From: Propionicimonas sp.
Lineage (GTDB): Bacteria > Actinomycetota > Actinomycetes > Propionibacteriales > Propionibacteriaceae
Assembly (NCBI GenBank): GCA_013791955.1
Contig: VMSW01000007.1
Coordinates: forward strand, 682,001-746,000
Reading direction: 5' to 3'
DNA: 64,000 nucleotides
The position numbers were made by a program, and so were the translations under genes. This document shows positions 1-64,000 of this stretch, in pieces; position 1 is the first letter of the stretch, and every line of letters starts with the position of its first letter. The notes under the pieces are model-generated. The model was not told where the DNA came from. It worked only from the letters and a program-made list of their open reading frames with translations, and made no database searches.

Positions 1-254
1 GGGAACTGATGCACTGGGCGACCGGTGGCCAGTTCAACCACGGCGCCACCATTACTGACGATCACCTGCGGATGGGCGGTAGCCAACTCCGCCAACACTC
101 CCAACCAGCGGGTGGGGCGCCCGGTGGCGATCACGAACGGCACGCCGAGTTCGTTGGCCCGGGCCGCAGCTTCAGCGTTGATCGCCGAGACGGTGCCGTC
201 CGGACGTAAGAAGGTGCCGTCCAGATCGGTAGCGATCAGCCTGGGTCGGGTCAC
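1..254 (-). CDS. HAD-superfamily (Cof-type) hydrolase, 3' part cut by window edge
   Basis: The first 84 codons are visible on the minus strand and the rest lies beyond position 1. The N-terminus carries HAD motif I (DLDGTF, the nucleophile and acid aspartates) at about residues 10-15, and motif II in the sequence VIATGR. A following stretch VSNGGAVV is typical of the Cof/HAD-IIB sugar-phosphate or flavin phosphatase class. The GTG start (252-254) overlaps the TGA of the upstream minus-strand gene in a GTGA arrangement, so the two are probably translationally coupled. The substrate cannot be told from this part. Confidence 0.8.
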   Translation of the reverse strand, partial: MTRPRLIATDLDGTFLRPDGTVSAINAEAAARANELGVPFVIATGRPTRWLGVLAELATAHPQVIVSNGGAVVELATGRPVHQF

Positions 255-1105
255 AGCTTGGAGTTCGGAGTGGGGGAGCCGCCGCCACTGGGTGAGGCCG
301 TCTGCGGGGACGGGGTCACCGACTGCTTCGACGGGGACGCTGCTGAACCGCTGGGCGAGGGTGAGGCCGACGCTGGCGATGGCGAGGCCGATTCCGGGGA
401 CGGTGAGGCCGATTCCGGTTCCGTTGGGCTGGCGCTGGTGGGCACCGGTGGCGGCGGCTCTTCAGTGGCCGAATCCTGGAAGATCAAAATCGTGATCAGG
501 ATCGCCAGCGCACACAGCAGCAGCATCAACAACCAGGAGGCCAGAATCGACAGCCATCCCGATCGATCATGACGGCCCGGCCACGGTAGCGGCCAAACCT
601 TGGCAATGCCCGGCTTTGACCAGTCGATCCAATGCAGCCGGTAGTCGGGGCCGGCCGCCTGCCCCTTCTGGCCGAGCAGGGACAGATCCACTTCGGCCAG
701 TATCCGGCTGGCCTCGGTGAAGGACGCCGGGGAGGCGTCATAGGCCAGCGCCACCCAGGGCGTGGCCGGAGCGTCCTCACCGATTCGCGGATCGTCAGGC
801 TCGTCGCGGAAGCGGTTTCCCAGGCGGCCGCCGTCCTGACCGTGACCGCCGCGGGCCACGACAGTGTCGATGTGGAGTTCGTTGACCGCACCGGCGAAGC
901 GGTCCCGGGCGCCGGCATCACCGGCAGCACCCTCAGAAAGCAGGATCACCATCGTCGAGGTGTTCACGTCATCGTGGGCGATGAAGGCGACGCCAGAAGG
1001 GGAGGCAGCGAGCCGGGCGTCCAGCCAGAAGTCACCAACCTTCGGCGGATCAGCGGGCAGCAGCGGCGACAGGAGCGGCGGCTCGCCGGGTGTCGATTCG
1101 CTCAT
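251..1105 (-). CDS. Single-pass membrane protein with Ser/Pro-rich tail
   Basis: This 284-residue protein is not assigned to a family I can name with certainty. The N-terminal 190 residues look soluble. One hydrophobic segment of about 27 residues (GWLSILASWLLMLLLC and onward) lies near residues 190-220 and is followed by an exported or cytosolic tail of repeated SASPSPE-type units rich in Ser, Pro and Ala. I chose the ATG at 1105 (MSESTPG) because sequence further upstream reads as non-conserved Arg-rich translation. It is followed by the HAD phosphatase with a 4-nt overlap. Divergent from the moxR operon, it may share that promoter region. The low-complexity tail suggests a cell-wall spanning linker; that is inference. 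Confidence 0.6.
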   Translation of the reverse strand: MSESTPGEPPLLSPLLPADPPKVGDFWLDARLAASPSGVAFIAHDDVNTSTMVILLSEGAAGDAGARDRFAGAVNELHIDTVVARGGHGQDGGRLGNRFRDEPDDPRIGEDAPATPWVALAYDASPASFTEASRILAEVDLSLLGQKGQAAGPDYRLHWIDWSKPGIAKVWPLPWPGRHDRSGWLSILASWLLMLLLCALAILITILIFQDSATEEPPPPVPTSASPTEPESASPSPESASPSPASASPSPSGSAASPSKQSVTPSPQTASPSGGGSPTPNSKL

Positions 1106-1273
1106 TTCGTCCCATCGTTGATGCCTCAAAGCTGCGCGCCCCATTGTGCCGTACCAGCCAAGTCGGCGCGCTGGTGAGAATTTGCCGTCGGGCAGGTCCT
1201 GGAGGTTTCGGTGTACCCGGTATCGTGGGCGGAGCCTGGGCAGCAAGTCCACTCGTGATTATCAGGAGTCCAC

Positions 1274-2362
1274 GTGACCAATTTGAGCAACGACCCGTCA
1301 GCATCGCTGACGCCCGCTGCCATGCCCGTCACCCAAGCCGACACCGCCTCAGCGGCGAAACTGCTGGGGAAGGCGATCGAGCAGGTTCAGCGGGTCATCG
1401 TCGGCCAGGAGCATATGGTCGAGCGATTGATGGTGTCATTGCTTGCCAAGGGCCATTGTTTGCTCGAAGGCGTGCCTGGGGTGGCCAAGACTCTGGCGGT
1501 GCGCAGTTTCGCCACGGTGGTCGGGGGCAAGTTCTCCCGCATTCAGTTCACCCCTGACCTGGTGCCCTCCGACATCGTCGGTACCCGCATCTACTCCGCG
1601 CGCAGCGAAAAGTTCGACATCGCCCTCGGTCCGGTGTTCGTCAACTTCGTGCTAGCCGACGAAATCAACCGCGCCCCAGCCAAGGTGCAGTCGGCCATGC
1701 TGGAGCTGATGGCAGAGCAGCAGGTCTCCATCGGTGGCCAGACCTACCCGGTGCCGCAGCCGTTCATCGTGATCGCCACCCAGAACCCGATCGAATCCGA
1801 GGGCGTCTACCCGCTGCCCGAAGCCCAGCGTGACCGCTTCCTGCTCAAGGTGGACGTTTCCTACCCGCGCGGCAATGAGGAGTTCGAGATCCTGCGCCGG
1901 ATGAGCGTGAAGCCGCCGAACGCCGAGCCAGTGCTGAACCCGGAAGTGGTTCGCCAGTTGCAGGATCTGGCCAGCAACGTCTTCGTACACAACCTGGTGG
2001 CCGAATATGTCGTCCGCCTGGTGCTGGCCACTCGCAGCCCCGAGGAGTTCGGCATGCCCGATCTGTCGTCGGTGATCCAGATCGGCTGCAGCCCGCGAGC
2101 CACCCTCGGTCTGGTAGCGGCCGCGCGAGCCTTGGCATTGATCCATGGCCGCGACTACGTGTTGCCCACAGACGTACAGGCCGTGGCCAAGGACGTGATG
2201 GGGCACCGGATCGTGCTCGGCTTCGACGCGGTGGCCGACAACATCACCCCGGCTCAGGTCGTGGAGCGCCTGCTCGCCATGGTGCCCCCGCCCACGCCGG
2301 TGTGGAACAACCAGCAGCGCCAGACCGCTCAGGGCCAGCACCGCTACCAGCCGCAGGGCTGA
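1274..2362 (+). CDS. MoxR-family AAA+ ATPase
   Basis: A 362-residue MoxR ATPase. The Walker A motif is GVPGVAKT near residue 65, the Walker B region is VLADEINRAP, and the sensor 1 region is VIATQNPIESEG. These ATPases act as chaperones for von Willebrand A partner proteins. The GTG start at 1274 is preceded by AGGAG at 1263-1267. It heads a four-gene operon with a DUF58 protein 6 bp downstream and two VWA proteins, the usual MoxR gene arrangement. The client process is not known from the sequence; cell envelope or stress function is likely by family. Confidence 0.93.
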   Translation: MTNLSNDPSASLTPAAMPVTQADTASAAKLLGKAIEQVQRVIVGQEHMVERLMVSLLAKGHCLLEGVPGVAKTLAVRSFATVVGGKFSRIQFTPDLVPSDIVGTRIYSARSEKFDIALGPVFVNFVLADEINRAPAKVQSAMLELMAEQQVSIGGQTYPVPQPFIVIATQNPIESEGVYPLPEAQRDRFLLKVDVSYPRGNEEFEILRRMSVKPPNAEPVLNPEVVRQLQDLASNVFVHNLVAEYVVRLVLATRSPEEFGMPDLSSVIQIGCSPRATLGLVAAARALALIHGRDYVLPTDVQAVAKDVMGHRIVLGFDAVADNITPAQVVERLLAMVPPPTPVWNNQQRQTAQGQHRYQPQG

Positions 2363-2368
2363 TCGCCG

Positions 2369-3418
2369 GTGAGCCAAGCTCCCGCCTTCGCGCCACCGCC
2401 TGAGAACCTCGGGGCGGTGTCCTCGGTCATCACCGCACCCACCGCGTCCACGCTGCCGTTGAGCAAGCTGGCCCCGGAGGCTGCGCTGCGTCGGCTGGAA
2501 CTGACCATCGTCCGTCGCCTGGAAGGCTTCCTGCACGGTGACCATCAGGGTCTGTTGCCCGGCCCGGGGTCGGAAACCAACGATGCTCGCGAGTACGTGC
2601 CGGGCCAGGACGACGTCCGCAAGATCGACTGGGCGGTTACCGCCCGCACCACCACGCCGCATGTGCGCGACACCATCGCCGACCGCGAACTGGAGATCTG
2701 GGCGCTGCTCGATGTGACCCCCAGCATGAACTGGGGCACCGAAGGGGTCACCAAGCGCGACCTGGGTATTGCTGCGGTGGCCACTATCGGTTTCCTCAGC
2801 CAGCGGATGGGCGACCGCTTCGGCGGGCTGATCATGCGGCCAGAACAGCTGAAGCGACTGCCGGCCCGCTCCGGGCGGACCGCGTTGTACGGGCTGCTGC
2901 GCAAAATGCTCACCGAGCCGATGGTTCCCGACCACGCCACCGGGCCGTACTCGTTGGCCGCCGGCATTCAGCGGATGGGACGAAGCGAGCAGCGCCGGGG
3001 CATGCGCCTGGTCGTTTCCGATTTCCTCACCCCAGGCGACTTCGAACTTGATCCCGACGTGGCACCGGAGTGGGAGCGGCCGATCCGCCAGCTCTCGATC
3101 CGCAATCAGGTGCTGGCCGTTGAGGTGGTCGACAGCCATGAGATCGACTTCCCTGACGTTGGCGATTTGCTGATCCGCGACCCCGAAACCGATTTTTCGC
3201 GTTACGTGAACACCTCCGACGCGGCGGCTCGGGAGCGGATGAACGCCGCCACCGCTGCCCAGCGGGAGCGCATCAGGGTGGCTTTGCGCCGCGCCGGTGC
3301 TGCCCACATTCAGTTGCGTACCGATTCCGACTGGGTCAGTGACATCGCTCGCTTCGTGCTGGCCTACCGACGTACCGCCGCGACCCTGCACAAGCCCCAA
3401 ACGGGGGTGAGTCGCTGA
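2369..3418 (+). CDS. DUF58 domain protein
   Basis: A 349-residue protein of the DUF58 family, the standard partner of MoxR ATPases. The diagnostic family block GQDDVRKIDWAVTART lies near residues 80-95, followed by a VWA-like fold beginning WALLDVTPSMNWGT, in which the metal-binding DxSxS motif is degenerate (DVTPS). No membrane segment is seen. The GTG start is 6 bp after the moxR stop, and the stop codon overlaps the next ATG (ATGA), indicating coupled translation. It probably bridges the ATPase and the membrane VWA proteins. Confidence 0.9.
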   Translation: MSQAPAFAPPPENLGAVSSVITAPTASTLPLSKLAPEAALRRLELTIVRRLEGFLHGDHQGLLPGPGSETNDAREYVPGQDDVRKIDWAVTARTTTPHVRDTIADRELEIWALLDVTPSMNWGTEGVTKRDLGIAAVATIGFLSQRMGDRFGGLIMRPEQLKRLPARSGRTALYGLLRKMLTEPMVPDHATGPYSLAAGIQRMGRSEQRRGMRLVVSDFLTPGDFELDPDVAPEWERPIRQLSIRNQVLAVEVVDSHEIDFPDVGDLLIRDPETDFSRYVNTSDAAARERMNAATAAQRERIRVALRRAGAAHIQLRTDSDWVSDIARFVLAYRRTAATLHKPQTGVSR

Positions 3419-4380
3419 TGTGGGAGTGGTTCTCTTTCGCCAATCCGGAGCGGCTTTGGGTGCTGTTGCTGGTGCCGCTGCTGATCGCTGGTTACGTTTT
3501 CGCGCTGAAGCGGCGCAACAAGGTGGGGATGCGCTTCACCAACACCACCATTTTGGGACGGGTGGTGCCCAAGCAGTCGCAGTGGCGCCGCCATCTGGCG
3601 GTGGCGCTGTCGCTGCTGAGCCTGGTCGCGCTGAGCATCGCCTGGTCGCGTCCACAGGGGATCGAGATGATGCCGCGGGAGCGGGCCACCGTGGTGGTGG
3701 TCATCGACGTGTCGCTTTCGATGCAGGCCACCGACATCAAACCAAACCGGCTTGATGCGGCTAAGGCCGCCGCGATCAAGTTCGTCGAATCCCTTCCGCC
3801 GCAATACAACGTGGCTGTGGTTGGCCTGTCGGGCAGCCCGTCGGTGCGGATGCCGCCGTCCTTGGATCGGGCGGCCGCCCGCCAGGCGATCAGCAGCTTG
3901 AAGTTGGCGCAATCCACCGCAGTGGGGGAGTCGATCTACGCCTCGCTCGAAGCGCTGCAGCTAGCGCCGAAGGGGGAAAACGGTGAGGGCCCAGCACCCG
4001 GTGCGGTGGTGCTGCTCTCGGACGGCCAAAACACTGCTGGCCGGGCCCCGGCCCAGGCCGCAGCCGATGCCAAAGCGGCCAAGGTGCCGATCTACACCAT
4101 CGCCTATGGCACCGATAACGGCTATGTCGATCTCGACGGCAAGCGCGAATCCGTCCCACCCGATCGGGAGTTGTTGGCCGACATCTCCACTGCTACCGGT
4201 GGGCAAGCCTTCTCCGCCGAAGACCTGGGTCAGTTGGACAAGGTCTACAGCAACATTCGTAGCGAGGTGGGGCAGGTGCCGACCAAGAAGGAGACCACCG
4301 CGCTGTGGGCCGGGTACGGCCTGGCCTTCGCCGTGGTGGCCGCGCTCGCTGCGGTCTCGTTGGGAGCGCGCTGGCCATGA
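3418..4380 (+). CDS. VWA domain membrane protein (BatA-like), first paralogue
   Basis: A 320-residue membrane protein with two N-terminal transmembrane helices (about residues 12-30 and 59-76), a von Willebrand A domain with an intact MIDAS motif DVSLS at residues 97-101, and a C-terminal helix near 297-315. The topology matches the Bat proteins of MoxR operons, which place a metal-binding interaction domain next to the membrane. ATG overlaps the stop of the DUF58 gene, and the next gene starts inside its last codons. It is clearly paralogous to its downstream neighbour, sharing the block IYTIAYGTD and the same ends. Confidence 0.9.
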   Translation: MWEWFSFANPERLWVLLLVPLLIAGYVFALKRRNKVGMRFTNTTILGRVVPKQSQWRRHLAVALSLLSLVALSIAWSRPQGIEMMPRERATVVVVIDVSLSMQATDIKPNRLDAAKAAAIKFVESLPPQYNVAVVGLSGSPSVRMPPSLDRAAARQAISSLKLAQSTAVGESIYASLEALQLAPKGENGEGPAPGAVVLLSDGQNTAGRAPAQAAADAKAAKVPIYTIAYGTDNGYVDLDGKRESVPPDRELLADISTATGGQAFSAEDLGQLDKVYSNIRSEVGQVPTKKETTALWAGYGLAFAVVAALAAVSLGARWP

Positions 4381-5339
4381 TCCCCGACGGTTTCTTGCGC
4401 CCGGAGCGCCTCTGGTGGCTGATGCTCATTCCGCTGCTGATCGGGTTGTACCTGTTCTTGCTGCAGCGGCGTCGCAATCGGGCCCGCGGTGGCAGCTCGA
4501 TCGCCGGTCTGGACAAGGTGCTGCCCAAGCAGCAGTCGTGGAAGCGGCATGCGGCGGTGGCGGCAGCGATCCTGTCCTTGGCTTCGCTCAACTTCGCCTT
4601 CGCCCAACCTAAGGGTGAGGTGGACGTGCCCAAGGAGCGGGCCACCGTAGTGATCTCCTTGGACGTGTCGCGCTCGATGCTGGCCACCGACGTGCTGCCT
4701 AACCGAATGGAAGCCGCCAAGACTGCAGCTGTTGAGTTCGTGAACATGATGCCGGCCGGCTTCAACGTCGCACTGGTCAGATTCGCCGGTTCCTCGGCAG
4801 TCGTGGTGCCGCCCACCTCCGATCATGCGGTCGTGACCGGGGCAATCCAGGGTCTGCAGGTGGCACCGTCCACCGCCATTGGTGACGGCATCTTCAGCTC
4901 CTTGGACGCGATCGCCCAGGCGCCAGCCGATCCGAACAACCCCGACGACATTGCCCCCGGCGCGATCGTGCTGCTCAGTGACGGCTCGACCAACTCCGGG
5001 CGTCCCTCTGAAGATGGTGCGCGGGAGGCCAAGAAGCAGGGCATTCCGATCTACACCATCGCCTACGGCACCGATTACGGCTATGTCGAGTCGAATGGCC
5101 AGCGCCAGCCGGTACCGGTAAATCACTACGAGCTCGAGCAGATTGCCAAGCTGTCGGGGGGGCACAAGTTCTCCGCTGGTTCCTCCGACGAGCTCAAGCA
5201 GGTCTACCAGGCGATCGCCCACGAGGTCGGCACGACGAAGAAGGCGCAGGAGATCACCGAGCTCTATGCCGGGATTGCGTTGTTCTTCGCTGTGGTGGCC
5301 GCTTTGGCAATGGCCTCATTGGCCGCTCGCTGGCCATAA
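4377..5339 (+). CDS. VWA domain membrane protein (BatA-like), second paralogue
   Basis: A 320-residue protein of the same length and topology as the preceding gene: two N-terminal helices, MIDAS motif DVSRS at residues 96-100, and a C-terminal helix ending ASLAARWP. I chose the ATG at 4377, which gives the usual 4-nt ATGA overlap with the upstream stop; an upstream in-frame start would add residues read from the previous gene's C-terminus. The two genes look like a tandem duplication and could form a heteromeric VWA pair. It closes the MoxR operon; no clear terminator follows. Confidence 0.9.
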   Translation: MIPDGFLRPERLWWLMLIPLLIGLYLFLLQRRRNRARGGSSIAGLDKVLPKQQSWKRHAAVAAAILSLASLNFAFAQPKGEVDVPKERATVVISLDVSRSMLATDVLPNRMEAAKTAAVEFVNMMPAGFNVALVRFAGSSAVVVPPTSDHAVVTGAIQGLQVAPSTAIGDGIFSSLDAIAQAPADPNNPDDIAPGAIVLLSDGSTNSGRPSEDGAREAKKQGIPIYTIAYGTDYGYVESNGQRQPVPVNHYELEQIAKLSGGHKFSAGSSDELKQVYQAIAHEVGTTKKAQEITELYAGIALFFAVVAALAMASLAARWP

Positions 5340-5453
5340 TCGCGGGCGGGTCGCGGCTGGTCGGTTGACCAAACCTGCGGCACAATGAGTCCAAGCCCTG
5401 ATCGGACGAGGTTGCTGGGGAAGGTAAATCTCGCCACAGATCGGGGAACACCG

Positions 5454-5948
5454 ATGAATACAACGCGCGGGATCATCGCGATCCACTCCGCGCATCTTGC
5501 GCTGCGCCCGCACCTGGAATGGGCGGTGGGTGCCGTTTTGGGCTACCCAGTTGAGTTCGACTGGACGTGGCAGCCCGCCGAGCCGCAGGTAATGCGCACC
5601 GAGTTCTCCTGGCAAGGCAGCGTCGGCACTGGCGCGAAACTGGCCAGCGCCTTGCGCGGCTGCGCGTTGGCCCGCTTCGAAGTGACCGAAGAGCCCAGCC
5701 CCGGCAATGAAGGCTTGCGGTGGGCTTACACGCCCCGATTGGGCGTCTTCTCCGCAGTCATCGGACCCCACGGCGACATCATGGTTCACGAAGATCGGTT
5801 GCGGCAGGCCGTGCTGGCTGACGCCCTGGGTCGCCGTCCACTGACTGATGCCGTCTCTGACCTGTTGGGCGCACCCTGGGACTCCGAATTGGAGGCTTTC
5901 CGCAAGGCTGCCGAAGGCGCTCCCGTCCGCTGGCTTCACGTCGGCTAA
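5454..5948 (+). CDS. DUF3145 domain protein
   Basis: A 164-residue protein that I recognise as the actinobacterial DUF3145 family, with the typical opening TTRGIIAIHSAHLALRPHLEWA and a C-terminus ending APVRWLHVG. No catalytic motif or membrane segment is visible, and its function is unknown. In other actinobacteria family members lie near fatty acid synthesis genes; here it is convergent with fabF. The ATG at 5454 was preferred over an upstream in-frame ATG because the family begins here and a purine-rich GGGGAA sits upstream. Confidence 0.88.
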   Translation: MNTTRGIIAIHSAHLALRPHLEWAVGAVLGYPVEFDWTWQPAEPQVMRTEFSWQGSVGTGAKLASALRGCALARFEVTEEPSPGNEGLRWAYTPRLGVFSAVIGPHGDIMVHEDRLRQAVLADALGRRPLTDAVSDLLGAPWDSELEAFRKAAEGAPVRWLHVG

Positions 5949-5973
5949 CCACCACCAGGTCCGTCCCCCTGAG

Positions 5974-6029
5974 CTGCGCAGAGGAACCGTCCCCGATGGG
6001 CAGCGCACGGGGACGGTTCCTCTGCGCAG
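5974..6029. repeat. Long perfect palindrome, 22-bp arms, 12-nt loop
   Basis: The arms 5974-5995 and 6008-6029 are exact reverse complements separated by 12 nt. The outer part reads GCGCAGAGGAACC. A palindrome with related arms and the same loop length lies at 23469-23528. Here it is between convergent genes and could act as a bidirectional terminator, but the related copy is between divergent genes, so a dispersed repeat is also possible. Confidence 0.85.
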
Positions 6030-6202
6030 TTCGGCGTGGAACCGTCCCTGGGGGGCGCAGGTCAACGACTGGTCGGGGCTCGTCGCTGTCAGGCAACCCA
6101 GCCGACAGCTGCGAACCGCGCCGTCCCAACAGTCGCGACGCGCCCCCCAGAGAGCGGGCTCAGGGGGTCGTGCTCTCCCGCATCACAGCGGGATGTTGCC
6201 GT

Positions 6203-6238
6203 GCAACCCGCGGCGGCGGCTTCGTCGGTGCGGGTTGC
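6203..6238 (-). terminator. Possible fabF terminator hairpin
   Basis: GCAACCCGC (6203-6211) pairs with GCGGGTTGC (6230-6238), 14 nt past the fabF stop on the minus strand. No T-run follows, so this is a weak intrinsic terminator at best. Confidence 0.4.
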
Positions 6239-6251
6239 GGACATTTCGTCC

Positions 6252-7514
6252 TCAGGCGGTCTGGTTGGCGTTGGTTACGACGACCGCCACATTGGCGCCG
6301 CCGAAACCGAAGGAGTTGTTGAGCGCGGCCAGGTCGCCCTCGGGTAGCGGACGGGCGACGTTGGCGGCAATGTCGATGCTCAGATCGGGCTCGGGGTTCT
6401 CGAGGTTGATCGTCGGCGGCACCAGGCGGTCGTGGAGCGCCATAACCGTGGCGATGGTCTCCAAGGCGCCGGCGCCGCCGAGCAGATGCCCGGTCATCGA
6501 CTTGGTGGAGGTCACCACCACCTGATCGGTGGCCGCGCCCAGCGCGTTGCGGATCGAGCCGGCCTCGGTCAGATCGCCTTGTGGGGTGGAGGTGCCGTGG
6601 GCGTTGACGTGACGGATGTCGGCGGCGGTCAGCCCGGCGTTGGCCAGCGCCTTCTGCATCGCCTTGGCCTGCCCAGCCCCGGACGGATCGGGCTGGACGA
6701 TGTCATGGCTGTCGGCGCTGATTCCCGACCCGGCCAGGGTGCCGTAGATCTTGGCCCCGCGGGCCAGGGCGTGCTCGAGGGTCTCGATGACCAGCACCGC
6801 GGCGCCCTCGCCCATGACGAAACCGTCCCGGTCCCGATCCCAGGGACGCGAGGCGCGCTCGGGCTCATCGTTGCGGCGGCTGAGCGCCTGCATCTGGCCG
6901 AAGGCGGCCATCGGCAGCGGATGAATGGTGGATTCGGTGCCCCCCACGACGGCGATCTCGGCGCGACCAAGCCGTAGCTGGTCGATGCCCAAGGAGATCG
7001 CTTCGTTTGAGGAGGCGCAGGCCGAGACCGGGGTGTGGACGCCGGCCTTGGCATGGATCTGGATGCCCACATTGGAGGCCGGGGCGTTGGCCATCAGCAT
7101 CGGAATGGTGAAGGGGCTGACCCGGCGGTAGCCCTTGTCGCGATGGTTGTCCCAGTTGTTCAGCAGCGAGTGCAGGCCGCCGATGCCGCTGGCCAGGGAG
7201 ACCAGCAAGGTTTGGGGGTCGACGTCCACGCCTTCTTCGGCGTCCCAGTCGAAGCCGGCATCGCGCCAGGCTTCCTGGGCGGCGACCAGCGCCAGTTGGG
7301 TGGAGCGATCCAGACGTCGGGCCTTGACCCGGTCGATCAGTTCAGAGGGGTCGACGGCCACCTTTGCCGCGATCCGAGCCGGAAGTTCGGCGGCCCACTC
7401 TTCGGTGATCAGGCTGACGCCCGATCGGCCGGCGAGCATGCCCGCCCAAGTGGAAGCCAGGTCGCCGCCCAGTGGGGTGGTGGCGCCGAGTCCGGTGATC
7501 ACAATCTCAGTCAT
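6252..7514 (-). CDS. fabF: 3-oxoacyl-ACP synthase II (KAS II)
   Basis: A 420-residue condensing enzyme that elongates acyl-ACP with malonyl-ACP in type II fatty acid synthesis. The thiolase-fold triad is visible: Cys in SACASSNEA, His in NAHGTSTPQGD and His in MTGHLLGGAGA. The start ATG at 7514 has GGAG upstream. It is the last gene of the fasR-fabD-fabH-acpP-fabF operon, separated from acpP by 131 bp that contain a hairpin, which may set a lower level of FabF relative to ACP. Confidence 0.96.
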   Translation of the reverse strand: MTEIVITGLGATTPLGGDLASTWAGMLAGRSGVSLITEEWAAELPARIAAKVAVDPSELIDRVKARRLDRSTQLALVAAQEAWRDAGFDWDAEEGVDVDPQTLLVSLASGIGGLHSLLNNWDNHRDKGYRRVSPFTIPMLMANAPASNVGIQIHAKAGVHTPVSACASSNEAISLGIDQLRLGRAEIAVVGGTESTIHPLPMAAFGQMQALSRRNDEPERASRPWDRDRDGFVMGEGAAVLVIETLEHALARGAKIYGTLAGSGISADSHDIVQPDPSGAGQAKAMQKALANAGLTAADIRHVNAHGTSTPQGDLTEAGSIRNALGAATDQVVVTSTKSMTGHLLGGAGALETIATVMALHDRLVPPTINLENPEPDLSIDIAANVARPLPEGDLAALNNSFGFGGANVAVVVTNANQTA

Positions 7515-7553
7515 GGTGCTCCGTTTGGATGAGTGTGGATTTGCCGATCATTA

Positions 7554-7590
7554 GGCACGCCGAGACCAGGAGTGGCGGTCCCGGCGTGCC
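7554..7590 (-). other. Hairpin between acpP and fabF
   Basis: Arms 7554-7567 and 7577-7590 pair over 13 of 14 positions with a 9-nt loop. It follows acpP in the direction of transcription. It may be an attenuator or an RNA stabiliser that leaves acpP message more abundant than fabF; this is inference. Confidence 0.6.
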
Positions 7591-7645
7591 CGATGAATGG
7601 TGCCGACTACGGCTTGGTCAGCCGAGCAGCGCAAGGGGCTTCAGC

Positions 7646-7888
7646 TCAGCTGTGCGCCTCGATGTAGGCGACGGCGTCGCCTACGGTCTTGAGGTTCTTG
7701 GACTCCTCGTCGGGGATGTTGACGCCGAACTTCTCCTCGCAGCCGACGAGGATCTCGACCATGGCCAGGCTGTCGACATCAAGATCGTCAACGAAGGACT
7801 TGTCCAGCTGGACGTCCTCTACCGGGACCCCGGCTACCTCGTTGACGAGTTCAGCGAGCTGAGCGCGGATCTCTTCGGTGGTGGCCAT
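7646..7888 (-). CDS. acpP: Acyl carrier protein
   Basis: An 80-residue acidic ACP. The phosphopantetheine attachment site is Ser40 in the motif DVDSLAMVE. I chose the ATG at 7888 (MATTEEIR) because AAGGAG lies directly upstream; an in-frame upstream ATG would place that site inside the gene. It carries the growing acyl chain between FabD, FabH and FabF, whose genes flank it in the same operon. Confidence 0.96.
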   Translation of the reverse strand: MATTEEIRAQLAELVNEVAGVPVEDVQLDKSFVDDLDVDSLAMVEILVGCEEKFGVNIPDEESKNLKTVGDAVAYIEAHS

Positions 7889-7948
7889 CTGTTTCTCCTT
7901 TTTCATTCTTCTTTTTGGGTTGCAACGATTCCGGCAGTAGCCGGTGGT

Positions 7949-8941
7949 TCAGGGAAGGGTGATCACTTGGCCGGCGTAAACCAGGCCAGCGCCGAAGCCG
8001 ATGATCAGGGCAGTCTGGCCACTCTTGGCCTCGCCGCTGGTGAGTAGGGCATCCATCGCCATCGGAATGGTGGCGGCGGAGTTGTTGCCCAAGTGGGTGA
8101 TGGTGCGGGCGACGACGACCTTCTCCGGCAGCTTCAGGTAGCGAAGCAGGGTGTCGGTGATCCGGTTGTTGGCCTGGTGCGGGATGAACACGTCCAGTTC
8201 TTCGGGAGAAATGCCAGCCTCGTCCAGGCAGCGTCGGGCGGCCTTGGCGATGTAGCCGGTGGCCCACTTGAATACGGCCTGACCGTCCATCTGAATGGTG
8301 GGGAACACGCCAGCTTTGACGCCACTGCCGATGGTGTGGTTCATCCGGATGGCGTCGTATTGACCGCCGTCCGAGCCCCAAACGACCGGGCCGATGCCGT
8401 TGGTCTCGCTAGGTCCGAGCACTACCGCGCCAGCGCCGTCACCGAACAGGAAGGCGGTGCCGCGATCGGTGAGATCGGTGATGTCGGAGATGGTCTCGCC
8501 CGCAACCAGCAGGACGTAGGTGGCCTGCCCGCCGCGGATCATGGCCTCGGCCTGGGCGAGGCCATAGCTGAAGCCAGCACAGGCTGCGGAGATGTCGTAG
8601 GCGGCGGCATCTCCCAGGCCAAGCTGGTGAGCCAGCTTGGGGGCCAGCGCCGGGGTCTGCTCGTAATGGGAGATCGTGGCGACGATCACCGCATCGATCT
8701 GATCCAGTGCCACCCCGGAGCGCTCAATGGCGCTGGTCGCGGCGGTGACGCAAAGGGTCTCGATGTTCTCGCCCTCACCCACCCAGCGGCGTTCCTTGAT
8801 ACCGGTGCGCTGAGTGATCCACTCGTCGGAGGAATCGATGAACTGGCACAGGTAGTCGTTGTCGATCACCCGGGACGGGGTGGCAGAGCCCACCGCGAGG
8901 ATCCGGGCGAAAGGTGAACCAATGCTGGCTTTGAGGCTCAT
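7949..8941 (-). CDS. fabH: 3-oxoacyl-ACP synthase III (KAS III)
   Basis: A 330-residue enzyme that starts fatty acid synthesis by condensing an acyl-CoA primer with malonyl-ACP. The catalytic Cys is in ISAACAGFSYG, His in FIPHQANNR and Asn in HLGNNSAAT. The ATG at 8941 overlaps the fabD stop as ATGA, so translation is coupled. In actinobacteria FabH often accepts branched primers; that cannot be decided here. Acyl carrier protein follows 60 bp downstream. Confidence 0.96.
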   Translation of the reverse strand: MSLKASIGSPFARILAVGSATPSRVIDNDYLCQFIDSSDEWITQRTGIKERRWVGEGENIETLCVTAATSAIERSGVALDQIDAVIVATISHYEQTPALAPKLAHQLGLGDAAAYDISAACAGFSYGLAQAEAMIRGGQATYVLLVAGETISDITDLTDRGTAFLFGDGAGAVVLGPSETNGIGPVVWGSDGGQYDAIRMNHTIGSGVKAGVFPTIQMDGQAVFKWATGYIAKAARRCLDEAGISPEELDVFIPHQANNRITDTLLRYLKLPEKVVVARTITHLGNNSAATIPMAMDALLTSGEAKSGQTALIIGFGAGLVYAGQVITLP

Positions 8942-10146
8942 GAGGCTGCTCCTGCGGAGTCGTGGGCCGGGTAGAGGCGGATCAGCGGCTGGCCAGGGGC
9001 CACCGGGTCGCCGTCCTCCACCAGCCATTCGGTGATGGTGCCGGAGTGGGCCATGCCCACCTCGATTGTGTTGCGAAGGTTGGACACGGTGCCGATTGCG
9101 GCTCCCGCCTCCAGCCGTACCCCTACGTCGACGCCTTCAGCAGCATGGAACTCGCCCTTACCGGGGGAGACCACCAGCATCCAGGAGGGCGTGGAGTTCA
9201 ACAGGCTTACTGAAGCGCCGTCGCCGTGCTTGGCGACGAACTCCTGCGCTGCCGGAATCTGATCGGGGGTGTTGAGGCTGAACAGTTCAACGCCCTTGAG
9301 GTTGCGCTTGGCGATGCCGGCCAGCGTGCCAGCCGGCGGCAACTCGAGCAGCCCGGTGACCCCGAGGTCGGCCATGGTCTGCAAGCAAAGGTCCCAGCGG
9401 ACGGGGTTGGCTACCTGCTTGACCAGGCGACCCAGGTATTCCCGACCCGACTGGACGACCTGGCCGTCGGCATTGGAGAGCAGCCGGGTGCGGGGGTCGT
9501 GGGTGGTGATGGCCCGCGATAGCTGCGCAAGGTGCGCTACTGCTGGCTCCATGTGGACGGTGTGGAAGGCGCCAGCCACCGAAAGTTGGATCAGCCGAGC
9601 CCGTGCTGGCGGGTTGGCCTGCAAAGCGGCGAGTTGCTCGACGGTGCCGGCCGCGACGATCTGGCCGGTGCCGTTGTTGTTCGCGGCGGTGAGGCCATTT
9701 GCCTCAATGGCTGCCATCACTTCGTCGGCGTCGCCGCCGATCACGGCCATCATTGAAGTCGGCAGGGTCGCGCTGGCAGCAGCCATCTGCTGGCCGCGCT
9801 CCCGGACGAACACCATTGCCTGTTCGGCCGAAAGGATGCCCACGGCGGCTGCGGCGGTGATCTCACCGACACTGTGACCGGCGGCCACGCCGGTGCGCTG
9901 GAAGCCGTCTGCCGGCTGGGGGAACAGCTCAAGGGCGGCCACCAAGCCGGCGGCGACCAGCAGCGGCTGAGCGATCGCAGTGTCGCGGATGGTTTCGGCA
10001 TCAGCTTCGGTGCCGTAGTGGGCCAGATCGAGCCCAGCGACGGTAGAGAGCCACCTAAGTCGGTCGGCGAAACGGGGTTCAGCCAGCCAAGGGCCGAGGA
10101 ACCCTGGGGTTTGGGCGCCCTGTCCGGGCGCGACGATTGCGAGCAC
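8938..10146 (-). CDS. fabD: Malonyl-CoA:ACP transacylase with C-terminal biotinyl/lipoyl-like domain
   Basis: The first ~310 residues are a typical FabD: opening LAIVAPGQGAQTPG, nucleophile Ser92 in GHSVGE and His in GAFHT. It loads malonyl groups onto ACP. The last ~75 residues (about 8941-9168) resemble a biotin carboxyl carrier fold: SPGKGEF, a central turn, then SGTITEWLVEDGDPVAPGQP, but the MKM biotinylation site is replaced by NLRN and no lysine is present there. The protein is therefore about 90 residues longer than usual FabD. I prefer the GTG at 10146 because the family starts there; a GTG at 10194 is also in frame. Neither has a good ribosome site. Confidence 0.92.
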   Translation of the reverse strand: MLAIVAPGQGAQTPGFLGPWLAEPRFADRLRWLSTVAGLDLAHYGTEADAETIRDTAIAQPLLVAAGLVAALELFPQPADGFQRTGVAAGHSVGEITAAAAVGILSAEQAMVFVRERGQQMAAASATLPTSMMAVIGGDADEVMAAIEANGLTAANNNGTGQIVAAGTVEQLAALQANPPARARLIQLSVAGAFHTVHMEPAVAHLAQLSRAITTHDPRTRLLSNADGQVVQSGREYLGRLVKQVANPVRWDLCLQTMADLGVTGLLELPPAGTLAGIAKRNLKGVELFSLNTPDQIPAAQEFVAKHGDGASVSLLNSTPSWMLVVSPGKGEFHAAEGVDVGVRLEAGAAIGTVSNLRNTIEVGMAHSGTITEWLVEDGDPVAPGQPLIRLYPAHDSAGAAS

Positions 10147-10213
10147 GAGACCACTGTGTCGAATCTCGGACGCAGACCCGGCGTCGGACGCCACGAAAAA
10201 CCGGGGGCGCGAT

Positions 10214-10230
10214 TTGTAGGAAACCTACAA
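10214..10230. promoter_or_regulatory. Candidate operator ahead of fabD
   Basis: TTGTAGGAAACCTACAA is a perfect dyad (7-bp arms, 3-nt centre) in the gap between fasR and fabD. Its position suits a binding site for the adjacent FasR-like regulator or another control protein of the fatty acid operon. The regulator assignment is inference. Confidence 0.5.
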
Positions 10231-10279
10231 TCCCAGCCGCAGGTAGGGCCGATCACCCACTAGGGGATTGTGGCTTCCG

Positions 10280-11473
10280 TCAGTCGAGGAGCCGTCCAAG
10301 GCTCAGTGCTAGCCGCAACGCGTAGCCGTCGCGGGCATCGGTCGGTGAATAGCCGGTGACCTCTTGCACCCGCCGCAGCCGATAGCGGACGGTGTTGGCG
10401 TGGACGAACAACTCCCGCGAGGTCGCCTCGATCGATCCGGCGGTGTCGAAATACGCCGAAAGAGTGGCCACCAAATCACCGCCGGCAGCGACCAAGGGTT
10501 GGTAAAGCTCACCGGCCAGGGCGCGGCGGGCGTGGCCGTCACCGGCCAGCGCACGCTCGGGCAGCAGCTTCTCTGCCGCCACCGGACGAGGGGCATCTGG
10601 CCAGGCGCGGGCGGCGCGTAGGCCAGACAGAGCGCTGCGGGCGCTGCCAGCGGCGTCCATCAGGCTGGCCACGATCGGGCCGACGACCACATTGCCGGGC
10701 CCGAAAGCGTCGACGAACTCGGCCACGAGGCTGACCAACTGATCGATGGTGGTGGCGCTGGTGCCGATCACCAGCACCAGTCGATCTCCCTGTTGGGCTG
10801 CCAGCAGATCCAAGGAGTTGCGACCGGCAGCAGCCCGAATCGACTCCACAGCGGCCCCTGGGTCGGCCGGTGTCGGGCCGATCACCACTGCTACTCCGGG
10901 GCTGGGGGAGACCCAGCCAAGCGTCGAGGCCCGCGAAACCACCGATTCATCGGCGTCGCCGCGAATGATCGCGTCCACCACCATTGACTCCAGACGGGCG
11001 TCCCAAGCGCCGCGGATCTCAGCGGCACGGGCGTAGACCCGGGCGGCGGCGAAGGCCACTTCCCGGGAGTAGCGCAGGATGCCGATTCGCAGTGGCAGTT
11101 GCTCGTCGGCGGGCAACTCGGCGATCCGTTCCTCAACGGTTTCGATAGTGGTCAGCACCAGGTCGACGGTCTGGTTGAGGGTGATGCGCCGGGTGAGGGC
11201 GCGAGGGGCGGCCGCGAACAGCGCACCGGGGTCACCCTCGCCACCGGAGGTGAACCAGGTGACGAAGCCGTCGATACCGGAGCGGGCCACCAAAGTGACC
11301 CAGGAGCGATGCTCGGCCTCCAGTTGAGCAAACCACGGATGCTGGTCGGCAATACGGGCCAGCGCGGCGGTGGTCAGTTCGGCAGAGAGCTCGGTCAGGT
11401 CTTTGGCGATTACCGCCCGAGCTTCAGTTGAGGGCCACCAGGCTCTTTCGGCGGCGGTGGTTTGCGGAGTCAC
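10280..11473 (-). CDS. fasR: PucR/CdaR-type helix-turn-helix regulator, FasR-like
   Basis: A 397-residue regulator with a C-terminal PucR helix-turn-helix of the form VHANTVRYRLRRVQEVTG followed by RLALSLGRLL. The N-terminal part is a sensing region with a GGDEF-like middle. Its place directly upstream of fabD-fabH-acpP-fabF is that of Streptomyces FasR, the activator of that operon, so the same job is likely. The GTG start overlaps the stop of the DUF1801 gene (GTGA). The symbol rests on gene order and domain type, not on a search. Confidence 0.82.
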   Translation of the reverse strand: MTPQTTAAERAWWPSTEARAVIAKDLTELSAELTTAALARIADQHPWFAQLEAEHRSWVTLVARSGIDGFVTWFTSGGEGDPGALFAAAPRALTRRITLNQTVDLVLTTIETVEERIAELPADEQLPLRIGILRYSREVAFAAARVYARAAEIRGAWDARLESMVVDAIIRGDADESVVSRASTLGWVSPSPGVAVVIGPTPADPGAAVESIRAAAGRNSLDLLAAQQGDRLVLVIGTSATTIDQLVSLVAEFVDAFGPGNVVVGPIVASLMDAAGSARSALSGLRAARAWPDAPRPVAAEKLLPERALAGDGHARRALAGELYQPLVAAGGDLVATLSAYFDTAGSIEATSRELFVHANTVRYRLRRVQEVTGYSPTDARDGYALRLALSLGRLLD

Positions 11474-11817
11474 TTTCGCTGGGCAATCTCGGCCAGGCGC
11501 AGGCCGATGATGCGCTCCACTACCGCGCTGGGCAGTGGCTTGGCGCCGTCGAAGCCGACGGAGCCTTTGGTGACTCGCCAGCCGTTCAGGTCGTCGGCCA
11601 CCATGGACATCACTGAGCCGCTGAACGGGAAGAGTGCGTAGCCCTTGGCATTGGTGCCGATGCCGATCACGGCCCGTCCCTGGTGCAGTAGGGCGTCGAC
11701 ACCGTAGCTGACGCCCTCCTCGGCTTCGGGGGACGCGGCGTGGGCGAGTCGCAGTATTTCGCGCAACGCGGCCGCGCCGTCCGCATCGGCGGCGTCGATC
11801 AGTTCGGCGAAGGTCAT
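11470..11817 (-). CDS. DUF1801 (YdhG-like) protein
   Basis: A 115-residue protein with the family features SPEAEEGVSYGVDALLHQGRAVIGIG and a C-terminal segment beginning KPLPSAVVERII. DUF1801 proteins have a YdhG/frataxin-like fold; function is uncertain, with iron handling proposed for one relative. The ATG at 11817 (MTFAELID) fits the family start. Its last bases overlap the fasR start, so it may lead the fatty acid operon. Divergent from aceE. Confidence 0.75.
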   Translation of the reverse strand: MTFAELIDAADADGAAALREILRLAHAASPEAEEGVSYGVDALLHQGRAVIGIGTNAKGYALFPFSGSVMSMVADDLNGWRVTKGSVGFDGAKPLPSAVVERIIGLRLAEIAQRK

Positions 11818-12034
11818 GGTCTTGATCCTAAGGCTGCCGGGCACCGATCGTCGGGGAAGCCAGGTCGGCGTCCCGATTGATGCTGGTCGGGCATCCGGAG
11901 GGGTAGGAACTGCTGATTTGGCCCCGGGTAGCGGGAATGCCGTGGGCTAGCGCCGGGGTTGGGCTCAGTGTGGGCCGATATGGTCTGACAAAGCACGACG
12001 ATCTTGTGCGACACCTCCGAAAGGCGACGAAACA

Positions 12035-14797
12035 GTGGCAACCGGTGATTCCGCCGACGCGATCCTGAACGGATTGCCGACCAATCTCCCAGACATCGAC
12101 TCCGAAGAAACTGCCGAGTGGCTGGAGTCGCTCGACCTGATGATCGACACCGACGGTCGAAATCGGGCGCGCTACATCATGCTCAAGCTCCTGGAGCGGG
12201 CACGGAGCCAACGGGTGGGGCTGCCAGCGCTGACGGCCACCGACTACGTCAACACGATCCCGGCCGATGTCGAGCCTCCTTATCCGGGCGATGTGGACCT
12301 GGAGCGTCGGTTCCGTCGGTTGGTGCGCTGGAACGCCGCGATGATGGTGCATCGCGCCCAGCGACCCGGAGTCGGCGTTGGCGGCCACATCTCCACCTAC
12401 GCCTCAGCATCGACGCTTTACGAGGTTGGGTTCAACCACTTCTTCCGCGGGAAGGATCACCCAAGTGGTGGCGATCAGGTGTTCTTCCAGGGCCACGCCA
12501 GCCCGGGTATGTACGCCCGCGCCTTCCTTGAGGGGCGGCTCAGTGAGGACGAGCTCGACGGCTTCCGTCAGGAGAAGAGCCACTTGGTCAATGGGACGGT
12601 GCGCGCGCTGCCGTCCTACCCGCATCCGCGCCAGATGCCCAGCTTCTGGGAGTTCCCGACCGTTTCGATGGGCCTGGGCCCGATCAACGCGATCCACCAG
12701 GCCCAAATCAACAAGTACCTAACCAACCGGGGCATCAAGGACACCTCCGAACAGCGGGTCTGGGCCTTCCTCGGCGATGGCGAGATGGACGAGGTAGAGA
12801 GCCGCGGCGCCCTGCAACTGGCCGCCTATGAGGGCCTGGACAACCTCACCTTCGTGGTGAACTGCAATCTGCAGCGCCTCGACGGCCCGGTACGTGGCAA
12901 CTCCAAGATCATGCAGGAACTGGAGAGCTTCTTCCGCGGCGCGGGGTGGAACGTGATCAAGGTCGTCTGGGGCCGTGGCTGGGACCCGCTACTGGCCGCC
13001 GACGCCGAGGGCGCACTGGTGAATGTGATGAACACCACCACCGATGGCGATTACCAGACGTTCAAGGCCAACGACGGCGCCTACGTCCGCAAGCACTTCT
13101 TCGACCGCGACGAGCGCACCGCGAAGATGGTCGAAGACTGGTCGGACGACCGAATCTGGAAGCTCTCCCGCGGCGGCCACGACTTCAACAAGGTCTATGC
13201 GGCCTATGCCGCCGCCGCCGAGTTCAAGGGTGCGCCGACGGTGATCCTGGCCCACACCATCAAGGGCTACTTCCTGGGCAGCCACTTCGCTGGCCGCAAT
13301 GCCACCCACCAGATGAAGAAGCTGGCGCTGGACGACCTGAAGCAGTTCCGCGACCGGCTGGACATCCCCATCGCCGATGCCGTGCTGGAGGAAAACCCCT
13401 ACCAGCCGCCGTACGTCAATCCCGGCGCGGCCGATGAGCGGGTCAAATATGCCCTGGAGCGCCGTCAGGCCCTTGGCGGCTGGGTACCCGAGCGGCGCAA
13501 TCAGCCCAAGGCGCTGAAGCTGCCGGACCCGTCCGCCTACGAGACGGTTCGGAAGGGCTCGGGCAACCAGCCAGTCGCCACCACGATGGCCTGGGTGCGG
13601 CTGCTGAAGGACCTAATGCGCGATAAGGAGTTCGGCGCGCACGTGGTGCCGATCATTCCTGATGAGGCCCGCACCTTCGGCATGGACTCTTTCTTCCCGA
13701 CGATCAAGATCTACAACCCGCACGGGCAGAACTACACCCCGGTCGACAACGAGTTGATGCTGGCCTATCGGGAGAGCCCGCAAGGCCAGATCCTGCACAT
13801 GGGCATCAATGAGGCCGGATCGATCGCTGCCTTCACGGCGGTGGGTAGCTCATATGCGACCCACGGGGTGCACCTGGTGCCGATTTATGTCTTCTATTCG
13901 ATGTTCGGTTTCCAGCGCACCGGGGACGCGATCTGGGCCGCAGCTGATCAGCTCAGCCGCGGGTTCCTGATCGGCGCCACGGCTGGGCGGACCACCTTGA
14001 CCGGCGAGGGTACTCAGCACATGGACGGTCACAGCCACCAGTTGGCCGCGACCAACCCGGCAGTGGTCGCCTATGACCCGGCCTATGGCTACGAGATCGC
14101 CCACATCATGGCTGCTGGCCTGCAGCGGATGTATGGCGAGACCCCTGAAGATGTGATCTTCTACCTGACCGTCTACAACGAGCCGGCCATCCAGCCTGCT
14201 GAGCCGGAGAATGTCGACGTCGACGGCATCGTCCGCGGTCTCCACCTGCTCGCTGAGGGCAGCTTTGAGGGGGTCAACGCCGATGCCAAGCGGGCCCAGT
14301 TACTGGCCTCCGGTGTTGGGGTGGCGTGGGCGTTGGAGGCCCAGGAGCTGCTGAAGCGCGATTTCGGGGTGGTGGCTGATGTTTGGAGCGTCACCAGTTG
14401 GAACGAGCTGCGCCGGGACGGGCTGCGCTACGACGAGCAGCGCTTCCGTCAGGTGCCTGAGCCGATCGAGTTGCCCTGGGTGACCCAGAAGCTGGCCGGG
14501 CGCCCTGGCCCGGTAATCGCGGTGTCGGATTACATGCGCGGGGTGCAGGATCAGATCCAGAACTGGGTGCCACAGCCCTTCGCGTCCCTTGGCGCGGACG
14601 GCTTCGGCTTCTCTGACACCCGGGCGGCGGCGCGACGGTTCTTCGGCATTGACGGTCCCTCCATCGTGGTGCGCACGCTGCAGATGCTGGCCGAAGCTGG
14701 CGAAGTTGACTCCAGTTGGCCAGCCAGGGCGGCCGAGCTTTACCGCCTGGACGACGTCTCGGCCGGCAGCTCTGGGGTAGTCGGCGGCGACTCGTGA
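12035..14797 (+). CDS. aceE: Pyruvate dehydrogenase E1 component, homodimeric
   Basis: A 920-residue single-chain E1, the thiamine diphosphate enzyme that decarboxylates pyruvate and passes the acetyl group to lipoyl E2. The ThDP-binding motif [20 protein letters not shown] is followed by [12 protein letters not shown]. Length and sequence match the AceE class used by actinobacteria and gammaproteobacteria rather than the two-subunit E1. The GTG start at 12035 follows GAAAGGCGAC. A 218-bp region separates it from the divergent DUF1801 gene. E2 and E3 genes are not in the window. Confidence 0.96.
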
Positions 14798-14877
14798 GCG
14801 GCTGCGCTTTTCTCTGCGGGTCTGATCTGGCAGGCTGAATCCATCTTTTCGGTAAGAGTGGAAGTAGGTAGACCAGC

Positions 14878-15300
14878 GTGAGTACTGCGCCCGGAGCGGC
14901 GTCAACGTCGTCCGCGGCCGTACTGGGGATCGGCCCAGGTTCGGCGGTTCAAGAACTTGGCTGGGATTCCGATGTCGATGACGCGTTGCGCACCGACATC
15001 TTGGACTCCCTCGGCGAGGACTTTGTCTATGAGGCCATCGAGGCTGTTGACGTGGTGCTCCTGTGGTGGCGCGACGATGATGGCGACCTCGGCGACGGAC
15101 TGGTTGACGCCCTGACTGACCTGAGCGCCAGTGGCTATCTGTGGTTGTTCAGCCCGCGGGTGGGACGTGACGGCTACGTCGATCCCTCGGATCTGGCCGA
15201 GGCGGCCTTGACCGCTGGTTTGGCCCTGGCGAACACCACCACCGTCTCTAAGACTTGGCAGGCCCAGAAGCTGGTGCGGCCCAAGGGCTCGCGCCGCTAG
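14878..15300 (+). CDS. DUF3052 domain protein
   Basis: A 140-residue acidic protein of the actinobacterial DUF3052 family, recognised by PGSAVQELGWDSDVDDALR and WLFSPRVGRDGYVDPSDLAE. It has no membrane segment or catalytic motif. A DUF3052 gene next to aceE is a conserved pairing in actinobacteria (mycobacteria show it near ahpE), though function is unknown. GTG start at 14878; a hairpin at 15316-15340 follows. Confidence 0.86.
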   Translation: MSTAPGAASTSSAAVLGIGPGSAVQELGWDSDVDDALRTDILDSLGEDFVYEAIEAVDVVLLWWRDDDGDLGDGLVDALTDLSASGYLWLFSPRVGRDGYVDPSDLAEAALTAGLALANTTTVSKTWQAQKLVRPKGSRR

Positions 15301-15315
15301 CTTCAGCGAGTTAGC

Positions 15316-15340
15316 CAGTCGGCCGTCTGATGGCCGACTG
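15316..15340 (+). terminator. Hairpin after the DUF3052 gene
   Basis: CAGTCGGCC pairs with GGCCGACTG across a 7-nt loop, 15 bp past the stop codon and before the convergent tRNA gene. No T-run follows. Confidence 0.5.
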
Positions 15341-15358
15341 AGTCACGTCCGGCCGGGG

Positions 15359-15432
15359 TGGGCGCAAAGGGACTCGAACCCCTGACCCCCTCCTTGTAAG
15401 GGAGGTGCTCTAACCAACTGAGCTATGCGCCC
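15359..15432 (-). tRNA. tRNA-Val (anticodon UAC)
   Basis: On the minus strand the sequence folds as a 74-nt tRNA. The 7-bp acceptor stem is GGGCGCA with TGCGCCC, the D arm is GCTCAGTTGGTTAGAGC, the anticodon loop CTTACAA gives UAC, and the T arm contains GGTTCGAGTCC. The CCA end is not encoded. A TAAGAT element at 15442-15447 (minus strand) is placed as a possible -10 box. Confidence 0.93.
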
Positions 15433-15691
15433 CGGGCAGACATCTTAGAGGAGTCGAGGCAGTGCTTCGTCCCACACATACTCCGGGGGGTATTTCCGGC
15501 GGGTGTTGGTAACCGCTGGCGGACCTTGCCTCGAAGCCCATGGTCGTCAAACCTGCCTTGATTAGGTGTTCTTCGGCCATCGACGAGTGATTATCGACGA
15601 TTCAATCGCCTGGACCAGCCTGCGCTGGCAGTTTTGGGGTTGTATACCCCCGGTGGTGTCCGAATGCTTTTTACCCGGACCGTGGTGACCG

Positions 15692-15711
15692 GCGTGTCGG
15701 AGCCGACACGC
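15692..15711. promoter_or_regulatory. 20-bp perfect dyad, possible operator
   Basis: GCGTGTCGGAGCCGACACGC is a perfect palindrome apart from its two central bases. The compact form suits a dimeric regulator better than a terminator. No adjacent gene explains it. Confidence 0.4.
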
Positions 15712-16322
15712 GGGACCGTGAGTAAAACACCTAGTGGAAGGCATGTTGGCGAGCCCGGCCTTCTGGGCGCGGGCGCTTGCCCAAATGCGGGACAGGGGGT
15801 CCGGCCCTAAATCCGATTATCGCGGCGAATGTTAGCGGCATCTATGACAGAAATGTGTGTTTGGCAGTTCAAGGCGATGTGCTTGCGCGCTTTGTTGAGG
15901 ATTCTGTCAGTCCGTCCGGGGTCGCGTCCGCCTGGTTGGCTAAAGAAGAATGGCGGTACAACCGGTGCAGGCAACTCGACCAGAGTTAATGTGTATTGAC
16001 GTTTTTGGCGTGCGGTTGGTCGCCGACTCGGACGTGCGTGGCGTTGGCGACTGCAGGCGTGCATCCACCCCTAGTGGGAGTGAATGGCGTAGTCAGGCCC
16101 CAGACAGGGAAGGAGCCCGCCACGAACCGGGAGAGTTCTGCGGGCACTGCCGGGGGGCAGCGAGTCCGGCTCGGGGGGAACCGGAGTTCTCTTTGGGGCT
16201 AGGGCTCGGGGGGAACCTCTTGCCTCGATACGTACTTTAGCGCAGCAGTTCCGGGCGTGCGCAAGGGCTTTTGCACAAGTTCTTCTAGTTTTCCTCCATT
16301 TCTCCCTATCTGCCTATCGGGT

Positions 16323-16418
16323 GTCCCCCACTGGGGGGACTAACCGGTCACCCGTGCGGGGACATATGTGGGTAATTCATGCGAGTGATGCATCCATTTA
16401 GTCCCCCGGAATGGGGAC
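16323..16418. repeat. Cluster of GGGGAC/GTCCCC half sites
   Basis: GTCCCC occurs at 16323 and 16401 and its complement GGGGAC near 16335, 16357 and 16413, forming two hairpins (16323-16340 and 16401-16418). They end about 50 bp before the chosen prfB start. A leader-RNA or operator role is possible. Confidence 0.4.
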
Positions 16419-16470
16419 CGAGCCGCCGGCGCGCGCTCGCAACCCTCAAGGACGGGTAGAGTTGACCGCT

Positions 16471-17580
16471 GTGACTGTGGCAGACCTGCAGGCCGCTTTG
16501 GCCGACCTTGATCGAACTTTGACGTCGATCGAGACAGTGCTCGACCCCGCCGCCAAGAAGGCAGCCATTGCCGACTTAGCCGAACAGGCAGCGGCGCCCG
16601 ACCTGTGGGACGACCAGGACCGCGCTCAGCAGGTCACCTCGCGGCTGTCCCGGCTCCAGTCGGAAGTTGACCGGCTCACCTCATTGCGCGGGCGGGTGGA
16701 CGATCTGGCGATCATGATCGAAATGGCGGAAGAAGAGGCCGACGCTGCCGCCATGGAGGATGCGCAGCGCGAGCTGAAGGGCCTCGGTGCCGATATTGAG
16801 GCGCTCGAGATCCGCACCCTGTTGTCTGGGGAGTACGACCAGCGTGATGCCCTGGTGACGATTCGCTCCGAGGCCGGGGGAGTGGACGCAGCCGATTTCG
16901 CGGCGATGCTGCTGCGGATGTACCTGCGTTGGTCAGAGCGGCACGGCTACGCCACTGAGGTCTACGACATCTCCTACGCCGAAGAGGCCGGCCTGAAGTC
17001 GGCCACCTTCGCGATCAAGGAGCCCTTCGCCTACGGCCTGCTCTCGGTGGAGCAGGGGACCCACCGGCTAGTACGAATCAGCCCCTTCGACAATCAGGGC
17101 CGCCGCCAAACCTCCTTCGCCGGAGTGGACGTGCTCCCCGTCACCGAGGACACCGACCACATCGACGTCCCTGAAGGCGACATTCGGGTCGACGTGTTCC
17201 GTTCCTCAGGCCCAGGTGGGCAGAGCGTCAACACCACCGACTCTGCGGTTCGGATCACGCACCTGCCGACGGGCCTGGTGGTGTCCTGCCAGAACGAGAA
17301 GTCGCAGTTGCAGAACAAGGCTGCGGCCTTGCGGGTGCTGCAATCCCGATTGCTGGAGCGGGCTCGGGCCGAGAAAGACGCCGAGATGCGTGAGCTGAAG
17401 GGCGACGGCGGCAACTCCTGGGGTTCGCAGATGCGCTCCTATGTGCTGCACCCCTATCAAATGGTGAAGGACCTGCGAACCAATCACGAGGTCGGCAACC
17501 CCGAGGCGGTGTTCGACGGCGATTTGGACGGCTTCATTGACGCCGGAGTTCGGTGGCGGCGCCAGCAGGGGGAGCGCTGA
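16471..17580 (+). CDS. prfB: Peptide chain release factor 2
   Basis: A 369-residue class I release factor that reads UGA and UAA. The tripeptide SPF (in [10 protein letters not shown]) is the RF2 stop-codon recognition motif, and GGQ ([10 protein letters not shown]) is the catalytic loop that triggers peptide release. There is no in-frame UGA near the start, so the programmed frameshift known from E. coli is absent. The start is uncertain: GTG at 16471 gives the usual length; TTG at 16462 has a better spaced AAGGA, and longer upstream frames are unlikely. It leads prfB-ftsE-ftsX. Confidence 0.94.
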
Positions 17581-17695
17581 ACACGCCGAGGCGCTTAGGT
17601 TGCGTCCCGAGTAGTCGCGCCTACACTGCAAGCAGGCCGTCCTTAGCTTGCGTTAAGGAAACTTCCCCATTGCCTAGCCGGCCTGGCGCGCAACC

Positions 17696-18382
17696 GTGAT
17701 CAGATTTGAAGATGTCTCCAAGACCTACGAAGGTCAATCTCGTGCTGCCCTGAACAAGGTGAGCGTCGAGATCGGCAAGGGCGAGTTCGCGTTCCTAGTG
17801 GGCACGTCCGGGTCGGGCAAGTCGACCTTCATGAGATTGATCCTGCGCGAGTACCTGCCGACTGGCGGACGGATCCACGTCGCCGGCAAGGATCTGACTC
17901 GGCTGCATACCTGGCAGGTGCCAGCGCTGCGCCGTCAGATCGGCACCGTGTTTCAGGACTTCCGGCTGCTGCCGGGCAAGACAGTCAATGAGAACGTGGC
18001 GTTTGCGTTGCAGGTGATCGGCAAGCCAGCCTCGATGATTCGCAAGGTGGTGCCCGAGACCCTTGAACTAGTGGGCCTTGAAGGCAAAGGCGACCGCCTC
18101 CCCGAGGAACTCTCCGGTGGCGAGCAGCAGCGGGTTGCGATCGCCCGGGCCTTCGTGAACCGTCCGGCGATCCTGATCTGTGACGAGCCAACTGGCAACC
18201 TCGACCCGGCTACCAGCGTGGGCATCATGAAACTGCTCGACCGGATCAACCGGTCCGACACCACAGTCGTGATGGCCACCCACGATGCCAACATCGTCGA
18301 CCAGATGCGCAAACGGGTGATCGAGTTGCACAACGGCGACCTCGTCCGTGACCAGAGCAAGGGCGTTTATGGCTACCAGTGA
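17696..18382 (+). CDS. ftsE: Cell division ABC transporter ATP-binding protein FtsE
   Basis: A 228-residue ATPase with Walker [10 protein letters not shown], signature [14 protein letters not shown] and Walker [12 protein letters not shown]. With FtsX it forms the divisome complex that couples ATP hydrolysis to peptidoglycan hydrolase activation outside the membrane. It starts with GTG at 17696. ftsX begins 27 bp downstream, and a secreted M23 peptidase follows, which is the expected partner class. Confidence 0.96.
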
Positions 18383-18409
18383 ACCCAGCGTGACCGAGGA
18401 GGTGAGCAA

Positions 18410-19312
18410 ATGAGACACACCTTTACCGAAGCCTGGTCGGGCCTACGCCGCAACGCGTCGATGACCTTCGCCGTGGTGGTGACCATGTGGGTTTCGCTGT
18501 CGCTGTTCGGCATCGGGCTGCTGGCGGCCGAGCAGGTTGAACTCTTCAAGGGCCGTTGGTACGACAAGATCGAGATCAGTGTCTTCATGTGCACGCCCAA
18601 GTCGCGCGCGGTGACCTGCGAACCAGGGGTGTCGACTACCGATGCCCAACGGCAGTCGATCGAGATGACGCTGCGCGGCAATCCCGAGGTGGCGGAGGTC
18701 TTCTACGAGAGCAAGGAAGACGCCTTCGCCGAGTTCAAGCAGATCTACGCCGACTCCCCGGTGTTGGCCACGATGACCCCCGACATGATGTCGGACTCCT
18801 TCCGGGTGAAGCTGAAAGATCCCACCAAGTACGCCGGAGTGGTCTCTGCCGTCTCAGGAATGGCCGGAGTCGAATCGGTGAACGATCTGCGCAAGCTCCT
18901 TGACCCACTTTTCGCCTGGTTGAACCTCGCTCGCTGGGCCACAATCGGCGCCAGCGCGCTGTTGCTGCTGGCCGCAGCGCTACAGATAGGCAACACAATC
19001 CGAATGGCTGCCCACGCCCGGCGACGGGAAATAGGCATCATGCGGCTGGTTGGTGCGTCAAACTGGTACATCATGCTGCCGTTCCTCTTGGAGTCGCTGG
19101 TTGCCGCGGTGGCAGGTGCCGCGCTGGCGTCGGTGACCTTGGTGGCCATTGAGCAGTTCGTAATCAAGGACGGGGCGAAAGCCCAGTTCCCCCAGCAGCA
19201 CTGGGTCGATTGGAGCCACGTCGGAGTGACGGTGGCCAGTATCGCCGGGGTGGCGGTCGTGTTGTCGATCATTCCCACCCTGATCTCGACTCGGAGGTTC
19301 CTCCGGGTCTAA
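18410..19312 (+). CDS. ftsX: Cell division protein FtsX
   Basis: A 300-residue permease-like protein with an N-terminal helix (about residues 20-42), an extracellular domain, and three C-terminal helices. The extracellular domain opens with SVFMCTPKSRAVTC, whose two cysteines could form a disulphide. It does not transport but transmits FtsE ATPase state to a cell-wall hydrolase. ATG at 18410 follows GAGGAGGTG. The M23 peptidase gene begins 8 bp after its stop. Confidence 0.95.
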   Translation: MRHTFTEAWSGLRRNASMTFAVVVTMWVSLSLFGIGLLAAEQVELFKGRWYDKIEISVFMCTPKSRAVTCEPGVSTTDAQRQSIEMTLRGNPEVAEVFYESKEDAFAEFKQIYADSPVLATMTPDMMSDSFRVKLKDPTKYAGVVSAVSGMAGVESVNDLRKLLDPLFAWLNLARWATIGASALLLLAAALQIGNTIRMAAHARRREIGIMRLVGASNWYIMLPFLLESLVAAVAGAALASVTLVAIEQFVIKDGAKAQFPQQHWVDWSHVGVTVASIAGVAVVLSIIPTLISTRRFLRV

Positions 19313-19320
19313 TCGACTGA

Positions 19321-20598
19321 TTGGATCGAATCGTGCGGGTGTCTTCCTCCACCTCAAACGAAACTCGGGCCAAGCGCCGGGTCCGCTTGGCTGTGCCGCT
19401 GACTTCGGTGGTGATGGCCCTGGTGATCAGCCTGCTAATGGGCGGTTTCACCCCGGCCAGTGCCGACGATCTCAAGGACGCGCGCGAAAAAGTGCGCAAG
19501 CAAATGGTCACGGCCAAGAAACAGGTGGCCGCTGATCGTTCGGCATTGGCCAACGCCCAAGCCAAGCTCCGCGCCTCTGAAGCAGCTCTGGCCGCAGCGA
19601 AGGCCGACCTTGGCAGCGCTCAATCGCAGTTGGCGGCCGCTAAAGCGGTGGACGCCGACCTGCTGGCCCAGCTGAGGGTCGTTGAGGCGGCCGTGGTGAG
19701 CGCCGTCCAGACCGAAAAAGCCGCGCAGCTTCAGGTGACCTCTCAGCGAGATCTGATCGGCACCGTGGCGCGCGAGGCCTACCAGCGCCAGAGCGGACTG
19801 GTTGGGCTCACCATCATCCTTGGCGCCGAAAGCCCGCGCGATCTGGCCTCGCGAATTCAGTGGAATAGCACCGTCTTCGATAGCTCAGCTGCGGAGTTCC
19901 AGCGGCTGAGCGCGCTCGAAGCCCAGGCCGAGGGTGCCCGCAAGGAACGCCAGGTCACTGAGGCCGCGGTCGCCGAGAAGCGCAAGCAGAGTGCGGCGAA
20001 CGTGACTGCGACCAAGGCTTTGGCTGCTCGGGCGGCCGCCAGCCAAGCAAAGGTCTCCACGCTCGTGTCGGCCAACGCCAAGTTGCGCAAACTGGCTGAA
20101 GCGGAGCTGAAAGCCAGCAAGAAGCAATACAAGGAACTTGAGCAGGAAGAAGCCCGCATCTCCGCCAAGATCAGCGGTGAGGACGGGGACTACTCCAACC
20201 CGAACGGCTTCATCAAGCCGGTGAACGCCCCGGCCGGCTCGCCTTTCGGCCTGCGCTACCACCCGATCCTGCACTACTGGCGGATGCATTGGGGCACCGA
20301 TTTCGGTGCTGGCTGCGGGACGCCGATTCGGGCGATGGCCAACGGCAAAGTGATCTCGGCCGGCTGGACGTCCTATGGCTTCGGCAAGTACACGATCATC
20401 AGCTACGGGCACATGTACGGTGCCAACCTCTCCAGCGGCTATGCCCACCAGTCGAAGGTCGTCGTGAGGGCCGGTCAGCACGTCAAGCAGGGCCAGATCG
20501 TCGGCTACGTCGGCACCACCGGGCTGAGCACCGGCTGCCACCTGCATTTGCAGATCTACCGCAATGGGGTGCGAGTGAACCCCATGCGTTACCTGTAG
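19321..20598 (+). CDS. Secreted M23 peptidase with coiled coil, FtsEX-linked
   Basis: A roughly 425-residue exported protein. A signal peptide (VMALVISLLMGGFTPASA) is followed by about 220 residues of Ala/Lys/Glu-rich coiled coil and a C-terminal LytM domain. The zinc ligands are all visible: HWGTD (HxxxD) and HLHLQ (HxH), plus the GYAH loop. The coiled coil plus LytM layout is like EnvC, but unlike E. coli EnvC the metal site is intact, so this enzyme may cut peptidoglycan itself when activated by FtsEX. The start is unclear: TTG at 19321 or GTG at 19333 or 19339, none with a clear ribosome site. Confidence 0.88.
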   Translation: MDRIVRVSSSTSNETRAKRRVRLAVPLTSVVMALVISLLMGGFTPASADDLKDAREKVRKQMVTAKKQVAADRSALANAQAKLRASEAALAAAKADLGSAQSQLAAAKAVDADLLAQLRVVEAAVVSAVQTEKAAQLQVTSQRDLIGTVAREAYQRQSGLVGLTIILGAESPRDLASRIQWNSTVFDSSAAEFQRLSALEAQAEGARKERQVTEAAVAEKRKQSAANVTATKALAARAAASQAKVSTLVSANAKLRKLAEAELKASKKQYKELEQEEARISAKISGEDGDYSNPNGFIKPVNAPAGSPFGLRYHPILHYWRMHWGTDFGAGCGTPIRAMANGKVISAGWTSYGFGKYTIISYGHMYGANLSSGYAHQSKVVVRAGQHVKQGQIVGYVGTTGLSTGCHLHLQIYRNGVRVNPMRYL

Positions 20599-20646
20599 GG
20601 CCCCCTTGCTAGGCTGAATCCGATCCAGCCATAGAAGGAGAAGGCC

Positions 20647-21123
20647 GTGCCCAGACCCAAGGGACGGGTGTTGGTGGCGCAGAACCGCAAGGCTCGCCAC
20701 GACTACCACCTTCACGACCGCTTTGAGGCTGGCATGGTGCTCACCGGAACCGAGGTGAAGTCGCTTCGTCTCGGGCGGGCGTCGTTGGTTGATGCCTTCG
20801 CCACCGTCGATGACGGTGAGGTTTGGCTGCGCAACGCCCACATTCCCGAATACGCCTTCGGCACCTGGACCAATCACGCCACTCGCCGCACCCGCAAGCT
20901 GCTGCTGCACCGCAAGGAAATCGCCAAGCTGGAGCGTGAGACGAACTCCAGTGGCCAGACGATCGTCCCGTTGGCCATCTACTTCTCTGACGGCTACGCC
21001 AAGGTTGAGCTGGCCGTGGCCACCGGCAAGAAGGACTGGGACAAGCGGCAGACCATTGCCGCCCGTGACGTTGAACGAGATACGCGTAGGGAGTTGGCCG
21101 AGCGCAACCGGGGTCGAAGGTGA
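20647..21123 (+). CDS. smpB: SsrA-binding protein
   Basis: A 158-residue SmpB that binds the tRNA-like part of tmRNA and brings it to stalled ribosomes. The family blocks are [34 protein letters not shown] and a basic C-tail [18 protein letters not shown] that acts in the decoding site. The GTG start follows AAGGAGAAGG. The stop overlaps the next gene's GTG. The tmRNA gene itself lies 2.5 kb downstream, past a membrane protein gene and an opposite-strand FKBP. Confidence 0.96.
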
Positions 21124-23063
21124 GGCAAGCGGCCCGGTGGCCCGCGGCGTTGGTCGCCCTGCTGCTGGCCGTCGCGTGGCTGCTGGTGCCAGTGGCGCCA
21201 GCCCGAGCTGCCGAGGGCGACACCTTTGACCGCTTCGACGTGCAGGCCGTCCTCGACGCTGACGGTTACCTGCAGGTCACCGAGACCATTGTGCTGCGGT
21301 TTGGGCCGAGTTCTGGGCGCCACGGGCTGGAGCGGACGCTGACCGTACGCGAACCTGACAAGGGCGCGGACGGAGCCGACACCGGCAAGGACATGCTGTT
21401 CAAGGTCGACCACGTCGAGGTGACGAGCCCCTCTGGGGCGCCCGACAAGCTCGACCTCACCTACGAGGGTTCGGGCAGCCGTAGCGAGGGCCTGCGGATT
21501 CGAGTTGGCGAGGCCAACAAGACGGTGTCCGCCCCCACGGCGACCTACGTGTTGTCCTACCGGGTGTTGGGGCTGGTGCGCAGTCCAGGCGGCGTCGATC
21601 AGCTCTACTGGGATGTCACCGGATCGAAGATGCCGCGGATTCTGGCTGCCACCGCTGCGATCACCGTGCCGGGCGGCGCTAAGGACGTGTTCTGCTCGGT
21701 GGCCGTGCCTGGGGCCAAGGGCGACTGCGCCACCGCTTCCCGAGGATCGGCGGGGTTGGCGCAGTTCGCGGCCAAAGACATCCCAATGGGCCAGGTGATG
21801 ACGGTGGGGGTGAAGATTCAGCCCGGGCTGGTGAAGAACAACACCCCGATACTGGAAGACGATGCCACCAAAGTGACCGAAGAGCAGTTGGCAATCGCCG
21901 GTGCCTTTGGGTTCGGCTCGTTTGCGTTCTCCACTCTGGCCGCGTTGATAGTGCCGTTCGTCGGCTGGTTCAGTCTTCGACGCAAGACCGATGATTTGCG
22001 GTTCGCTGGGCTGCCTCCGGGTGTGTTGCCCGCACCGGGACAGGACGAGCAGGCGGTTCGTGGTAATCCGAGCATCCAGATTCCAGTCTCCTTCGCACCG
22101 CCAGCGGTAGCGGTGGCTGAGGCTGGCTACCTGGCTGACGGCAAGGTAGACGTCCGCGACACCACCGCCACGCTGATGAGTCTTGCAGTGCTGGGGGCCG
22201 TCCGGTTGCACACCGACGGGGACAAGAAGGTCGAGCTCCTTGACCGGTCGAAAGCCACCGACCGGCCAGCCAAGGCGATGCTGAAAGCACTGTTCGGTGA
22301 TCGGGATCCCGATCGGGCCGAGCTGGTGGATCTCAACGTTCGCGGCAGCCTGACTGAGGCCCATGCCAAGGTCGAGAAGGTCGTCAAACAGGCTGGGGAG
22401 AAGGGTGGCTGGTATGCCAGAAAGCCATCCTCGGCACTAGAGATGGTGGGCTGTGACGTCGTCATCAAGGCGTTCCTGGGCGTGGTGATGGCCGTCGTCG
22501 GCGGCGCGATCGCGATGGTTTTCTTTGGCACCTTCGGCATTGGCCTGGTGCTGGTCGCCTTGGGCATGCTGCCGTTGCTGGTGACCGCGTTCATCACCTG
22601 GATAGTGGTCCGCGCCAGGAGTGCCAAAGGTCAGCGCAGCGGTGTCGGGACCGCACTAACCGATCAGGTGACTGGCTTCCGCACCTACCTGGCCACTGCG
22701 GAGGCCGAACAACTGCAGTTCGAAGAGGGCGAGGACATCTTCAGCAAATATCTGCCCTGGGCCATCGCCTTCGACCTCACACAGCGGTGGACCCAGGTCT
22801 GTCAGCGGTTGGTGGAGTTGGGCCGACTGTCGCCGGTCGCACCAGTTTGGTACGCCGGCTCACAGTGGAATATGAACAGTCTGTCCTGGCAGCTGAACGA
22901 CTTCGGCTCTTCAGTCGACAATGCGGTCAGTGCGCCGATTTCGACGAGCTCCAGTTCCTACTCCTCCGCTGATTCCGGCTTCGGAAGCAGCGGGTCGTCC
23001 TTCTCCAGCGGCGGAGGCTTCTCCGGTGGTGGCGGCGGCGGTGGCGGCGGCGGTAGCTGGTAG
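21120..23063 (+). CDS. DUF2207 membrane protein with poly-glycine tail
   Basis: A 647-residue predicted membrane protein. A signal peptide (about residues 1-31, ending PARAAEGD) precedes an extracellular DUF2207 domain, a helix near 260-282, and a pair of helices near 455-500. The C-terminus is Ser/Gly rich and ends in ten glycines followed by SW, a tail common in this family. Function is unknown; the family is linked by context to envelope biology. GTG start overlaps the smpB stop (GTGA), so it is co-transcribed with smpB. Confidence 0.85.
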
Positions 23064-23065
23064 GG

Positions 23066-23434
23066 CTACTTCACGCCCACCAGGTCGCAGACGAAGATCA
23101 GGGTCTCGCCTGGCTTGATGGCGTTGCCGGCGCCGCGATCGCCGTAGGCCAGGTGTGGCGGGATCACCAGGCGGCGGCGTCCGCCGACCTTCATGCCCAC
23201 GATGCCGTTGTCCCAGCCGGCGATAACGCGGCGGGCGCCCAGCGGGAAGGTCAGTGGCGCACCCCGGTCGTAGCTGGAGTCGAACTCCTCGCCACTGGAG
23301 TAGGCCACTCCGACGTAGTGGACGGCAACCTGCATGCCTGGGGTGGCTTCAGGGCCGGTGCCCTCCACCAGGTCGATGATCTCCAGGTCGGCGGGAACGG
23401 GACCCTCGGGCGGGTCGACAAACGGCTTTTCCAT
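23066..23434 (-). CDS. FKBP-type peptidyl-prolyl isomerase
   Basis: A 122-residue single-domain FKBP that speeds proline isomerisation during folding. The family core VAVHYVGVAYSSGEEFDSSY, the segment VIAGWDNGIVGMKVGGRR and PPHLAYGDRGAG are all present. No signal peptide is seen, so it should be cytoplasmic. It lies on the opposite strand to its neighbours, with its stop 2 bp from the DUF2207 stop, and diverges from ssrA across a strong palindrome. Confidence 0.94.
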   Translation of the reverse strand: MEKPFVDPPEGPVPADLEIIDLVEGTGPEATPGMQVAVHYVGVAYSSGEEFDSSYDRGAPLTFPLGARRVIAGWDNGIVGMKVGGRRRLVIPPHLAYGDRGAGNAIKPGETLIFVCDLVGVK

Positions 23435-23468
23435 GGCAGAAACCCTACCGTCCCTCCGGTCCTCGCCT

Positions 23469-23528
23469 TGCGCCCCTTAGGTTGCTTTGCGCCCGCTACA
23501 GCACGCGCAAAGCAACCTAAGGGGCGCA
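23469..23528. repeat. Long perfect palindrome, 24-bp arms, 12-nt loop
   Basis: Arms 23469-23492 and 23505-23528 are exact complements around 12 nt. The right arm opens GCGCAAAGCAACC, close to GCGCAGAGGAACC of the 5974-6029 palindrome. It sits between the divergent FKBP and ssrA genes, 35 bp from the FKBP start, so it is not a simple terminator. Confidence 0.85.
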
Positions 23529-23548
23529 GAGCGGGGGGGGAGGGGGCG

Positions 23549-23578
23549 TTGGACCCGCCAGTGGGCAGGGAGTAAACT
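23549..23578 (+). promoter_or_regulatory. Candidate ssrA promoter
   Basis: TTGGAC (23549-23554) and TAAACT (23573-23578) are separated by 18 bp, about 40 bp before the tmRNA 5' end, leaving room for a short 5' leader removed by RNase P. Confidence 0.5.
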
Positions 23579-23618
23579 TGCAAAGCTGGACGTTGAACCG
23601 TTCAGCAACAACTCAACA

Positions 23619-23986
23619 GGGGGTGACTGGTTTCGACTTGGGACGGTAGTCCCAGGAGAAGCGGGCCGAGGATCCGGGGACATCTCGTTAACGATTCCCG
23701 GAAAACTATAAGTGCCGATTCCAATCGCACTGACTTCGCTCTCGCTGCCTGAGCAGTGACCGAAGGGTCAGCCCGGACTTGCCTTCGATCCGGTAGCTGG
23801 CCTCATTTAGAGGGCTTGCTGCACTGACCTAGTTCCAGGGTTGGTGCGGGACTTTAATGGAACTGGGCTTGTCCACCACTCGTCGACGAGAGGGTGGGAG
23901 CCGAGTAGAACGTCTAGTCGACTGCGCCCGGAGAAGTCCTGGTTCACCTCTTGAGGACGCGGGTTCAATTCCCGCCACCTCCACCC
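23619..23986 (+). ncRNA. ssrA: Transfer-messenger RNA (tmRNA)
   Basis: The 5' end GGGGGTGACTGGTTTCGAC and 3' end TTCAATTCCCGCCACCTCC form the alanine tRNA-like domain, with GGGGGTG pairing to CACCTCC. The resume codon GCC at 23714 begins a tag frame reading ADSNRTDFALAA and stopping at TGA (23750-23752); the ALAA end is the proteolysis signal. Pseudoknot stems are plausible on both sides of the tag. The CCA end is not clearly encoded, so the last three bases are approximate. SmpB, its partner, is encoded upstream. Confidence 0.96.
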
Positions 23987-23994
23987 CTGATTGA

Positions 23995-24030
23995 AAGTGC
24001 TCCTCCATCCGTCCGGATGGGGGAGCGCTT
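23995..24030 (+). terminator. ssrA terminator
   Basis: A 16-bp stem (23995-24010 with 24015-24030, two G-T pairs) and a 4-nt loop directly after the tmRNA, ending in CTTGCG. Confidence 0.8.
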
Positions 24031-24109
24031 GCGTTGGTGGCGGCATCGAACCGCTCGGGAATGGGCGTCGCCTTGGTGCAGGTGCCAGACTGTGCGCAGG
24101 GAGGTGAGG

Positions 24110-24670
24110 ATGGCCGACTATCGGGCTGGCGACCTTTTGGTTGCCGCGATCTCCGTCAGCGACGGCGTTTTCGATGGCACGGTCATCTTGTTGCTGGACG
24201 CTGACGAAGCCGGCACGGTCGGCGTGGTGCTCAATCAGATCAGTCACATTGACCTGGCCAGCGCACTACCGCCCTGGGTAGGGCTGGTCTCGGATCCGGT
24301 GGTGCTGTTCGATGGCGGGCCGGTCTCCCAGCAAGGTGCGGTGTGCCTGGCCGAAACCTGGAACGAAGCCGATGAGCCGCCCGGGTGGCGACGGATCGTC
24401 GGCTGCCTGGGCCTGCTCAACCTGGAGACCCCGGTGGAAATCGCCAAGGGCGCCTATCGCAACCTGCGCGTGTTCGCTGGCTACGCCGGCTGGGACGACG
24501 GCCAACTTGAAGGTGAACTCGAGTTCGGGATGTGGCATTTGGTGCCCTCGGTGCCAGCCGACGCCTTCGATCCCGACCCGGATACCCTCTGGCGGCGCGT
24601 CCTGCGGCGCCAAGGCGGCGACTTGGGCCTGTATTCCACCTGGCCGACTGATTCCGTGGAACTCAACTGA
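24110..24670 (+). CDS. YqgE/AlgH (UPF0301) family protein
   Basis: A 186-residue protein of the UPF0301 family, with the family core GTVILLLDADEAGTVGVVLNQ (start near residue 23), FDGGPVSQ and a tail ending GLYSTWP. The biochemical role is unknown; relatives were named AlgH in Pseudomonas. The ATG at 24110 follows a strong GGGAGGTGAGG, so longer upstream readings, which overlap the ssrA 3' end, are rejected. It lies directly upstream of mtrA with a 51-bp gap. Confidence 0.9.
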   Translation: MADYRAGDLLVAAISVSDGVFDGTVILLLDADEAGTVGVVLNQISHIDLASALPPWVGLVSDPVVLFDGGPVSQQGAVCLAETWNEADEPPGWRRIVGCLGLLNLETPVEIAKGAYRNLRVFAGYAGWDDGQLEGELEFGMWHLVPSVPADAFDPDPDTLWRRVLRRQGGDLGLYSTWPTDSVELN

Positions 24671-24721
24671 GCCGGGCCTGGCAGCATAGGATTGGTCTAC
24701 TTAGCTCCAAGGAGGGTGGAA

Positions 24722-25438
24722 GTGTCGGAGGGCCAACGTGCCACGCCCGCGACGATTCTGGTCGTCGATGATGACGAAGCGCTCGCCGAGATGCTCCAGA
24801 TCGTCCTACGGCAAGAGGGCTTCGACCCTGCGTTGTGCCACACCGGACAGCATGCGTTGAAGGCCTTTCATGATCACAAGCCCGATCTGGTTTTGCTCGA
24901 TCTGATGCTGCCGGGTCGCGACGGGGTCGATGTGTGCCGAGACATCCGGGCCGAGTCAGGCGTACCGATCATCATGCTGACCGCGAAGAGCGACACCAAC
25001 GACGTTGTGGATGGGCTTGAGGCGGGGGCGGACGACTACGTGGCCAAGCCGTTCAAGACCCAAGAGCTCCTCGCCCGAATCAAGACCCGGCTGCGGCGCC
25101 GTCCGATCGCCGAGGACGACGCTCAGACCATCGGCATCGGCGACCTGGTGATCAACGTCACTGAACACACCGTTCGACGCGGCGAGGAGGAAATCACCCT
25201 CACCCCATTGGAGTTCGATCTGCTGCTGGCGCTCGCGCGCCGACCGAAGCAGGCCTTCACCCGCGAGGTGCTGCTCGAAGAGGTGTGGGGCTACCGGCAC
25301 GCCAGCGACACCAGGCTGGTCAATGTGCACGTGCAGCGGCTGCGTTCCAAGGTGGAAACCGACCCGGAACGGCCCGAAATCGTGGTGACGGTGCGCGGAA
25401 TTGGGTACCGGGCCGGGGAACCGAAGACCGAGGGATGA
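24722..25438 (+). CDS. mtrA: Two-component response regulator MtrA
   Basis: A 238-residue OmpR-class regulator. The receiver domain contains the acidic pair in VVDDDEA, the phospho-acceptor Asp in LVLLDLMLPGRDG, and the Lys in YVAKPFK. The C-terminal winged helix ends LVNVHVQRLRSKVE and RGIGYRAG. MtrA controls cell-wall and division genes in actinobacteria. The GTG start at 24722 follows AAGGAGG. mtrB overlaps by 4 nt (ATGA), and lpqB follows, the conserved mtrA-mtrB-lpqB order. Confidence 0.95.
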   Translation: MSEGQRATPATILVVDDDEALAEMLQIVLRQEGFDPALCHTGQHALKAFHDHKPDLVLLDLMLPGRDGVDVCRDIRAESGVPIIMLTAKSDTNDVVDGLEAGADDYVAKPFKTQELLARIKTRLRRRPIAEDDAQTIGIGDLVINVTEHTVRRGEEEITLTPLEFDLLLALARRPKQAFTREVLLEEVWGYRHASDTRLVNVHVQRLRSKVETDPERPEIVVTVRGIGYRAGEPKTEG

Positions 25439-26997
25439 AGCGCTGGGTGGCCCGACTGAACCCGATGCGGTTGTGGGCCCGGTCGTTGCCCTTCCGGGTG
25501 GTGCTGACCACGATGAGCGCTTCGGTGATCATTCTGGTGGCCACGGGCTGGTTCCTTCTGGACCAGTCGAGCCGGGGGATCATCGTCGGCAAGACCCAAA
25601 CGAGTGTGGCCGAAGCCTCGGCGGTGGTCACCAACATGCAGCGCGATCTGTCCACCACCGACCTGCGCACGACGTCGCTGGGGGAACGGATCACCCGGTT
25701 GGGGCGGGACGCCACCAACCGCGGCCAGGCCGGCAATCAGTATTTCGTGGTGATTGAGACCCCGATCTCCCAGATCGGCAGTGCCGGATTGGCCTCGGCC
25801 AGCATTCCGGAGAGTATTCGTGCTTCGGTGGCTTCCGGTGATGGATTGTGGAGCACGCCGACCCTGATCAGCTTCACCGACAATCGGGCCGCCGAGCCGG
25901 GGCTGGTGGTGGCGGCCAAACTGATCGCCCCAGGCCGAGCGACCTATCCGATCTATTTTCTCTTCCCCACCACCCAGGAACGCCAAACGCTGGCCGTGGT
26001 GCAGCAGGCCACGTTGGCAACCGGAGTATTCCTGCTAGCTGGCATCAGCGTGGTGGTCTATTTGATGACCATCCAGGTGCTGCGCCCGGTGCGAGCGGCC
26101 CGCTTGGCTGCCGAGCGCCTGGCCGCTGGGCATCTGGATGACCGGATGGCCGTTGGCGGCGCGGAGGACCTGGCCGGGCTGGCCAGATCGATGAACCACA
26201 TGGCGACCGAGTTGGAGCACAAGATCAGCGAGTTGGAGGACCTTTCGACCCTCCAACAGCGGTTCGTCTCCGATGTGTCCCACGAACTCCGCACCCCGCT
26301 GACCACGATCCGGATGGCCAGCGAAGTGCTGTATGCCCACCGCGAGCGCTTCGACACCACTTCGGCGCGTTCGGCAGAACTGTTGTCGGCTGAGCTTGAT
26401 CGCTTTGAGTCCCTCCTTGGTGACCTGTTGGAGATTTCGCGCTTCGATGCGGGCGCGGCGAAGCTCTCCCTCGAAGTGGTGGATCTACGGGCACTGATCG
26501 GCGACGAAGTGGAGTCGCTGCGTCCGCTGGCCGGACGGGCTGGCAGCGAGCTCACCTTGGTAGACGACGGCAACTGCATGGCTGAGGTTGATCGGCGGCG
26601 CATCCAGCGGATCGTGCGGAACCTGGTCACCAACGCGATCGAACATGGCGAGGGCAAACCAATCACCGTCTATGTCCGCGGCGACGTGGACGCGGTGGCG
26701 GTGGCCGTCCGGGATCGTGGAGTCGGCTTCTCAGTTGCCGAGGGCAACCAGGTGTTCAACCGTTTCTGGCGAGCTGACCCCTCTCGGGGGCGGCGAATCG
26801 GCGGCACGGGGTTGGGCCTGTCGATCTCATTGGAGGACGCCCGACTCCACGGTGGCTGGTTGAGCGCTTGGGGGCAGCCCGGCGGTGGCGCCCAGTTCCG
26901 CTTGACCGTGCCGCGCGCGTCCGGCGGCAAGTTCAAACGCTCGCCGCTGCCTGCGATTCCTCCTGAAATGAAGGAGCCCCCCCGTGCGACGCACTGA
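25435..26997 (+). CDS. mtrB: Sensor histidine kinase MtrB
   Basis: A 520-residue membrane kinase: two transmembrane segments (about residues 20-42 and 190-215) around an extracellular sensor, a HAMP domain, an H-box FVSDVSHELRTPLTT with the phospho-acceptor His, the N-box NLVTNAIEHG, and the ATP lid GGTGLGLSIS. It phosphorylates MtrA. The ATG at 25435 overlaps the mtrA stop; in-frame sequence upstream belongs to the mtrA coding region read in another frame. It overlaps lpqB by 14 bp. Confidence 0.95.
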   Translation: MKRWVARLNPMRLWARSLPFRVVLTTMSASVIILVATGWFLLDQSSRGIIVGKTQTSVAEASAVVTNMQRDLSTTDLRTTSLGERITRLGRDATNRGQAGNQYFVVIETPISQIGSAGLASASIPESIRASVASGDGLWSTPTLISFTDNRAAEPGLVVAAKLIAPGRATYPIYFLFPTTQERQTLAVVQQATLATGVFLLAGISVVVYLMTIQVLRPVRAARLAAERLAAGHLDDRMAVGGAEDLAGLARSMNHMATELEHKISELEDLSTLQQRFVSDVSHELRTPLTTIRMASEVLYAHRERFDTTSARSAELLSAELDRFESLLGDLLEISRFDAGAAKLSLEVVDLRALIGDEVESLRPLAGRAGSELTLVDDGNCMAEVDRRRIQRIVRNLVTNAIEHGEGKPITVYVRGDVDAVAVAVRDRGVGFSVAEGNQVFNRFWRADPSRGRRIGGTGLGLSISLEDARLHGGWLSAWGQPGGGAQFRLTVPRASGGKFKRSPLPAIPPEMKEPPRATH

Positions 26998-28687
26998 ACG
27001 CCTGGTGGGACTGTTGGCGGTGCTGGTGTTGACCGCCAGCTGTGCGACCGTGCCGACGTCCGGTCCGGTTGAGCATCACCAACCCCAACAGGGTGGAGCC
27101 AGTAATGGCGTCCAAGTGGCTCCGCTGCCGCCAGCTGCCGGCGCCACTCAACTGCTGGTGGTTGAGGGCTTCCTGCACGCCATGGGTACCTACGAGGACG
27201 GCTATCGGGTGGCCCGGCAGTATCTGACCACTGAGGCGGCCAATCGTTGGCACCCCGAATCGGGCGTGCAGGTCTATGCCGACGGCTACCCGCCCGCCGA
27301 AACTGAGCAGACTGCGGTACTGATCGCCCCCGTGACCGGTTCGGTGGACGCCACCGGGGTTTATCGGGCCACCGGGGGCCAGCTGCGCCAGGACTTCGGC
27401 TTAGTGAAGGACGACGACGGGCAGTGGCGAATCTCGAATCCGCCGGAGGGTCTGCTGGTATCGCGCTACCTGTTCGCCACCGGCTTCGAGCCAGTTGAGG
27501 TGTACTTCGGCTCCACCGACGCAGACGTCCTACTACCCGATCCGCGGTACTTCCCAGCGGGGGACAATGCGTTGACCCGGGCCGTTACTGCGGTTCTGGA
27601 AGGCCCGTCGCCGTGGTTGGCGCCGCTCACCGCAGCCCGTCCGCCGCCAGACGTGGTGGTGGATTCGGTCGTCCTCCACTCCAGCGGGTCGGCAATGGTG
27701 TATCTCGGTGGCCAGACCTCGGCTGTCACTGCTGAACGCCGCGAGTTGTTGTTGGCCGAACTGGTCTTCACTCTGGGCAGTTTTGGTCAGGTGCGGACGG
27801 TTCAGGTGAACGCGAACGGCGCGGCCTGGACCAACAAGGTGGGCCGTTCAGAGCTCACACCCCAGAGCTTCAGCGATTTGGATCCGGTGGACGTGTCGGG
27901 GGATCGGCCAGCCTATGTGGTTCGTGCTGACAAGCTGCAACGCCAACTGGGCCAGGCTAACTGGGTCGATTTCGTCGACGTGCAGACCGGCTTCGCCAAG
28001 GTCAGCGAGTTGGCCATCGCCCGTGGTTCGCGGCAGTGGGCCGGGGTGACTGATGCGTCCACCAGGCTGGTTGCTGGCGCGGTGGCCGAGAAGGGCTCCC
28101 GAGTGATGCGGGAGGGCCACGGCTTGCTGCGTCCGTTCTACTCCCGAACGGGGGATCTCTGGTCGCCAGCGACAGCGGTCAGCGACTGGTTGGTGTTCCA
28201 CGACGGCAGCGAACTGAAGCTGAGTGTGAAGGGCCTCCCTAAGGGGCGGGTGGTGGCGGCTCGGCTGGCCGCTGACGGCTCCAGGCTGGCAGTGGTGTTG
28301 GCTCATGGCGCCACCACCTCGGTGGGGCTGCTTCGGGTGCGGCGGGGCGCCAACTCGGTGGTGGTTGAGGGGTGGCAGGCGATCAATCTGAACCTGTTGC
28401 CGCTGAATTCGGTCACCTTGATGGATGTTGGCTGGGAGTCGGCCACAGAGCTGGCCTTGCTGCGCACCGACGCCGACCGTCAAACCAGTGTGATCGTGGT
28501 CAGCCAGGACGGCGCCGAGCTCAGCGATATCGGTCCCAGCGATGCGACCGGACTGCGGTCGTTGTTGGTGGTGCCCGGCCGACCGGCCATGGCTGTCTCC
28601 GCTGGAGGTGGGCTGTACCGCTTCGACGGTGAGTTCAACTGGATGATCAGTTCTAGCGATGTGAGTGCCGCGGCCTATCCGGGTTGA
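26984..28687 (+). CDS. lpqB: Lipoprotein LpqB
   Basis: A 567-residue exported lipoprotein. The signal peptide ends in a lipobox LTASC with the lipid Cys at residue 20. A GerMN-type domain lies in the middle (VYFGSTDADVLLPDPRYFP and after), followed by a beta-propeller-like C-terminal half. In mycobacteria LpqB modulates MtrB signalling. The GTG start is inside the end of mtrB, so the three genes form one operon. Confidence 0.94.
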   Translation: MRRTERLVGLLAVLVLTASCATVPTSGPVEHHQPQQGGASNGVQVAPLPPAAGATQLLVVEGFLHAMGTYEDGYRVARQYLTTEAANRWHPESGVQVYADGYPPAETEQTAVLIAPVTGSVDATGVYRATGGQLRQDFGLVKDDDGQWRISNPPEGLLVSRYLFATGFEPVEVYFGSTDADVLLPDPRYFPAGDNALTRAVTAVLEGPSPWLAPLTAARPPPDVVVDSVVLHSSGSAMVYLGGQTSAVTAERRELLLAELVFTLGSFGQVRTVQVNANGAAWTNKVGRSELTPQSFSDLDPVDVSGDRPAYVVRADKLQRQLGQANWVDFVDVQTGFAKVSELAIARGSRQWAGVTDASTRLVAGAVAEKGSRVMREGHGLLRPFYSRTGDLWSPATAVSDWLVFHDGSELKLSVKGLPKGRVVAARLAADGSRLAVVLAHGATTSVGLLRVRRGANSVVVEGWQAINLNLLPLNSVTLMDVGWESATELALLRTDADRQTSVIVVSQDGAELSDIGPSDATGLRSLLVVPGRPAMAVSAGGGLYRFDGEFNWMISSSDVSAAAYPG

Positions 28688-28735
28688 TCCTGTGGATACT
28701 GAACCGAATCCTGCTCTGCCGCCAACAATCAGGGT

Positions 28736-29419
28736 GTGCGGTTGGCAGGTTTGTTGGGTGCGGCAGCGGAACTCGTCCTAGGGTCCCGCTGTTCGGCCTG
28801 CGGGGCGCCCGGGGTAAACCCGTGCGCGCACTGCCGCCGGATCGTGCGCGCAGCACTACCGGTGGTAATGCGGGGCTCGGCAGACCCGCAGTTGGTGGTG
28901 GTCGCAGCTGGGAGCTACGACGCCGAGTTGAAGGCACTGTTGCTCGCGGCCAAGGAGCGCGGTGGGTTGGGGCTGGTGCCGGTATTGGGGGAGCGGCTTG
29001 CGGTGGCGGTGACGGTGCTGGCAGCGGCTGGGCTTGCCGATCGGCTACTGCTGGCCCCGATGCCTTCGGTGCCAGCGCGAGTCGCTGACCGCGGCCTTGA
29101 TTTCACCGCAGCCTTGGCCAACCGGGCCGCTGCCCGGCTGCGTCGGGCCGGTGTCTCGGTCGAGGTGGTGCGCCCGTTGCGGCAGCTGCGACGTCCCGCC
29201 GACCAATCGGGGCTGGGGTTAGCGGCCCGGCAGGCGAACTTGTCCGGGGCGTTTGGCGCGGCAGCCCAGCTGCCTGCTGGAGAGCTGATTGTGGTCGACG
29301 ACATCGTCACCACGGGGGCGAGCATCACCGAAGCGGTCAGAGCGCTGGCCGCAGTAGGTCGAAGGCCGCTGGGGGCAGCCACGGTGGCCGCCACCCGGCG
29401 AATCAAGGCCGCCGGTTGA
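28736..29419 (+). CDS. comF: ComF-family phosphoribosyltransferase
   Basis: A 227-residue ComFC-type protein. The N-terminus has a four-Cys zinc site (CSACGAPGVNPCAHC) and the C-terminal half has the PRPP-binding loop VVDDIVTTGAS. Relatives act in DNA uptake in Firmicutes; the role in actinobacteria is unknown. The start is GTG at 28736, 48 bp after lpqB. In related genomes comF is usually followed by hpf; here two amtB-glnK pairs on the other strand intervene. Confidence 0.9.
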   Translation: MRLAGLLGAAAELVLGSRCSACGAPGVNPCAHCRRIVRAALPVVMRGSADPQLVVVAAGSYDAELKALLLAAKERGGLGLVPVLGERLAVAVTVLAAAGLADRLLLAPMPSVPARVADRGLDFTAALANRAAARLRRAGVSVEVVRPLRQLRRPADQSGLGLAARQANLSGAFGAAAQLPAGELIVVDDIVTTGASITEAVRALAAVGRRPLGAATVAATRRIKAAG

Positions 29420-29446
29420 CCCGGTCTTCCTGGGGACGCCGAAAGC

Positions 29447-29785
29447 TCAGATGGCGGTGGTGCCACTCTCGCCGGTGCGGATCCGCACGATGTCGTCAAC
29501 CGGGACGGTCCAGACCTTGCCGTCGCCAACGTGGCCTGTCTGGGCGGCTTGGACGATGACGCCAGTGAGGGCCTCGGCGTCCTCGTCGGCGCAGAGAATC
29601 TCCAGGCGGACCTTGGTGATGAAGTCGATGGTGTATTCCTCACCGCGGTAGACCTCGACGTGCCCACGCTGGCTGCCGTATCCGGAGACTTCGCTGATGG
29701 TCATGCCGCCGACGCCATGGCGGATCAGGGCCTTCTGTACGGTCTCCAGCATTTCGGGCTGGATGATCGCGGTTACCAGTTTCAC
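29447..29785 (-). CDS. glnK: PII nitrogen regulatory protein (copy 1)
   Basis: A 112-residue PII trimer subunit. The T-loop reads YRGEEYTIDF with Tyr51, the residue modified (adenylylated in actinobacteria) under nitrogen limitation, and the ATP-binding B-loop is in TGHVGDGKVW. GlnK blocks the ammonium channel AmtB when nitrogen is plentiful. Its GTG start overlaps the amtB stop (GTGA). It differs from copy 2 at about 10 of 112 residues. No glnD is present nearby. Confidence 0.95.
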   Translation of the reverse strand: MKLVTAIIQPEMLETVQKALIRHGVGGMTISEVSGYGSQRGHVEVYRGEEYTIDFITKVRLEILCADEDAEALTGVIVQAAQTGHVGDGKVWTVPVDDIVRIRTGESGTTAI

Positions 29786-31173
29786 CTTGTCGCTCCGATC
29801 TTCGGCTCCGGTAGGTCGTCCTTGGTCAGCACCAGGGTGCGCTGGACCTTGTTGGTGTAGTAGACCGGGCTGAGATCGTAGCCGACCTCGGAATGCTCAG
29901 ATAGATCCATGCCGGCCAGTTCATCGGCTGCGCTGACGCGCCAGCCGATGGTCTTCTTGATTGCCAAGGCGATCAAATAGCTGACCACGAAGGCGTAGAC
30001 ACCAACGGCCAGTGCGCCGATCGCTTGGCGAATCAGTTGGTCGAAGCCGCCGCCGTAGAACAGTCCGGACGCACCGAAGGCGCCAACGGCGCTGGGGTCG
30101 GCCAGGAAGCCGATAGCCAAGGTGCCGATTACCCCGCCGACGAAGTGGACGCCGACCACGTCGAGGGAATCGTCGTAGCCGTACTTGTACTTCAAGCCAA
30201 CGGCGAAGGCGCAGCCGACCCCGGCCAGAATGCCGATGATGATTGCGCCCATTGGGCTGACTGCCGCAGCGGACGGGGTGGCACCCACGAGGCCGGCGAC
30301 GATGCCCGAGGCGGCCCCCAGCGAGGTGGGGTGGCCGTCGCGGAGCTTCTCCACGACCAGCCAGCCCAGCATGGCGGCCGCGGCGGCCAACATGGTGTTC
30401 ATGAAGGCCAGCGAAGCGGTGGTGTTGGCCGCCACCGCCGAACCGGCATTGAACCCGAGCCAGCCGAACCACAGCAGTCCGGCGCCGAGCATGACCAGGG
30501 TCATGTTGTGCGGACGCATCGGCTTGCTACCGAACCCCAGCCGTGGCCCGAGCACGAGCGCCAGGGCCAGCGCGGACATGCCGGCGTTGATCTCAATCGC
30601 GGTGCCGCCAGCCAGGTCGATCACGCCGAGCCAATTGGCTATCCAGCCGCCGTGGAAGCCGGCGCCGGTGAAGTTGTCAAAGGAGAACACCCAGCCCGAG
30701 ACGGGGAAGTAGACCAAAGTGCCCCACACGATGGTGAAGAGCGTCCAGCCGCCAAAGGAGGCCCGATCTGCGATGGCACCGGAGACCACTGCGGTGGTGA
30801 TGATCGCAAAGCAGGCCTGGAAGGCGACAAAGGCCAGGGCCGGGATGGTTCCGACACTGGCTTCGGGACTCATCACCTGGCTAAGGCCAGCGAAGTCGAG
30901 CGGATTGCCCACCAGTCCGAGGTAATCGGTGCGTCCAAAGCCGCCGCTGGGCACCGCGAAGCCGAGGGAGTTCCCGAACGCCAGGCTGTAGCCGAACAGC
31001 GCCCAAAGCACGCCAATGGTGCCCATCGAGATGAAACTCATCATGATCATGTTGAGCGCGCCCTTGGCCCGCACCATGCCGCCATAGAAGAGGGCCAGAC
31101 CGGGGGTCATGATGAGCACCAGAGCGGCGCTGGTCAGGACCCAAGCGGTGTCGCCGGAATTTATCTCCAACAC
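29782..31173 (-). CDS. amtB: Ammonium transporter (copy 1)
   Basis: A 463-residue Amt channel with 11 predicted helices that takes up ammonium. Family motifs include FYGGMVRAKGALNM, DFAGG-like LAGGTAIEINAGMSALA and the conserved twin-His region (HNMTLVMLGAGLLWFGW, VGVHFVGG). The cytosolic tail has a stretch EVGYDLSPVYYTNKVQRTL where GlnK would bind. GTG start at 31173, since a TAA lies in frame upstream. The promoter carries an 11-bp-phased half-site array (31186-31223). Confidence 0.94.
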   Translation of the reverse strand: MLEINSGDTAWVLTSAALVLIMTPGLALFYGGMVRAKGALNMIMMSFISMGTIGVLWALFGYSLAFGNSLGFAVPSGGFGRTDYLGLVGNPLDFAGLSQVMSPEASVGTIPALAFVAFQACFAIITTAVVSGAIADRASFGGWTLFTIVWGTLVYFPVSGWVFSFDNFTGAGFHGGWIANWLGVIDLAGGTAIEINAGMSALALALVLGPRLGFGSKPMRPHNMTLVMLGAGLLWFGWLGFNAGSAVAANTTASLAFMNTMLAAAAAMLGWLVVEKLRDGHPTSLGAASGIVAGLVGATPSAAAVSPMGAIIIGILAGVGCAFAVGLKYKYGYDDSLDVVGVHFVGGVIGTLAIGFLADPSAVGAFGASGLFYGGGFDQLIRQAIGALAVGVYAFVVSYLIALAIKKTIGWRVSAADELAGMDLSEHSEVGYDLSPVYYTNKVQRTLVLTKDDLPEPKIGATR

Positions 31174-31185
31174 GGCAGTGAGCGT

Positions 31186-31223
31186 GACTTAGCAGTGTTA
31201 CGTAGAAGTTCGGCGTGTGTTAC
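31186..31223 (-). promoter_or_regulatory. GlnR-like half-site array ahead of amtB copy 1
   Basis: On the minus strand: GTAAC (31219-31223), CGAAC (31208-31212), GTAAC (31197-31201), AAGTC (31186-31190), each 11 bp apart. The pattern fits the GlnR a-site/b-site form gTnAc-n6-GaAAc. It is only 12 bp from the amtB start codon. Confidence 0.65.
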
Positions 31224-31291
31224 AGCCAGATTTCGGCCAGTCCCACCTTGCGGTAACTGGGGGCTGGCGTAACGGGCCTGGGACGACGAAA

Positions 31292-31320
31292 GGGGGCGCC
31301 CGCTAAGTGCGGACGCCCCC
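31292..31320 (-). terminator. Terminator of the upstream amtB-glnK pair (copy 2)
   Basis: On the minus strand a 12-bp stem with one mismatch and a 5-nt loop follows the glnK copy 2 stop by 14 bp and is trailed by TTTCGTCG. It separates the two amtB-glnK units, which are therefore probably transcribed independently. Confidence 0.75.
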
Positions 31321-31334
31321 AATCGATGTTGGCC

Positions 31335-31673
31335 TCAGATGGCCCCGTCGCCGCTTTCGCCGGTGCGAACCCGAACGATGTTGTCGACCGGGACGATCCA
31401 CACCTTGCCGTCGCCGACCTGGCCGGTCTGGGCAGCCTGGACGATGACGCCGGTCAGGGCCTCAGCATCCTCGTCGCTGACCAGAACCTCGAGCCGGACC
31501 TTAGTGATGAAGTCGATGGTGTATTCCTCACCGCGGTAGACCTCGACGTGTCCGCGCTGGCTGCCGTAACCCGACACCTCGCTGATCGTCATGCCTCCCA
31601 CGCCGTGGCGCACCAGGGCCTTCTGTACGGTCTCCAGCATTTCGGGCTGGATGATGGCGGTTACCAGTTTCAC
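31335..31673 (-). CDS. glnK: PII nitrogen regulatory protein (copy 2)
   Basis: A 112-residue PII protein about 91% identical to copy 1. The T-loop YRGEEYTIDF with Tyr51 and the B-loop TGQVGDGKVW are intact, so both copies look functional. Differences fall at residues such as 21, 63, 65, 66 and the C-terminal SGDGAI versus SGTTAI. The GTG start overlaps the stop of amtB copy 2. It is followed by a terminator. Confidence 0.95.
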   Translation of the reverse strand: MKLVTAIIQPEMLETVQKALVRHGVGGMTISEVSGYGSQRGHVEVYRGEEYTIDFITKVRLEVLVSDEDAEALTGVIVQAAQTGQVGDGKVWIVPVDNIVRVRTGESGDGAI

Positions 31674-33061
31674 TTTGAAGCTCCCGTCGTCTTGGCCTCA
31701 GCCAGGTCGTCCTTGGTCAGCACCAGAGTGCGCTGGACCTTGTTGGTGTAGTAGACCGGGCTCAGGTCGTAGCCGATTTCTGAGTGCTCGGCCAGATCGA
31801 TGCCAGCCAGTTCGTCAGCTGCACTGATCCGCCAGCCGATGGTCGCCTTGATCGCCAAGGCGATCAAGTAGCTGACTACGAAGGCGTAGATGGCCACTGC
31901 GAAGGCACCGACTGCCTGGCGCCACAGCTGGTCGAAACCGCCACCGAAGAACAGGCCAGCCGCACCGAAGGCACCGGGCGCTTCTGGATCGGCCAGGAGG
32001 CCGATGGCCAGGGTGCCGATCATGCCGCCGACGAAGTGGACGCCAACGACATCAAGGGAATCGTCATAGCCGAACTTGTACTTCAGGCCCACGGCATAGG
32101 CGCAGCCGACACCGGCGAGAACGCCGATGATGATCGAGCCGACCGGGTTAACCGAGCCAGCGGCCGGGGTGATCGCCACCAGGCCAGCGACGATGCCCGA
32201 AGCCGCACCCAGCGAGGTCGGGTGGCCATCGCGGAACTTCTCCACGATCAGCCAGCCGAGCATGGCGGCTGCAGTCGCGCCCAAGGTGTTGACCCAGGCC
32301 ACGGAGCTCAGGGTGCCTGCGGACAGCGCCGAGCCAGCGTTGAACCCGAACCAGCCGAACCACAGGAGGGCAGCGCCGAGCATGACTAGCGTCATGTTGT
32401 GCGGACGCATCGGCTTGCTACCGAATCCGATGCGCGGGCCGAGGACGAGCGCCAACGCGAGAGCGGAGATGCCGGCATTGATATGGATCGCGGTACCACC
32501 GGCGAAGTCCAATGCCCCAAGCCAGTTGGCGATCCAGCCACCATGCTCGCCGGTGGCTCCGTCGAAGGAGAACACCCAGCCAGCCACCGGGAAGTAGACC
32601 AAGACGCTCCACAAGATGGTGAACAGGGTCCAGCCGCCGAAGGAGGCCCGGTCAGCGATCGCGCCGGAGATCAGGGCCACCGCGATGATCGCGAAGCAGG
32701 CCTGGAAGGCGACGAAGGCCAGGGAGGGAATGGTGAAGACGGCGGCATCTGCGCTCATCAAGCCCTGTAGGCCGGCGAAGTCGAGCGGATTGCCCAACAG
32801 GCCGAAGTACTCCACGCCCTCAGGCTTGGAAGCCGGGACCGCGAAACCTAGAGAGTTGCCGAACGCCATGCTGTAGCCGAAGAGGACCCACAGCACACCG
32901 ACGACGCCCATGGAGATGAAGCTCATCATCATCATGTTGAGGGCGCCCTTGGCGCGGACCATGCCGCCGTAGAACAGCGCGAGACCGGGGGTCATCAGCA
33001 GTACCAGCGCGGCACTGATGAGGACCCAGGCGGTGTCGCCGGAGTTGAGTTCCAGAATCAT
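31670..33061 (-). CDS. amtB: Ammonium transporter (copy 2)
   Basis: A 463-residue Amt channel, the same length as copy 1 and closely similar along its whole length, with the same twin-His and C-tail features (SEIGYDLSPVYYTNKVQRTL). I chose the ATG at 33061 because it aligns with the copy 1 start; a GTG at 33079 is in frame but would overlap the promoter half-site array. The main differences lie in loops and the last ten residues, suggesting a fairly recent duplication under selection. Confidence 0.94.
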   Translation of the reverse strand: MILELNSGDTAWVLISAALVLLMTPGLALFYGGMVRAKGALNMMMMSFISMGVVGVLWVLFGYSMAFGNSLGFAVPASKPEGVEYFGLLGNPLDFAGLQGLMSADAAVFTIPSLAFVAFQACFAIIAVALISGAIADRASFGGWTLFTILWSVLVYFPVAGWVFSFDGATGEHGGWIANWLGALDFAGGTAIHINAGISALALALVLGPRIGFGSKPMRPHNMTLVMLGAALLWFGWFGFNAGSALSAGTLSSVAWVNTLGATAAAMLGWLIVEKFRDGHPTSLGAASGIVAGLVAITPAAGSVNPVGSIIIGVLAGVGCAYAVGLKYKFGYDDSLDVVGVHFVGGMIGTLAIGLLADPEAPGAFGAAGLFFGGGFDQLWRQAVGAFAVAIYAFVVSYLIALAIKATIGWRISAADELAGIDLAEHSEIGYDLSPVYYTNKVQRTLVLTKDDLAEAKTTGASK

Positions 33062-33072
33062 GGAATGAGCGT

Positions 33073-33131
33073 GACTCACCGCTGTTACGTTGTGGTTCTG
33101 TCCATGTTACGAAGCGGTTAGCCCGTGTTAC
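33073..33131 (-). promoter_or_regulatory. GlnR-like half-site array ahead of amtB copy 2
   Basis: On the minus strand: GTAAC (33127), CTAAC (33117), GTAAC (33106), AGAAC (33095), GTAAC (33084), GAGTC (33073), lowest base of each given. Spacing is 11 bp except 10 bp at the far end. GTAAC-n6-AGAAC is the best match to a GlnR box. Longer than the copy 1 array. Confidence 0.7.
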
Positions 33132-33323
33132 AGCCTGATTGCGGCCACGGCAAAGGCAGCACAACTTCACAGGCGATTCGGTGGCGAACACCCCCCTGCG
33201 CGGCTAGGTTGGACATATGACACCGACGGCGTCGTACCCAGCCTCCTAGGATGGGTCCGGGCCTCGGTGTTTTGCTATCCGCGCTTGTCCGAGCGATAAG
33301 CGCCTGAAACCTTGGAGGTAGCT

Positions 33324-33950
33324 ATGGACGTCCTCATCACTGGTCGTCACTGCCAGATTCCCGATGAGTTCCGCACTCGGGTCGAGGAGAAAATCGGCGC
33401 AGTCGAGAAGCTCAAAGACCGAGTCATCAGGATCGAGGTTCAGGTGTCCGCGCATGGTTCCAGGCGGCAACCGGGGGAGTCGACCCAGGTAGAGATCACC
33501 CTTCGGGGTCGCGGCCCCGTGATCCGGTCTGAGGCCTACGCCGAAGACAAAGTGGTCGCTTTTGACCACGCGATGGAGCGGCTGATGGCGCAACTGCGCC
33601 GGGCATCAGATCGCCGCAAGACCCATCGTGGCCTGCGCGGGCAGGTGCCAGTAGCAGAGGTCGCGCCGTTCACCGAGGCAGCGCCGGTCGAGGATGGTCC
33701 GCCAGTGCGCAATGTTGCCGGACTGGAAGTGACCGGAGACGGACCGTTGGTGGTGCGGGAGAAGCACTTCGCCGCTGTTCCGCTGACGCTGGCTCAGGCT
33801 CTGGACGAGATGGAGCTGGTCGGCCACGACTTCTTCATCTACGTGGATGCCGAATCCGGACGGCCAAGCGCGGTTTACCGCCGTCGTGCCTACGACTACG
33901 GAGTGATCCACCTGGACATGTCCCAGGTGGCCGATGAGGCCAGTGCCTGA
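33324..33950 (+). CDS. hpf: Ribosome hibernation promoting factor, long form
   Basis: A 208-residue long HPF. The N-terminal ~100 residues are the ribosome-binding S30AE domain (MDVLITGRHCQIPDEFRTRVEEK opens it), and the C-terminal ~55 residues form the dimerisation domain (EMELVGHDFFIYVDAES, AVYRRRAYDYGVI) that joins two 70S ribosomes into 100S. The ATG at 33324 follows GGAGGT. It is usually next to comF and secA in actinobacteria; here the amtB-glnK block separates it from comF and secA is absent. Confidence 0.95.
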   Translation: MDVLITGRHCQIPDEFRTRVEEKIGAVEKLKDRVIRIEVQVSAHGSRRQPGESTQVEITLRGRGPVIRSEAYAEDKVVAFDHAMERLMAQLRRASDRRKTHRGLRGQVPVAEVAPFTEAAPVEDGPPVRNVAGLEVTGDGPLVVREKHFAAVPLTLAQALDEMELVGHDFFIYVDAESGRPSAVYRRRAYDYGVIHLDMSQVADEASA

Positions 33951-33964
33951 TCGGAACTGATCGA

Positions 33965-34027
33965 CCGGGAGCCAATCGCCGTGCCGCTTCGCTGCCCTGA
34001 GCGGAGTGGCAGGCGTTTGGCTCCCGG
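33965..34027 (+). terminator. Long hairpin after hpf
   Basis: A 16-bp outer stem with one mismatch (33965-33980 with 34012-34027) encloses a 12-bp inner stem with wobble pairs and a 6-nt loop. The whole 63-nt structure follows the hpf stop by 14 bp. No clear T-run, so termination may be factor-dependent. Confidence 0.6.
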
Positions 34028-34056
34028 TGTCAGTTGGGCTGGTTAGGCTGCCTGGC

Positions 34057-35253
34057 GTGAGTGTGACCTTGACCACGGCCCAGGCCCGGCGGATTGCTCT
34101 GGCAGCGCAGGGCTTCGGTAAGAACCGTGATGCTGCGGTAACGATGCGCGGCCTGAGCTCGGTGTTGAGTCGCCTGGGGCAGTTCCAGATCGATTCGGTG
34201 AATGTGTGCGTCCGGGCTCACTACCAGCCGCTCTATGCTCGGCTCGGTGCCTACGACCGGGCCCTGCTCGACCGGGCCGGCAATGCCGCGCCGCGCCGCG
34301 GCTATGAGTATTGGGGCCACGCGGCCTGTCTGATCGATGTGAATCTCGAGCCAGCGCTCCGGTTTCGGGCTCAGGCCAGCCGTGCCAAGCCCTGGAGTGA
34401 GATGGGCCGACTATTGGAGACCAAACCGGAACTGGTCGACAAGGTCTACGCCCAGGTGGCCGAGCGCGGCCCGCTGACCGCACGTGAGGTGGAGCACGAC
34501 CAGGTGCGCAGCCCCGGGAGTTGGTGGAACTGGTCAGAGGTCAAGACCACGCTGGAATGGCTGTTCGTGATCGGCGAGCTGACCAGTGCCGGACGAAATA
34601 CCCAGTTCGAGCGCCGCTACGACCTGCCCGCCAGGGTCCTGCCAGCGGCAGTATTCAATGCGCCCACCCCCACCGAGGAGGAGTCCAGGTTGATCCTGGC
34701 TCGCCGGGCGGCGGCAGCATTGGGGGTGTTCACCCCGGCCTGGTTAGCCGAGTATTTCTATACCGATCGCGCGGCGACCACTGCGGCCCTGAATCAGTTG
34801 GTCGCCAGCGGCGAGGTGGAGCCGGTCTCGGTGCGGGGCTGGGACAAGCCGGCCTTCCTGTGGGCTGCAGCCGCTCGACCGCGAAAGGTAAGTGGGGAGG
34901 GCCTGGTGGCCCCGTTCGATTCGCTGGTCTTCGATCGGGATCGGCTGGCGGGCACCTTCGGCGTCCACTATCGGATCGGGTTGTACACCCCCAAGGCCGA
35001 TCGGGTGCACGGCTACTACGTCTATCTGTTTGTGATGGACGAGCGAATCGCGGCCCGGGTAGATCTGAAAGCCGATCGTTCGACGTCCCGGCTGTTAGTG
35101 CAGTCCTCCTGGCTGGAAGACGGCGCCCCGGAAGCCGAGACTGCGGCGCGGCTGGTGGCTGAGCTGCGGCGAATGGCTGATTGGCTGGGGCTGGCCGAGG
35201 TAGTCATCGAACCTGCCGGCAGCCTGGCGCCCACGCTGGCGAGGTTGGCCTGA
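34057..35253 (+). CDS. AlkZ/YcaQ-type winged-helix DNA glycosylase
   Basis: A 398-residue protein of the HTH_42 (YcaQ/AlkZ) family, which cuts damaged bases and interstrand crosslinks from DNA. The catalytic QxQ motif appears as GQFQID at residues 41-46. Later family blocks are EYWGHAACLI, PFDSLVFDRDR and VHGYYVYLFV. I chose the GTG at 34057, which gives VSVTLTTAQARRIALAAQ as the start; upstream reading runs through the hpf hairpin. It stands alone between hpf and the BenE gene. Substrate range cannot be told from sequence. Confidence 0.87.
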   Translation: MSVTLTTAQARRIALAAQGFGKNRDAAVTMRGLSSVLSRLGQFQIDSVNVCVRAHYQPLYARLGAYDRALLDRAGNAAPRRGYEYWGHAACLIDVNLEPALRFRAQASRAKPWSEMGRLLETKPELVDKVYAQVAERGPLTAREVEHDQVRSPGSWWNWSEVKTTLEWLFVIGELTSAGRNTQFERRYDLPARVLPAAVFNAPTPTEEESRLILARRAAAALGVFTPAWLAEYFYTDRAATTAALNQLVASGEVEPVSVRGWDKPAFLWAAAARPRKVSGEGLVAPFDSLVFDRDRLAGTFGVHYRIGLYTPKADRVHGYYVYLFVMDERIAARVDLKADRSTSRLLVQSSWLEDGAPEAETAARLVAELRRMADWLGLAEVVIEPAGSLAPTLARLA

Positions 35254-35325
35254 GCAGGTGGCTGGCTCAAGCTAGCCTGCCTCCCGTCGCCTGGGTTGGG
35301 CGATAAGTGAGCCTGGAGGATTGTC

Positions 35326-36492
35326 ATGCGCAGGGCTGTGGTGGCCGGGGTGGTGACCGCTGTCGTCGGCTACACCGGCGCTTTCGCGGTGGTGCTCACT
35401 GGTTTGCAGGGAGTTGGGGCGAATCCCGTCCAGGCCGCGTCCGGGCTGGCGGTGCTGTGTCTGACCATGGGTTTGGCGACCATCTATCTCTCGGTTCGCC
35501 ACCGGATGCCGATCACCATCGCCTGGTCGACCCCAGGGGCCGCGCTGTTGGCTGCCACCGGAGTGCCTGAGGGGGGCTGGCCAGCGGCAACCTTCGCCTT
35601 CGCGGTGGTGGGCGTGCTGCTGGTGATCACCGGCTTGGTGCCCTGGCTCGGGCGACTGGTTTCGGCCATCCCCACCCAGATCGCCCAAGCGATGCTGGCC
35701 GGGGTGCTGGTGCCGATCTGTCTGGTGCCGGTCAAAGGCATGACGACCAATCCGCTGGTGATCGGACCGGTGCTGCTGGCCTGGCTGGTGATGCTCGCCT
35801 GGAAACCGAAGTGGGCCGCTGCGGTCGCCGTCGGCCTGGCGCTGGTGATCGCGGTGGTCGCGGTTGGCTTTGGGCCAGGTTTGGGTTCGCTGCCCGCGGT
35901 CGGCACCCCGCTGGAGTTCGTGATGCCGCAGGTCTCGCTGTCGGCGGTGATCGGCATCTCGCTGCCGCTGTGGGTGGTGACGATGGCCTCCCAGAACATT
36001 CCCGGCATCGCCGTGCTGGGCACCTTCGGCTACCGGGCGCCCTGGCGCTCGGCGATGACTGTCACCGGCCTGGGCACCGTCCTTGGTGCACCCTTCGGTG
36101 GCCATGCGATCAACTTCGCCGCGATCAGTGCGGCCCTGGCCGCCTCGCCCGATGCTGGCGAAGACCGGGCCGGACGTTGGCGCGCGGCCGTCGTCGCTGG
36201 CGTCGGCTATCTGATCTTCGGCGGCATTACCGCCACCATCACCGCACTGGTGTTCACCGGCCCGCCCGGCCTGCTGCAGGCCGCCGCCGGGGTGGCGCTA
36301 CTGGGCACTTTGGGTTCGTCGTTGCTGGGTGCGATCAGTGAGGCGGAGGGTCGCGAGGCTGCCGTGGTGACCTTCCTGGTGGCTGCTTCGGGAGTGAGCG
36401 TGTTCGGTATCGGTGCCGCCTTCTGGGCGTTAGCAGCCGGCCTTTTGGTGCGCTGGGTGAGCGTCACGATGCGGTCGCGCAAGGCGGTTTAG
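35326..36492 (+). CDS. BenE-family transporter
   Basis: A 388-residue membrane protein with about 11-12 hydrophobic helices, of the benzoate/H+ symporter BenE family. Family hallmarks are IAWSTPGAALLA, SAIPTQIAQAMLAGVL and MASQNIPGIAVLGTFGYR. No aromatic catabolic genes lie nearby, so the real substrate is uncertain. ATG at 35326 follows CTGGAGG. It is read in the same direction as the glycosylase gene, 72 bp downstream. Confidence 0.86.
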   Translation: MRRAVVAGVVTAVVGYTGAFAVVLTGLQGVGANPVQAASGLAVLCLTMGLATIYLSVRHRMPITIAWSTPGAALLAATGVPEGGWPAATFAFAVVGVLLVITGLVPWLGRLVSAIPTQIAQAMLAGVLVPICLVPVKGMTTNPLVIGPVLLAWLVMLAWKPKWAAAVAVGLALVIAVVAVGFGPGLGSLPAVGTPLEFVMPQVSLSAVIGISLPLWVVTMASQNIPGIAVLGTFGYRAPWRSAMTVTGLGTVLGAPFGGHAINFAAISAALAASPDAGEDRAGRWRAAVVAGVGYLIFGGITATITALVFTGPPGLLQAAAGVALLGTLGSSLLGAISEAEGREAAVVTFLVAASGVSVFGIGAAFWALAAGLLVRWVSVTMRSRKAV

Positions 36493-36641
36493 TGCAGCTT
36501 CGTCCGCAATGGCGACACTCTGGCGTCGGGCAAGTGGACGGGGGGTACTGTTACGCCACCTTCACATGGGGTGGCTAAGGTCAGCGCCGTTACTCGCCCC
36601 CGGGAAGTCACAATCGACTCTGACGAGAAAGAAGCGTGGTA

Positions 36642-37454
36642 ATGCGCATTACCAAGACTTTTGCAGTGGCGGCATCGGTGGCCGCCCTCGCCCTGGCCTT
36701 CGCCGGTTGCGCCGGCCCGGCCGCCCCGTCTGCTCCCGCGAGCAGCGCTGCCGCCGTCGACTACAAGCTGGTCACTCCCGGCGCCCTGACTGTGTGCTCC
36801 GACGTGCCCTACGCGCCCTTTGAGATGGAGGACGCCGCCGCGCCGAGCGGGTACACCGGCTTCGATATCGAGATCATGAACAGCGTGGCGACGAAGCTCG
36901 GCCTGACCCTGAAGGTCAAGGCGATCGGCTTCGACCCGATCAAGTCGGGTACGGCGTTGGCCGCGGGCCAGTGCGACGTGGCTGCCTCTGCACTCAGCAT
37001 CTCCGAGGAACGCCGTAAGAACATCGACTTCTCCGATCCCTACTACGACTCGCTGCAGTCGCTGCTGGTCAAGTCCGCCTCGGGAATCACCAACCTCGCG
37101 GGGCTCGCGGGCAAGAACGTCGGAGTCCAAGCCGGTACCACCGGCAAGGATTACGCGGTCGCGAACGCCCCGAAGGATGCCAAGTTGATCGATTTCGACA
37201 ACGACGGACTCCTCTGGTCAGCGATCCAGGCAGGCAAGATCGACGCCATCTTGCAGGATTACCCGGTCAACTGGGTCCACCAGCAAGCTGATTCCAATTA
37301 CAAGATCGCCGAGACTTACAAGACCGACGAGCAGTACGGCTTCGGTTTCGCCAAGGGGAAGAGCCCGGCCTTGGTGGAAGCAGTCAACGCGCAGCTGACG
37401 GCCATGAAGGCAGACGGCAGCTACGACACCCTGTACAAGAAGTACTTCAGCTGA
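36642..37454 (+). CDS. Polar amino acid ABC transporter, substrate-binding lipoprotein
   Basis: A 270-residue family 3 solute-binding protein. The signal peptide ends in the lipobox AFAGC with the lipid Cys at residue 23. The mature part has the family features VCSDVPYAPFEMED, GFDIEIMNSVATKLG and DVAASALSISEERRKNIDFSDPYY (first 18 enough to identify). Ligand is likely a polar amino acid such as glutamine or arginine. The ATG at 36642 is preferred over GTG at 36636. A strong hairpin separates it from the permease gene, which would raise binding-protein mRNA over the rest. Confidence 0.92.
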   Translation: MRITKTFAVAASVAALALAFAGCAGPAAPSAPASSAAAVDYKLVTPGALTVCSDVPYAPFEMEDAAAPSGYTGFDIEIMNSVATKLGLTLKVKAIGFDPIKSGTALAAGQCDVAASALSISEERRKNIDFSDPYYDSLQSLLVKSASGITNLAGLAGKNVGVQAGTTGKDYAVANAPKDAKLIDFDNDGLLWSAIQAGKIDAILQDYPVNWVHQQADSNYKIAETYKTDEQYGFGFAKGKSPALVEAVNAQLTAMKADGSYDTLYKKYFS

Positions 37455-37461
37455 TCCTTGC

Positions 37462-37501
37462 GGTTTCTGGTGCCGCAGCGACAACTGCGGCACCAGAAAC
37501 C
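37462..37501 (+). terminator. Hairpin between binding protein and permease
   Basis: GGTTTCTGGTGCCGCAG pairs with its exact complement over 17 bp around a 6-nt loop, immediately after the binding-protein stop. With no T-run it is more likely an mRNA stabiliser or partial attenuator inside the operon than a full stop. Confidence 0.75.
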
Positions 37502-37521
37502 CCCGATAGGAGCGCCACGCT

Positions 37522-38322
37522 ATGGCCGCCTTCATTCATCTACGACCGACAACTCGCCGCAGATTAGGGCGATGGGCGACCTACGTCCTTGCCGTGGTTG
37601 TCGTGGTCGTCGTGGCGCTGCCAGTGAACTGGCCGGAAATCGGTCGGTTGTTCTTCAATCCCGAAATCGCCGCCAAGATGTGGCCGACGGTCGTTACCGT
37701 GGCGCTCAAGAACACCCTGATCTACACCTTCGCAGGCTTCGTGGGTGGCACGATCTTCGGGACCGTATTGGCCCTGATGAAGATCGGTAGGGGCCCCTTC
37801 GGTGCGTTCGCGACCGCTTACATCGAGTTCTTCCGCGGCATCCCGATGCTCCTGACGATCTTCGCTATCGCGTTCATGATTCCCATCGCTTTCCCCGGCG
37901 CGTCTCAGTTGAGTGGCGTGGTAGGCGGTGTCATTGGTTTGATCATGGTCACCGCTGCCTATACCGCTGAGATCATCCGCTCCGGCATCCAGGCGGTCCC
38001 TCCGGGGCAGGCCGAAGCGGCCCGCTCGTTGGGGATGTCGAGTCTGCAGACCATGTTCTGGGTGGTGCTGCCTCAGGGGTTCCGGATCGTCATCCCGCCG
38101 CTGACCAACGAGTTCGTGATGCTGCTGAAAGACACGTCGCTGATCTTCATCGCCGGTCTGATGGTGACCGAGAAGGAACTCACCACTTTTGCCCGTGACG
38201 ACGTGTCGAAGTACTTCAACGCAACACCGCTGATGGTGGCTGCTGCCGCTTACCTCGTCGTCACGCTTCCCCTCACCTGGATGGCCGGGAAGCTCGAGAA
38301 GAAGTTGGATCCCAAGCGATGA
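37522..38322 (+). CDS. Amino acid ABC transporter permease
   Basis: A 266-residue inner-membrane permease of the His/Glu/Gln type with about five helices. The EAA loop that docks to the ATPase reads [20 protein letters not shown]. The family entry block [19 protein letters not shown] is near residue 60. ATG at 37522 follows ATAGGAG. Its stop overlaps the start of the ATPase gene (ATGA). It partners the upstream lipoprotein and downstream ATPase. Confidence 0.94.
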
Positions 38323-39128
38323 GCTACCTGGTGCCCTCGGTCGAATCCGCCCAGCCCCCGGTCGTAATCAGGGGGCTTCACAAGAGCTTCGGTGACAACG
38401 AGGTGCTGCGAGGCATCGACTTGACCGTCCGGTCCGGTGAGGTGGTCTGCATCATCGGCCCGTCCGGATCGGGTAAGTCGACGTTGCTGCGGTGTGTGAA
38501 CACTCTGGAGTCACCGACTCGGGGTTCCATCCAACTCTTGGGAGCCGAGGTCACCGACCCCGACGTTGAGATCAACCAGGTGCGCACCCACGTCGGAATG
38601 GTGTTCCAGTCGTTCAATCTCTTCCCCAACATGACCGCGATCGGCAACTGCACCATCGCTCAGCGGCAGGTGTTGAAGCGATCCAAGGCCGAAGCCATCG
38701 AGATCGCGAAGAAGAATCTCACCATGGTGGGGCTCTCGGACCGAATGGATTACTACCCAGCGCAGCTGTCCGGCGGGCAGCAGCAGCGAGTGGCGATCGC
38801 CCGGGCGCTGTCTATGGATCCCAAGGTGATGCTCTTCGACGAGCCGACTGCGGCCCTCGATCCGGAACTGGTCGGCGATGTGCTGGCGGTCATGCGCGAC
38901 CTGGCCAAAGCGGGCATGACGATGCTGGTGGTCACTCACGAGATGCTGTTCGCGCGCGACGTGTCCGACCGCACGATCTTCATGGACGGCGGGGTCATTG
39001 TCGAAGAAGGCCCCTCTGCGACGTTGGTCACCGCGCCGAGCCACAAGCGCACGCAGATCTTCCTCAAGCGCGTGCTGAACCCCACCGCGATCGACGATTC
39101 GGAACTCGGCGAGACCGAGGCGGATTGA
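38319..39128 (+). CDS. Amino acid ABC transporter ATP-binding protein
   Basis: A 269-residue GlnQ-type ATPase with Walker [10 protein letters not shown], signature [15 protein letters not shown] and Walker [15 protein letters not shown], and the H-loop VVTHEM. It powers uptake by the adjacent permease and binding protein. The ATG overlaps the permease stop by 4 nt. The operon ends here; the next gene (ybaK) is convergent, 3 bp away. Confidence 0.94.
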
Positions 39129-39131
39129 CGT

Positions 39132-39620
39132 TCAGGCGATTTCGGCCACCGGAGCCCCGGTGAGTTCGACTAGTTCATCAGGGCTGAGCGGAAACACGGT
39201 GTACGGGTGGCCGGCAGCGGCCCAAATTTGGGTGTAGCGGAACAGTTCGCGATCAATCAGCATCACCGGGGCTTTGCTGTGGGCGATGGGGGAGACCCCG
39301 CCGATCGAGAAGCCGGTGGCGGCCTTCACGAAGTCGGCATCGGCACGACCGAGTTTGCCGACCAGGGTGGCCACCTTCTTCTCATCCACCCGCAGATCCC
39401 CGGATGTCACCACCAGCACCGCAGCGTCGTCGGATTTGCGGCGAAAGACGATGCTCTTGGCGATCTGGCCCAGCTCCACTCCCAGGGCGGCAGCGGCATC
39501 GGCAGCGGTGCGTCCGGTTACCGGCAGCATCACCACCTCGTGGGGGTGGCCGGCCGCAGCTAGGAAGTCGACCACCTTTTGCGCGCTTGGGGGAATGTCA
39601 CTTTGGCTCACGCCAGTCAT
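39132..39620 (-). CDS. YbaK/EbsC-type aminoacyl-tRNA deacylase
   Basis: A 162-residue YbaK-family protein, expected to hydrolyse mischarged tRNA such as Cys-tRNA(Pro). Family blocks are LGVELGQIAKSIVFRR, DEKKVATLVGK and GFSIGGVSPIAHS. The ATG at 39620 has no strong ribosome site. It diverges from proS across 162 bp filled with short repeats, a neighbour choice that fits a tRNA(Pro) editing job, though ProS here has its own editing insert. Confidence 0.88.
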   Translation of the reverse strand: MTGVSQSDIPPSAQKVVDFLAAAGHPHEVVMLPVTGRTAADAAAALGVELGQIAKSIVFRRKSDDAAVLVVTSGDLRVDEKKVATLVGKLGRADADFVKAATGFSIGGVSPIAHSKAPVMLIDRELFRYTQIWAAAGHPYTVFPLSPDELVELTGAPVAEIA

Positions 39621-39635
39621 TTTGCCAGCCGGGGG

Positions 39636-39753
39636 CTTCGGCAGGCTCAGCCGTCTTGGACCTTGGCTCAGCCGCCTTCCGGTGCCAGTTCCCTGAGCGG
39701 TAGGTCAGTTCCCTGAGCCTGTCGAAGGGGCTGGGCTCCGGCAGGCTCAGCCG
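39636..39753. repeat. Cluster of CCCTGAGCCTGTCGAAG-type repeats
   Basis: Variants of one short motif recur in alternating directions: CTTCGGCAGGCTCAG (39636-39650), CCCTGAGC (39691), CCCTGAGCCTGTCGAAGG (39711-39728) and CTCCGGCAGGCTCAG (39736-39750). This matches a type of short intergenic repeat common in high-GC bacteria. It lies between divergent ybaK and proS. Confidence 0.7.
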
Positions 39754-39782
39754 CCATGGGTTTGGGCCGATAAGATCACCCG

Positions 39783-41567
39783 GTGATTACCCGACTTTCT
39801 CAGCTGTTCTTCCGCACGCTCCGCGAGGATCCGGCCGACGCCGAAGTCCCCAGCCATCGCTGGTTGGTGCGCGCGGGCTACATTCGCCGCGCCGCGCCGG
39901 GCATCTACACCTGGCTGCCGCTAGGGCTGAAGGTGCTAGGTGGAGTTGAGCAGGTCGTCCGCGAAGAGATGGACGCCATCGGCGCGCAAGAGGTGCGGTT
40001 CCCCGCGCTGTTGCCGCGCGAACCCTACGAGGCCACCAATCGGTGGACCGAATACGGGGCGAACCTCTTCCGCCTCAAGGACCGCAAGGGCACCGACTAC
40101 CTGCTCGGGCCCACGCATGAGGAGATGTTCACCCTGCTGGTGAAGGATCTCTACTCCTCCTACAAGGATCTGCCGCTATCGCTGTACCAGATTCAGACCA
40201 AATACCGCGATGAGGCGCGGCCGCGCGCTGGCCTGCTGCGGGGGCGTGAGTTCGTGATGAAGGACTCCTACTCCTTCGATGTTGACGACGCCGGGCTGGC
40301 CGCCTCCTATGAGGCGCACCGCCAGGCCTACGTCCGCATCTTCGACCGCCTTGGGTTCGAGTACGTGATAGTCAAGGCCACCTCGGGGGCGATGGGTGGT
40401 TCGGCCAGCGAGGAGTTCCTGGCCGTCTCGCCGACCGGTGAAGACACCTTCGTCCGATCCCCGGGCGGCTACGCAGCCAATGTGGAAGCGGTCACAGTGC
40501 CGCCGCCCGCCGAGCAGGACGCGTCCGGTATCGGTGCGGCCCACACTGTCGATACGCCCAACACGGGCACAATCGTCGAACTGGTTGACGTAGCCAACGC
40601 CAAGTTCCCGCGCGCTGATCGGGCCTGGACGGCAGCCGACACGTTGAAGAACGTGGTGTTCAAGCTGACCTATCCCGATTCGCGCACTGAGTTGCTGGTG
40701 GTCGGCCTACCTGGTGATCGCGATGTCGACTTGAAGCGACTCGAAGCCGCCGTCGCGCCAGCCGAAGCCGCCCCGGTGACCGATGAGGATTTCCAGGCCA
40801 ACCCCGGCCTGGTGAAGGGCTACATCGGCCCGATCAAGGTGGTCGACGGGGTAGTCGAGCAGCATCTGGGGGTCGAAGGCCCGCTCAAGCTGCGCTACCT
40901 CACCGACCCGCGGGTGGTCGCCGGCACCGCCTGGATCACCGGCTCCAACCTGGTCGATACCCATATGACCGATGTGGTGGCTGGCCGTGACTTCACTTCC
41001 GACGGCGTGATCGACGTGGCCGAAGTGCGTGCCGGTGACCCGGCACCGGACGGTTCTGGTCCGTTGAGTCTGGCCCGCGGCATCGAAATGGGTCATATCT
41101 TCCAACTCGGCCGCAAATACGCCGAAGCCCTCGGGCTGAAGGTGCTGGACGAGAACGGCAAGCTGGTTACCGTCACCATGGGCTCCTACGGCGTGGGCGT
41201 GTCGCGAGCGGTCGCCGCAGTTGCCGAGGCAACCTGTGATGATCGAGGCCTGTGCTGGCCGCGGGAGCTGGCGCCATTCGATGTGCAGATTTTGGCTGCT
41301 GGCAAGGGCGAAGAGATCACCGCCACCGCCGAGCGGCTGGCCGCCGAGTTGGACGTTGCTGGCGTCCGCGTCCTGCTGGATGATCGCAAGGCCAGCCCAG
41401 GAGTGAAGTTCACCGACGCCGAAGTGATGGGCATGCCTACCTCAGTGGTGGTCGGTCGTAGCCTGGCCGACGGCTTGGTTGAGGTTCGCGATCGGGCCAC
41501 CGGCGAGCGCGCCGAGGTGCCCGTGACTGAGGTGGTTGCGCAGTTGATCGCGCTGGTGAAGGGCTGA
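39783..41567 (+). CDS. proS: Prolyl-tRNA synthetase, bacterial type
   Basis: A 594-residue class II synthetase charging tRNA(Pro). The catalytic core opens with [19 protein letters not shown], and class II motif 2 is in [18 protein letters not shown]. Between motifs 2 and 3 lies the roughly 150-residue YbaK-like editing insert (about residues 230-390), and the C-terminal anticodon domain begins near residue 480. Full bacterial (ProS type 1) length. GTG start at 39783. Confidence 0.95.
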
Positions 41568-41661
41568 GCCCGTCCCCCAACCACCTAAGATGGCCTGAAT
41601 ACAGTTCGCCCGAGTCGGGGCGGCTCGACAATCGCAGTACACAATCGGATCGAGGTAGGGC

Positions 41662-42153
41662 ATGGATTCCACGGCAATTGGCAAGCTCCTAACCCCCGTG
41701 GTAGCTGCCCATGACCTTGAGATTGACCGGCTGGAAATCACTGCGGCAGGCAAGCGATCCGTGGTGCGCATCTTCCTCGACGGGGACGGTCCGGCGGGTG
41801 TTGGCCCCTCGATGGACCAGATCGCTCAGGCCACTCGCAGCATCTCGGTGGCCCTCGATGATGCTGATGTCACCAAGGGTCGCCCCTACACCCTTGAGGT
41901 TTCCTCGCGCGGGGTCGGGCGTCCCTTGACCGAAGCCAAGCACTTCCGCCGCAACCGCGGTCGGCTGGTGGCCATCACCACCGCCGATGAGCCGGTGACC
42001 GGACGAATCGCTGGCGTCAGTGACGAGGTCCTGGAGCTCGAAGTGGCCGGAGTTGTGCAAGAAATCGCGCTGGCGGCGATCACAACCGCTCAAGTGCAGG
42101 TGGAGATGAATCGCTCCATCAACAAGTCTGACGATGAGGAAGAGGAGGTCTGA
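41662..42153 (+). CDS. rimP: Ribosome maturation factor RimP
   Basis: A 163-residue RimP, needed for 30S assembly. The N-terminal alpha/beta domain contains [10 protein letters not shown] and the block [20 protein letters not shown], followed by the C-terminal SH3-like domain ([15 protein letters not shown]) and an acidic tail. ATG at 41662 follows GAGGTAGGG. nusA begins 1 bp after the stop; rimP-nusA-infB-rbfA-truB is the usual bacterial order. Confidence 0.94.
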
Positions 42154-42154
42154 G

Positions 42155-43126
42155 GTGGATGTCGACCTGAGCGCCCTGAAAGCGCTAGAACGCGACAAGG
42201 AAATCAGCATGGACGTGCTGCTGAACGCCTTGACCGAAGCTCTGCTGAACGCTTACGCCAAGACCCCCGGTGCGGTTGAAGGTGCGCGGGTTGAGATTGA
42301 CCGGCGCAGTGGCAAGGTGAGTGTCTTCGCCCCCGAACTTGATGAGGACGGCAACCCCATCGGTGAGTTTGATCACACTCCCGAGGGTTTTGGCCGAGTG
42401 GCTGCGGCCACCGCGCGCCAGGTGATCACCCAGCGGCTTCGCGAAGCCGAGGACGAGCAGAAGTTCGGCCATTTTGCTGGCTCCGAGGGCGACATCCTGG
42501 TGGGTGTGGTTCAGCAGGATCGCGATCCGCGAGTGGTGCGGGTCGACCTGGGCTCCATCGAGGCCATCATGCCGGCTGCCGAACAGGTGCCCGGCGAGGA
42601 CTACAGCCACGGCAAGCGGCTGCGGGTGTTCGTGGTGAGTGTTCGCCGCGAGCTGCGCGGACCGCAGGTGGTGGTGTCGCGTACCCACCCCAACCTGGTG
42701 GCCAAGCTATTCGCCCTTGAAGTGCCCGAGATCGAACACGGTGTGGTCGAGATCAAGGCGCTGGCTCGCGAGGCCGGTCATCGCACCAAGATCGCGGTAG
42801 TGAGCCACAACGCGGACGTGTCAGCAAAGGGTGCTTGTATCGGCCCGATGGGGCAGCGGGTGCGGGCAATCATGCACGAACTCAATGAAGAAAAGATCGA
42901 CATTATCGACTATTCCGATGAGCCGGAGGTGTTCGTCGCCCAGGCGCTCAGCCCGGCCAAGGTCTCTTCGGTGACGGTCGTCGATGCCGCAGCTAGGTCT
43001 GCCCGGGTGATCGTGCCCGACTACCAGCTGAGCCTGGCGATCGGCCGGGAAGGCCAGAACGCCAGGCTCGCTGCTCGGCTGACGGGTTGGCGGATCGACA
43101 TCCGTCCTGATACCGCGGCTGAGTAG
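42155..43126 (+). CDS. nusA: Transcription termination/antitermination factor NusA
   Basis: A 323-residue NusA with N-terminal RNA polymerase-binding domain, S1 domain (about residues 130-200, [19 protein letters not shown]) and two KH domains ([35 protein letters not shown]). It lacks the C-terminal acidic repeats of E. coli NusA, as usual in actinobacteria. The GTG at 42155, just after the rimP stop, has AGAGGAGG upstream. It should be followed by ylxR and infB, but an antisense gene lies between. Confidence 0.95.
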
Positions 43127-43146
43127 GCCGCGCTAACGCCGGCGAC

Positions 43147-43689
43147 TCAACTCGGCTGACCGCTGGGTTGAGCGCTTGGCTGTCCGCCGCGAGGTCCGTT
43201 GCTCTGCCACACCTCTTGGAGGGCGGCCAGCACCTTGGCCTGATCGAGATTCAGTTCGGTGGCTATGGAGGTAGCCACAGTGGTGAGCATCTCGGTGCGC
43301 CGGGAATCATCCTGGCCACCCGAGGTTGGCGCACCGCTGGGAGCACCGCTGGGCGCGGCGCCCCCGCTGCCGCCGCCAGGCGCCCCGGTTGGCTGGCCTG
43401 AGGCCTGGCCGGACGGCCGACTGGCCTGCATCGCATTGTCGAGCGCGGTCTTCATCTTGGCCTCGTCCACCCCCAGCTTCGCCGCCATGGCCTTCGCCAT
43501 CGCGGTGGTATCAAGCTGTTGGCCGCCGCTGCGGCTGCCATCTTGGCCGTCAGGCCGTTGTCCGTAGCCGGGGACGTCCGGGGTGCTGCCGCCGGCAAGG
43601 TTGGCCGCGGCAGCCCCCACGCCGACCGCGGCCGCGACCGCGATGATGCCGCCGCCGACGGCCAGCCCGATGCGCTGCTTGCTGTTCAT
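43147..43689 (-). CDS. Exported or membrane-anchored protein with two short helical repeats
   Basis: A 180-residue protein I cannot place in a named family. An N-terminal hydrophobic segment (about residues 7-31, GLAVGGGIIAVAAAVGVGA) is a signal anchor or signal peptide. Two similar segments of about 27 residues follow: AKAMAAKLGVDEAKMKTAL and VATSIATELNLDQAKVLAAL. They are joined and capped by Gly/Pro/Ser/Gln-rich linkers. The gene is on the opposite strand, between nusA and ylxR, with its stop 20 bp from the nusA stop. Confidence 0.72.
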   Translation of the reverse strand: MNSKQRIGLAVGGGIIAVAAAVGVGAAAANLAGGSTPDVPGYGQRPDGQDGSRSGGQQLDTTAMAKAMAAKLGVDEAKMKTALDNAMQASRPSGQASGQPTGAPGGGSGGAAPSGAPSGAPTSGGQDDSRRTEMLTTVATSIATELNLDQAKVLAALQEVWQSNGPRGGQPSAQPSGQPS

Positions 43690-43810
43690 TTAGCTCCTCG
43701 TGGTAGATCCAGGCCCAGACAACTCTGTTGGGCTGTGCCAAAGCCCAGCCCAACCTGGGTGCCACCTGTGGATGGTTGGAGCCGCTTGGAGTGGCTTAGA
43801 CTCCCAACTC

Positions 43811-44059
43811 GTGGAACCCCAACGCACCTGCATCGGCTGTCGACAGCGTGGCGACAAGTCCGGCCTCCTCCGGCTGGTGTGGAGTGCTGCCGAAGGTGCG
43901 GTGCTGGTGGATGTCGCTGCGCGCCTGCCCGGCCGGGGCTGCTATCTGCATCCATCCTGTGCCGCGGTAGCACTGCAGCGCCGGGCGGTGGGCCGGGCAT
44001 TGAAGGTTGGAGTCGACCCTGAACAAGTGGCGCTGGTGCTGGCCGAACTGACTGTTTAG
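43811..44059 (+). CDS. YlxR-family RNA-binding protein
   Basis: An 82-residue YlxR (DUF448) protein, marked by the opening PQRTCIGCRQRGDKSGLLRLV and the RGCYLHPSC block, both conserved. Members bind RNA and some regulate transcription. The GTG at 43811 gives the family start, but no ribosome site is obvious. It normally sits directly after nusA and before infB; here it is separated from nusA by an opposite-strand gene and from infB by 245 bp. Confidence 0.87.
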   Translation: MEPQRTCIGCRQRGDKSGLLRLVWSAAEGAVLVDVAARLPGRGCYLHPSCAAVALQRRAVGRALKVGVDPEQVALVLAELTV

Positions 44060-44304
44060 TGAACTTTGCCGGGCTGGTTGGGGTGTTCGGAGGCGCGCCG
44101 CGGCCCATTTTGCCTGCGGGCTCGCCCCGAGCGATTGAGCGGATGGGCCTCCAGCGCGATAGACTGCGCGCTGCGCGTTCGCTGATCCGTGGCGAGCACA
44201 ACCAGAAAGTGGGCTCACGCTCATGACCACTCGATGAGTACCTCGAAATGAGCATTAACCCGAACTAGTGGTCCGACGCGCCTGCGCGGGCCTGAAGGAG
44301 AGTA

Positions 44305-47244
44305 GTGGCCAAGGTCCGCGTCTACGAGCTCGCAAAAGAGCTCGGACTCGAAAGCAAGGAACTTTTGCAGACCCTCAATGATTTGGGGGAGTTCGTTCGA
44401 TCTGCATCTTCAACCATCGAAGCACCGGTGGTACGTAAGCTCCGGGAGAAGTCAGCCGCTGGGCAGCAGGGGAAGCCTGCCGACAAGCCGGCACCGGCCA
44501 AGCCAGCAGCCGCGAAGCCGGCCCCCGCAGCCGCCCCCGCCGCGCCAGCTCCGGCGGAGCCAGTAAAACCCGAAGCACCCAAATCTGAAACCAGCGCGCC
44601 GGCCAAGGCCGAAGCGGCTCCGGCCCCGGGCCCACGTCCGGCTGCGGCCCCGCGGGCTGCTGAGGCTCGGCCAGCCGAACGACGTCCCGCTGCGGCGCCG
44701 CGTCCTGCTGGGTCACGTCCGGCTGAGGCCCGTCCTGCTGAGGCGCGCGCGGCTGAGTCCCGTCCTGCTGAGGCACGTCCGGCCGAGTCCCGGGCGGCCG
44801 ATTCCGCCGCTGTTGACTCTCGGCCTGTTGAATCGCGACCGGGCGATCCCTCTGCGGTGCCGCGCCCTCGCCCCATGCCGCGCCCCGGTGGCACCGGCGG
44901 TCTGCCGGGCGGGAATTCTCGCCGCCCCGGAGCTCCGCGTCCCGGCAACAATCCTTTTGCTCCCCGTCAGGGCATGGGCGTGCAGCGCCCCCGCCCCGAG
45001 GGTGCCGCACCAAGGCCGGATCGTCCCTTCACTGATCGGCCAGCCGGTCAGCGGCCGGATCGCCCGCCGCGCCCCGGTGGCAGCAGTGCTCCGGGAATGC
45101 CAAGGCCCAACCCGGCGATGATGCCCAAGACCGCTGGAACCGGGCTTGGTGGCCCGACCCGCGCCGGTCAAGGTGGACGCCCCGGTGGCGCCCCCGGTGG
45201 CGCTGGCCGTGGCCGTCCCGGTGGGGCTCCTGGTCGTGGTGGCGTCGGCGGCCCGCCCGGTGGCGGTGGCCCGCCCGGTGGCGGTGGCGGTCGTGGCCGC
45301 GGTGGTCGCGGCGGCTCGGGCACCCAGGGCGCTTTCGGGCGTCCCGGTGGTCAGCCCAAGCGCGGCCGCAAGTCGAAGAAACAGCGCAGGCAGGAATTCG
45401 ACCAGATGGAGGCCCCCTCCATTGGCGGTGTGCGCGTCCGTCAGGGCGACGGACAGATCGTCCGGCTTAGTCGTGGTTCCTCGCTGACTGACCTGGCCGA
45501 GAAGATTGGCGTCGATGCAGCCTCGCTGGTGCAGGTGCTGTTCCACCTGGGCGAAATGGTCAACGCCACCCAGTCCGTCTCCGATGACACCCTCGAGGTG
45601 CTGGGTGCCGAACTCAACTACAAGATCGAGGTCGTCTCCCCAGAGGATGAGGACCGCGAACTGCTGGAGAGCTTCGACATCGAGTTTGGTGAGGACCTTG
45701 GCGATGAGGAGGATCTGGAGGCTCGTCCGCCGGTGGTCACCGTCATGGGTCACGTCGATCACGGTAAGACCAAGCTGTTGGACGCGTTGCGCAACACCAA
45801 CGTGGTAGCTGGTGAGCACGGCGGCATCACCCAGGCCATCGGCGCGTATCAGATCGCCACCGAGGTTGACGGCAACCTGCGCAAGATCACCTTCATCGAC
45901 ACCCCCGGTCACGAGGCGTTCACCGCCATGCGTGCCCGTGGGGCGAAGTCCACCGACATTGCAGTGCTCGTTGTTGCTGCTGATGACGGTGTGATGCCGC
46001 AGACCATCGAGGCGCTCAACCACGCCAAGGCGGCCGATGTGCCGATCGTGGTAGCGATCAACAAGATGGACAAGGAAGCTGCCGACCCGGTCAAGGTCCG
46101 CGGCCAGCTAACCGAGTTCGGTCTGGTGCCGGAGGAATACGGCGGCGACACCATGTTCGTCGAAGTTTCGGCAACCTCGCGTACCGGCTTGGCCGAGTTG
46201 GAGGAGGCGATCATCTTGACTGCTGACGCTTCCTTGGATCTGCGCGCCAACCCGGAAATGCCAGCTCAGGGTGTGGCCATCGAGGGACACCTCGACAAGG
46301 GTCGCGGCCCGGTGGCTACCGTCCTGGTGCACCGCGGCACGCTGCGTACCGGCGATTCGATCGTGGCCGGTTCGGCCTACGGTCGGGTGCGAGCACTGAT
46401 CAACGATCAGGGCGACACCGTCGACTTCGCACCGCCGTCCATGCCGGTCCAGGTATTGGGCCTTACTTCGGTTCCCGGTGCTGGCGACAACTTCCTGGTC
46501 GTCGATGACGACCGGATGGCGCGCCAGATTGCCGAGAAGCGGGAAGCCCGGCAGCGGGCCGCCATGTTGGCCAAGACGACCCGGCGCAAGACGCTGGATC
46601 AGCTGTTCGAGCAGCTGGCCAAGGGCGAGGCCCAAGAACTGCACCTCATCCTCAAGGGCGATTCGGCCGGTGCGGTCGAGGCTCTGGAAGATGCGCTTCT
46701 GCAGATCGATGTGGGCGAGGAAGTCTCCTTGCGAGTCATCGACCGCGGTGTCGGTGCGATCACCGAGACCAACGTCACCTTGGCTGCGGCCTCCGATGCA
46801 GTCATCATCGGCTTCAACGTCCGGGCCCAGGGCAAGGCCACCCAGCTGGCCGATGCCGAGGGTGTCGACGTCCGCTACTACTCGGTGATCTACGCCGCGA
46901 TCGATGAGGTCGAGGCTGCGTTGAAGGGTCTGCTGAAGCCGATTTACGAGGAGAAGGTGCTCGGCCAGGCCGAGATCCGCGAGATCTTCCGCTCTTCGAA
47001 GTTCGGCATCATTTCCGGCTGCATGGTGCTCAACGGCATCCTGCGCCGCAATGCCAAGGCCCGACTCATTCGTGACGGAGTGGTGGTTGCAGAGACCTCC
47101 ATCGCCTCGCTGCGACGGGAGAAGGACGACGCTACTGAGGTGCGCGAGGGCTTTGAGTGTGGCACCACCTTGTCGCACTTCTCTGACGTCAAGATTGGCG
47201 ACATCATCGAGACCTTCGAGATGGTGGAGAAGCCGCGCGACTGA
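44305..47244 (+). CDS. infB: Translation initiation factor IF-2
   Basis: A 979-residue IF-2. Residues 1-50 are an IF2_N domain ([20 protein letters not shown]). About residues 50-360 are a Pro/Ala/Arg/Gly-rich linker with [17 protein letters not shown]-type repeats then GGRGGG tracts. A second IF2_N domain, the G domain (G1 GHVDHGKT near residue 480, NKMD) and the C-terminal initiator tRNA-binding domains follow. GTG start at 44305 with AAGGAGAG. It delivers initiator tRNA to the 30S subunit. Confidence 0.96.
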
Positions 47245-47274
47245 GCATCTCGACCGGCTCAGCACAAGCAGTAT

Positions 47275-47312
47275 CGTCCGCCCGGTCCTTCGGTTGAGGG
47301 GCCGGGCGGACG
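47275..47312 (+). terminator. infB terminator
   Basis: A 13-bp stem CGTCCGCCCGGTC/GGCCGGGCGGACG with one wobble pair, followed by TTTC. It lies in the 86-bp gap between infB and rbfA, so rbfA may depend on read-through. Confidence 0.75.
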
Positions 47313-47330
47313 TTTCAAAAAGGAGTAGGC

Positions 47331-47768
47331 ATGTCCAAGCCACGGTTCGCCAAGGTGTCAGAGCAGATCAAGTTCGTGGTCGCCGAGATGCTGCAGCGTC
47401 GAATCAAGGACCCCCGTCTCGGCTTCGTGACCGTCACTGACGTGCGCATGACCGGCGACGGTCACGATGCCACCGTGTTCTACACGGTCCTCGGTGATGC
47501 CGACGCCCGGGCGGATTCGGCGGTGGCGTTGAAATCGGCCACCGGCGTGCTGCGTTCGGCGGTCGGCAAGCACCTGGGTCTGAAGTTCACCCCGACCCTG
47601 GAATTCGTCCTGGATGCGGTCGAGGAAGATGCCGCCCACCTGGAGGACGTGATCGCCCGCGCCAAAGCGCTGGACGCCGCCGTGGCGGCCCAGGCTGCGG
47701 GTGCCAGCTACGCCGGGGAGCCTGACCCCTACCGCAAGCCTGGTGAAGCAGACGTTGTCGATGACTGA
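47331..47768 (+). CDS. rbfA: Ribosome-binding factor A
   Basis: A 145-residue RbfA needed for 16S rRNA 5' end maturation and cold growth. The KH-type fold shows [32 protein letters not shown] and a helix ending [12 protein letters not shown]. An extra 25-residue tail is proline and acidic rich. ATG at 47331 follows AAAAAGGAG. The stop overlaps truB by 8 nt. Confidence 0.95.
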
Positions 47769-48675
47769 GGCCCCAATGGTCTCTGGCCTGGTGGTGGTAG
47801 ACAAGCCGCAAGGCTGGACATCGCATCAGGTCGTGGGCCGCTGCCGGCGCCTCTATGGCACCCGGAAGGTCGGGCATGCCGGCACCTTGGACCCGATGGC
47901 CACCGGCGTACTGCTGGTGGGTGTGAATCGAGCCACCAGACTGCTGGGCCACCTGGCCGGACACGATAAGACCTACACCGCCACCATTCGGCTGGGCGTC
48001 GACACCATCACTGATGATGCCGAAGGTGATGTCGTGGCGGCCAGGGGAGCGTCCGGGGTGAGCGAGGCCGACGTGCGTGCCGCCGTGGGCGGATTCCGTG
48101 GCCAGATCAGCCAGGTGCCCTCGGCGGTTTCGGCGATCAAGGTCGACGGCAAGCGCGCCTACGCCCGGGTCCGGGCTGGCGAGCAGGTGGAGTTGGCAGC
48201 TCGGCAGGTCACCGTTTCCCGCTATGAGGTGCTCGCGGTTCGTCCCGGCGAAACAATCGGCGAGCCGGTCGGAACCCCGGTGCTCGACCTGGACGTGATT
48301 GTTGACTGCTCTTCGGGCACCTACATCCGGGCCCTGGCTCGTGACCTGGGTGCCCAGCTAGGCACCGGAGGTCATCTGACGGCCCTACGGCGCACCCGCA
48401 TCGGCGGATTCGAGTTGAGCATGGCGAGCCTGGACGAGCAGGGCCTGGCAGGCGAAGAAGCGCCGCCGCTCATCGGTCTGGGCGAGGTCGCCCGCCGGGC
48501 ATTCCCGGTGGTGGAAGTGAGCGCAGCCCAAGCAGTGGAGATCGGTTTCGGGCGGCCCCTCGACCTGAGCCTGCCAGCCGATGTGACGGCACTGGTCTTT
48601 GATGGTGAGTTGTTGGCCCTTTACCGCCCCGACCCGGAGCTGCGGGCGGCACCGATTGCGGTGCTGGCGGGCTGA
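47761..48675 (+). CDS. truB: tRNA pseudouridine(55) synthase
   Basis: A 304-residue enzyme that makes pseudouridine 55 in the tRNA T-loop. The catalytic Asp is in [14 protein letters not shown], with the supporting blocks [14 protein letters not shown] near the start and [13 protein letters not shown] later. Start is uncertain: ATG at 47761 overlaps rbfA; ATG at 47776 ([11 protein letters not shown]) is the usual family start and has GAGG upstream. The C-terminal domain extends to residue 304. ribF follows. Confidence 0.93.
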
Positions 48676-48744
48676 CCAATCCGAACGGGATGAGGAAGGT
48701 ATGGTGGATAACCGGTGCACCAAGGTAGGTCAGGGAAGGCGTTC

Positions 48745-49671
48745 GTGGGTTCTTCAGTAGTCGTCATCGGCAACTTCGACGGCGTCCACCCCGGCCACCG
48801 CGAAGTGCTCGCCGAAGCAAAGCGCCAGCATCCCGAGTTGCCGCTGGTGGTGGTCACCTTCTGGCCACACCCGGTCTCGGTGCTGCGGCCAGCCTCAGCC
48901 CCGTTGCTGTTGACCAGTCTTGAGGCGCGCATCGAATACCTCACTGAAGCCGGTGCCGATCGGGTACGGGTAATCGACTTCACCGAAGAGTTCGCGTCCT
49001 GGCCGCCAGCGAAGTTCGTCGATGAGATTTTGGTTCCCCTGGATCCAACCCTGGTGGTGGTAGGGGAGAACTTCCGCTTCGGTCATTTGGCCGCCGGCTC
49101 GTTGGAGACCTTGACCGAGCTGTCGGCTGGCCGCTTCGAAGTGGAGGGCCTGCCGTTGGTTCGCTTTGGTGACGAAGAAACCTGCTCCACGACGATTCGC
49201 GAGGCCCTGGCCGTCGGCAATGTGGTGCACGCCGCCGAACATCTTGGTCGGCCGTTCTGCTTCCGTGGAGTGGTGGCCCATGGCGACCAGCGTGGCCGCG
49301 AGCTTGGTTTCCCAACCGCCAATCTGCCAGTGCCCGAACTGCTTGCTTCCCCCATCGATGGGGTCTATGCCGGGTGGGTCACTCGCCGAGACGGCCTTGA
49401 TGCCCACGGTGAGGCGCTGGTGCCCGGCAGGAAGGCCGAACGCTGGCCGGCCGCAATCTCAGTTGGCACCAACCCCACCTTCGATGGCATCTCGCGACGG
49501 GTGGAGTCCTATGTGCTCGACCGGGACGATCTGGAACTTTACGGTGCCCCAATCTCGGTGGAGTTCACCGCGCGAATCCGCGGCCAGATTCGCTTCACCG
49601 ACATCAGCGAACTGATTACCCAGATGCAGGACGACGTGCGCCAGTGCCGCACCATTCTCGGCCTCGACTAA
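48745..49671 (+). CDS. ribF: Bifunctional riboflavin kinase / FMN adenylyltransferase
   Basis: A 308-residue RibF making FMN and then FAD from riboflavin. The N-terminal adenylyltransferase opens with VVVIGNFDGVHPGHREVL, and the C-terminal kinase has RGRELGFPTANLPV and a tail ending VRQCRTILGL. I prefer the GTG at 48745, which has GGGAAGG five bases upstream; an in-frame GTG at 48715 would add ten residues. It lies 69 bp downstream of truB, the usual pairing. Confidence 0.93.
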   Translation: MGSSVVVIGNFDGVHPGHREVLAEAKRQHPELPLVVVTFWPHPVSVLRPASAPLLLTSLEARIEYLTEAGADRVRVIDFTEEFASWPPAKFVDEILVPLDPTLVVVGENFRFGHLAAGSLETLTELSAGRFEVEGLPLVRFGDEETCSTTIREALAVGNVVHAAEHLGRPFCFRGVVAHGDQRGRELGFPTANLPVPELLASPIDGVYAGWVTRRDGLDAHGEALVPGRKAERWPAAISVGTNPTFDGISRRVESYVLDRDDLELYGAPISVEFTARIRGQIRFTDISELITQMQDDVRQCRTILGLD

Positions 49672-49679
49672 GAGTCAGC

Positions 49680-49724
49680 AACGCGAAGGGCCCCCACCGT
49701 CTACCGGTGGGGGCCCTTCGCGTT
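49680..49724. terminator. Bidirectional terminator between ribF and pntB
   Basis: A perfect 20-bp stem (49680-49699 with 49705-49724) with 5-nt loop, AA at the base on one side and TTT on the other, between the convergent ribF and pntB stops. Confidence 0.9.
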
Positions 49725-49741
49725 TGGTGCTCAGTCAGCTG

Positions 49742-51202
49742 TCAGTCCAGCGCCTTCAGGATGTCTTCCACCCGCTGCTTGGCGTCGCCAAACAGCATCT
49801 GGGTGTTCTCCTTGAAGAACAGCGGGTTCTGCACCCCGGCGTAGCCGGTGGCCATCGACCGCTTGAACACGATGACGTTCTCGGCTTTCCAGACCTCAAG
49901 CACCGGCATGCCGGCGATCGGGGAACCGGGGTCGTCGAGGGCGGCCGGGTTCACGGTGTCGTTGGCACCGATCACCAGCACCACGTCGGTCTCGGGGAAG
50001 TCCTCGTTGATCTCGTCCATTTCCAGCACGATGTCGTAGGGGACGTTCGCCTCGGCCAGCAGCACGTTCATGTGACCAGGTAGCCGTCCGGCAACCGGGT
50101 GGACGCCGAACCGGACGTTGATGCCCTTGGCTCGCAGCTGGGAGGTGATTTCGGCTACCGGATACTGCGCCTTGGCCACCGCCATGCCGTAACCGGGGGT
50201 GATGACCACGGACTTGGCGTTGAGCAGCATGTCCGCCGCACCAGCAGCATCGATCTCTCGGTGCTCGCCCTGCTCGTCGGAGCTAGCTGCCACCGTGCCG
50301 CCGTCCACCCCGAAGCCACCGAGGATGACCGAGATGAAGGAGCGGTTCATCGCCCGGCACATGATGTAGCTCAGAATCGCACCGGAGGAGCCAACCAGCG
50401 AGCCGGTGATGATGAGCAGGTTGTTGTTCAACATGAACCCGGCTGCGGCCGCGGCCCAACCGGAGTAGGAGTTGAGCATCGACACCACGACCGGCATATC
50501 GCCGCCACCGATAGCGGCCACCATGTGGTAGCCGAGCAGGAAGCCGATTGCCGCAATTCCGATGATCAGACCCCAGCCGAGCATGGTCGGTGCGTGATGC
50601 TCACCGGTGCCGAACATGGTGAAGCTGACCATCAGGGCGACGAAGATCGCAAACCCAGCCAGGTTGAGCAGGTTACGTCCGGGCAGCGTCAGCGGCGCGG
50701 AACTCATCTTGGCCGAGAGCTTCAGATAGGCCACCACGGAACCGGTGAAGGTGTAGGCGCCGATGAGGACGCCGAGGGCGACCTCGACCAGATGCACCGT
50801 GCCACCAGCGCCTTCACCGGGGACGGCAAAGGAGTTGAAGCCGACCAGCACCGCAGCCATACCCACAAATGAGTGGAAGATGGCGATCAGTTCAGGCATC
50901 TGGGTCATCTCGACCTTGCGGGCGATCGGGGTGCCGATCGCCGCACCGATCACCAGCACGGCCAGGATCAGGCCCAAGGTGATCATCCAGGGCAGGCGAG
51001 TTGGGCTGCCTGCTTGGTTGGCCACCCAGGAGGTGGTCACCGAGGCCGCGATAACTGCGGCCAGGGCCAAGACCATGCCGACCATGCCAGCGATGTTGCC
51101 GACCCGGGAGGTGGTCTGCTTGGACAAACCAGCCAGGGAGAGGATGAACAGCACCCCGGCAACGATGTACATACCGTCAATGAACTGCGTCAGCATGTTC
51201 AT
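49742..51202 (-). CDS. pntB: NAD(P) transhydrogenase subunit beta
   Basis: A 486-residue membrane protein. About nine helices fill the first ~300 residues, and the C-terminal domain III binds NADP(H) ([43 protein letters not shown]). With PntA it moves hydride from NADH to NADP using the proton gradient. The ATG at 51202 overlaps the pntA stop (ATGA); a second ATG at 51196 is better spaced from AAAGGGG and may be used. Confidence 0.95.
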
Positions 51203-52758
51203 GCCCCTTTCTTGAACATGCTGAGCATCCGGTAGGACACCAGGAAGCCGCCGAAGATGTTGATGCTGGCGATGGCCGCTGCGATGAACGACATGATCAG
51301 CACTGCTAGATCGGTCGAGCCGAGCTGAAGCACGGCGCCGACCAGGATGATGCCGGAGATGGCGTTGGTTTGAGCCATCAACGGAGTGTGTAGGGAGTGT
51401 GCAACCCCGCTAATCACGTAGAAGCCGACAATCACGGCCAGCGCGAACACGGTGAACGCGCCGACGAAGCTCGCCGGGGAGAACGTCACCGCCAGGATCA
51501 CCAGGATGGCGGCGATCACCGACGTCAATAGCTGGCGACGACCCTTGGCCTTGGCCTCGGCAGCCTCGCGGGCCGCCTTGACTGCCGGCTCTTCGACCGG
51601 CACGACCGCGACTGCTGCGGCTGGTGCTGCGGCTGAGACCTGTACTGGTGGCGGTGGCCACATCAGGTCGCCGTCCTTGCAGACCGTCATCCCGCGGATC
51701 ACCACATCGTCGAAGTCGAGGTTGACTTCGCCGTCCTTGTTGGGGGTGAGCAGCTTGAACAGGTTGACCACGTTGGTGCCGTACAGCTGGGAAGCCTGGG
51801 TTGGCAGGCGGCCGGGCAGATCGGTGTAACCGATGATCTTCACGCCGTTCTCGGTCACCACCATCTTGTCGGCCACCGAGCCCTCGACGTTGCCACCGTT
51901 GGAGGCGGCCATATCGACGATTACCGAGCCTGGCTTCATGGTCGCCACCATCTCGGCGGTGATCAGGCGGGGAGCAGGCTTCCCGGGGATCAACGCGGTA
52001 GTGATGATGATGTCGACGTCCTTGCACTGGTCGGCATACAGCTGAGCAGCAGCCTCCTTGTAGGCGTCACTGGCCTCCTTGGCGTAGCCATCCGACGACT
52101 TCTGCTGCTCAGCCTGAACGGCCACGAACTCGCCACCCATTGACTGGACCTGCTCGGCCACTTCGGCCCGCAGATCGGTCGCGCGAACGATCGCGCCCAG
52201 CGACTTCGCCGTCCCAACAGCAGCCAGGCCAGCCACCCCAGCACCAGAGACGAAGACCTTGGCTGGCGGAACCTTGCCTGCCGCAGTCACCTGACCGGTG
52301 AAGAAGGAGCCGAACTCGTTGGCAGCTTCAATCACAGCGCGGTAGCCAGCGATGTTGGCCATCGAACTCAAGACGTCCAGCGCCTGAGCTCGCGAAATTC
52401 GGGGGACCGCATCCATCGCCATCACCGTGAGGCCACGCTTGGTGAGCTTCTCGACCAGTTCCGGGCTACGGCCAGGTGCGATCAGCGAGATCAGCGTGGT
52501 GCCCTTGGCCAGTTGATTGATCTCCCTGGCGTTGGGCGGGTTGATTTTGGCGACGACCGGGGCTGCCCATGACTGGGCTCGATCGCCGATGACGGCGCCG
52601 GCTGCCTCGAATTCGGCGTCGGGGTAGGAGGATTTGGCCCCAGCGCCTGCTTCGACGATGACGCTGTGTCCGAGTTTGATCAGTTGGGCCACTGTCTTGG
52701 GGGTGGCCGCTACTCGCGTCTCCCCCTTGAGAGTTTCCAGAGGAATCCCGATCTGCAT
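51199..52758 (-). CDS. pntA: NAD(P) transhydrogenase subunit alpha
   Basis: A 519-residue protein joining the NAD(H)-binding domain I ([37 protein letters not shown]) with the C-terminal membrane part of three to four helices ([15 protein letters not shown] and after), linked by an Ala/Pro/Val-rich segment. It is thus the fused one-chain alpha form, not split PntAA/PntAB. I chose the ATG at 52758 ([15 protein letters not shown]), with GGAAGGAC upstream. pntB overlaps by 4 nt. Confidence 0.95.
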
Positions 52759-53031
52759 GTGTTTGAAAGTCCTTCCAGTGGAGCCGGACCTGCCGGGTCT
52801 GCTCGCCGTAGCGTAGTGGTATAGGCCCTTGGTTGGTGGCCGAGCCAGCTGAGGGTTCGGCATTTGGGCGCGAGTCCGATTCGCGGGGACCGATCCCAGC
52901 CGGTAGACTCGCAACGCCGTCATGACGGCCGCGGACGCCTAAGAGCTCCCCAGCGATTTTGTTAATCCAAAGATCGTGCCATTTGGCAGGGAAGCGCCGC
53001 GCAACGGGAAACCGAAAGGAGCAGCGAGTCG

Positions 53032-53295
53032 ATGGACGCTGACACCAAGAAGAAGATCATTGAAGACTACGCCACTACCCCGGGCGATACCGGTTCGCCG
53101 GATGTTCAAATCGCGCTGCTCACCAAGCGGATCTCGCATCTGACCGAGCACTTGAAGGTCCACAAGGGCGACCACCATAGCCGCCGTGGCCTGATGCTGA
53201 TGGTCGGCCAGCGTCGCCGCCTGCTCAACTACGTCGCCAAGAACGATGTTGAGCATTACCGCTCGCTGATCGCACGCCTCGGCTTGCGTCGGTGA
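53032..53295 (+). CDS. rpsO: 30S ribosomal protein S15
   Basis: An 87-residue S15, which binds 16S rRNA early in assembly. The family signature [20 protein letters not shown] and [19 protein letters not shown] is complete. ATG at 53032 follows AAAGGAG. The 273-bp upstream region contains a 14-bp palindrome (GCCGTCATGACGGC, 52916-52929) and a TAGACT element that could be a -10 box just before it. A strong terminator follows; pnp comes next. Confidence 0.96.
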
Positions 53296-53307
53296 CCAAC
53301 GCTTCAT

Positions 53308-53344
53308 GACTAGCCGGTGACGGGTAACCCGTCGCCGGCTAGTC
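53308..53344 (+). terminator. rpsO terminator
   Basis: A 17-bp stem with one G-T pair and a 3-nt loop (53308-53324 with 53328-53344), then GTGCTT, 12 bp past the rpsO stop. Confidence 0.85.
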
Positions 53345-53364
53345 GTGCTTCACAACAAAAAACA

Positions 53365-53466
53365 GCCCCAGGCAGTGTCTGGTTTGGTCCTCGGTAGTGA
53401 CTTTCGGGCAGCAGTGAACGCCTCCCGCGAGCCTCGATCGAAGACCGGGCGGGTCCGGCCTGGGGC
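53365..53466 (+). promoter_or_regulatory. Paired elements in the pnp leader
   Basis: GCCCCAGGC (53365-53373) and GCCTGGGGC (53458-53466) can close a long leader hairpin that ends just before the pnp ribosome site GAAAGGAA. A control role like the known PNPase autoregulation is possible but unproven. Confidence 0.4.
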
Positions 53467-53484
53467 GAACCGAAAGGAATCCAA

Positions 53485-55701
53485 ATGGAAGGTCCTGACC
53501 TTCGTTTCACTGAGGCCGTGATTGACAACGGCCCCCTGGGCAAGCACGTCGTTCGCTTCGAATCCGGTCTGCTCGCTCGCCAGGCCAGCGGCAGCGCCGC
53601 GGTCTACCTCGACGGCGACACCATGCTGCTGTCGGCCACCACCGCGCAGAAGACCCCGCGCGATGCCATCGACTTCTTCCCGCTCACCGTGGACGTGGAA
53701 GAGCGCATGTACGCCGCTGGCCGCATCCCCGGCTCTTTCTTCCGTCGGGAGGGTCGTCCCTCTGAGGGCGCCATCCTGGCCTGCCGGCTGACCGACCGTC
53801 CGCTGCGTCCCTGCTTCGTCAAGGGCCTGCGCAACGAGGTGCAGGTAGTCATCACCGTGATGGCCCTGAACCCGAACGTCCGCTACGACGTGCTGGCGAT
53901 CAACGCTGGCTCCGCCTCCACCACGCTGGCTGGCCTGCCGTTCTCCGGCCCGGTCGGCGGCGTCCGCGTCGCCCTGATCGGTGACCAGTGGGTCGGCTTC
54001 CCGACCGTTGAACAGAGCGCATCGGCGACTTTCGAGATGGCCATTGCCGGCCGGGTGCTACCCGATGGCGATGTCGCGATCATGATGGTCGAGGCCGAAT
54101 CCACTGAGTTCACCTGGGATCTGGTTCGCTCGGGCAAGACCGCCCCGACCGAAGAGGTTGTCGCTCAGGGCATCGAGGCGTCAAAGCCGTTCATCAAGGC
54201 CCTTTGCGACGCGCAGGCCGAGTTGGCCGCAATGCTGCCCAAGCCGGTGACCCAGTTCCCGGTGTTCCTCGATTACCAGCCTGACGTCTACGACGTGGTG
54301 GCCGAGGTCGGCACGGACCGGTTGGTGGCCGTGATGAGCATTTCCGGCAAGCAGGAGCGCGAAACTGCTACTGAAGAGCTGAAAGATGCCCTGCACGCTG
54401 AACTGGATGACCGGTTCCCCGAGCGGGTCAAGGAGATCTCCGGTGCCTTCCGGGCACTGACCAAGAAGATCGTCCGGCAGCGCACCCTCACCGAGCAGGT
54501 CCGGATCGACGGCCGTGGGGTGCGCGATATCCGCACCCTTTCTGCCGAGGTCGGCGTGCTCCCGCGGGTGCACGGTTCGGCGCTGTTCCAGCGTGGCGAG
54601 ACCCAGATCCTGGGGGTGTCCACGCTCAACATGCTCGACATGGAGCAGAAGCTCGACACGCTCGCGCCGGAGACCACCAAGCGCTACATGCACAACTACA
54701 ACTTCCCGCCTTACTCCACCGGTGAGACCGGTCGCGTTGGTTCGCCGAAGCGCCGCGAAATCGGCCACGGCGCGCTGGCTGAGCGCGCCTTGGTGCCGGT
54801 GCTGCCGAAGCGGGACGAGTTCCCCTACGCCATCCGGCAGGTCTCCGAAGCCCTGGGCTCCAACGGTTCCACCTCGATGGGTTCGGTTTGCGCCTCCACT
54901 TTGTCGCTGCTGAACGCGGGCGTGCCATTGAAGGCGGCCGTGGCTGGCATCGCGATGGGCCTGATGAGCGAAGAGATCGACGGCGAGACCCGCTACGTCG
55001 CCCTCACCGACATCCTGGGCGCCGAAGATGCCCTGGGTGATATGGACTTCAAGGTCGCTGGCACCCGGGACTTCGTCACCGCTCTGCAGTTGGACACCAA
55101 GCTCGACGGGATTCCCGCCGAGGTGCTGGCCAGCGCGCTGTTGCAGGCCCGCGAAGCCCGCTACGCCATCCTTGACGTGATGGGCGAGGCGATCGATGCT
55201 CCTGATGAGCTGAGCCAGTACGCCCCTCGGATCATCACCATTCGGATCCCGATCGACAAGATCGGCGAGGTCATTGGGCCTAAGGGCAAGATGATCAACC
55301 AGATCCAGGATGACACCGGCGCGAACATCTCCATCGAGGACGACGGCACCATCTACATCGGTGCCGACAATGGTGAAGCCGCCGAGGCTGCCCGCTCGAT
55401 CATCAACGCCATCGCCAACCCGACGATGCCGGAGAAGGGCGAACGCTACCTGGGTACCGTGGTGAAGATCATGCCGTTCGGCGCGTTCATCTCCCTGCTC
55501 CCGGGCAAGGACGGCCTGCTGCACATCTCCAAGCTCCGCTCCCTCGCCGGTGGCGGTCGCGTGGAGAACGTGGAGGACGTGGTCAGTGTCGGCCAGAAGA
55601 TCCAGGTTGAGATCTCCGAGATCGATGACAAGGGCAAGCTTTCGCTGATCCCGGTTGTCGAGGAGTCCGCTGCGGCCGAAGCGCCCAGCACCGAGGCCTG
55701 A
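53485..55701 (+). CDS. pnp: Polyribonucleotide nucleotidyltransferase
   Basis: A 738-residue PNPase, the trimeric phosphorolytic 3'-5' exoribonuclease. Two RNase PH domains (residues about 20-230 and 340-560) flank a helical linker, followed by a KH domain ([20 protein letters not shown]) and an S1 domain ([20 protein letters not shown]). The phosphate-binding region [19 protein letters not shown] in the second core is intact. ATG at 53485 with GAAAGGAA upstream. rpsO-pnp is a conserved order. Confidence 0.96.
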
Positions 55702-55710
55702 TTTCGGCTA

Positions 55711-55750
55711 CCAGAACCGGCGCCCTGCACCCACAGGGCGCCGGTTCTGG
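55711..55750 (+). terminator. pnp terminator
   Basis: A perfect 17-bp stem CCAGAACCGGCGCCCTG with its complement around a 6-nt loop, followed by CGTTTTC, 9 bp past the stop. Confidence 0.92.
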
Positions 55751-55766
55751 CGTTTTCGGCCATTGA

Positions 55767-56543
<777 letters not shown>

Positions 56544-56544
56544 G

Positions 56545-57237
56545 GTGAAGAAGGCCGTTGCCTGGCTGGCGGCGACTGTGGTCGTCTTCGGGCTGGGCTA
56601 CCTCGGCGACAACATGGCCAGAGGCTATGTGGAGAACCGGGCCGCAGATGCTGTGGCGGCGGCTGTCGGCACTCAGGAGTGGGTTGGAGTTGGGCTTGGT
56701 GGGCTGCCATTTTCGGTTGCCCTCCTCACGCGGAGCGTCCCGGAGTCGACGGTGGGCATCGCCAGCTTCAAGACCCACATCGATGGTCATCAAGTTACCT
56801 TGAGCCATCTGAGCGCCCGCACCGCAACAGTCCAACTGGGCGGCGACGCCGTCACCGCCACCGGGATCGCTGGGACCACCCAGCTCAGCTACGCTGATTG
56901 TGGCGAACTGGCCGGAATGCCCATCAGTTCCGCAGCCGATGGCCGGATCAAGATTGCCTACTCGCTGGATCTCTTCGGGAGATCCCTGACTGCGACGGTG
57001 ACGGCGCTACCGGTGCTCGATGCCGAGGCCCAAGCCATTCTGCTTACCGAACCGGAGTTGAACCTCGATGGCCTAGGTGGGTTGTCAGTGACGCTCGGCA
57101 AAGAACTAATGGGTCAGTTGGTCAAACCGCTGAAGTTTCGGCTGCCAACGCAGTTCCGTCTGACCTCCTTCGTCGCCGATAACGAGACGGTGCTGGTCGG
57201 CTTCGCGGCAGATTCGCTGACCCTGTCGCTGCGCTGA
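56545..57237 (+). CDS. DUF2993 (LmeA-like) exported lipid-binding protein
   Basis: A 230-residue protein with an N-terminal signal anchor (VAWLAATVVVFGLGYLG, residues 4-20) and a DUF2993 domain, recognised by LGGLPFSVALLTRSVPESTV and the mycobacterial LmeA-like layout. Members bind phospholipids and affect envelope glycolipids; this is inferred for this one. GTG start right behind dapB suggests coupling. It converges on a GNAT gene, 3 bp away. Confidence 0.78.
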   Translation: MKKAVAWLAATVVVFGLGYLGDNMARGYVENRAADAVAAAVGTQEWVGVGLGGLPFSVALLTRSVPESTVGIASFKTHIDGHQVTLSHLSARTATVQLGGDAVTATGIAGTTQLSYADCGELAGMPISSAADGRIKIAYSLDLFGRSLTATVTALPVLDAEAQAILLTEPELNLDGLGGLSVTLGKELMGQLVKPLKFRLPTQFRLTSFVADNETVLVGFAADSLTLSLR

Positions 57238-57240
57238 GTC

Positions 57241-57783
57241 TCAGCTGATCGCGGTATGCAACCGGACCAGTTTCAGGCGGGCGCCCTCTTCGTCCATGGC
57301 TACCTCGGTGTGAGCGCCGTCGAAGGCCCAGCCAGCTTCGCTAAGGAAGCGGCGCAGGACGTCATCATCGGCACGCACCCACCAGGTGGCCCGAGTGAAA
57401 CCGTCGGCACGCAGGGTGTCGACACAGGCGTTCAGTAGCCGGGAACCGTGCCCCTTGCCGACTGCGACCGGATCGATGGTGAACTCTGCGATCAGGGCGT
57501 CAGTGGCAGGTTCAGCGTCCGGATCGTCGCTGGGTCCCAAAGCCGCGAAGCCGACGACCCGGTCAGAGCCGACTGCGACCAGGACCCGGAACTGTGCCAA
57601 TGGTGGCCGCTGGATGGCCTCAAGCCAACTAGTGGACATCTCGTCTAGGTCCACAGAGTTGAGCAGTTGGTTGGCTGCGTCGGTTGGTAGACCGGCCGCC
57701 CAACTGCGTCGCTGCAGTTCGGCGATGGCGGCAGCTTCTCCAGGCATGGCCAGGCGGACAGAATCAGCGATCACGGTCGTCAC
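57241..57783 (-). CDS. GNAT-family N-acetyltransferase
   Basis: A 180-residue acetyltransferase. The acetyl-CoA binding motif A reads IDPVAVGKGHGSRLLNACVD, following the beta strand LIAEFTIDP. The substrate cannot be told. It starts with GTG at 57783 and is convergent with DUF2993. The divergent RNase J gene begins 82 bp further on, so they share a promoter region. Confidence 0.87.
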   Translation of the reverse strand: MTTVIADSVRLAMPGEAAAIAELQRRSWAAGLPTDAANQLLNSVDLDEMSTSWLEAIQRPPLAQFRVLVAVGSDRVVGFAALGPSDDPDAEPATDALIAEFTIDPVAVGKGHGSRLLNACVDTLRADGFTRATWWVRADDDVLRRFLSEAGWAFDGAHTEVAMDEEGARLKLVRLHTAIS

Positions 57784-57865
57784 TGTACCTATCTCGGCCC
57801 ACTAACTCCTCGGCTAGCGCTCCCGATGGGAGTCTGCCGTCACCGGCGCGCGGTAGGTTATTGGC

Positions 57866-59551
57866 GTGCGAGATACCCTGCGAACCCCCCCGAAGCTGGC
57901 CCCCGACACCCTGCGGGTGATCCCCCTGGGCGGTCTTGGCGATATCGGCCGGAACATGACCTCCTTCGAGATCAATGGCGAGTTGATGTTCATTGACTGC
58001 GGCGTGCTGTTCCCGTCGGAGGAACATCCCGGAGTTGACCTCATCCTGCCTGGATTGCACTTGATCGAGGATCGAATGGACGAGGTCCAGGCCCTGGTGC
58101 TGACCCACGGGCATGAGGATCACATTGGCGGGATTCCGTATCTGCTGCGTCGCCGCGGCAACCTGCCGATCTACGGGTCCAAGCTGACGTTGGCATTGGT
58201 GCGGGCAAAGCTGCGTGAGCACCGGCTGCGCGACCTCGACCTGCGTGAGGTGGCCGAAGGTGACCGGGTTACGGTGGGCGAGTTTGAGCTGGAGTTCCTC
58301 GCGGTCAACCACTCGATCCCGGACGCGCTGGCAGTGGTTATGCGCACCAAGGCTGGCACGGTGCTGCATACCGGCGACTTCAAGATGGATCAGCTGCCGC
58401 TGGACCACCGCCTCACCGATCTGCGGGGCTTTGCCAAACTGGGCGAAGAGGGCGTGGACCTGTTCATGGTGGATTCGACGAACGCCGAAACCGCCGGGTT
58501 CACCGGCCACGAGCGCGATATTGAGCCAGCCATGGAGCGGGTGTTCGCCAATGCGAAGAAGAAGCTCATCGTGGCCTGCTTCGCCTCCCATGTGCACCGG
58601 GTGCAGCAGGTGATGGACGCTGCAGTTCGCCACCAGCGCAAGGTGGTCTATGTGGGCCGCTCGATGGTGCGCAATATGACGGTGGCCCGCGAGTTGGGCT
58701 TCCTGAAGGTGCCGGAGAACACCCTGATCGACCTGAAGCAGATCGACAACTATCCCGAGGATCAGGTGGTGATCATCTCCACCGGGTCTCAGGGCGAGCC
58801 GCTGAGCGCGCTGTCCCGCATCTCCAGCCACGAGCATCCGGTGATCACCGCTGGCGCTGGCGATGTGGTCTTGTTGGCCTCCTCGCTGATCCCCGGCAAT
58901 GAGAACTCGGTCTATCGAGTGATCAACGGGTTGGCGGGCAACGGGGTCGACGTGGTCCACCGGGGCAACGCGATGGTGCACGTCTCGGGCCATGCCAGCG
59001 CGGGGGAGTTGCTGTACTGCTACAACCTGCTGACACCCAGGAACGTGCTGCCCGTCCACGGGGAGGTGCGGCACCTGATCGCCAACGCCAAACTGGCGGT
59101 AGCCACTGGAGTTCCCGAAGCAAACGTGTTCGCCGTCGAAGATGGCGCCGTCCTCGATCTGCCCGTTGGCGGGCCGGCACGGGTGGTTGGCCAACTCGAT
59201 TGCAGCTACATCTTTGTGGACGGCCTTACCGAAGGCGAGGTCTCCGATACCGAGCTGACCGACCGCAAGATTCTGGGCGAAGAGGGCATGATCAGCGTGG
59301 TCACCGTGGTGAGCTTCCGAGCGCGGCGACTGGTCAGCGGGCCAGACATCCATGCACGAGGATTTGCCGAAGGCGATGCGGTCTTTGACGCGGTTCGCCC
59401 CGAGCTGATCGCCGCGATCGAAAAGGCGCTCGCTGACGGGGTGGAAGACACCTTCCAACTGCAGCAGCTGGTGCGGCGCACTATCGGTAGGTGGGTGAAC
59501 AACAACTTCCGGCGGCGTCCCATGATTCTGCCGATCGTGGTCGCTTCCTGA
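57866..59551 (+). CDS. rnj: Ribonuclease J
   Basis: A 561-residue metallo-beta-lactamase fold nuclease with 5'-3' exonuclease and endonuclease activity on RNA. The metal-binding motif is LTHGHEDHIGG, with later His in VSGHASAGELL and a beta-CASP domain (residues ~220-380). The opening LRVIPLGGLGDIGRNMT is characteristic. GTG start at 57866. In actinobacteria rnj often lies near dapB or dapA, as here. Confidence 0.95.
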   Translation: MRDTLRTPPKLAPDTLRVIPLGGLGDIGRNMTSFEINGELMFIDCGVLFPSEEHPGVDLILPGLHLIEDRMDEVQALVLTHGHEDHIGGIPYLLRRRGNLPIYGSKLTLALVRAKLREHRLRDLDLREVAEGDRVTVGEFELEFLAVNHSIPDALAVVMRTKAGTVLHTGDFKMDQLPLDHRLTDLRGFAKLGEEGVDLFMVDSTNAETAGFTGHERDIEPAMERVFANAKKKLIVACFASHVHRVQQVMDAAVRHQRKVVYVGRSMVRNMTVARELGFLKVPENTLIDLKQIDNYPEDQVVIISTGSQGEPLSALSRISSHEHPVITAGAGDVVLLASSLIPGNENSVYRVINGLAGNGVDVVHRGNAMVHVSGHASAGELLYCYNLLTPRNVLPVHGEVRHLIANAKLAVATGVPEANVFAVEDGAVLDLPVGGPARVVGQLDCSYIFVDGLTEGEVSDTELTDRKILGEEGMISVVTVVSFRARRLVSGPDIHARGFAEGDAVFDAVRPELIAAIEKALADGVEDTFQLQQLVRRTIGRWVNNNFRRRPMILPIVVAS

Positions 59552-59675
59552 GCCTTGATGTCGATTCGCATCCGTCGGTTCGATTCAGGTATCGTAGGCA
59601 GGTCCCCGTCGTGGGGGCCGCTCTTGCGCGCGTCTCGTGGATGCGCGGATTCGCTAGATAACGAGGAGTACTCCA

Positions 59676-59861
59676 GTGGCTGCTGTCTGTGACATCTGCG
59701 CCAAGGGCCCGGGCTTCGGTCACAACGTGCCTTGGTCGAAGAAGAAGACCAATCGGCGCTGGAACCCGAACATTCAGCGCGTGCGGGCCGTCGTCAATGG
59801 CACCCCGAAGCGCCTGAACGTGTGCACGTCCTGCCTGAAGGCTGGTCGCGTAACCCGCTGA
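59676..59861 (+). CDS. rpmB: 50S ribosomal protein L28
   Basis: A 61-residue L28 with two Cys pairs (VCDICAKG and VCTSCLKAG), the zinc-binding form. Core: KKKTNRRWNPNIQRV. GTG at 59676 follows ACGAGGAGT. A hairpin-capable leader (GGTCCCC/GGGGGCC, about 59601-59620) precedes it, and a strong terminator follows. Confidence 0.95.
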   Translation: MAAVCDICAKGPGFGHNVPWSKKKTNRRWNPNIQRVRAVVNGTPKRLNVCTSCLKAGRVTR

Positions 59862-59867
59862 CCCAAC

Positions 59868-59903
59868 CACAAAGAGACCCGCCGTCCAGCGGGTCTCTTT
59901 GTG
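59868..59903 (+). terminator. rpmB terminator
   Basis: Perfect 15-bp stem CACAAAGAGACCCGC with its complement and a 6-nt loop, 6 bp past the stop; the right arm includes TTT and is followed by TGTCC. Confidence 0.88.
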
Positions 59904-59937
59904 TGTCCGCGACCGTAGGTATGGCAGCATCGAGACC

Positions 59938-60315
59938 GTGAACCCCGAGCGCCTACCCCAGCCGCCCGCCTCAGATTCCTTCCCTGAACCGGACGGGTTT
60001 GTCGACGACCAACACAGCGCCTACCGCTGGGACGGCTATCCGCCATCGGGTGCCAGCAGATCGGCAACGCCGGTGCGACCGACGGGCCGAGTGGTGCGGC
60101 GAAGGCTACCCGCGCCGGCTACGCCGCAATCCTCGGTGGTGTCCGGGCCGCGCTTGGGTGCGTACGCGATCCTGGCCGGTGGTGGTGCGGTGCTGCTGGG
60201 GCTACTCGGCGGGCTGACTTTGGCAGCGGTCTTTTTCTGGGCGGCCGGTGTGCTGGCGCTGGTCGGGGCATCGCTGGCCCTGGTCGGCTATCGGCGCTAT
60301 CGCAACCGTCCCTAG
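59938..60315 (+). CDS. Small membrane protein, unknown function
   Basis: A 125-residue protein of no family I can name. The first ~70 residues are soluble and rich in Pro, Ser and Arg. Two adjacent hydrophobic helices follow (AILAGGGAVLLGLLGGLTLA and AVFFWAAGVLALVGASLALV), ending in a basic tail YRRYRNRP. The GTG at 59938 is the likely start. Codon use matches neighbours. It lies between rpmB and recG in the same direction, with 62 bp to recG. Confidence 0.65.
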   Translation: MNPERLPQPPASDSFPEPDGFVDDQHSAYRWDGYPPSGASRSATPVRPTGRVVRRRLPAPATPQSSVVSGPRLGAYAILAGGGAVLLGLLGGLTLAAVFFWAAGVLALVGASLALVGYRRYRNRP

Positions 60316-60377
60316 CTGAGGGGCGCTCCGTGGCACCTCCAGCGGGCTGGGGGAGGCAACGCCTAGGCTGACTGCCC

Positions 60378-62588
60378 GTGGACACCGCAATCAGCCCGTG
60401 GCGCACGCGTGCCTATGCCGAACTGAATGCGTCCCTAGGCCCCGTGCTGGGGGAGCGCACCGCCAAGGAGTTCTCGGCATTGCGCATACACAGCGTCGGT
60501 GACCTGTTGCGCCACATTCCGCGCCACTACCTCTCCGGCACCGAACTCACCGACTTGGGCGGCCTGCAGCCGGGCGAACTGGTGGCGGTGACCGCGCGTG
60601 TGGCCGACATCGTGCGCCACGAGCCGCGTCCTCGAGCCGGAGGAGCACCCCGGCCGGGTCGACTCGAAGTTGCCCTCACTGACGGCCAAGGCCGGCTGAC
60701 GGCCACCTTCTTCGGCAAGACCCACCTGCTGGAGTGGTGGGAGCGGCAGTTGCGGGCCGGAGTCGCCGGACTGTTCGTCGGCAAGGTGGGCACCTTCCGA
60801 GACCAGCTGCAGATGAGTCACCCAACCTTCGTGATGATGGACGCGGCCGGACGCATCGTGGCGACTTCGGAGGAGAAGGAGCGGCTGGCTGCCCTTTCCA
60901 GTGGCGGCTTGGTGGGGATGTACCCGGCCACGGCGAAACTGCCCACCTGGAAGGTCGCTGAGTGCGCCCGGCTGGTGCTGGCCAACCTGGCCGGCATCGA
61001 AGACCCCTGGCCAGCCTGGCTACGCGAGGCCGCAGAGGTGATGGAGCTGGCCGAGGCCCTCGCTGCAGTGCATCAGCCGGTGAACCTCCAGCAGGCGGCC
61101 CGCGGCGCCGAACGGTTGGTGTTCGACGAAGCCATGGCCACTCAGCTCACCATGGCCTATCGCCGGGCGGACGCGGCCGGGCGGGCGGCCAAGCCCAGAC
61201 CCCGGCTCAGCGATGGGCTGCTGGCAGCCTTTGACGCCCAGTTGCCCTTCCAGCTCACTGCCGGGCAGATTGAAGTGAGTGCGGCGGTTTTCGCCGACCT
61301 GGAACAGACCCGCCCAATGCAGCGCCTACTCCAAGGCGAGGTGGGCTCAGGCAAGACCGTGGTGGCGCTGCGGGCGATGCTCGCGGTGGTCGACTCCGGC
61401 GGCCAGGCCGCCCTGCTGGCGCCCACCGAGGTCCTAGCCGCCCAGCACTATCAGACCATCACGTCGCTGCTGGGTGAGCTCGGAGGAGGCCGGATGCTTG
61501 GCACCCCAGAGATGGCCACTGACGTGGTGCTGGTCACTGGCTCGATGTCTGCTCAAGCCAAGCGTTCGGCCTTGCTGCGAGCCGCCAGCGGCGAAGCTGG
61601 CATCGTCATTGGCACCCATGCCCTCCTGGCTGATCGGGTGCAGTTCGCCGAACTTGGCCTAGTGGTGATCGACGAACAACACCGCTTCGGGGTGGAGCAG
61701 CGCGCGGTGCTAGCTAGCAAGGCCGAGACTCAACCACATTTGCTGGTGCTCACCGCCACCCCCATTCCGCGGTCGGTGGCCATGACCATCTTCGGCGATC
61801 TGGAGACTTCGGTGTTGGCCGAGTTGCCCGCCGGGCGGGCCGAGGTGTCGACGGTGGTCGTGGATGCCGGCGCGCGTCCGGCCTGGCTGGACAGGGCCTG
61901 GCAGCGGGTGGTTGAGGAGGTCGCCGCCGGGCGGCAGGTTTTTGTGGTGGTGCCCCGGATCGGCGGGCAGCGCACTACCGAAGGCAAAGGCGTCGTCGAG
62001 CTCGCCGCTGAGTTGGCCGCCGGCCCGTTGAAGGGGCTGCGACTAGGCATTCTGCACGGCCAGCTAGCCAGTGACGCCAAAGATGAGGCGATGGCCGCCT
62101 TTGCCGCTGGCGCGCTCGATGTGCTCGTCGCCACCACGGTCATCGAGGTGGGGGTGGATATTCCGAACGCCACCATGATGGTGGTCTGGGATGCCGACCG
62201 GTTTGGGATTTCCCAGCTACACCAGCTCCGGGGACGAATCGGCCGCGGCAGCCACCCGGGGGTGTGTCTGCTGATCACCACGGTGGCCCCCGGTGAGCCG
62301 GCCCGTGATCGTCTGGACGCAGTAGCTGCGACCCGGGACGGGTTCCGCCTGGCCGAGCTCGACCTTGAGCAGCGCCGCGAGGGCGACGTCCTGGGAGCAG
62401 TTCAAGCTGGCAGCCGGTCAAGCCTGCGATTGCTGCGGGTGCTCGACCATGCCGAGGTGATCGCCTTGGCCCGCGACCTGGCAATCGAGGCTGTCTCCCG
62501 TGACCCGGGACGGGCCGTCCCAGGCTTCGCAGACGCCGTGCGCGCCACCGAGTTGCTCACCAGCGGAGACTGGCTCGAACACAGTTGA
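60378..62588 (+). CDS. recG: ATP-dependent DNA helicase RecG
   Basis: A 736-residue RecG that remodels stalled forks and Holliday junctions. The N-terminal wedge domain binds the branch; helicase motifs follow, with Walker A GEVGSGKTV near residue 315, DEQH box VVIDEQHRFG near 430 and motif VI region QLRGRIGRG. GTG start at 60378. rsmD follows, in the same order as in many actinobacteria (recG-rsmD-coaD). Confidence 0.96.
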   Translation: MDTAISPWRTRAYAELNASLGPVLGERTAKEFSALRIHSVGDLLRHIPRHYLSGTELTDLGGLQPGELVAVTARVADIVRHEPRPRAGGAPRPGRLEVALTDGQGRLTATFFGKTHLLEWWERQLRAGVAGLFVGKVGTFRDQLQMSHPTFVMMDAAGRIVATSEEKERLAALSSGGLVGMYPATAKLPTWKVAECARLVLANLAGIEDPWPAWLREAAEVMELAEALAAVHQPVNLQQAARGAERLVFDEAMATQLTMAYRRADAAGRAAKPRPRLSDGLLAAFDAQLPFQLTAGQIEVSAAVFADLEQTRPMQRLLQGEVGSGKTVVALRAMLAVVDSGGQAALLAPTEVLAAQHYQTITSLLGELGGGRMLGTPEMATDVVLVTGSMSAQAKRSALLRAASGEAGIVIGTHALLADRVQFAELGLVVIDEQHRFGVEQRAVLASKAETQPHLLVLTATPIPRSVAMTIFGDLETSVLAELPAGRAEVSTVVVDAGARPAWLDRAWQRVVEEVAAGRQVFVVVPRIGGQRTTEGKGVVELAAELAAGPLKGLRLGILHGQLASDAKDEAMAAFAAGALDVLVATTVIEVGVDIPNATMMVVWDADRFGISQLHQLRGRIGRGSHPGVCLLITTVAPGEPARDRLDAVAATRDGFRLAELDLEQRREGDVLGAVQAGSRSSLRLLRVLDHAEVIALARDLAIEAVSRDPGRAVPGFADAVRATELLTSGDWLEHS

Positions 62589-62624
62589 GCCACCATGGCC
62601 CGCAGCCAACTAGGCTGGCCGATT

Positions 62625-63212
62625 GTGACCAGGATCATTGCCGGCACCTGCAAAGGGCATCGGCTCCGCACGCCAGCGACTTCGGCTACCCGTCCCACTA
62701 CTGACCGGGTCCGGGAGGCGGCATTTTCGGTGATTGCTGATTGGGCTGGCACCGGCGGTGAGCCCAGCGCCGAAATGCTGGCCGGATTGTCCTTCCTCGA
62801 TCTGTACGCGGGCTCGGCTGCGGTCGCGCTTGAAGCCGCGAGTCGGGGTGCCGAGCCGGTGCTGGCAGTCGAATCGGTGGGCGCGGTGTCCGCGCTGGCC
62901 AAGGGGAACGCCCAAGCCACTGGTTTGAAGGTGAAGATGGTCACAGCGAAGGTGGAGAAATGGCTAGCCACACCGGCTTCGCAGCCTTTCGACGTGGTGT
63001 GGGCAGACCCGCCATATGCGGTCGAGAACGCCGAGGTGGAGCGGGTGGTTTCCTTGCTCGAGCAGGGCTGGCTGGCCCCGGATGGACTGCTGGTCCTCGA
63101 GCGCTCATCAAGGGATGAGCCACCACAACTGCCAGTTGCACTAACGCGGACCTGGCTTCGGCGTTACGGTGAGACAACCCTGTACTTCGCGATGAAGGAA
63201 GAAACTTGTTAG
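62625..63212 (+). CDS. rsmD: 16S rRNA (guanine(966)-N2)-methyltransferase
   Basis: A 195-residue RsmD that methylates G966 of 16S rRNA. The start TRIIAGTCKGHRLRTP, SAM-binding region LSFLDLYAGSAAVALEA and catalytic VWADPPYAV (DPPY) are diagnostic. I chose the GTG at 62625 because the family starts there; an ATG at 62595 is in frame. It overlaps coaD by 7 nt. Confidence 0.94.
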   Translation: MTRIIAGTCKGHRLRTPATSATRPTTDRVREAAFSVIADWAGTGGEPSAEMLAGLSFLDLYAGSAAVALEAASRGAEPVLAVESVGAVSALAKGNAQATGLKVKMVTAKVEKWLATPASQPFDVVWADPPYAVENAEVERVVSLLEQGWLAPDGLLVLERSSRDEPPQLPVALTRTWLRRYGETTLYFAMKEETC

Positions 63213-63697
63213 CCGTCTGCCCAGGTTCGTTCGATCCGATCACAAACGGGCATCTGGACGTGATCACTCGCGCCGCGGCGATCTTCGACGATGTGCTGGT
63301 GGCCGTCGGGCAGAACTCGACCAAGCAGTACCTGTTCAGTCTCGCTGAGCGGGTGGAACTGGTTGGCGCCTGCACCGCTCACCTACCCAACGTCCGCGTA
63401 GAGGAGCTCACCGGCCTGCTGGTGGACTTCGTGAAGGAGCGGGGTGGCCGGGTTTTGGTTAAAGGGGTACGGTTTGCCGCTGACTTTGAATTTGAACTGC
63501 AGATGGCGAATCTGAACTCAGCTGTTGGTGGGGTCGAGACTTTGATCTTGCCTTCGGCGTCACAGTGGTCGACTCTGTCTTCCACGATGGTTCGGGAAAT
63601 CGCGGTCCACGGAGGGGATGTGTCCAGCTTTGTGCCGGACGCCGTGGCCGCGCGCATCCGGCTCAAGTCCGCAGGAGAGGAGAGGGCCGATGGTTGA
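63206..63697 (+). CDS. coaD: Phosphopantetheine adenylyltransferase
   Basis: A 163-residue CoaD catalysing the penultimate step of CoA synthesis. The nucleotidyltransferase signature is CPGSFDPITNGHLDVI (the T/HxGH motif as TNGH), with STMVREIA near the C-terminus for triphosphate binding. The TTG start at 63206 is supported by AAGGAAG upstream and by the family start. It overlaps both neighbours by 7-8 nt. Confidence 0.95.
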   Translation: MLAVCPGSFDPITNGHLDVITRAAAIFDDVLVAVGQNSTKQYLFSLAERVELVGACTAHLPNVRVEELTGLLVDFVKERGGRVLVKGVRFAADFEFELQMANLNSAVGGVETLILPSASQWSTLSSTMVREIAVHGGDVSSFVPDAVAARIRLKSAGEERADG

Positions 63698-64000
63698 TCG
63701 GACTGAAGGGGTACTTAACCAGTTACGCGAAGTCGTGGCCGGCGCTAAATCGGTGCCGATGTCCGCGTCCTGCATGATCAACAGGGCTGAACTGCTGTCC
63801 CTGATTGACAAAGCGATGGTCGCCTTGGCCGAAGACGTCCAAGAGGCACATCGAGTAACCGCAACTTCACTGGAGACCCTTGAACGGGCCCATGCCGAGG
63901 CGCAACAGATCGTGGCGGCCGCTGAAGACCGGGCTGTTTATCTGGCTACCCAGGATCAAGTGTTCGAGGAAGCCCAGCGCAAGGCCACCGCCTTGGAGCA
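63690..64000 (+). CDS. SepIVA/DivIVA-like coiled-coil protein, cut by window edge
   Basis: The first 103 codons are visible and the frame is open to position 64000. The ATG at 63690 follows AGGAGAGGAGAGG and overlaps the coaD stop by 8 nt. The sequence opens VLNQLREVVAGAKSVPMSAS, then NRAELLSLIDKAMVALAEDV and a helical region rich in Ala and Glu. This resembles mycobacterial SepIVA, a septation factor with a DivIVA-like coiled coil. The family call is by recollection of the VPMSASC block, not by search. Confidence 0.72.
   Translation, partial: MVDRTEGVLNQLREVVAGAKSVPMSASCMINRAELLSLIDKAMVALAEDVQEAHRVTATSLETLERAHAEAQQIVAAAEDRAVYLATQDQVFEEAQRKATALE

Follow-up and report, generated by a model that had tools for sequence, protein, structure and literature searches.

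A lysine-less biotinyl-like domain fused to FabD in Actinomycetota, a candidate docking module for acyl-CoA carboxylase

The malonyl-CoA:ACP transacylase (FabD) encoded in a 64,000-nucleotide stretch of a Propionicimonas sp. genome (contig VMSW01000007.1, positions 682,001 to 746,000; hereafter, the window) has an otherwise normal MCAT core that carries a fused C-terminal tail, and residues ~320-393 are predicted with high confidence to adopt the biotinyl (barrel-sandwich) fold. The tail represents a family spread over the phylum and is not an oddity of a single protein. We tentatively read it as a pseudo-BCCP interaction module, most likely one that tethers FabD to acyl-CoA carboxylase via a flexible linker; this reading is plausible and falls somewhat short of an even chance.

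The features of the region are listed in Table 1. The window fabD is a single unbroken frame on the minus strand (8938-10194) with two candidate starts, GTG at 10194 and GTG at 10146. The latter start (giving 402 aa) is the likely one, because a stop codon separates the two positions in two relatives (L003 and L005). The TGA of fabD shares bases with the ATG of fabH (8941-8939). The first-pass annotation, made from the letters of the window, had raised a frame error near 9170 as a possible origin of the tail; none was found, since the frame is unbroken up to the overlap with fabH. An origin of the tail in a frame error or a mis-called start was ruled out by the intact frame, this overlap and the stop codons of the relatives. 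The gene order (PucR-type regulator, fabD, fabH, acyl carrier protein gene, fabF) is what we take to be that of a normal actinobacterial fab operon, and the regulator is presumably FasR-like, judging by its position. Downstream of fabF, at window positions ~5950-6065, motifs such as ELRRGTVP and GTVPLRSS recur in frames of either strand, and an inverted DNA repeat may be present there.

Table 1. Features of the fabD region (positions are those of the window)
Feature	Position	Strand	Evidence or remark
FabD catalytic core, residues 1-308 (malonyl-CoA:ACP transacylase)	9223..10146	-	Pfam Acyl_transf_1, E 1.4e-19
Linker, residues 309-319	9190..9222	-	pLDDT <50 at 314-317; length differs between relatives
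Lysine-less biotinyl-like domain (predicted), residues 320-393	8968..9189	-	Profiles, predicted fold, conserved residues
Hairpin tip NLRN, residues 356-359	9070..9081	-	R358 codon 9073-9075, at the position of the carriers' modified lysine
C-terminal tail, residues 394-402	8941..8967	-	Predicted disordered; pLDDT <50 at 396-402
fabH	7949..8941	-	NCBIfam fabH, 347.4 bits; start overlaps fabD stop (ATGA)
Acyl carrier protein gene	7646..7906	-	NCBIfam, 124.4 bits
fabF	6252..7514	-	NCBIfam fabF, 488.6 bits (cut-off, 493.75)
PucR-type regulator upstream of fabD	10280..11473	-	Pfam HTH_30 and GGDEF_2

With Foldseek, the top match of the FabD core was the MCAT structure 1nm2 (E 3e-42; 56% identity over 308 columns). 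S92, R117, H195 and Q244, which we take to be the catalytic residues of FabD, are invariant in the FabD alignment (47 sequences). The NCBIfam fabD model gave 160.1 bits for the window FabD, under its cut-off of 260.9 bits, and the identification as FabD therefore rests on the operon and the fold.

The last 78 residues alone matched the Pfam Biotin_lipoyl model with 22.3 bits (cut-off, 22.1), and the score was below the cut-off when the whole FabD (18.8 bits) or a 92-residue piece (21.9 bits) was used as the query. The same 78 residues matched NCBIfam PRK07051 with an E value of 2.3e-9; the tail scored far under the cut-offs of the NCBIfam carrier models. When the 47 FabD domains were searched singly (E <= 0.01), 46 matched Biotin_lipoyl and all 47 matched PRK07051. 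The profile built from these 47 domains matched 1o78, a transcarboxylase biotin carrier, at E 1.6e-13 (1.8e-8 for the best single stretch) and was nearly as strong on an E2 lipoyl protein (6.2e-13) and a membrane-fusion protein (1.9e-12). The AlphaFold models had a pLDDT of 93.5 for full-length FabD (pTM 0.81) and of 88.0 for the domain alone. In the Foldseek search with the domain model, the first eight matches were all BCCPs, the TM score (target) was 0.80-0.90 for the first six, and 5gua, 2evb and 1bdo were among the top matches. The first-pass annotation had described the tail as a BCCP/lipoyl-like domain, to be checked by structure prediction with a structure search, by a profile search and by a survey of relatives; the description was borne out by the profiles, the predicted fold and the BCCP matches. 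The domain that it delimited is real, but the start lies about 7 residues earlier than was given there, at the conserved P320/W322 (window 9189). The low pLDDT at residues 314-317, together with the pTM of the full-length model, suggests that the linker is a flexible tether.

In the domain-profile alignment, R358 falls in one match state with the lysine of the motifs AMKM, SMKM, TDKV and TAKS of the carriers encoded in the same genome, and the annotation was right that the tip reads NLRN, with no lysine. The residue at the tip position was R in 42, Q in two, and D, S or G in one each of the 47 aligned FabD sequences, and R in 37 and Q in four of the 41 named loci with the domain (from the best 80 of 576 relatives), with no K in either set; note that the two sets overlap in organisms, and the arginine counts (42/47 and 37/41) are not independent. 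No lysine-bearing copy was seen inside the FabD group, either among these sequences and named-locus rows or in the domain tree (see below). Because the modified lysine is missing, a role of the tail as a biotin carrier appears very unlikely from the sequences. The earlier proposal of a fused, non-carrier biotinyl-like module on FabD is thus supported by the profiles, the fold and the lysine counts (0/47 and 0/41).

The conserved residues of the FabD domain are W322, W374, R390 and P393. W374 was found in 45 of the 47 FabD domains and in none of the 26 comparison carriers, and R390 in 46/47 against 4/26; W322 was also present in 45/47, although the carriers are mostly gapped there, so that the contrast is weak. 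These carriers were picked for K at the tip, and the absence of arginine at their tips (0/26) is by construction. The window FabD has M323 and Y392 where most relatives have R and H, respectively.

The survey covered the class and other classes within the phylum. In the class, a full-length FabD search gave matches in 380 of 393 sampled genomes at E 0.001, some of them weak, and the domain-profile search gave the FabD-type domain in 113 of the 393 (73.5-134.2 bits). In 108 of the 113 genomes the domain lay in an open frame of at least 390 aa; the other five lay in shorter frames (G308, G252, G345 and G047 at a contig end, and G223 beside a run of N). The 47 sequences that were read, which represent 27 family groups, confirmed the fusion. 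Inside the class the gap in bit scores was clear (FabD domains, >=73.5; three ordinary class matches listed, <=43.1), and outside the class there was no such gap.

Among the named loci (the best 80 of 576 relatives), 41 had the domain, including those of Propionicimonas, Nocardioides, Kribbella, Jiangella, Phytoactinopolyspora, Actinocrinis, Actinospica, Micromonospora, Salinispora and Blastococcus. Among the same 80, the domain was not found in the loci of Streptomyces, Kitasatospora, Actinomadura, Arthrobacter, Terrabacter, Kineosporia and Tessaracoccus, where the FabD match ends at 304-336, and one further Kribbella locus (L131) was without it as well. The domainless FabD of Streptomyces fildesensis (L134) has SLPLIHPAAEEE near its end, which recalls the last strand of the domain and is perhaps a relic of it, or chance. 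Two metagenome bins titled Bifidobacterium breve (L113 and L132) have a FabD like that of uncultured actinobacteria, and the titles look wrong. Several genomes of one group in the same order (G026, G124, G134, G242 and other f3 g3 genomes) gave only weak matches to the window FabD; in G026 the open frames that hold the matches are 3217 and 3710 aa long, which suggests a large multidomain synthase.

Outside the class, eight copies fused to FabD and 11 clear separate genes directly downstream of fabD were found. One sample consisted of 30 genomes picked for a domain match, and thus gives no prevalence figure; it contained six fused forms (L230-L235), six separate forms (L243, L246, L253, L255, L256 and L257) and a weak separate candidate (L236, 19 bits). 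A second sample of 30 genomes, hand-picked among those unlisted as domain-matching and likewise giving no prevalence figure, had a FabD match in 23 genomes, with one fused form (L259), three separate forms (L274, L278 and L279) and a weaker candidate upstream of fabD (L263, 31 bits). The best domain matches outside the class add G573 and G592 (separate: L203 and L218) and G671 (fused: L211). In L287 (G560), the separate domain gene overlaps fabD by four bases. The tip column was without K in all 19 fused and separate forms, the hairpin was shortened in six of the eight fused forms, and L256, L274 and L278 carry a K no more than two residues from the tip column, outside any carrier motif. Outside the class R358 is not conserved; the tip of the hairpin is shorter or of another form there, so that no single feature of the tip is conserved.

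In G498 (L297, 3405-11990), the carboxylase and fatty acid synthase genes are interleaved in an apparent supercluster, accA-[candidate]-fabD-accC-accB-fabH-fabG-accD-acp-fabF. Pfam confirmed accA, accD and the lysine-bearing biotinyl gene; fabD, accC, fabH, fabG, acp and fabF were identified by inspection. The candidate between accA and fabD is weak, lysine-less and without a Pfam match. In the other clusters that were read, the recognised neighbours were fab genes and not carboxylase genes.

The domain tree (80 rows) has a branch, with an SH-aLRT value of 98, that parts 29 lysine-bearing rows and the doubtful L236 from the 50 others; the FabD-linked rows, both fused and separate, lie on the side of the latter. 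The tree was built on 72 columns with many inner forks unresolved, and the label of lysine-bearing stands for any K near the tip, by which L220 (the same sequence as L256) was mislabelled. As for the exceptions, the weak separate form L236, on a long branch, falls among the carriers, and L219 (G450) and L222 (G602), which are biotinyl-like, without the usual tip motif and without an adjoining FabD, fall on the FabD side with long branches. The upstream candidate L263 is likewise weak and long-branched, and neither it nor L236 is used in the argument. Apart from these few long-branched rows, the FabD-linked forms appear in this tree as one family apart from the lysine-bearing carriers. The capture of an ordinary BCCP beside fabD was considered and rejected, as the FabD-linked forms are without K at the tip and lie apart from most of the K-bearing rows.

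On the FabD-core tree (124 rows), the label for presence or absence of the domain switches no fewer than 19 times, and 11 changes for the label of absence are forced by the well supported branches alone; such counts cannot separate gain from loss. A comparison of L013 with L008 revealed an in-frame gap that spans the domain, the start of the linker and the last codons being kept and the rest of FabD being intact, and we read this gap as a clean in-frame loss of the domain in a relative. Because FabD persists without the domain in close relatives, the domain is accessory. Within the genus, the 36 pairings of nine sequences gave a median dN/dS of 0.31 in the domain and of 0.11 in the core, by which the constraint on the domain is real but weaker than that on the core.

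We infer that the tail binds a protein, because a carrier-like fold has been kept with FabD in one family, either fused or as a neighbouring gene. The carboxylase would be the partner, since the fold naturally pairs with it and it produces the FabD substrate, with a precedent in the plant BADC proteins (see below). According to this model, the tail would be a docking module of biotinyl fold without the biotin lysine that tethers FabD, on a flexible linker, to acyl-CoA carboxylase; malonyl-CoA, the product of that enzyme, could then be used or controlled near its site of synthesis. In other classes the docking module would be a separate small protein encoded right after fabD. Carboxylase docking would fit the kinship with the carriers, the separate gene by fabD and the G498 supercluster with its weak member. 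The coupling would not be essential, as many FabDs are without the domain and relatives have lost it. No complementarity was seen with the carboxylase epsilon subunit AccE (PF13822), which is present in 351 of the 393 class genomes. The wider proposal, that an ancient actinobacterial pseudo-BCCP family, with fused and fabD-adjacent members in several classes, physically couples acyl-CoA carboxylase to malonyl-CoA:ACP transacylase as a bacterial counterpart of BADC, is possible but rather doubtful.

Three other readings were weighed. The module might dock within the fatty acid synthase, binding ACP or FabH and helping to pass malonyl-ACP on with no part for the carboxylase, which we consider unlikely. 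Outside the class, fabH is next on the same strand after the module in all eight fused and nine of the 11 separate forms (the contig ends first in L253 and L278), in the window the start of fabH overlaps the fabD stop, and the conserved basic residues R358 and R390 could meet an acidic ACP; however, the adjacency of fabD and fabH persists in domainless relatives such as L028 and L029, R358 is not conserved outside the class, and we know of no preference of the biotinyl fold for ACP. A structural role, in which the module would cap the core of FabD, stabilise it or bring about dimerisation of FabD, seems quite improbable: W322, W374, R390 and P393, which lie near the ends of the domain sequence or on strands that may adjoin them, could from the topology face the core, but the linker pLDDT (<50 at 314-317) and the pTM of 0.81 with a pLDDT of 93.5 suggest that the domain has no fixed placement, the module exists as a separate protein outside the class, and the clean loss in a related species left the rest of FabD intact, all of which makes a fixed cap less likely. 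That the tail is left over from an old fusion, weakly constrained and on its way out, would agree with a domain dN/dS above that of the core and with the many absences on the FabD tree, including one clear excision, but is more improbable still, given that some residues are conserved in 45-46 of the 47 sequences, which span 27 family groups, that dN/dS is well under 1 and that other classes keep the association with FabD through a gene of its own.

The textbook enzyme FabD has, in 113 of the 393 sampled class genomes, a conserved extra domain that ties the biotin-carrier fold of the step making malonyl-CoA to the enzyme that uses malonyl-CoA. The tail could offer a handle on the channelling or control of malonyl-CoA at the junction of carboxylase and FabD, in a group that supplies many polyketides and lipids, and close relatives that differ in having the domain form natural pairs in which its role can be tested. 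If true, the coupling would be a built-in link between the two committed steps of fatty acid synthesis. The first-pass annotation had remarked that the fusion seemed undescribed; likewise, no description of a FabD-biotinyl fusion was found among the open-access papers listed (titles and abstract openings), where absence is not proof, and no such fusion is named in the excerpts of PMC3199775 and PMC6922389.

The actinobacterial MCATs 1nm2 and 2qc3 (Mycobacterium tuberculosis) are 48-56% identical to the window FabD in the core, but the solved chains (302-320 residues) have no C-terminal domain. Weak profile or fold matches to the tail were obtained with HlyD/MFP adaptors, CphZ and succinylglutamate desuccinylase-like hydrolases, of which the barrel-sandwich domains are, to our knowledge, without a carrier lysine. 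The partner proteins and pathways of the HlyD/MFP adaptors and CphZ-type hydrolases are unrelated to FabD. The tail resembles the BCCP and transcarboxylase 1.3S carriers in profile (1o78) and fold (5gua, 2evb and 1bdo), and differs from them in having no lysine at the tip and in forming a separate branch in the domain tree. The plant BADC (biotin attachment domain-containing) proteins, in the excerpts of two reports, are without the biotinylation motif and serve to assemble the carboxylase or to regulate it (PMC11926652, PMC7712654). As described there, they are stand-alone, non-catalytic subunits of the plastid acetyl-CoA carboxylase that are reported to bind carboxylase subunits; like them, the FabD tail is BCCP-like, has no biotinylation motif and stands at the malonyl-CoA step of the fatty acid pathway. 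Unlike BADC, the FabD tail is bacterial and is fused to FabD or encoded beside it, and its putative link with the carboxylase is suggested by gene context in one genome (G498); the two have the fold in common, with no evidence of a common origin beyond it.
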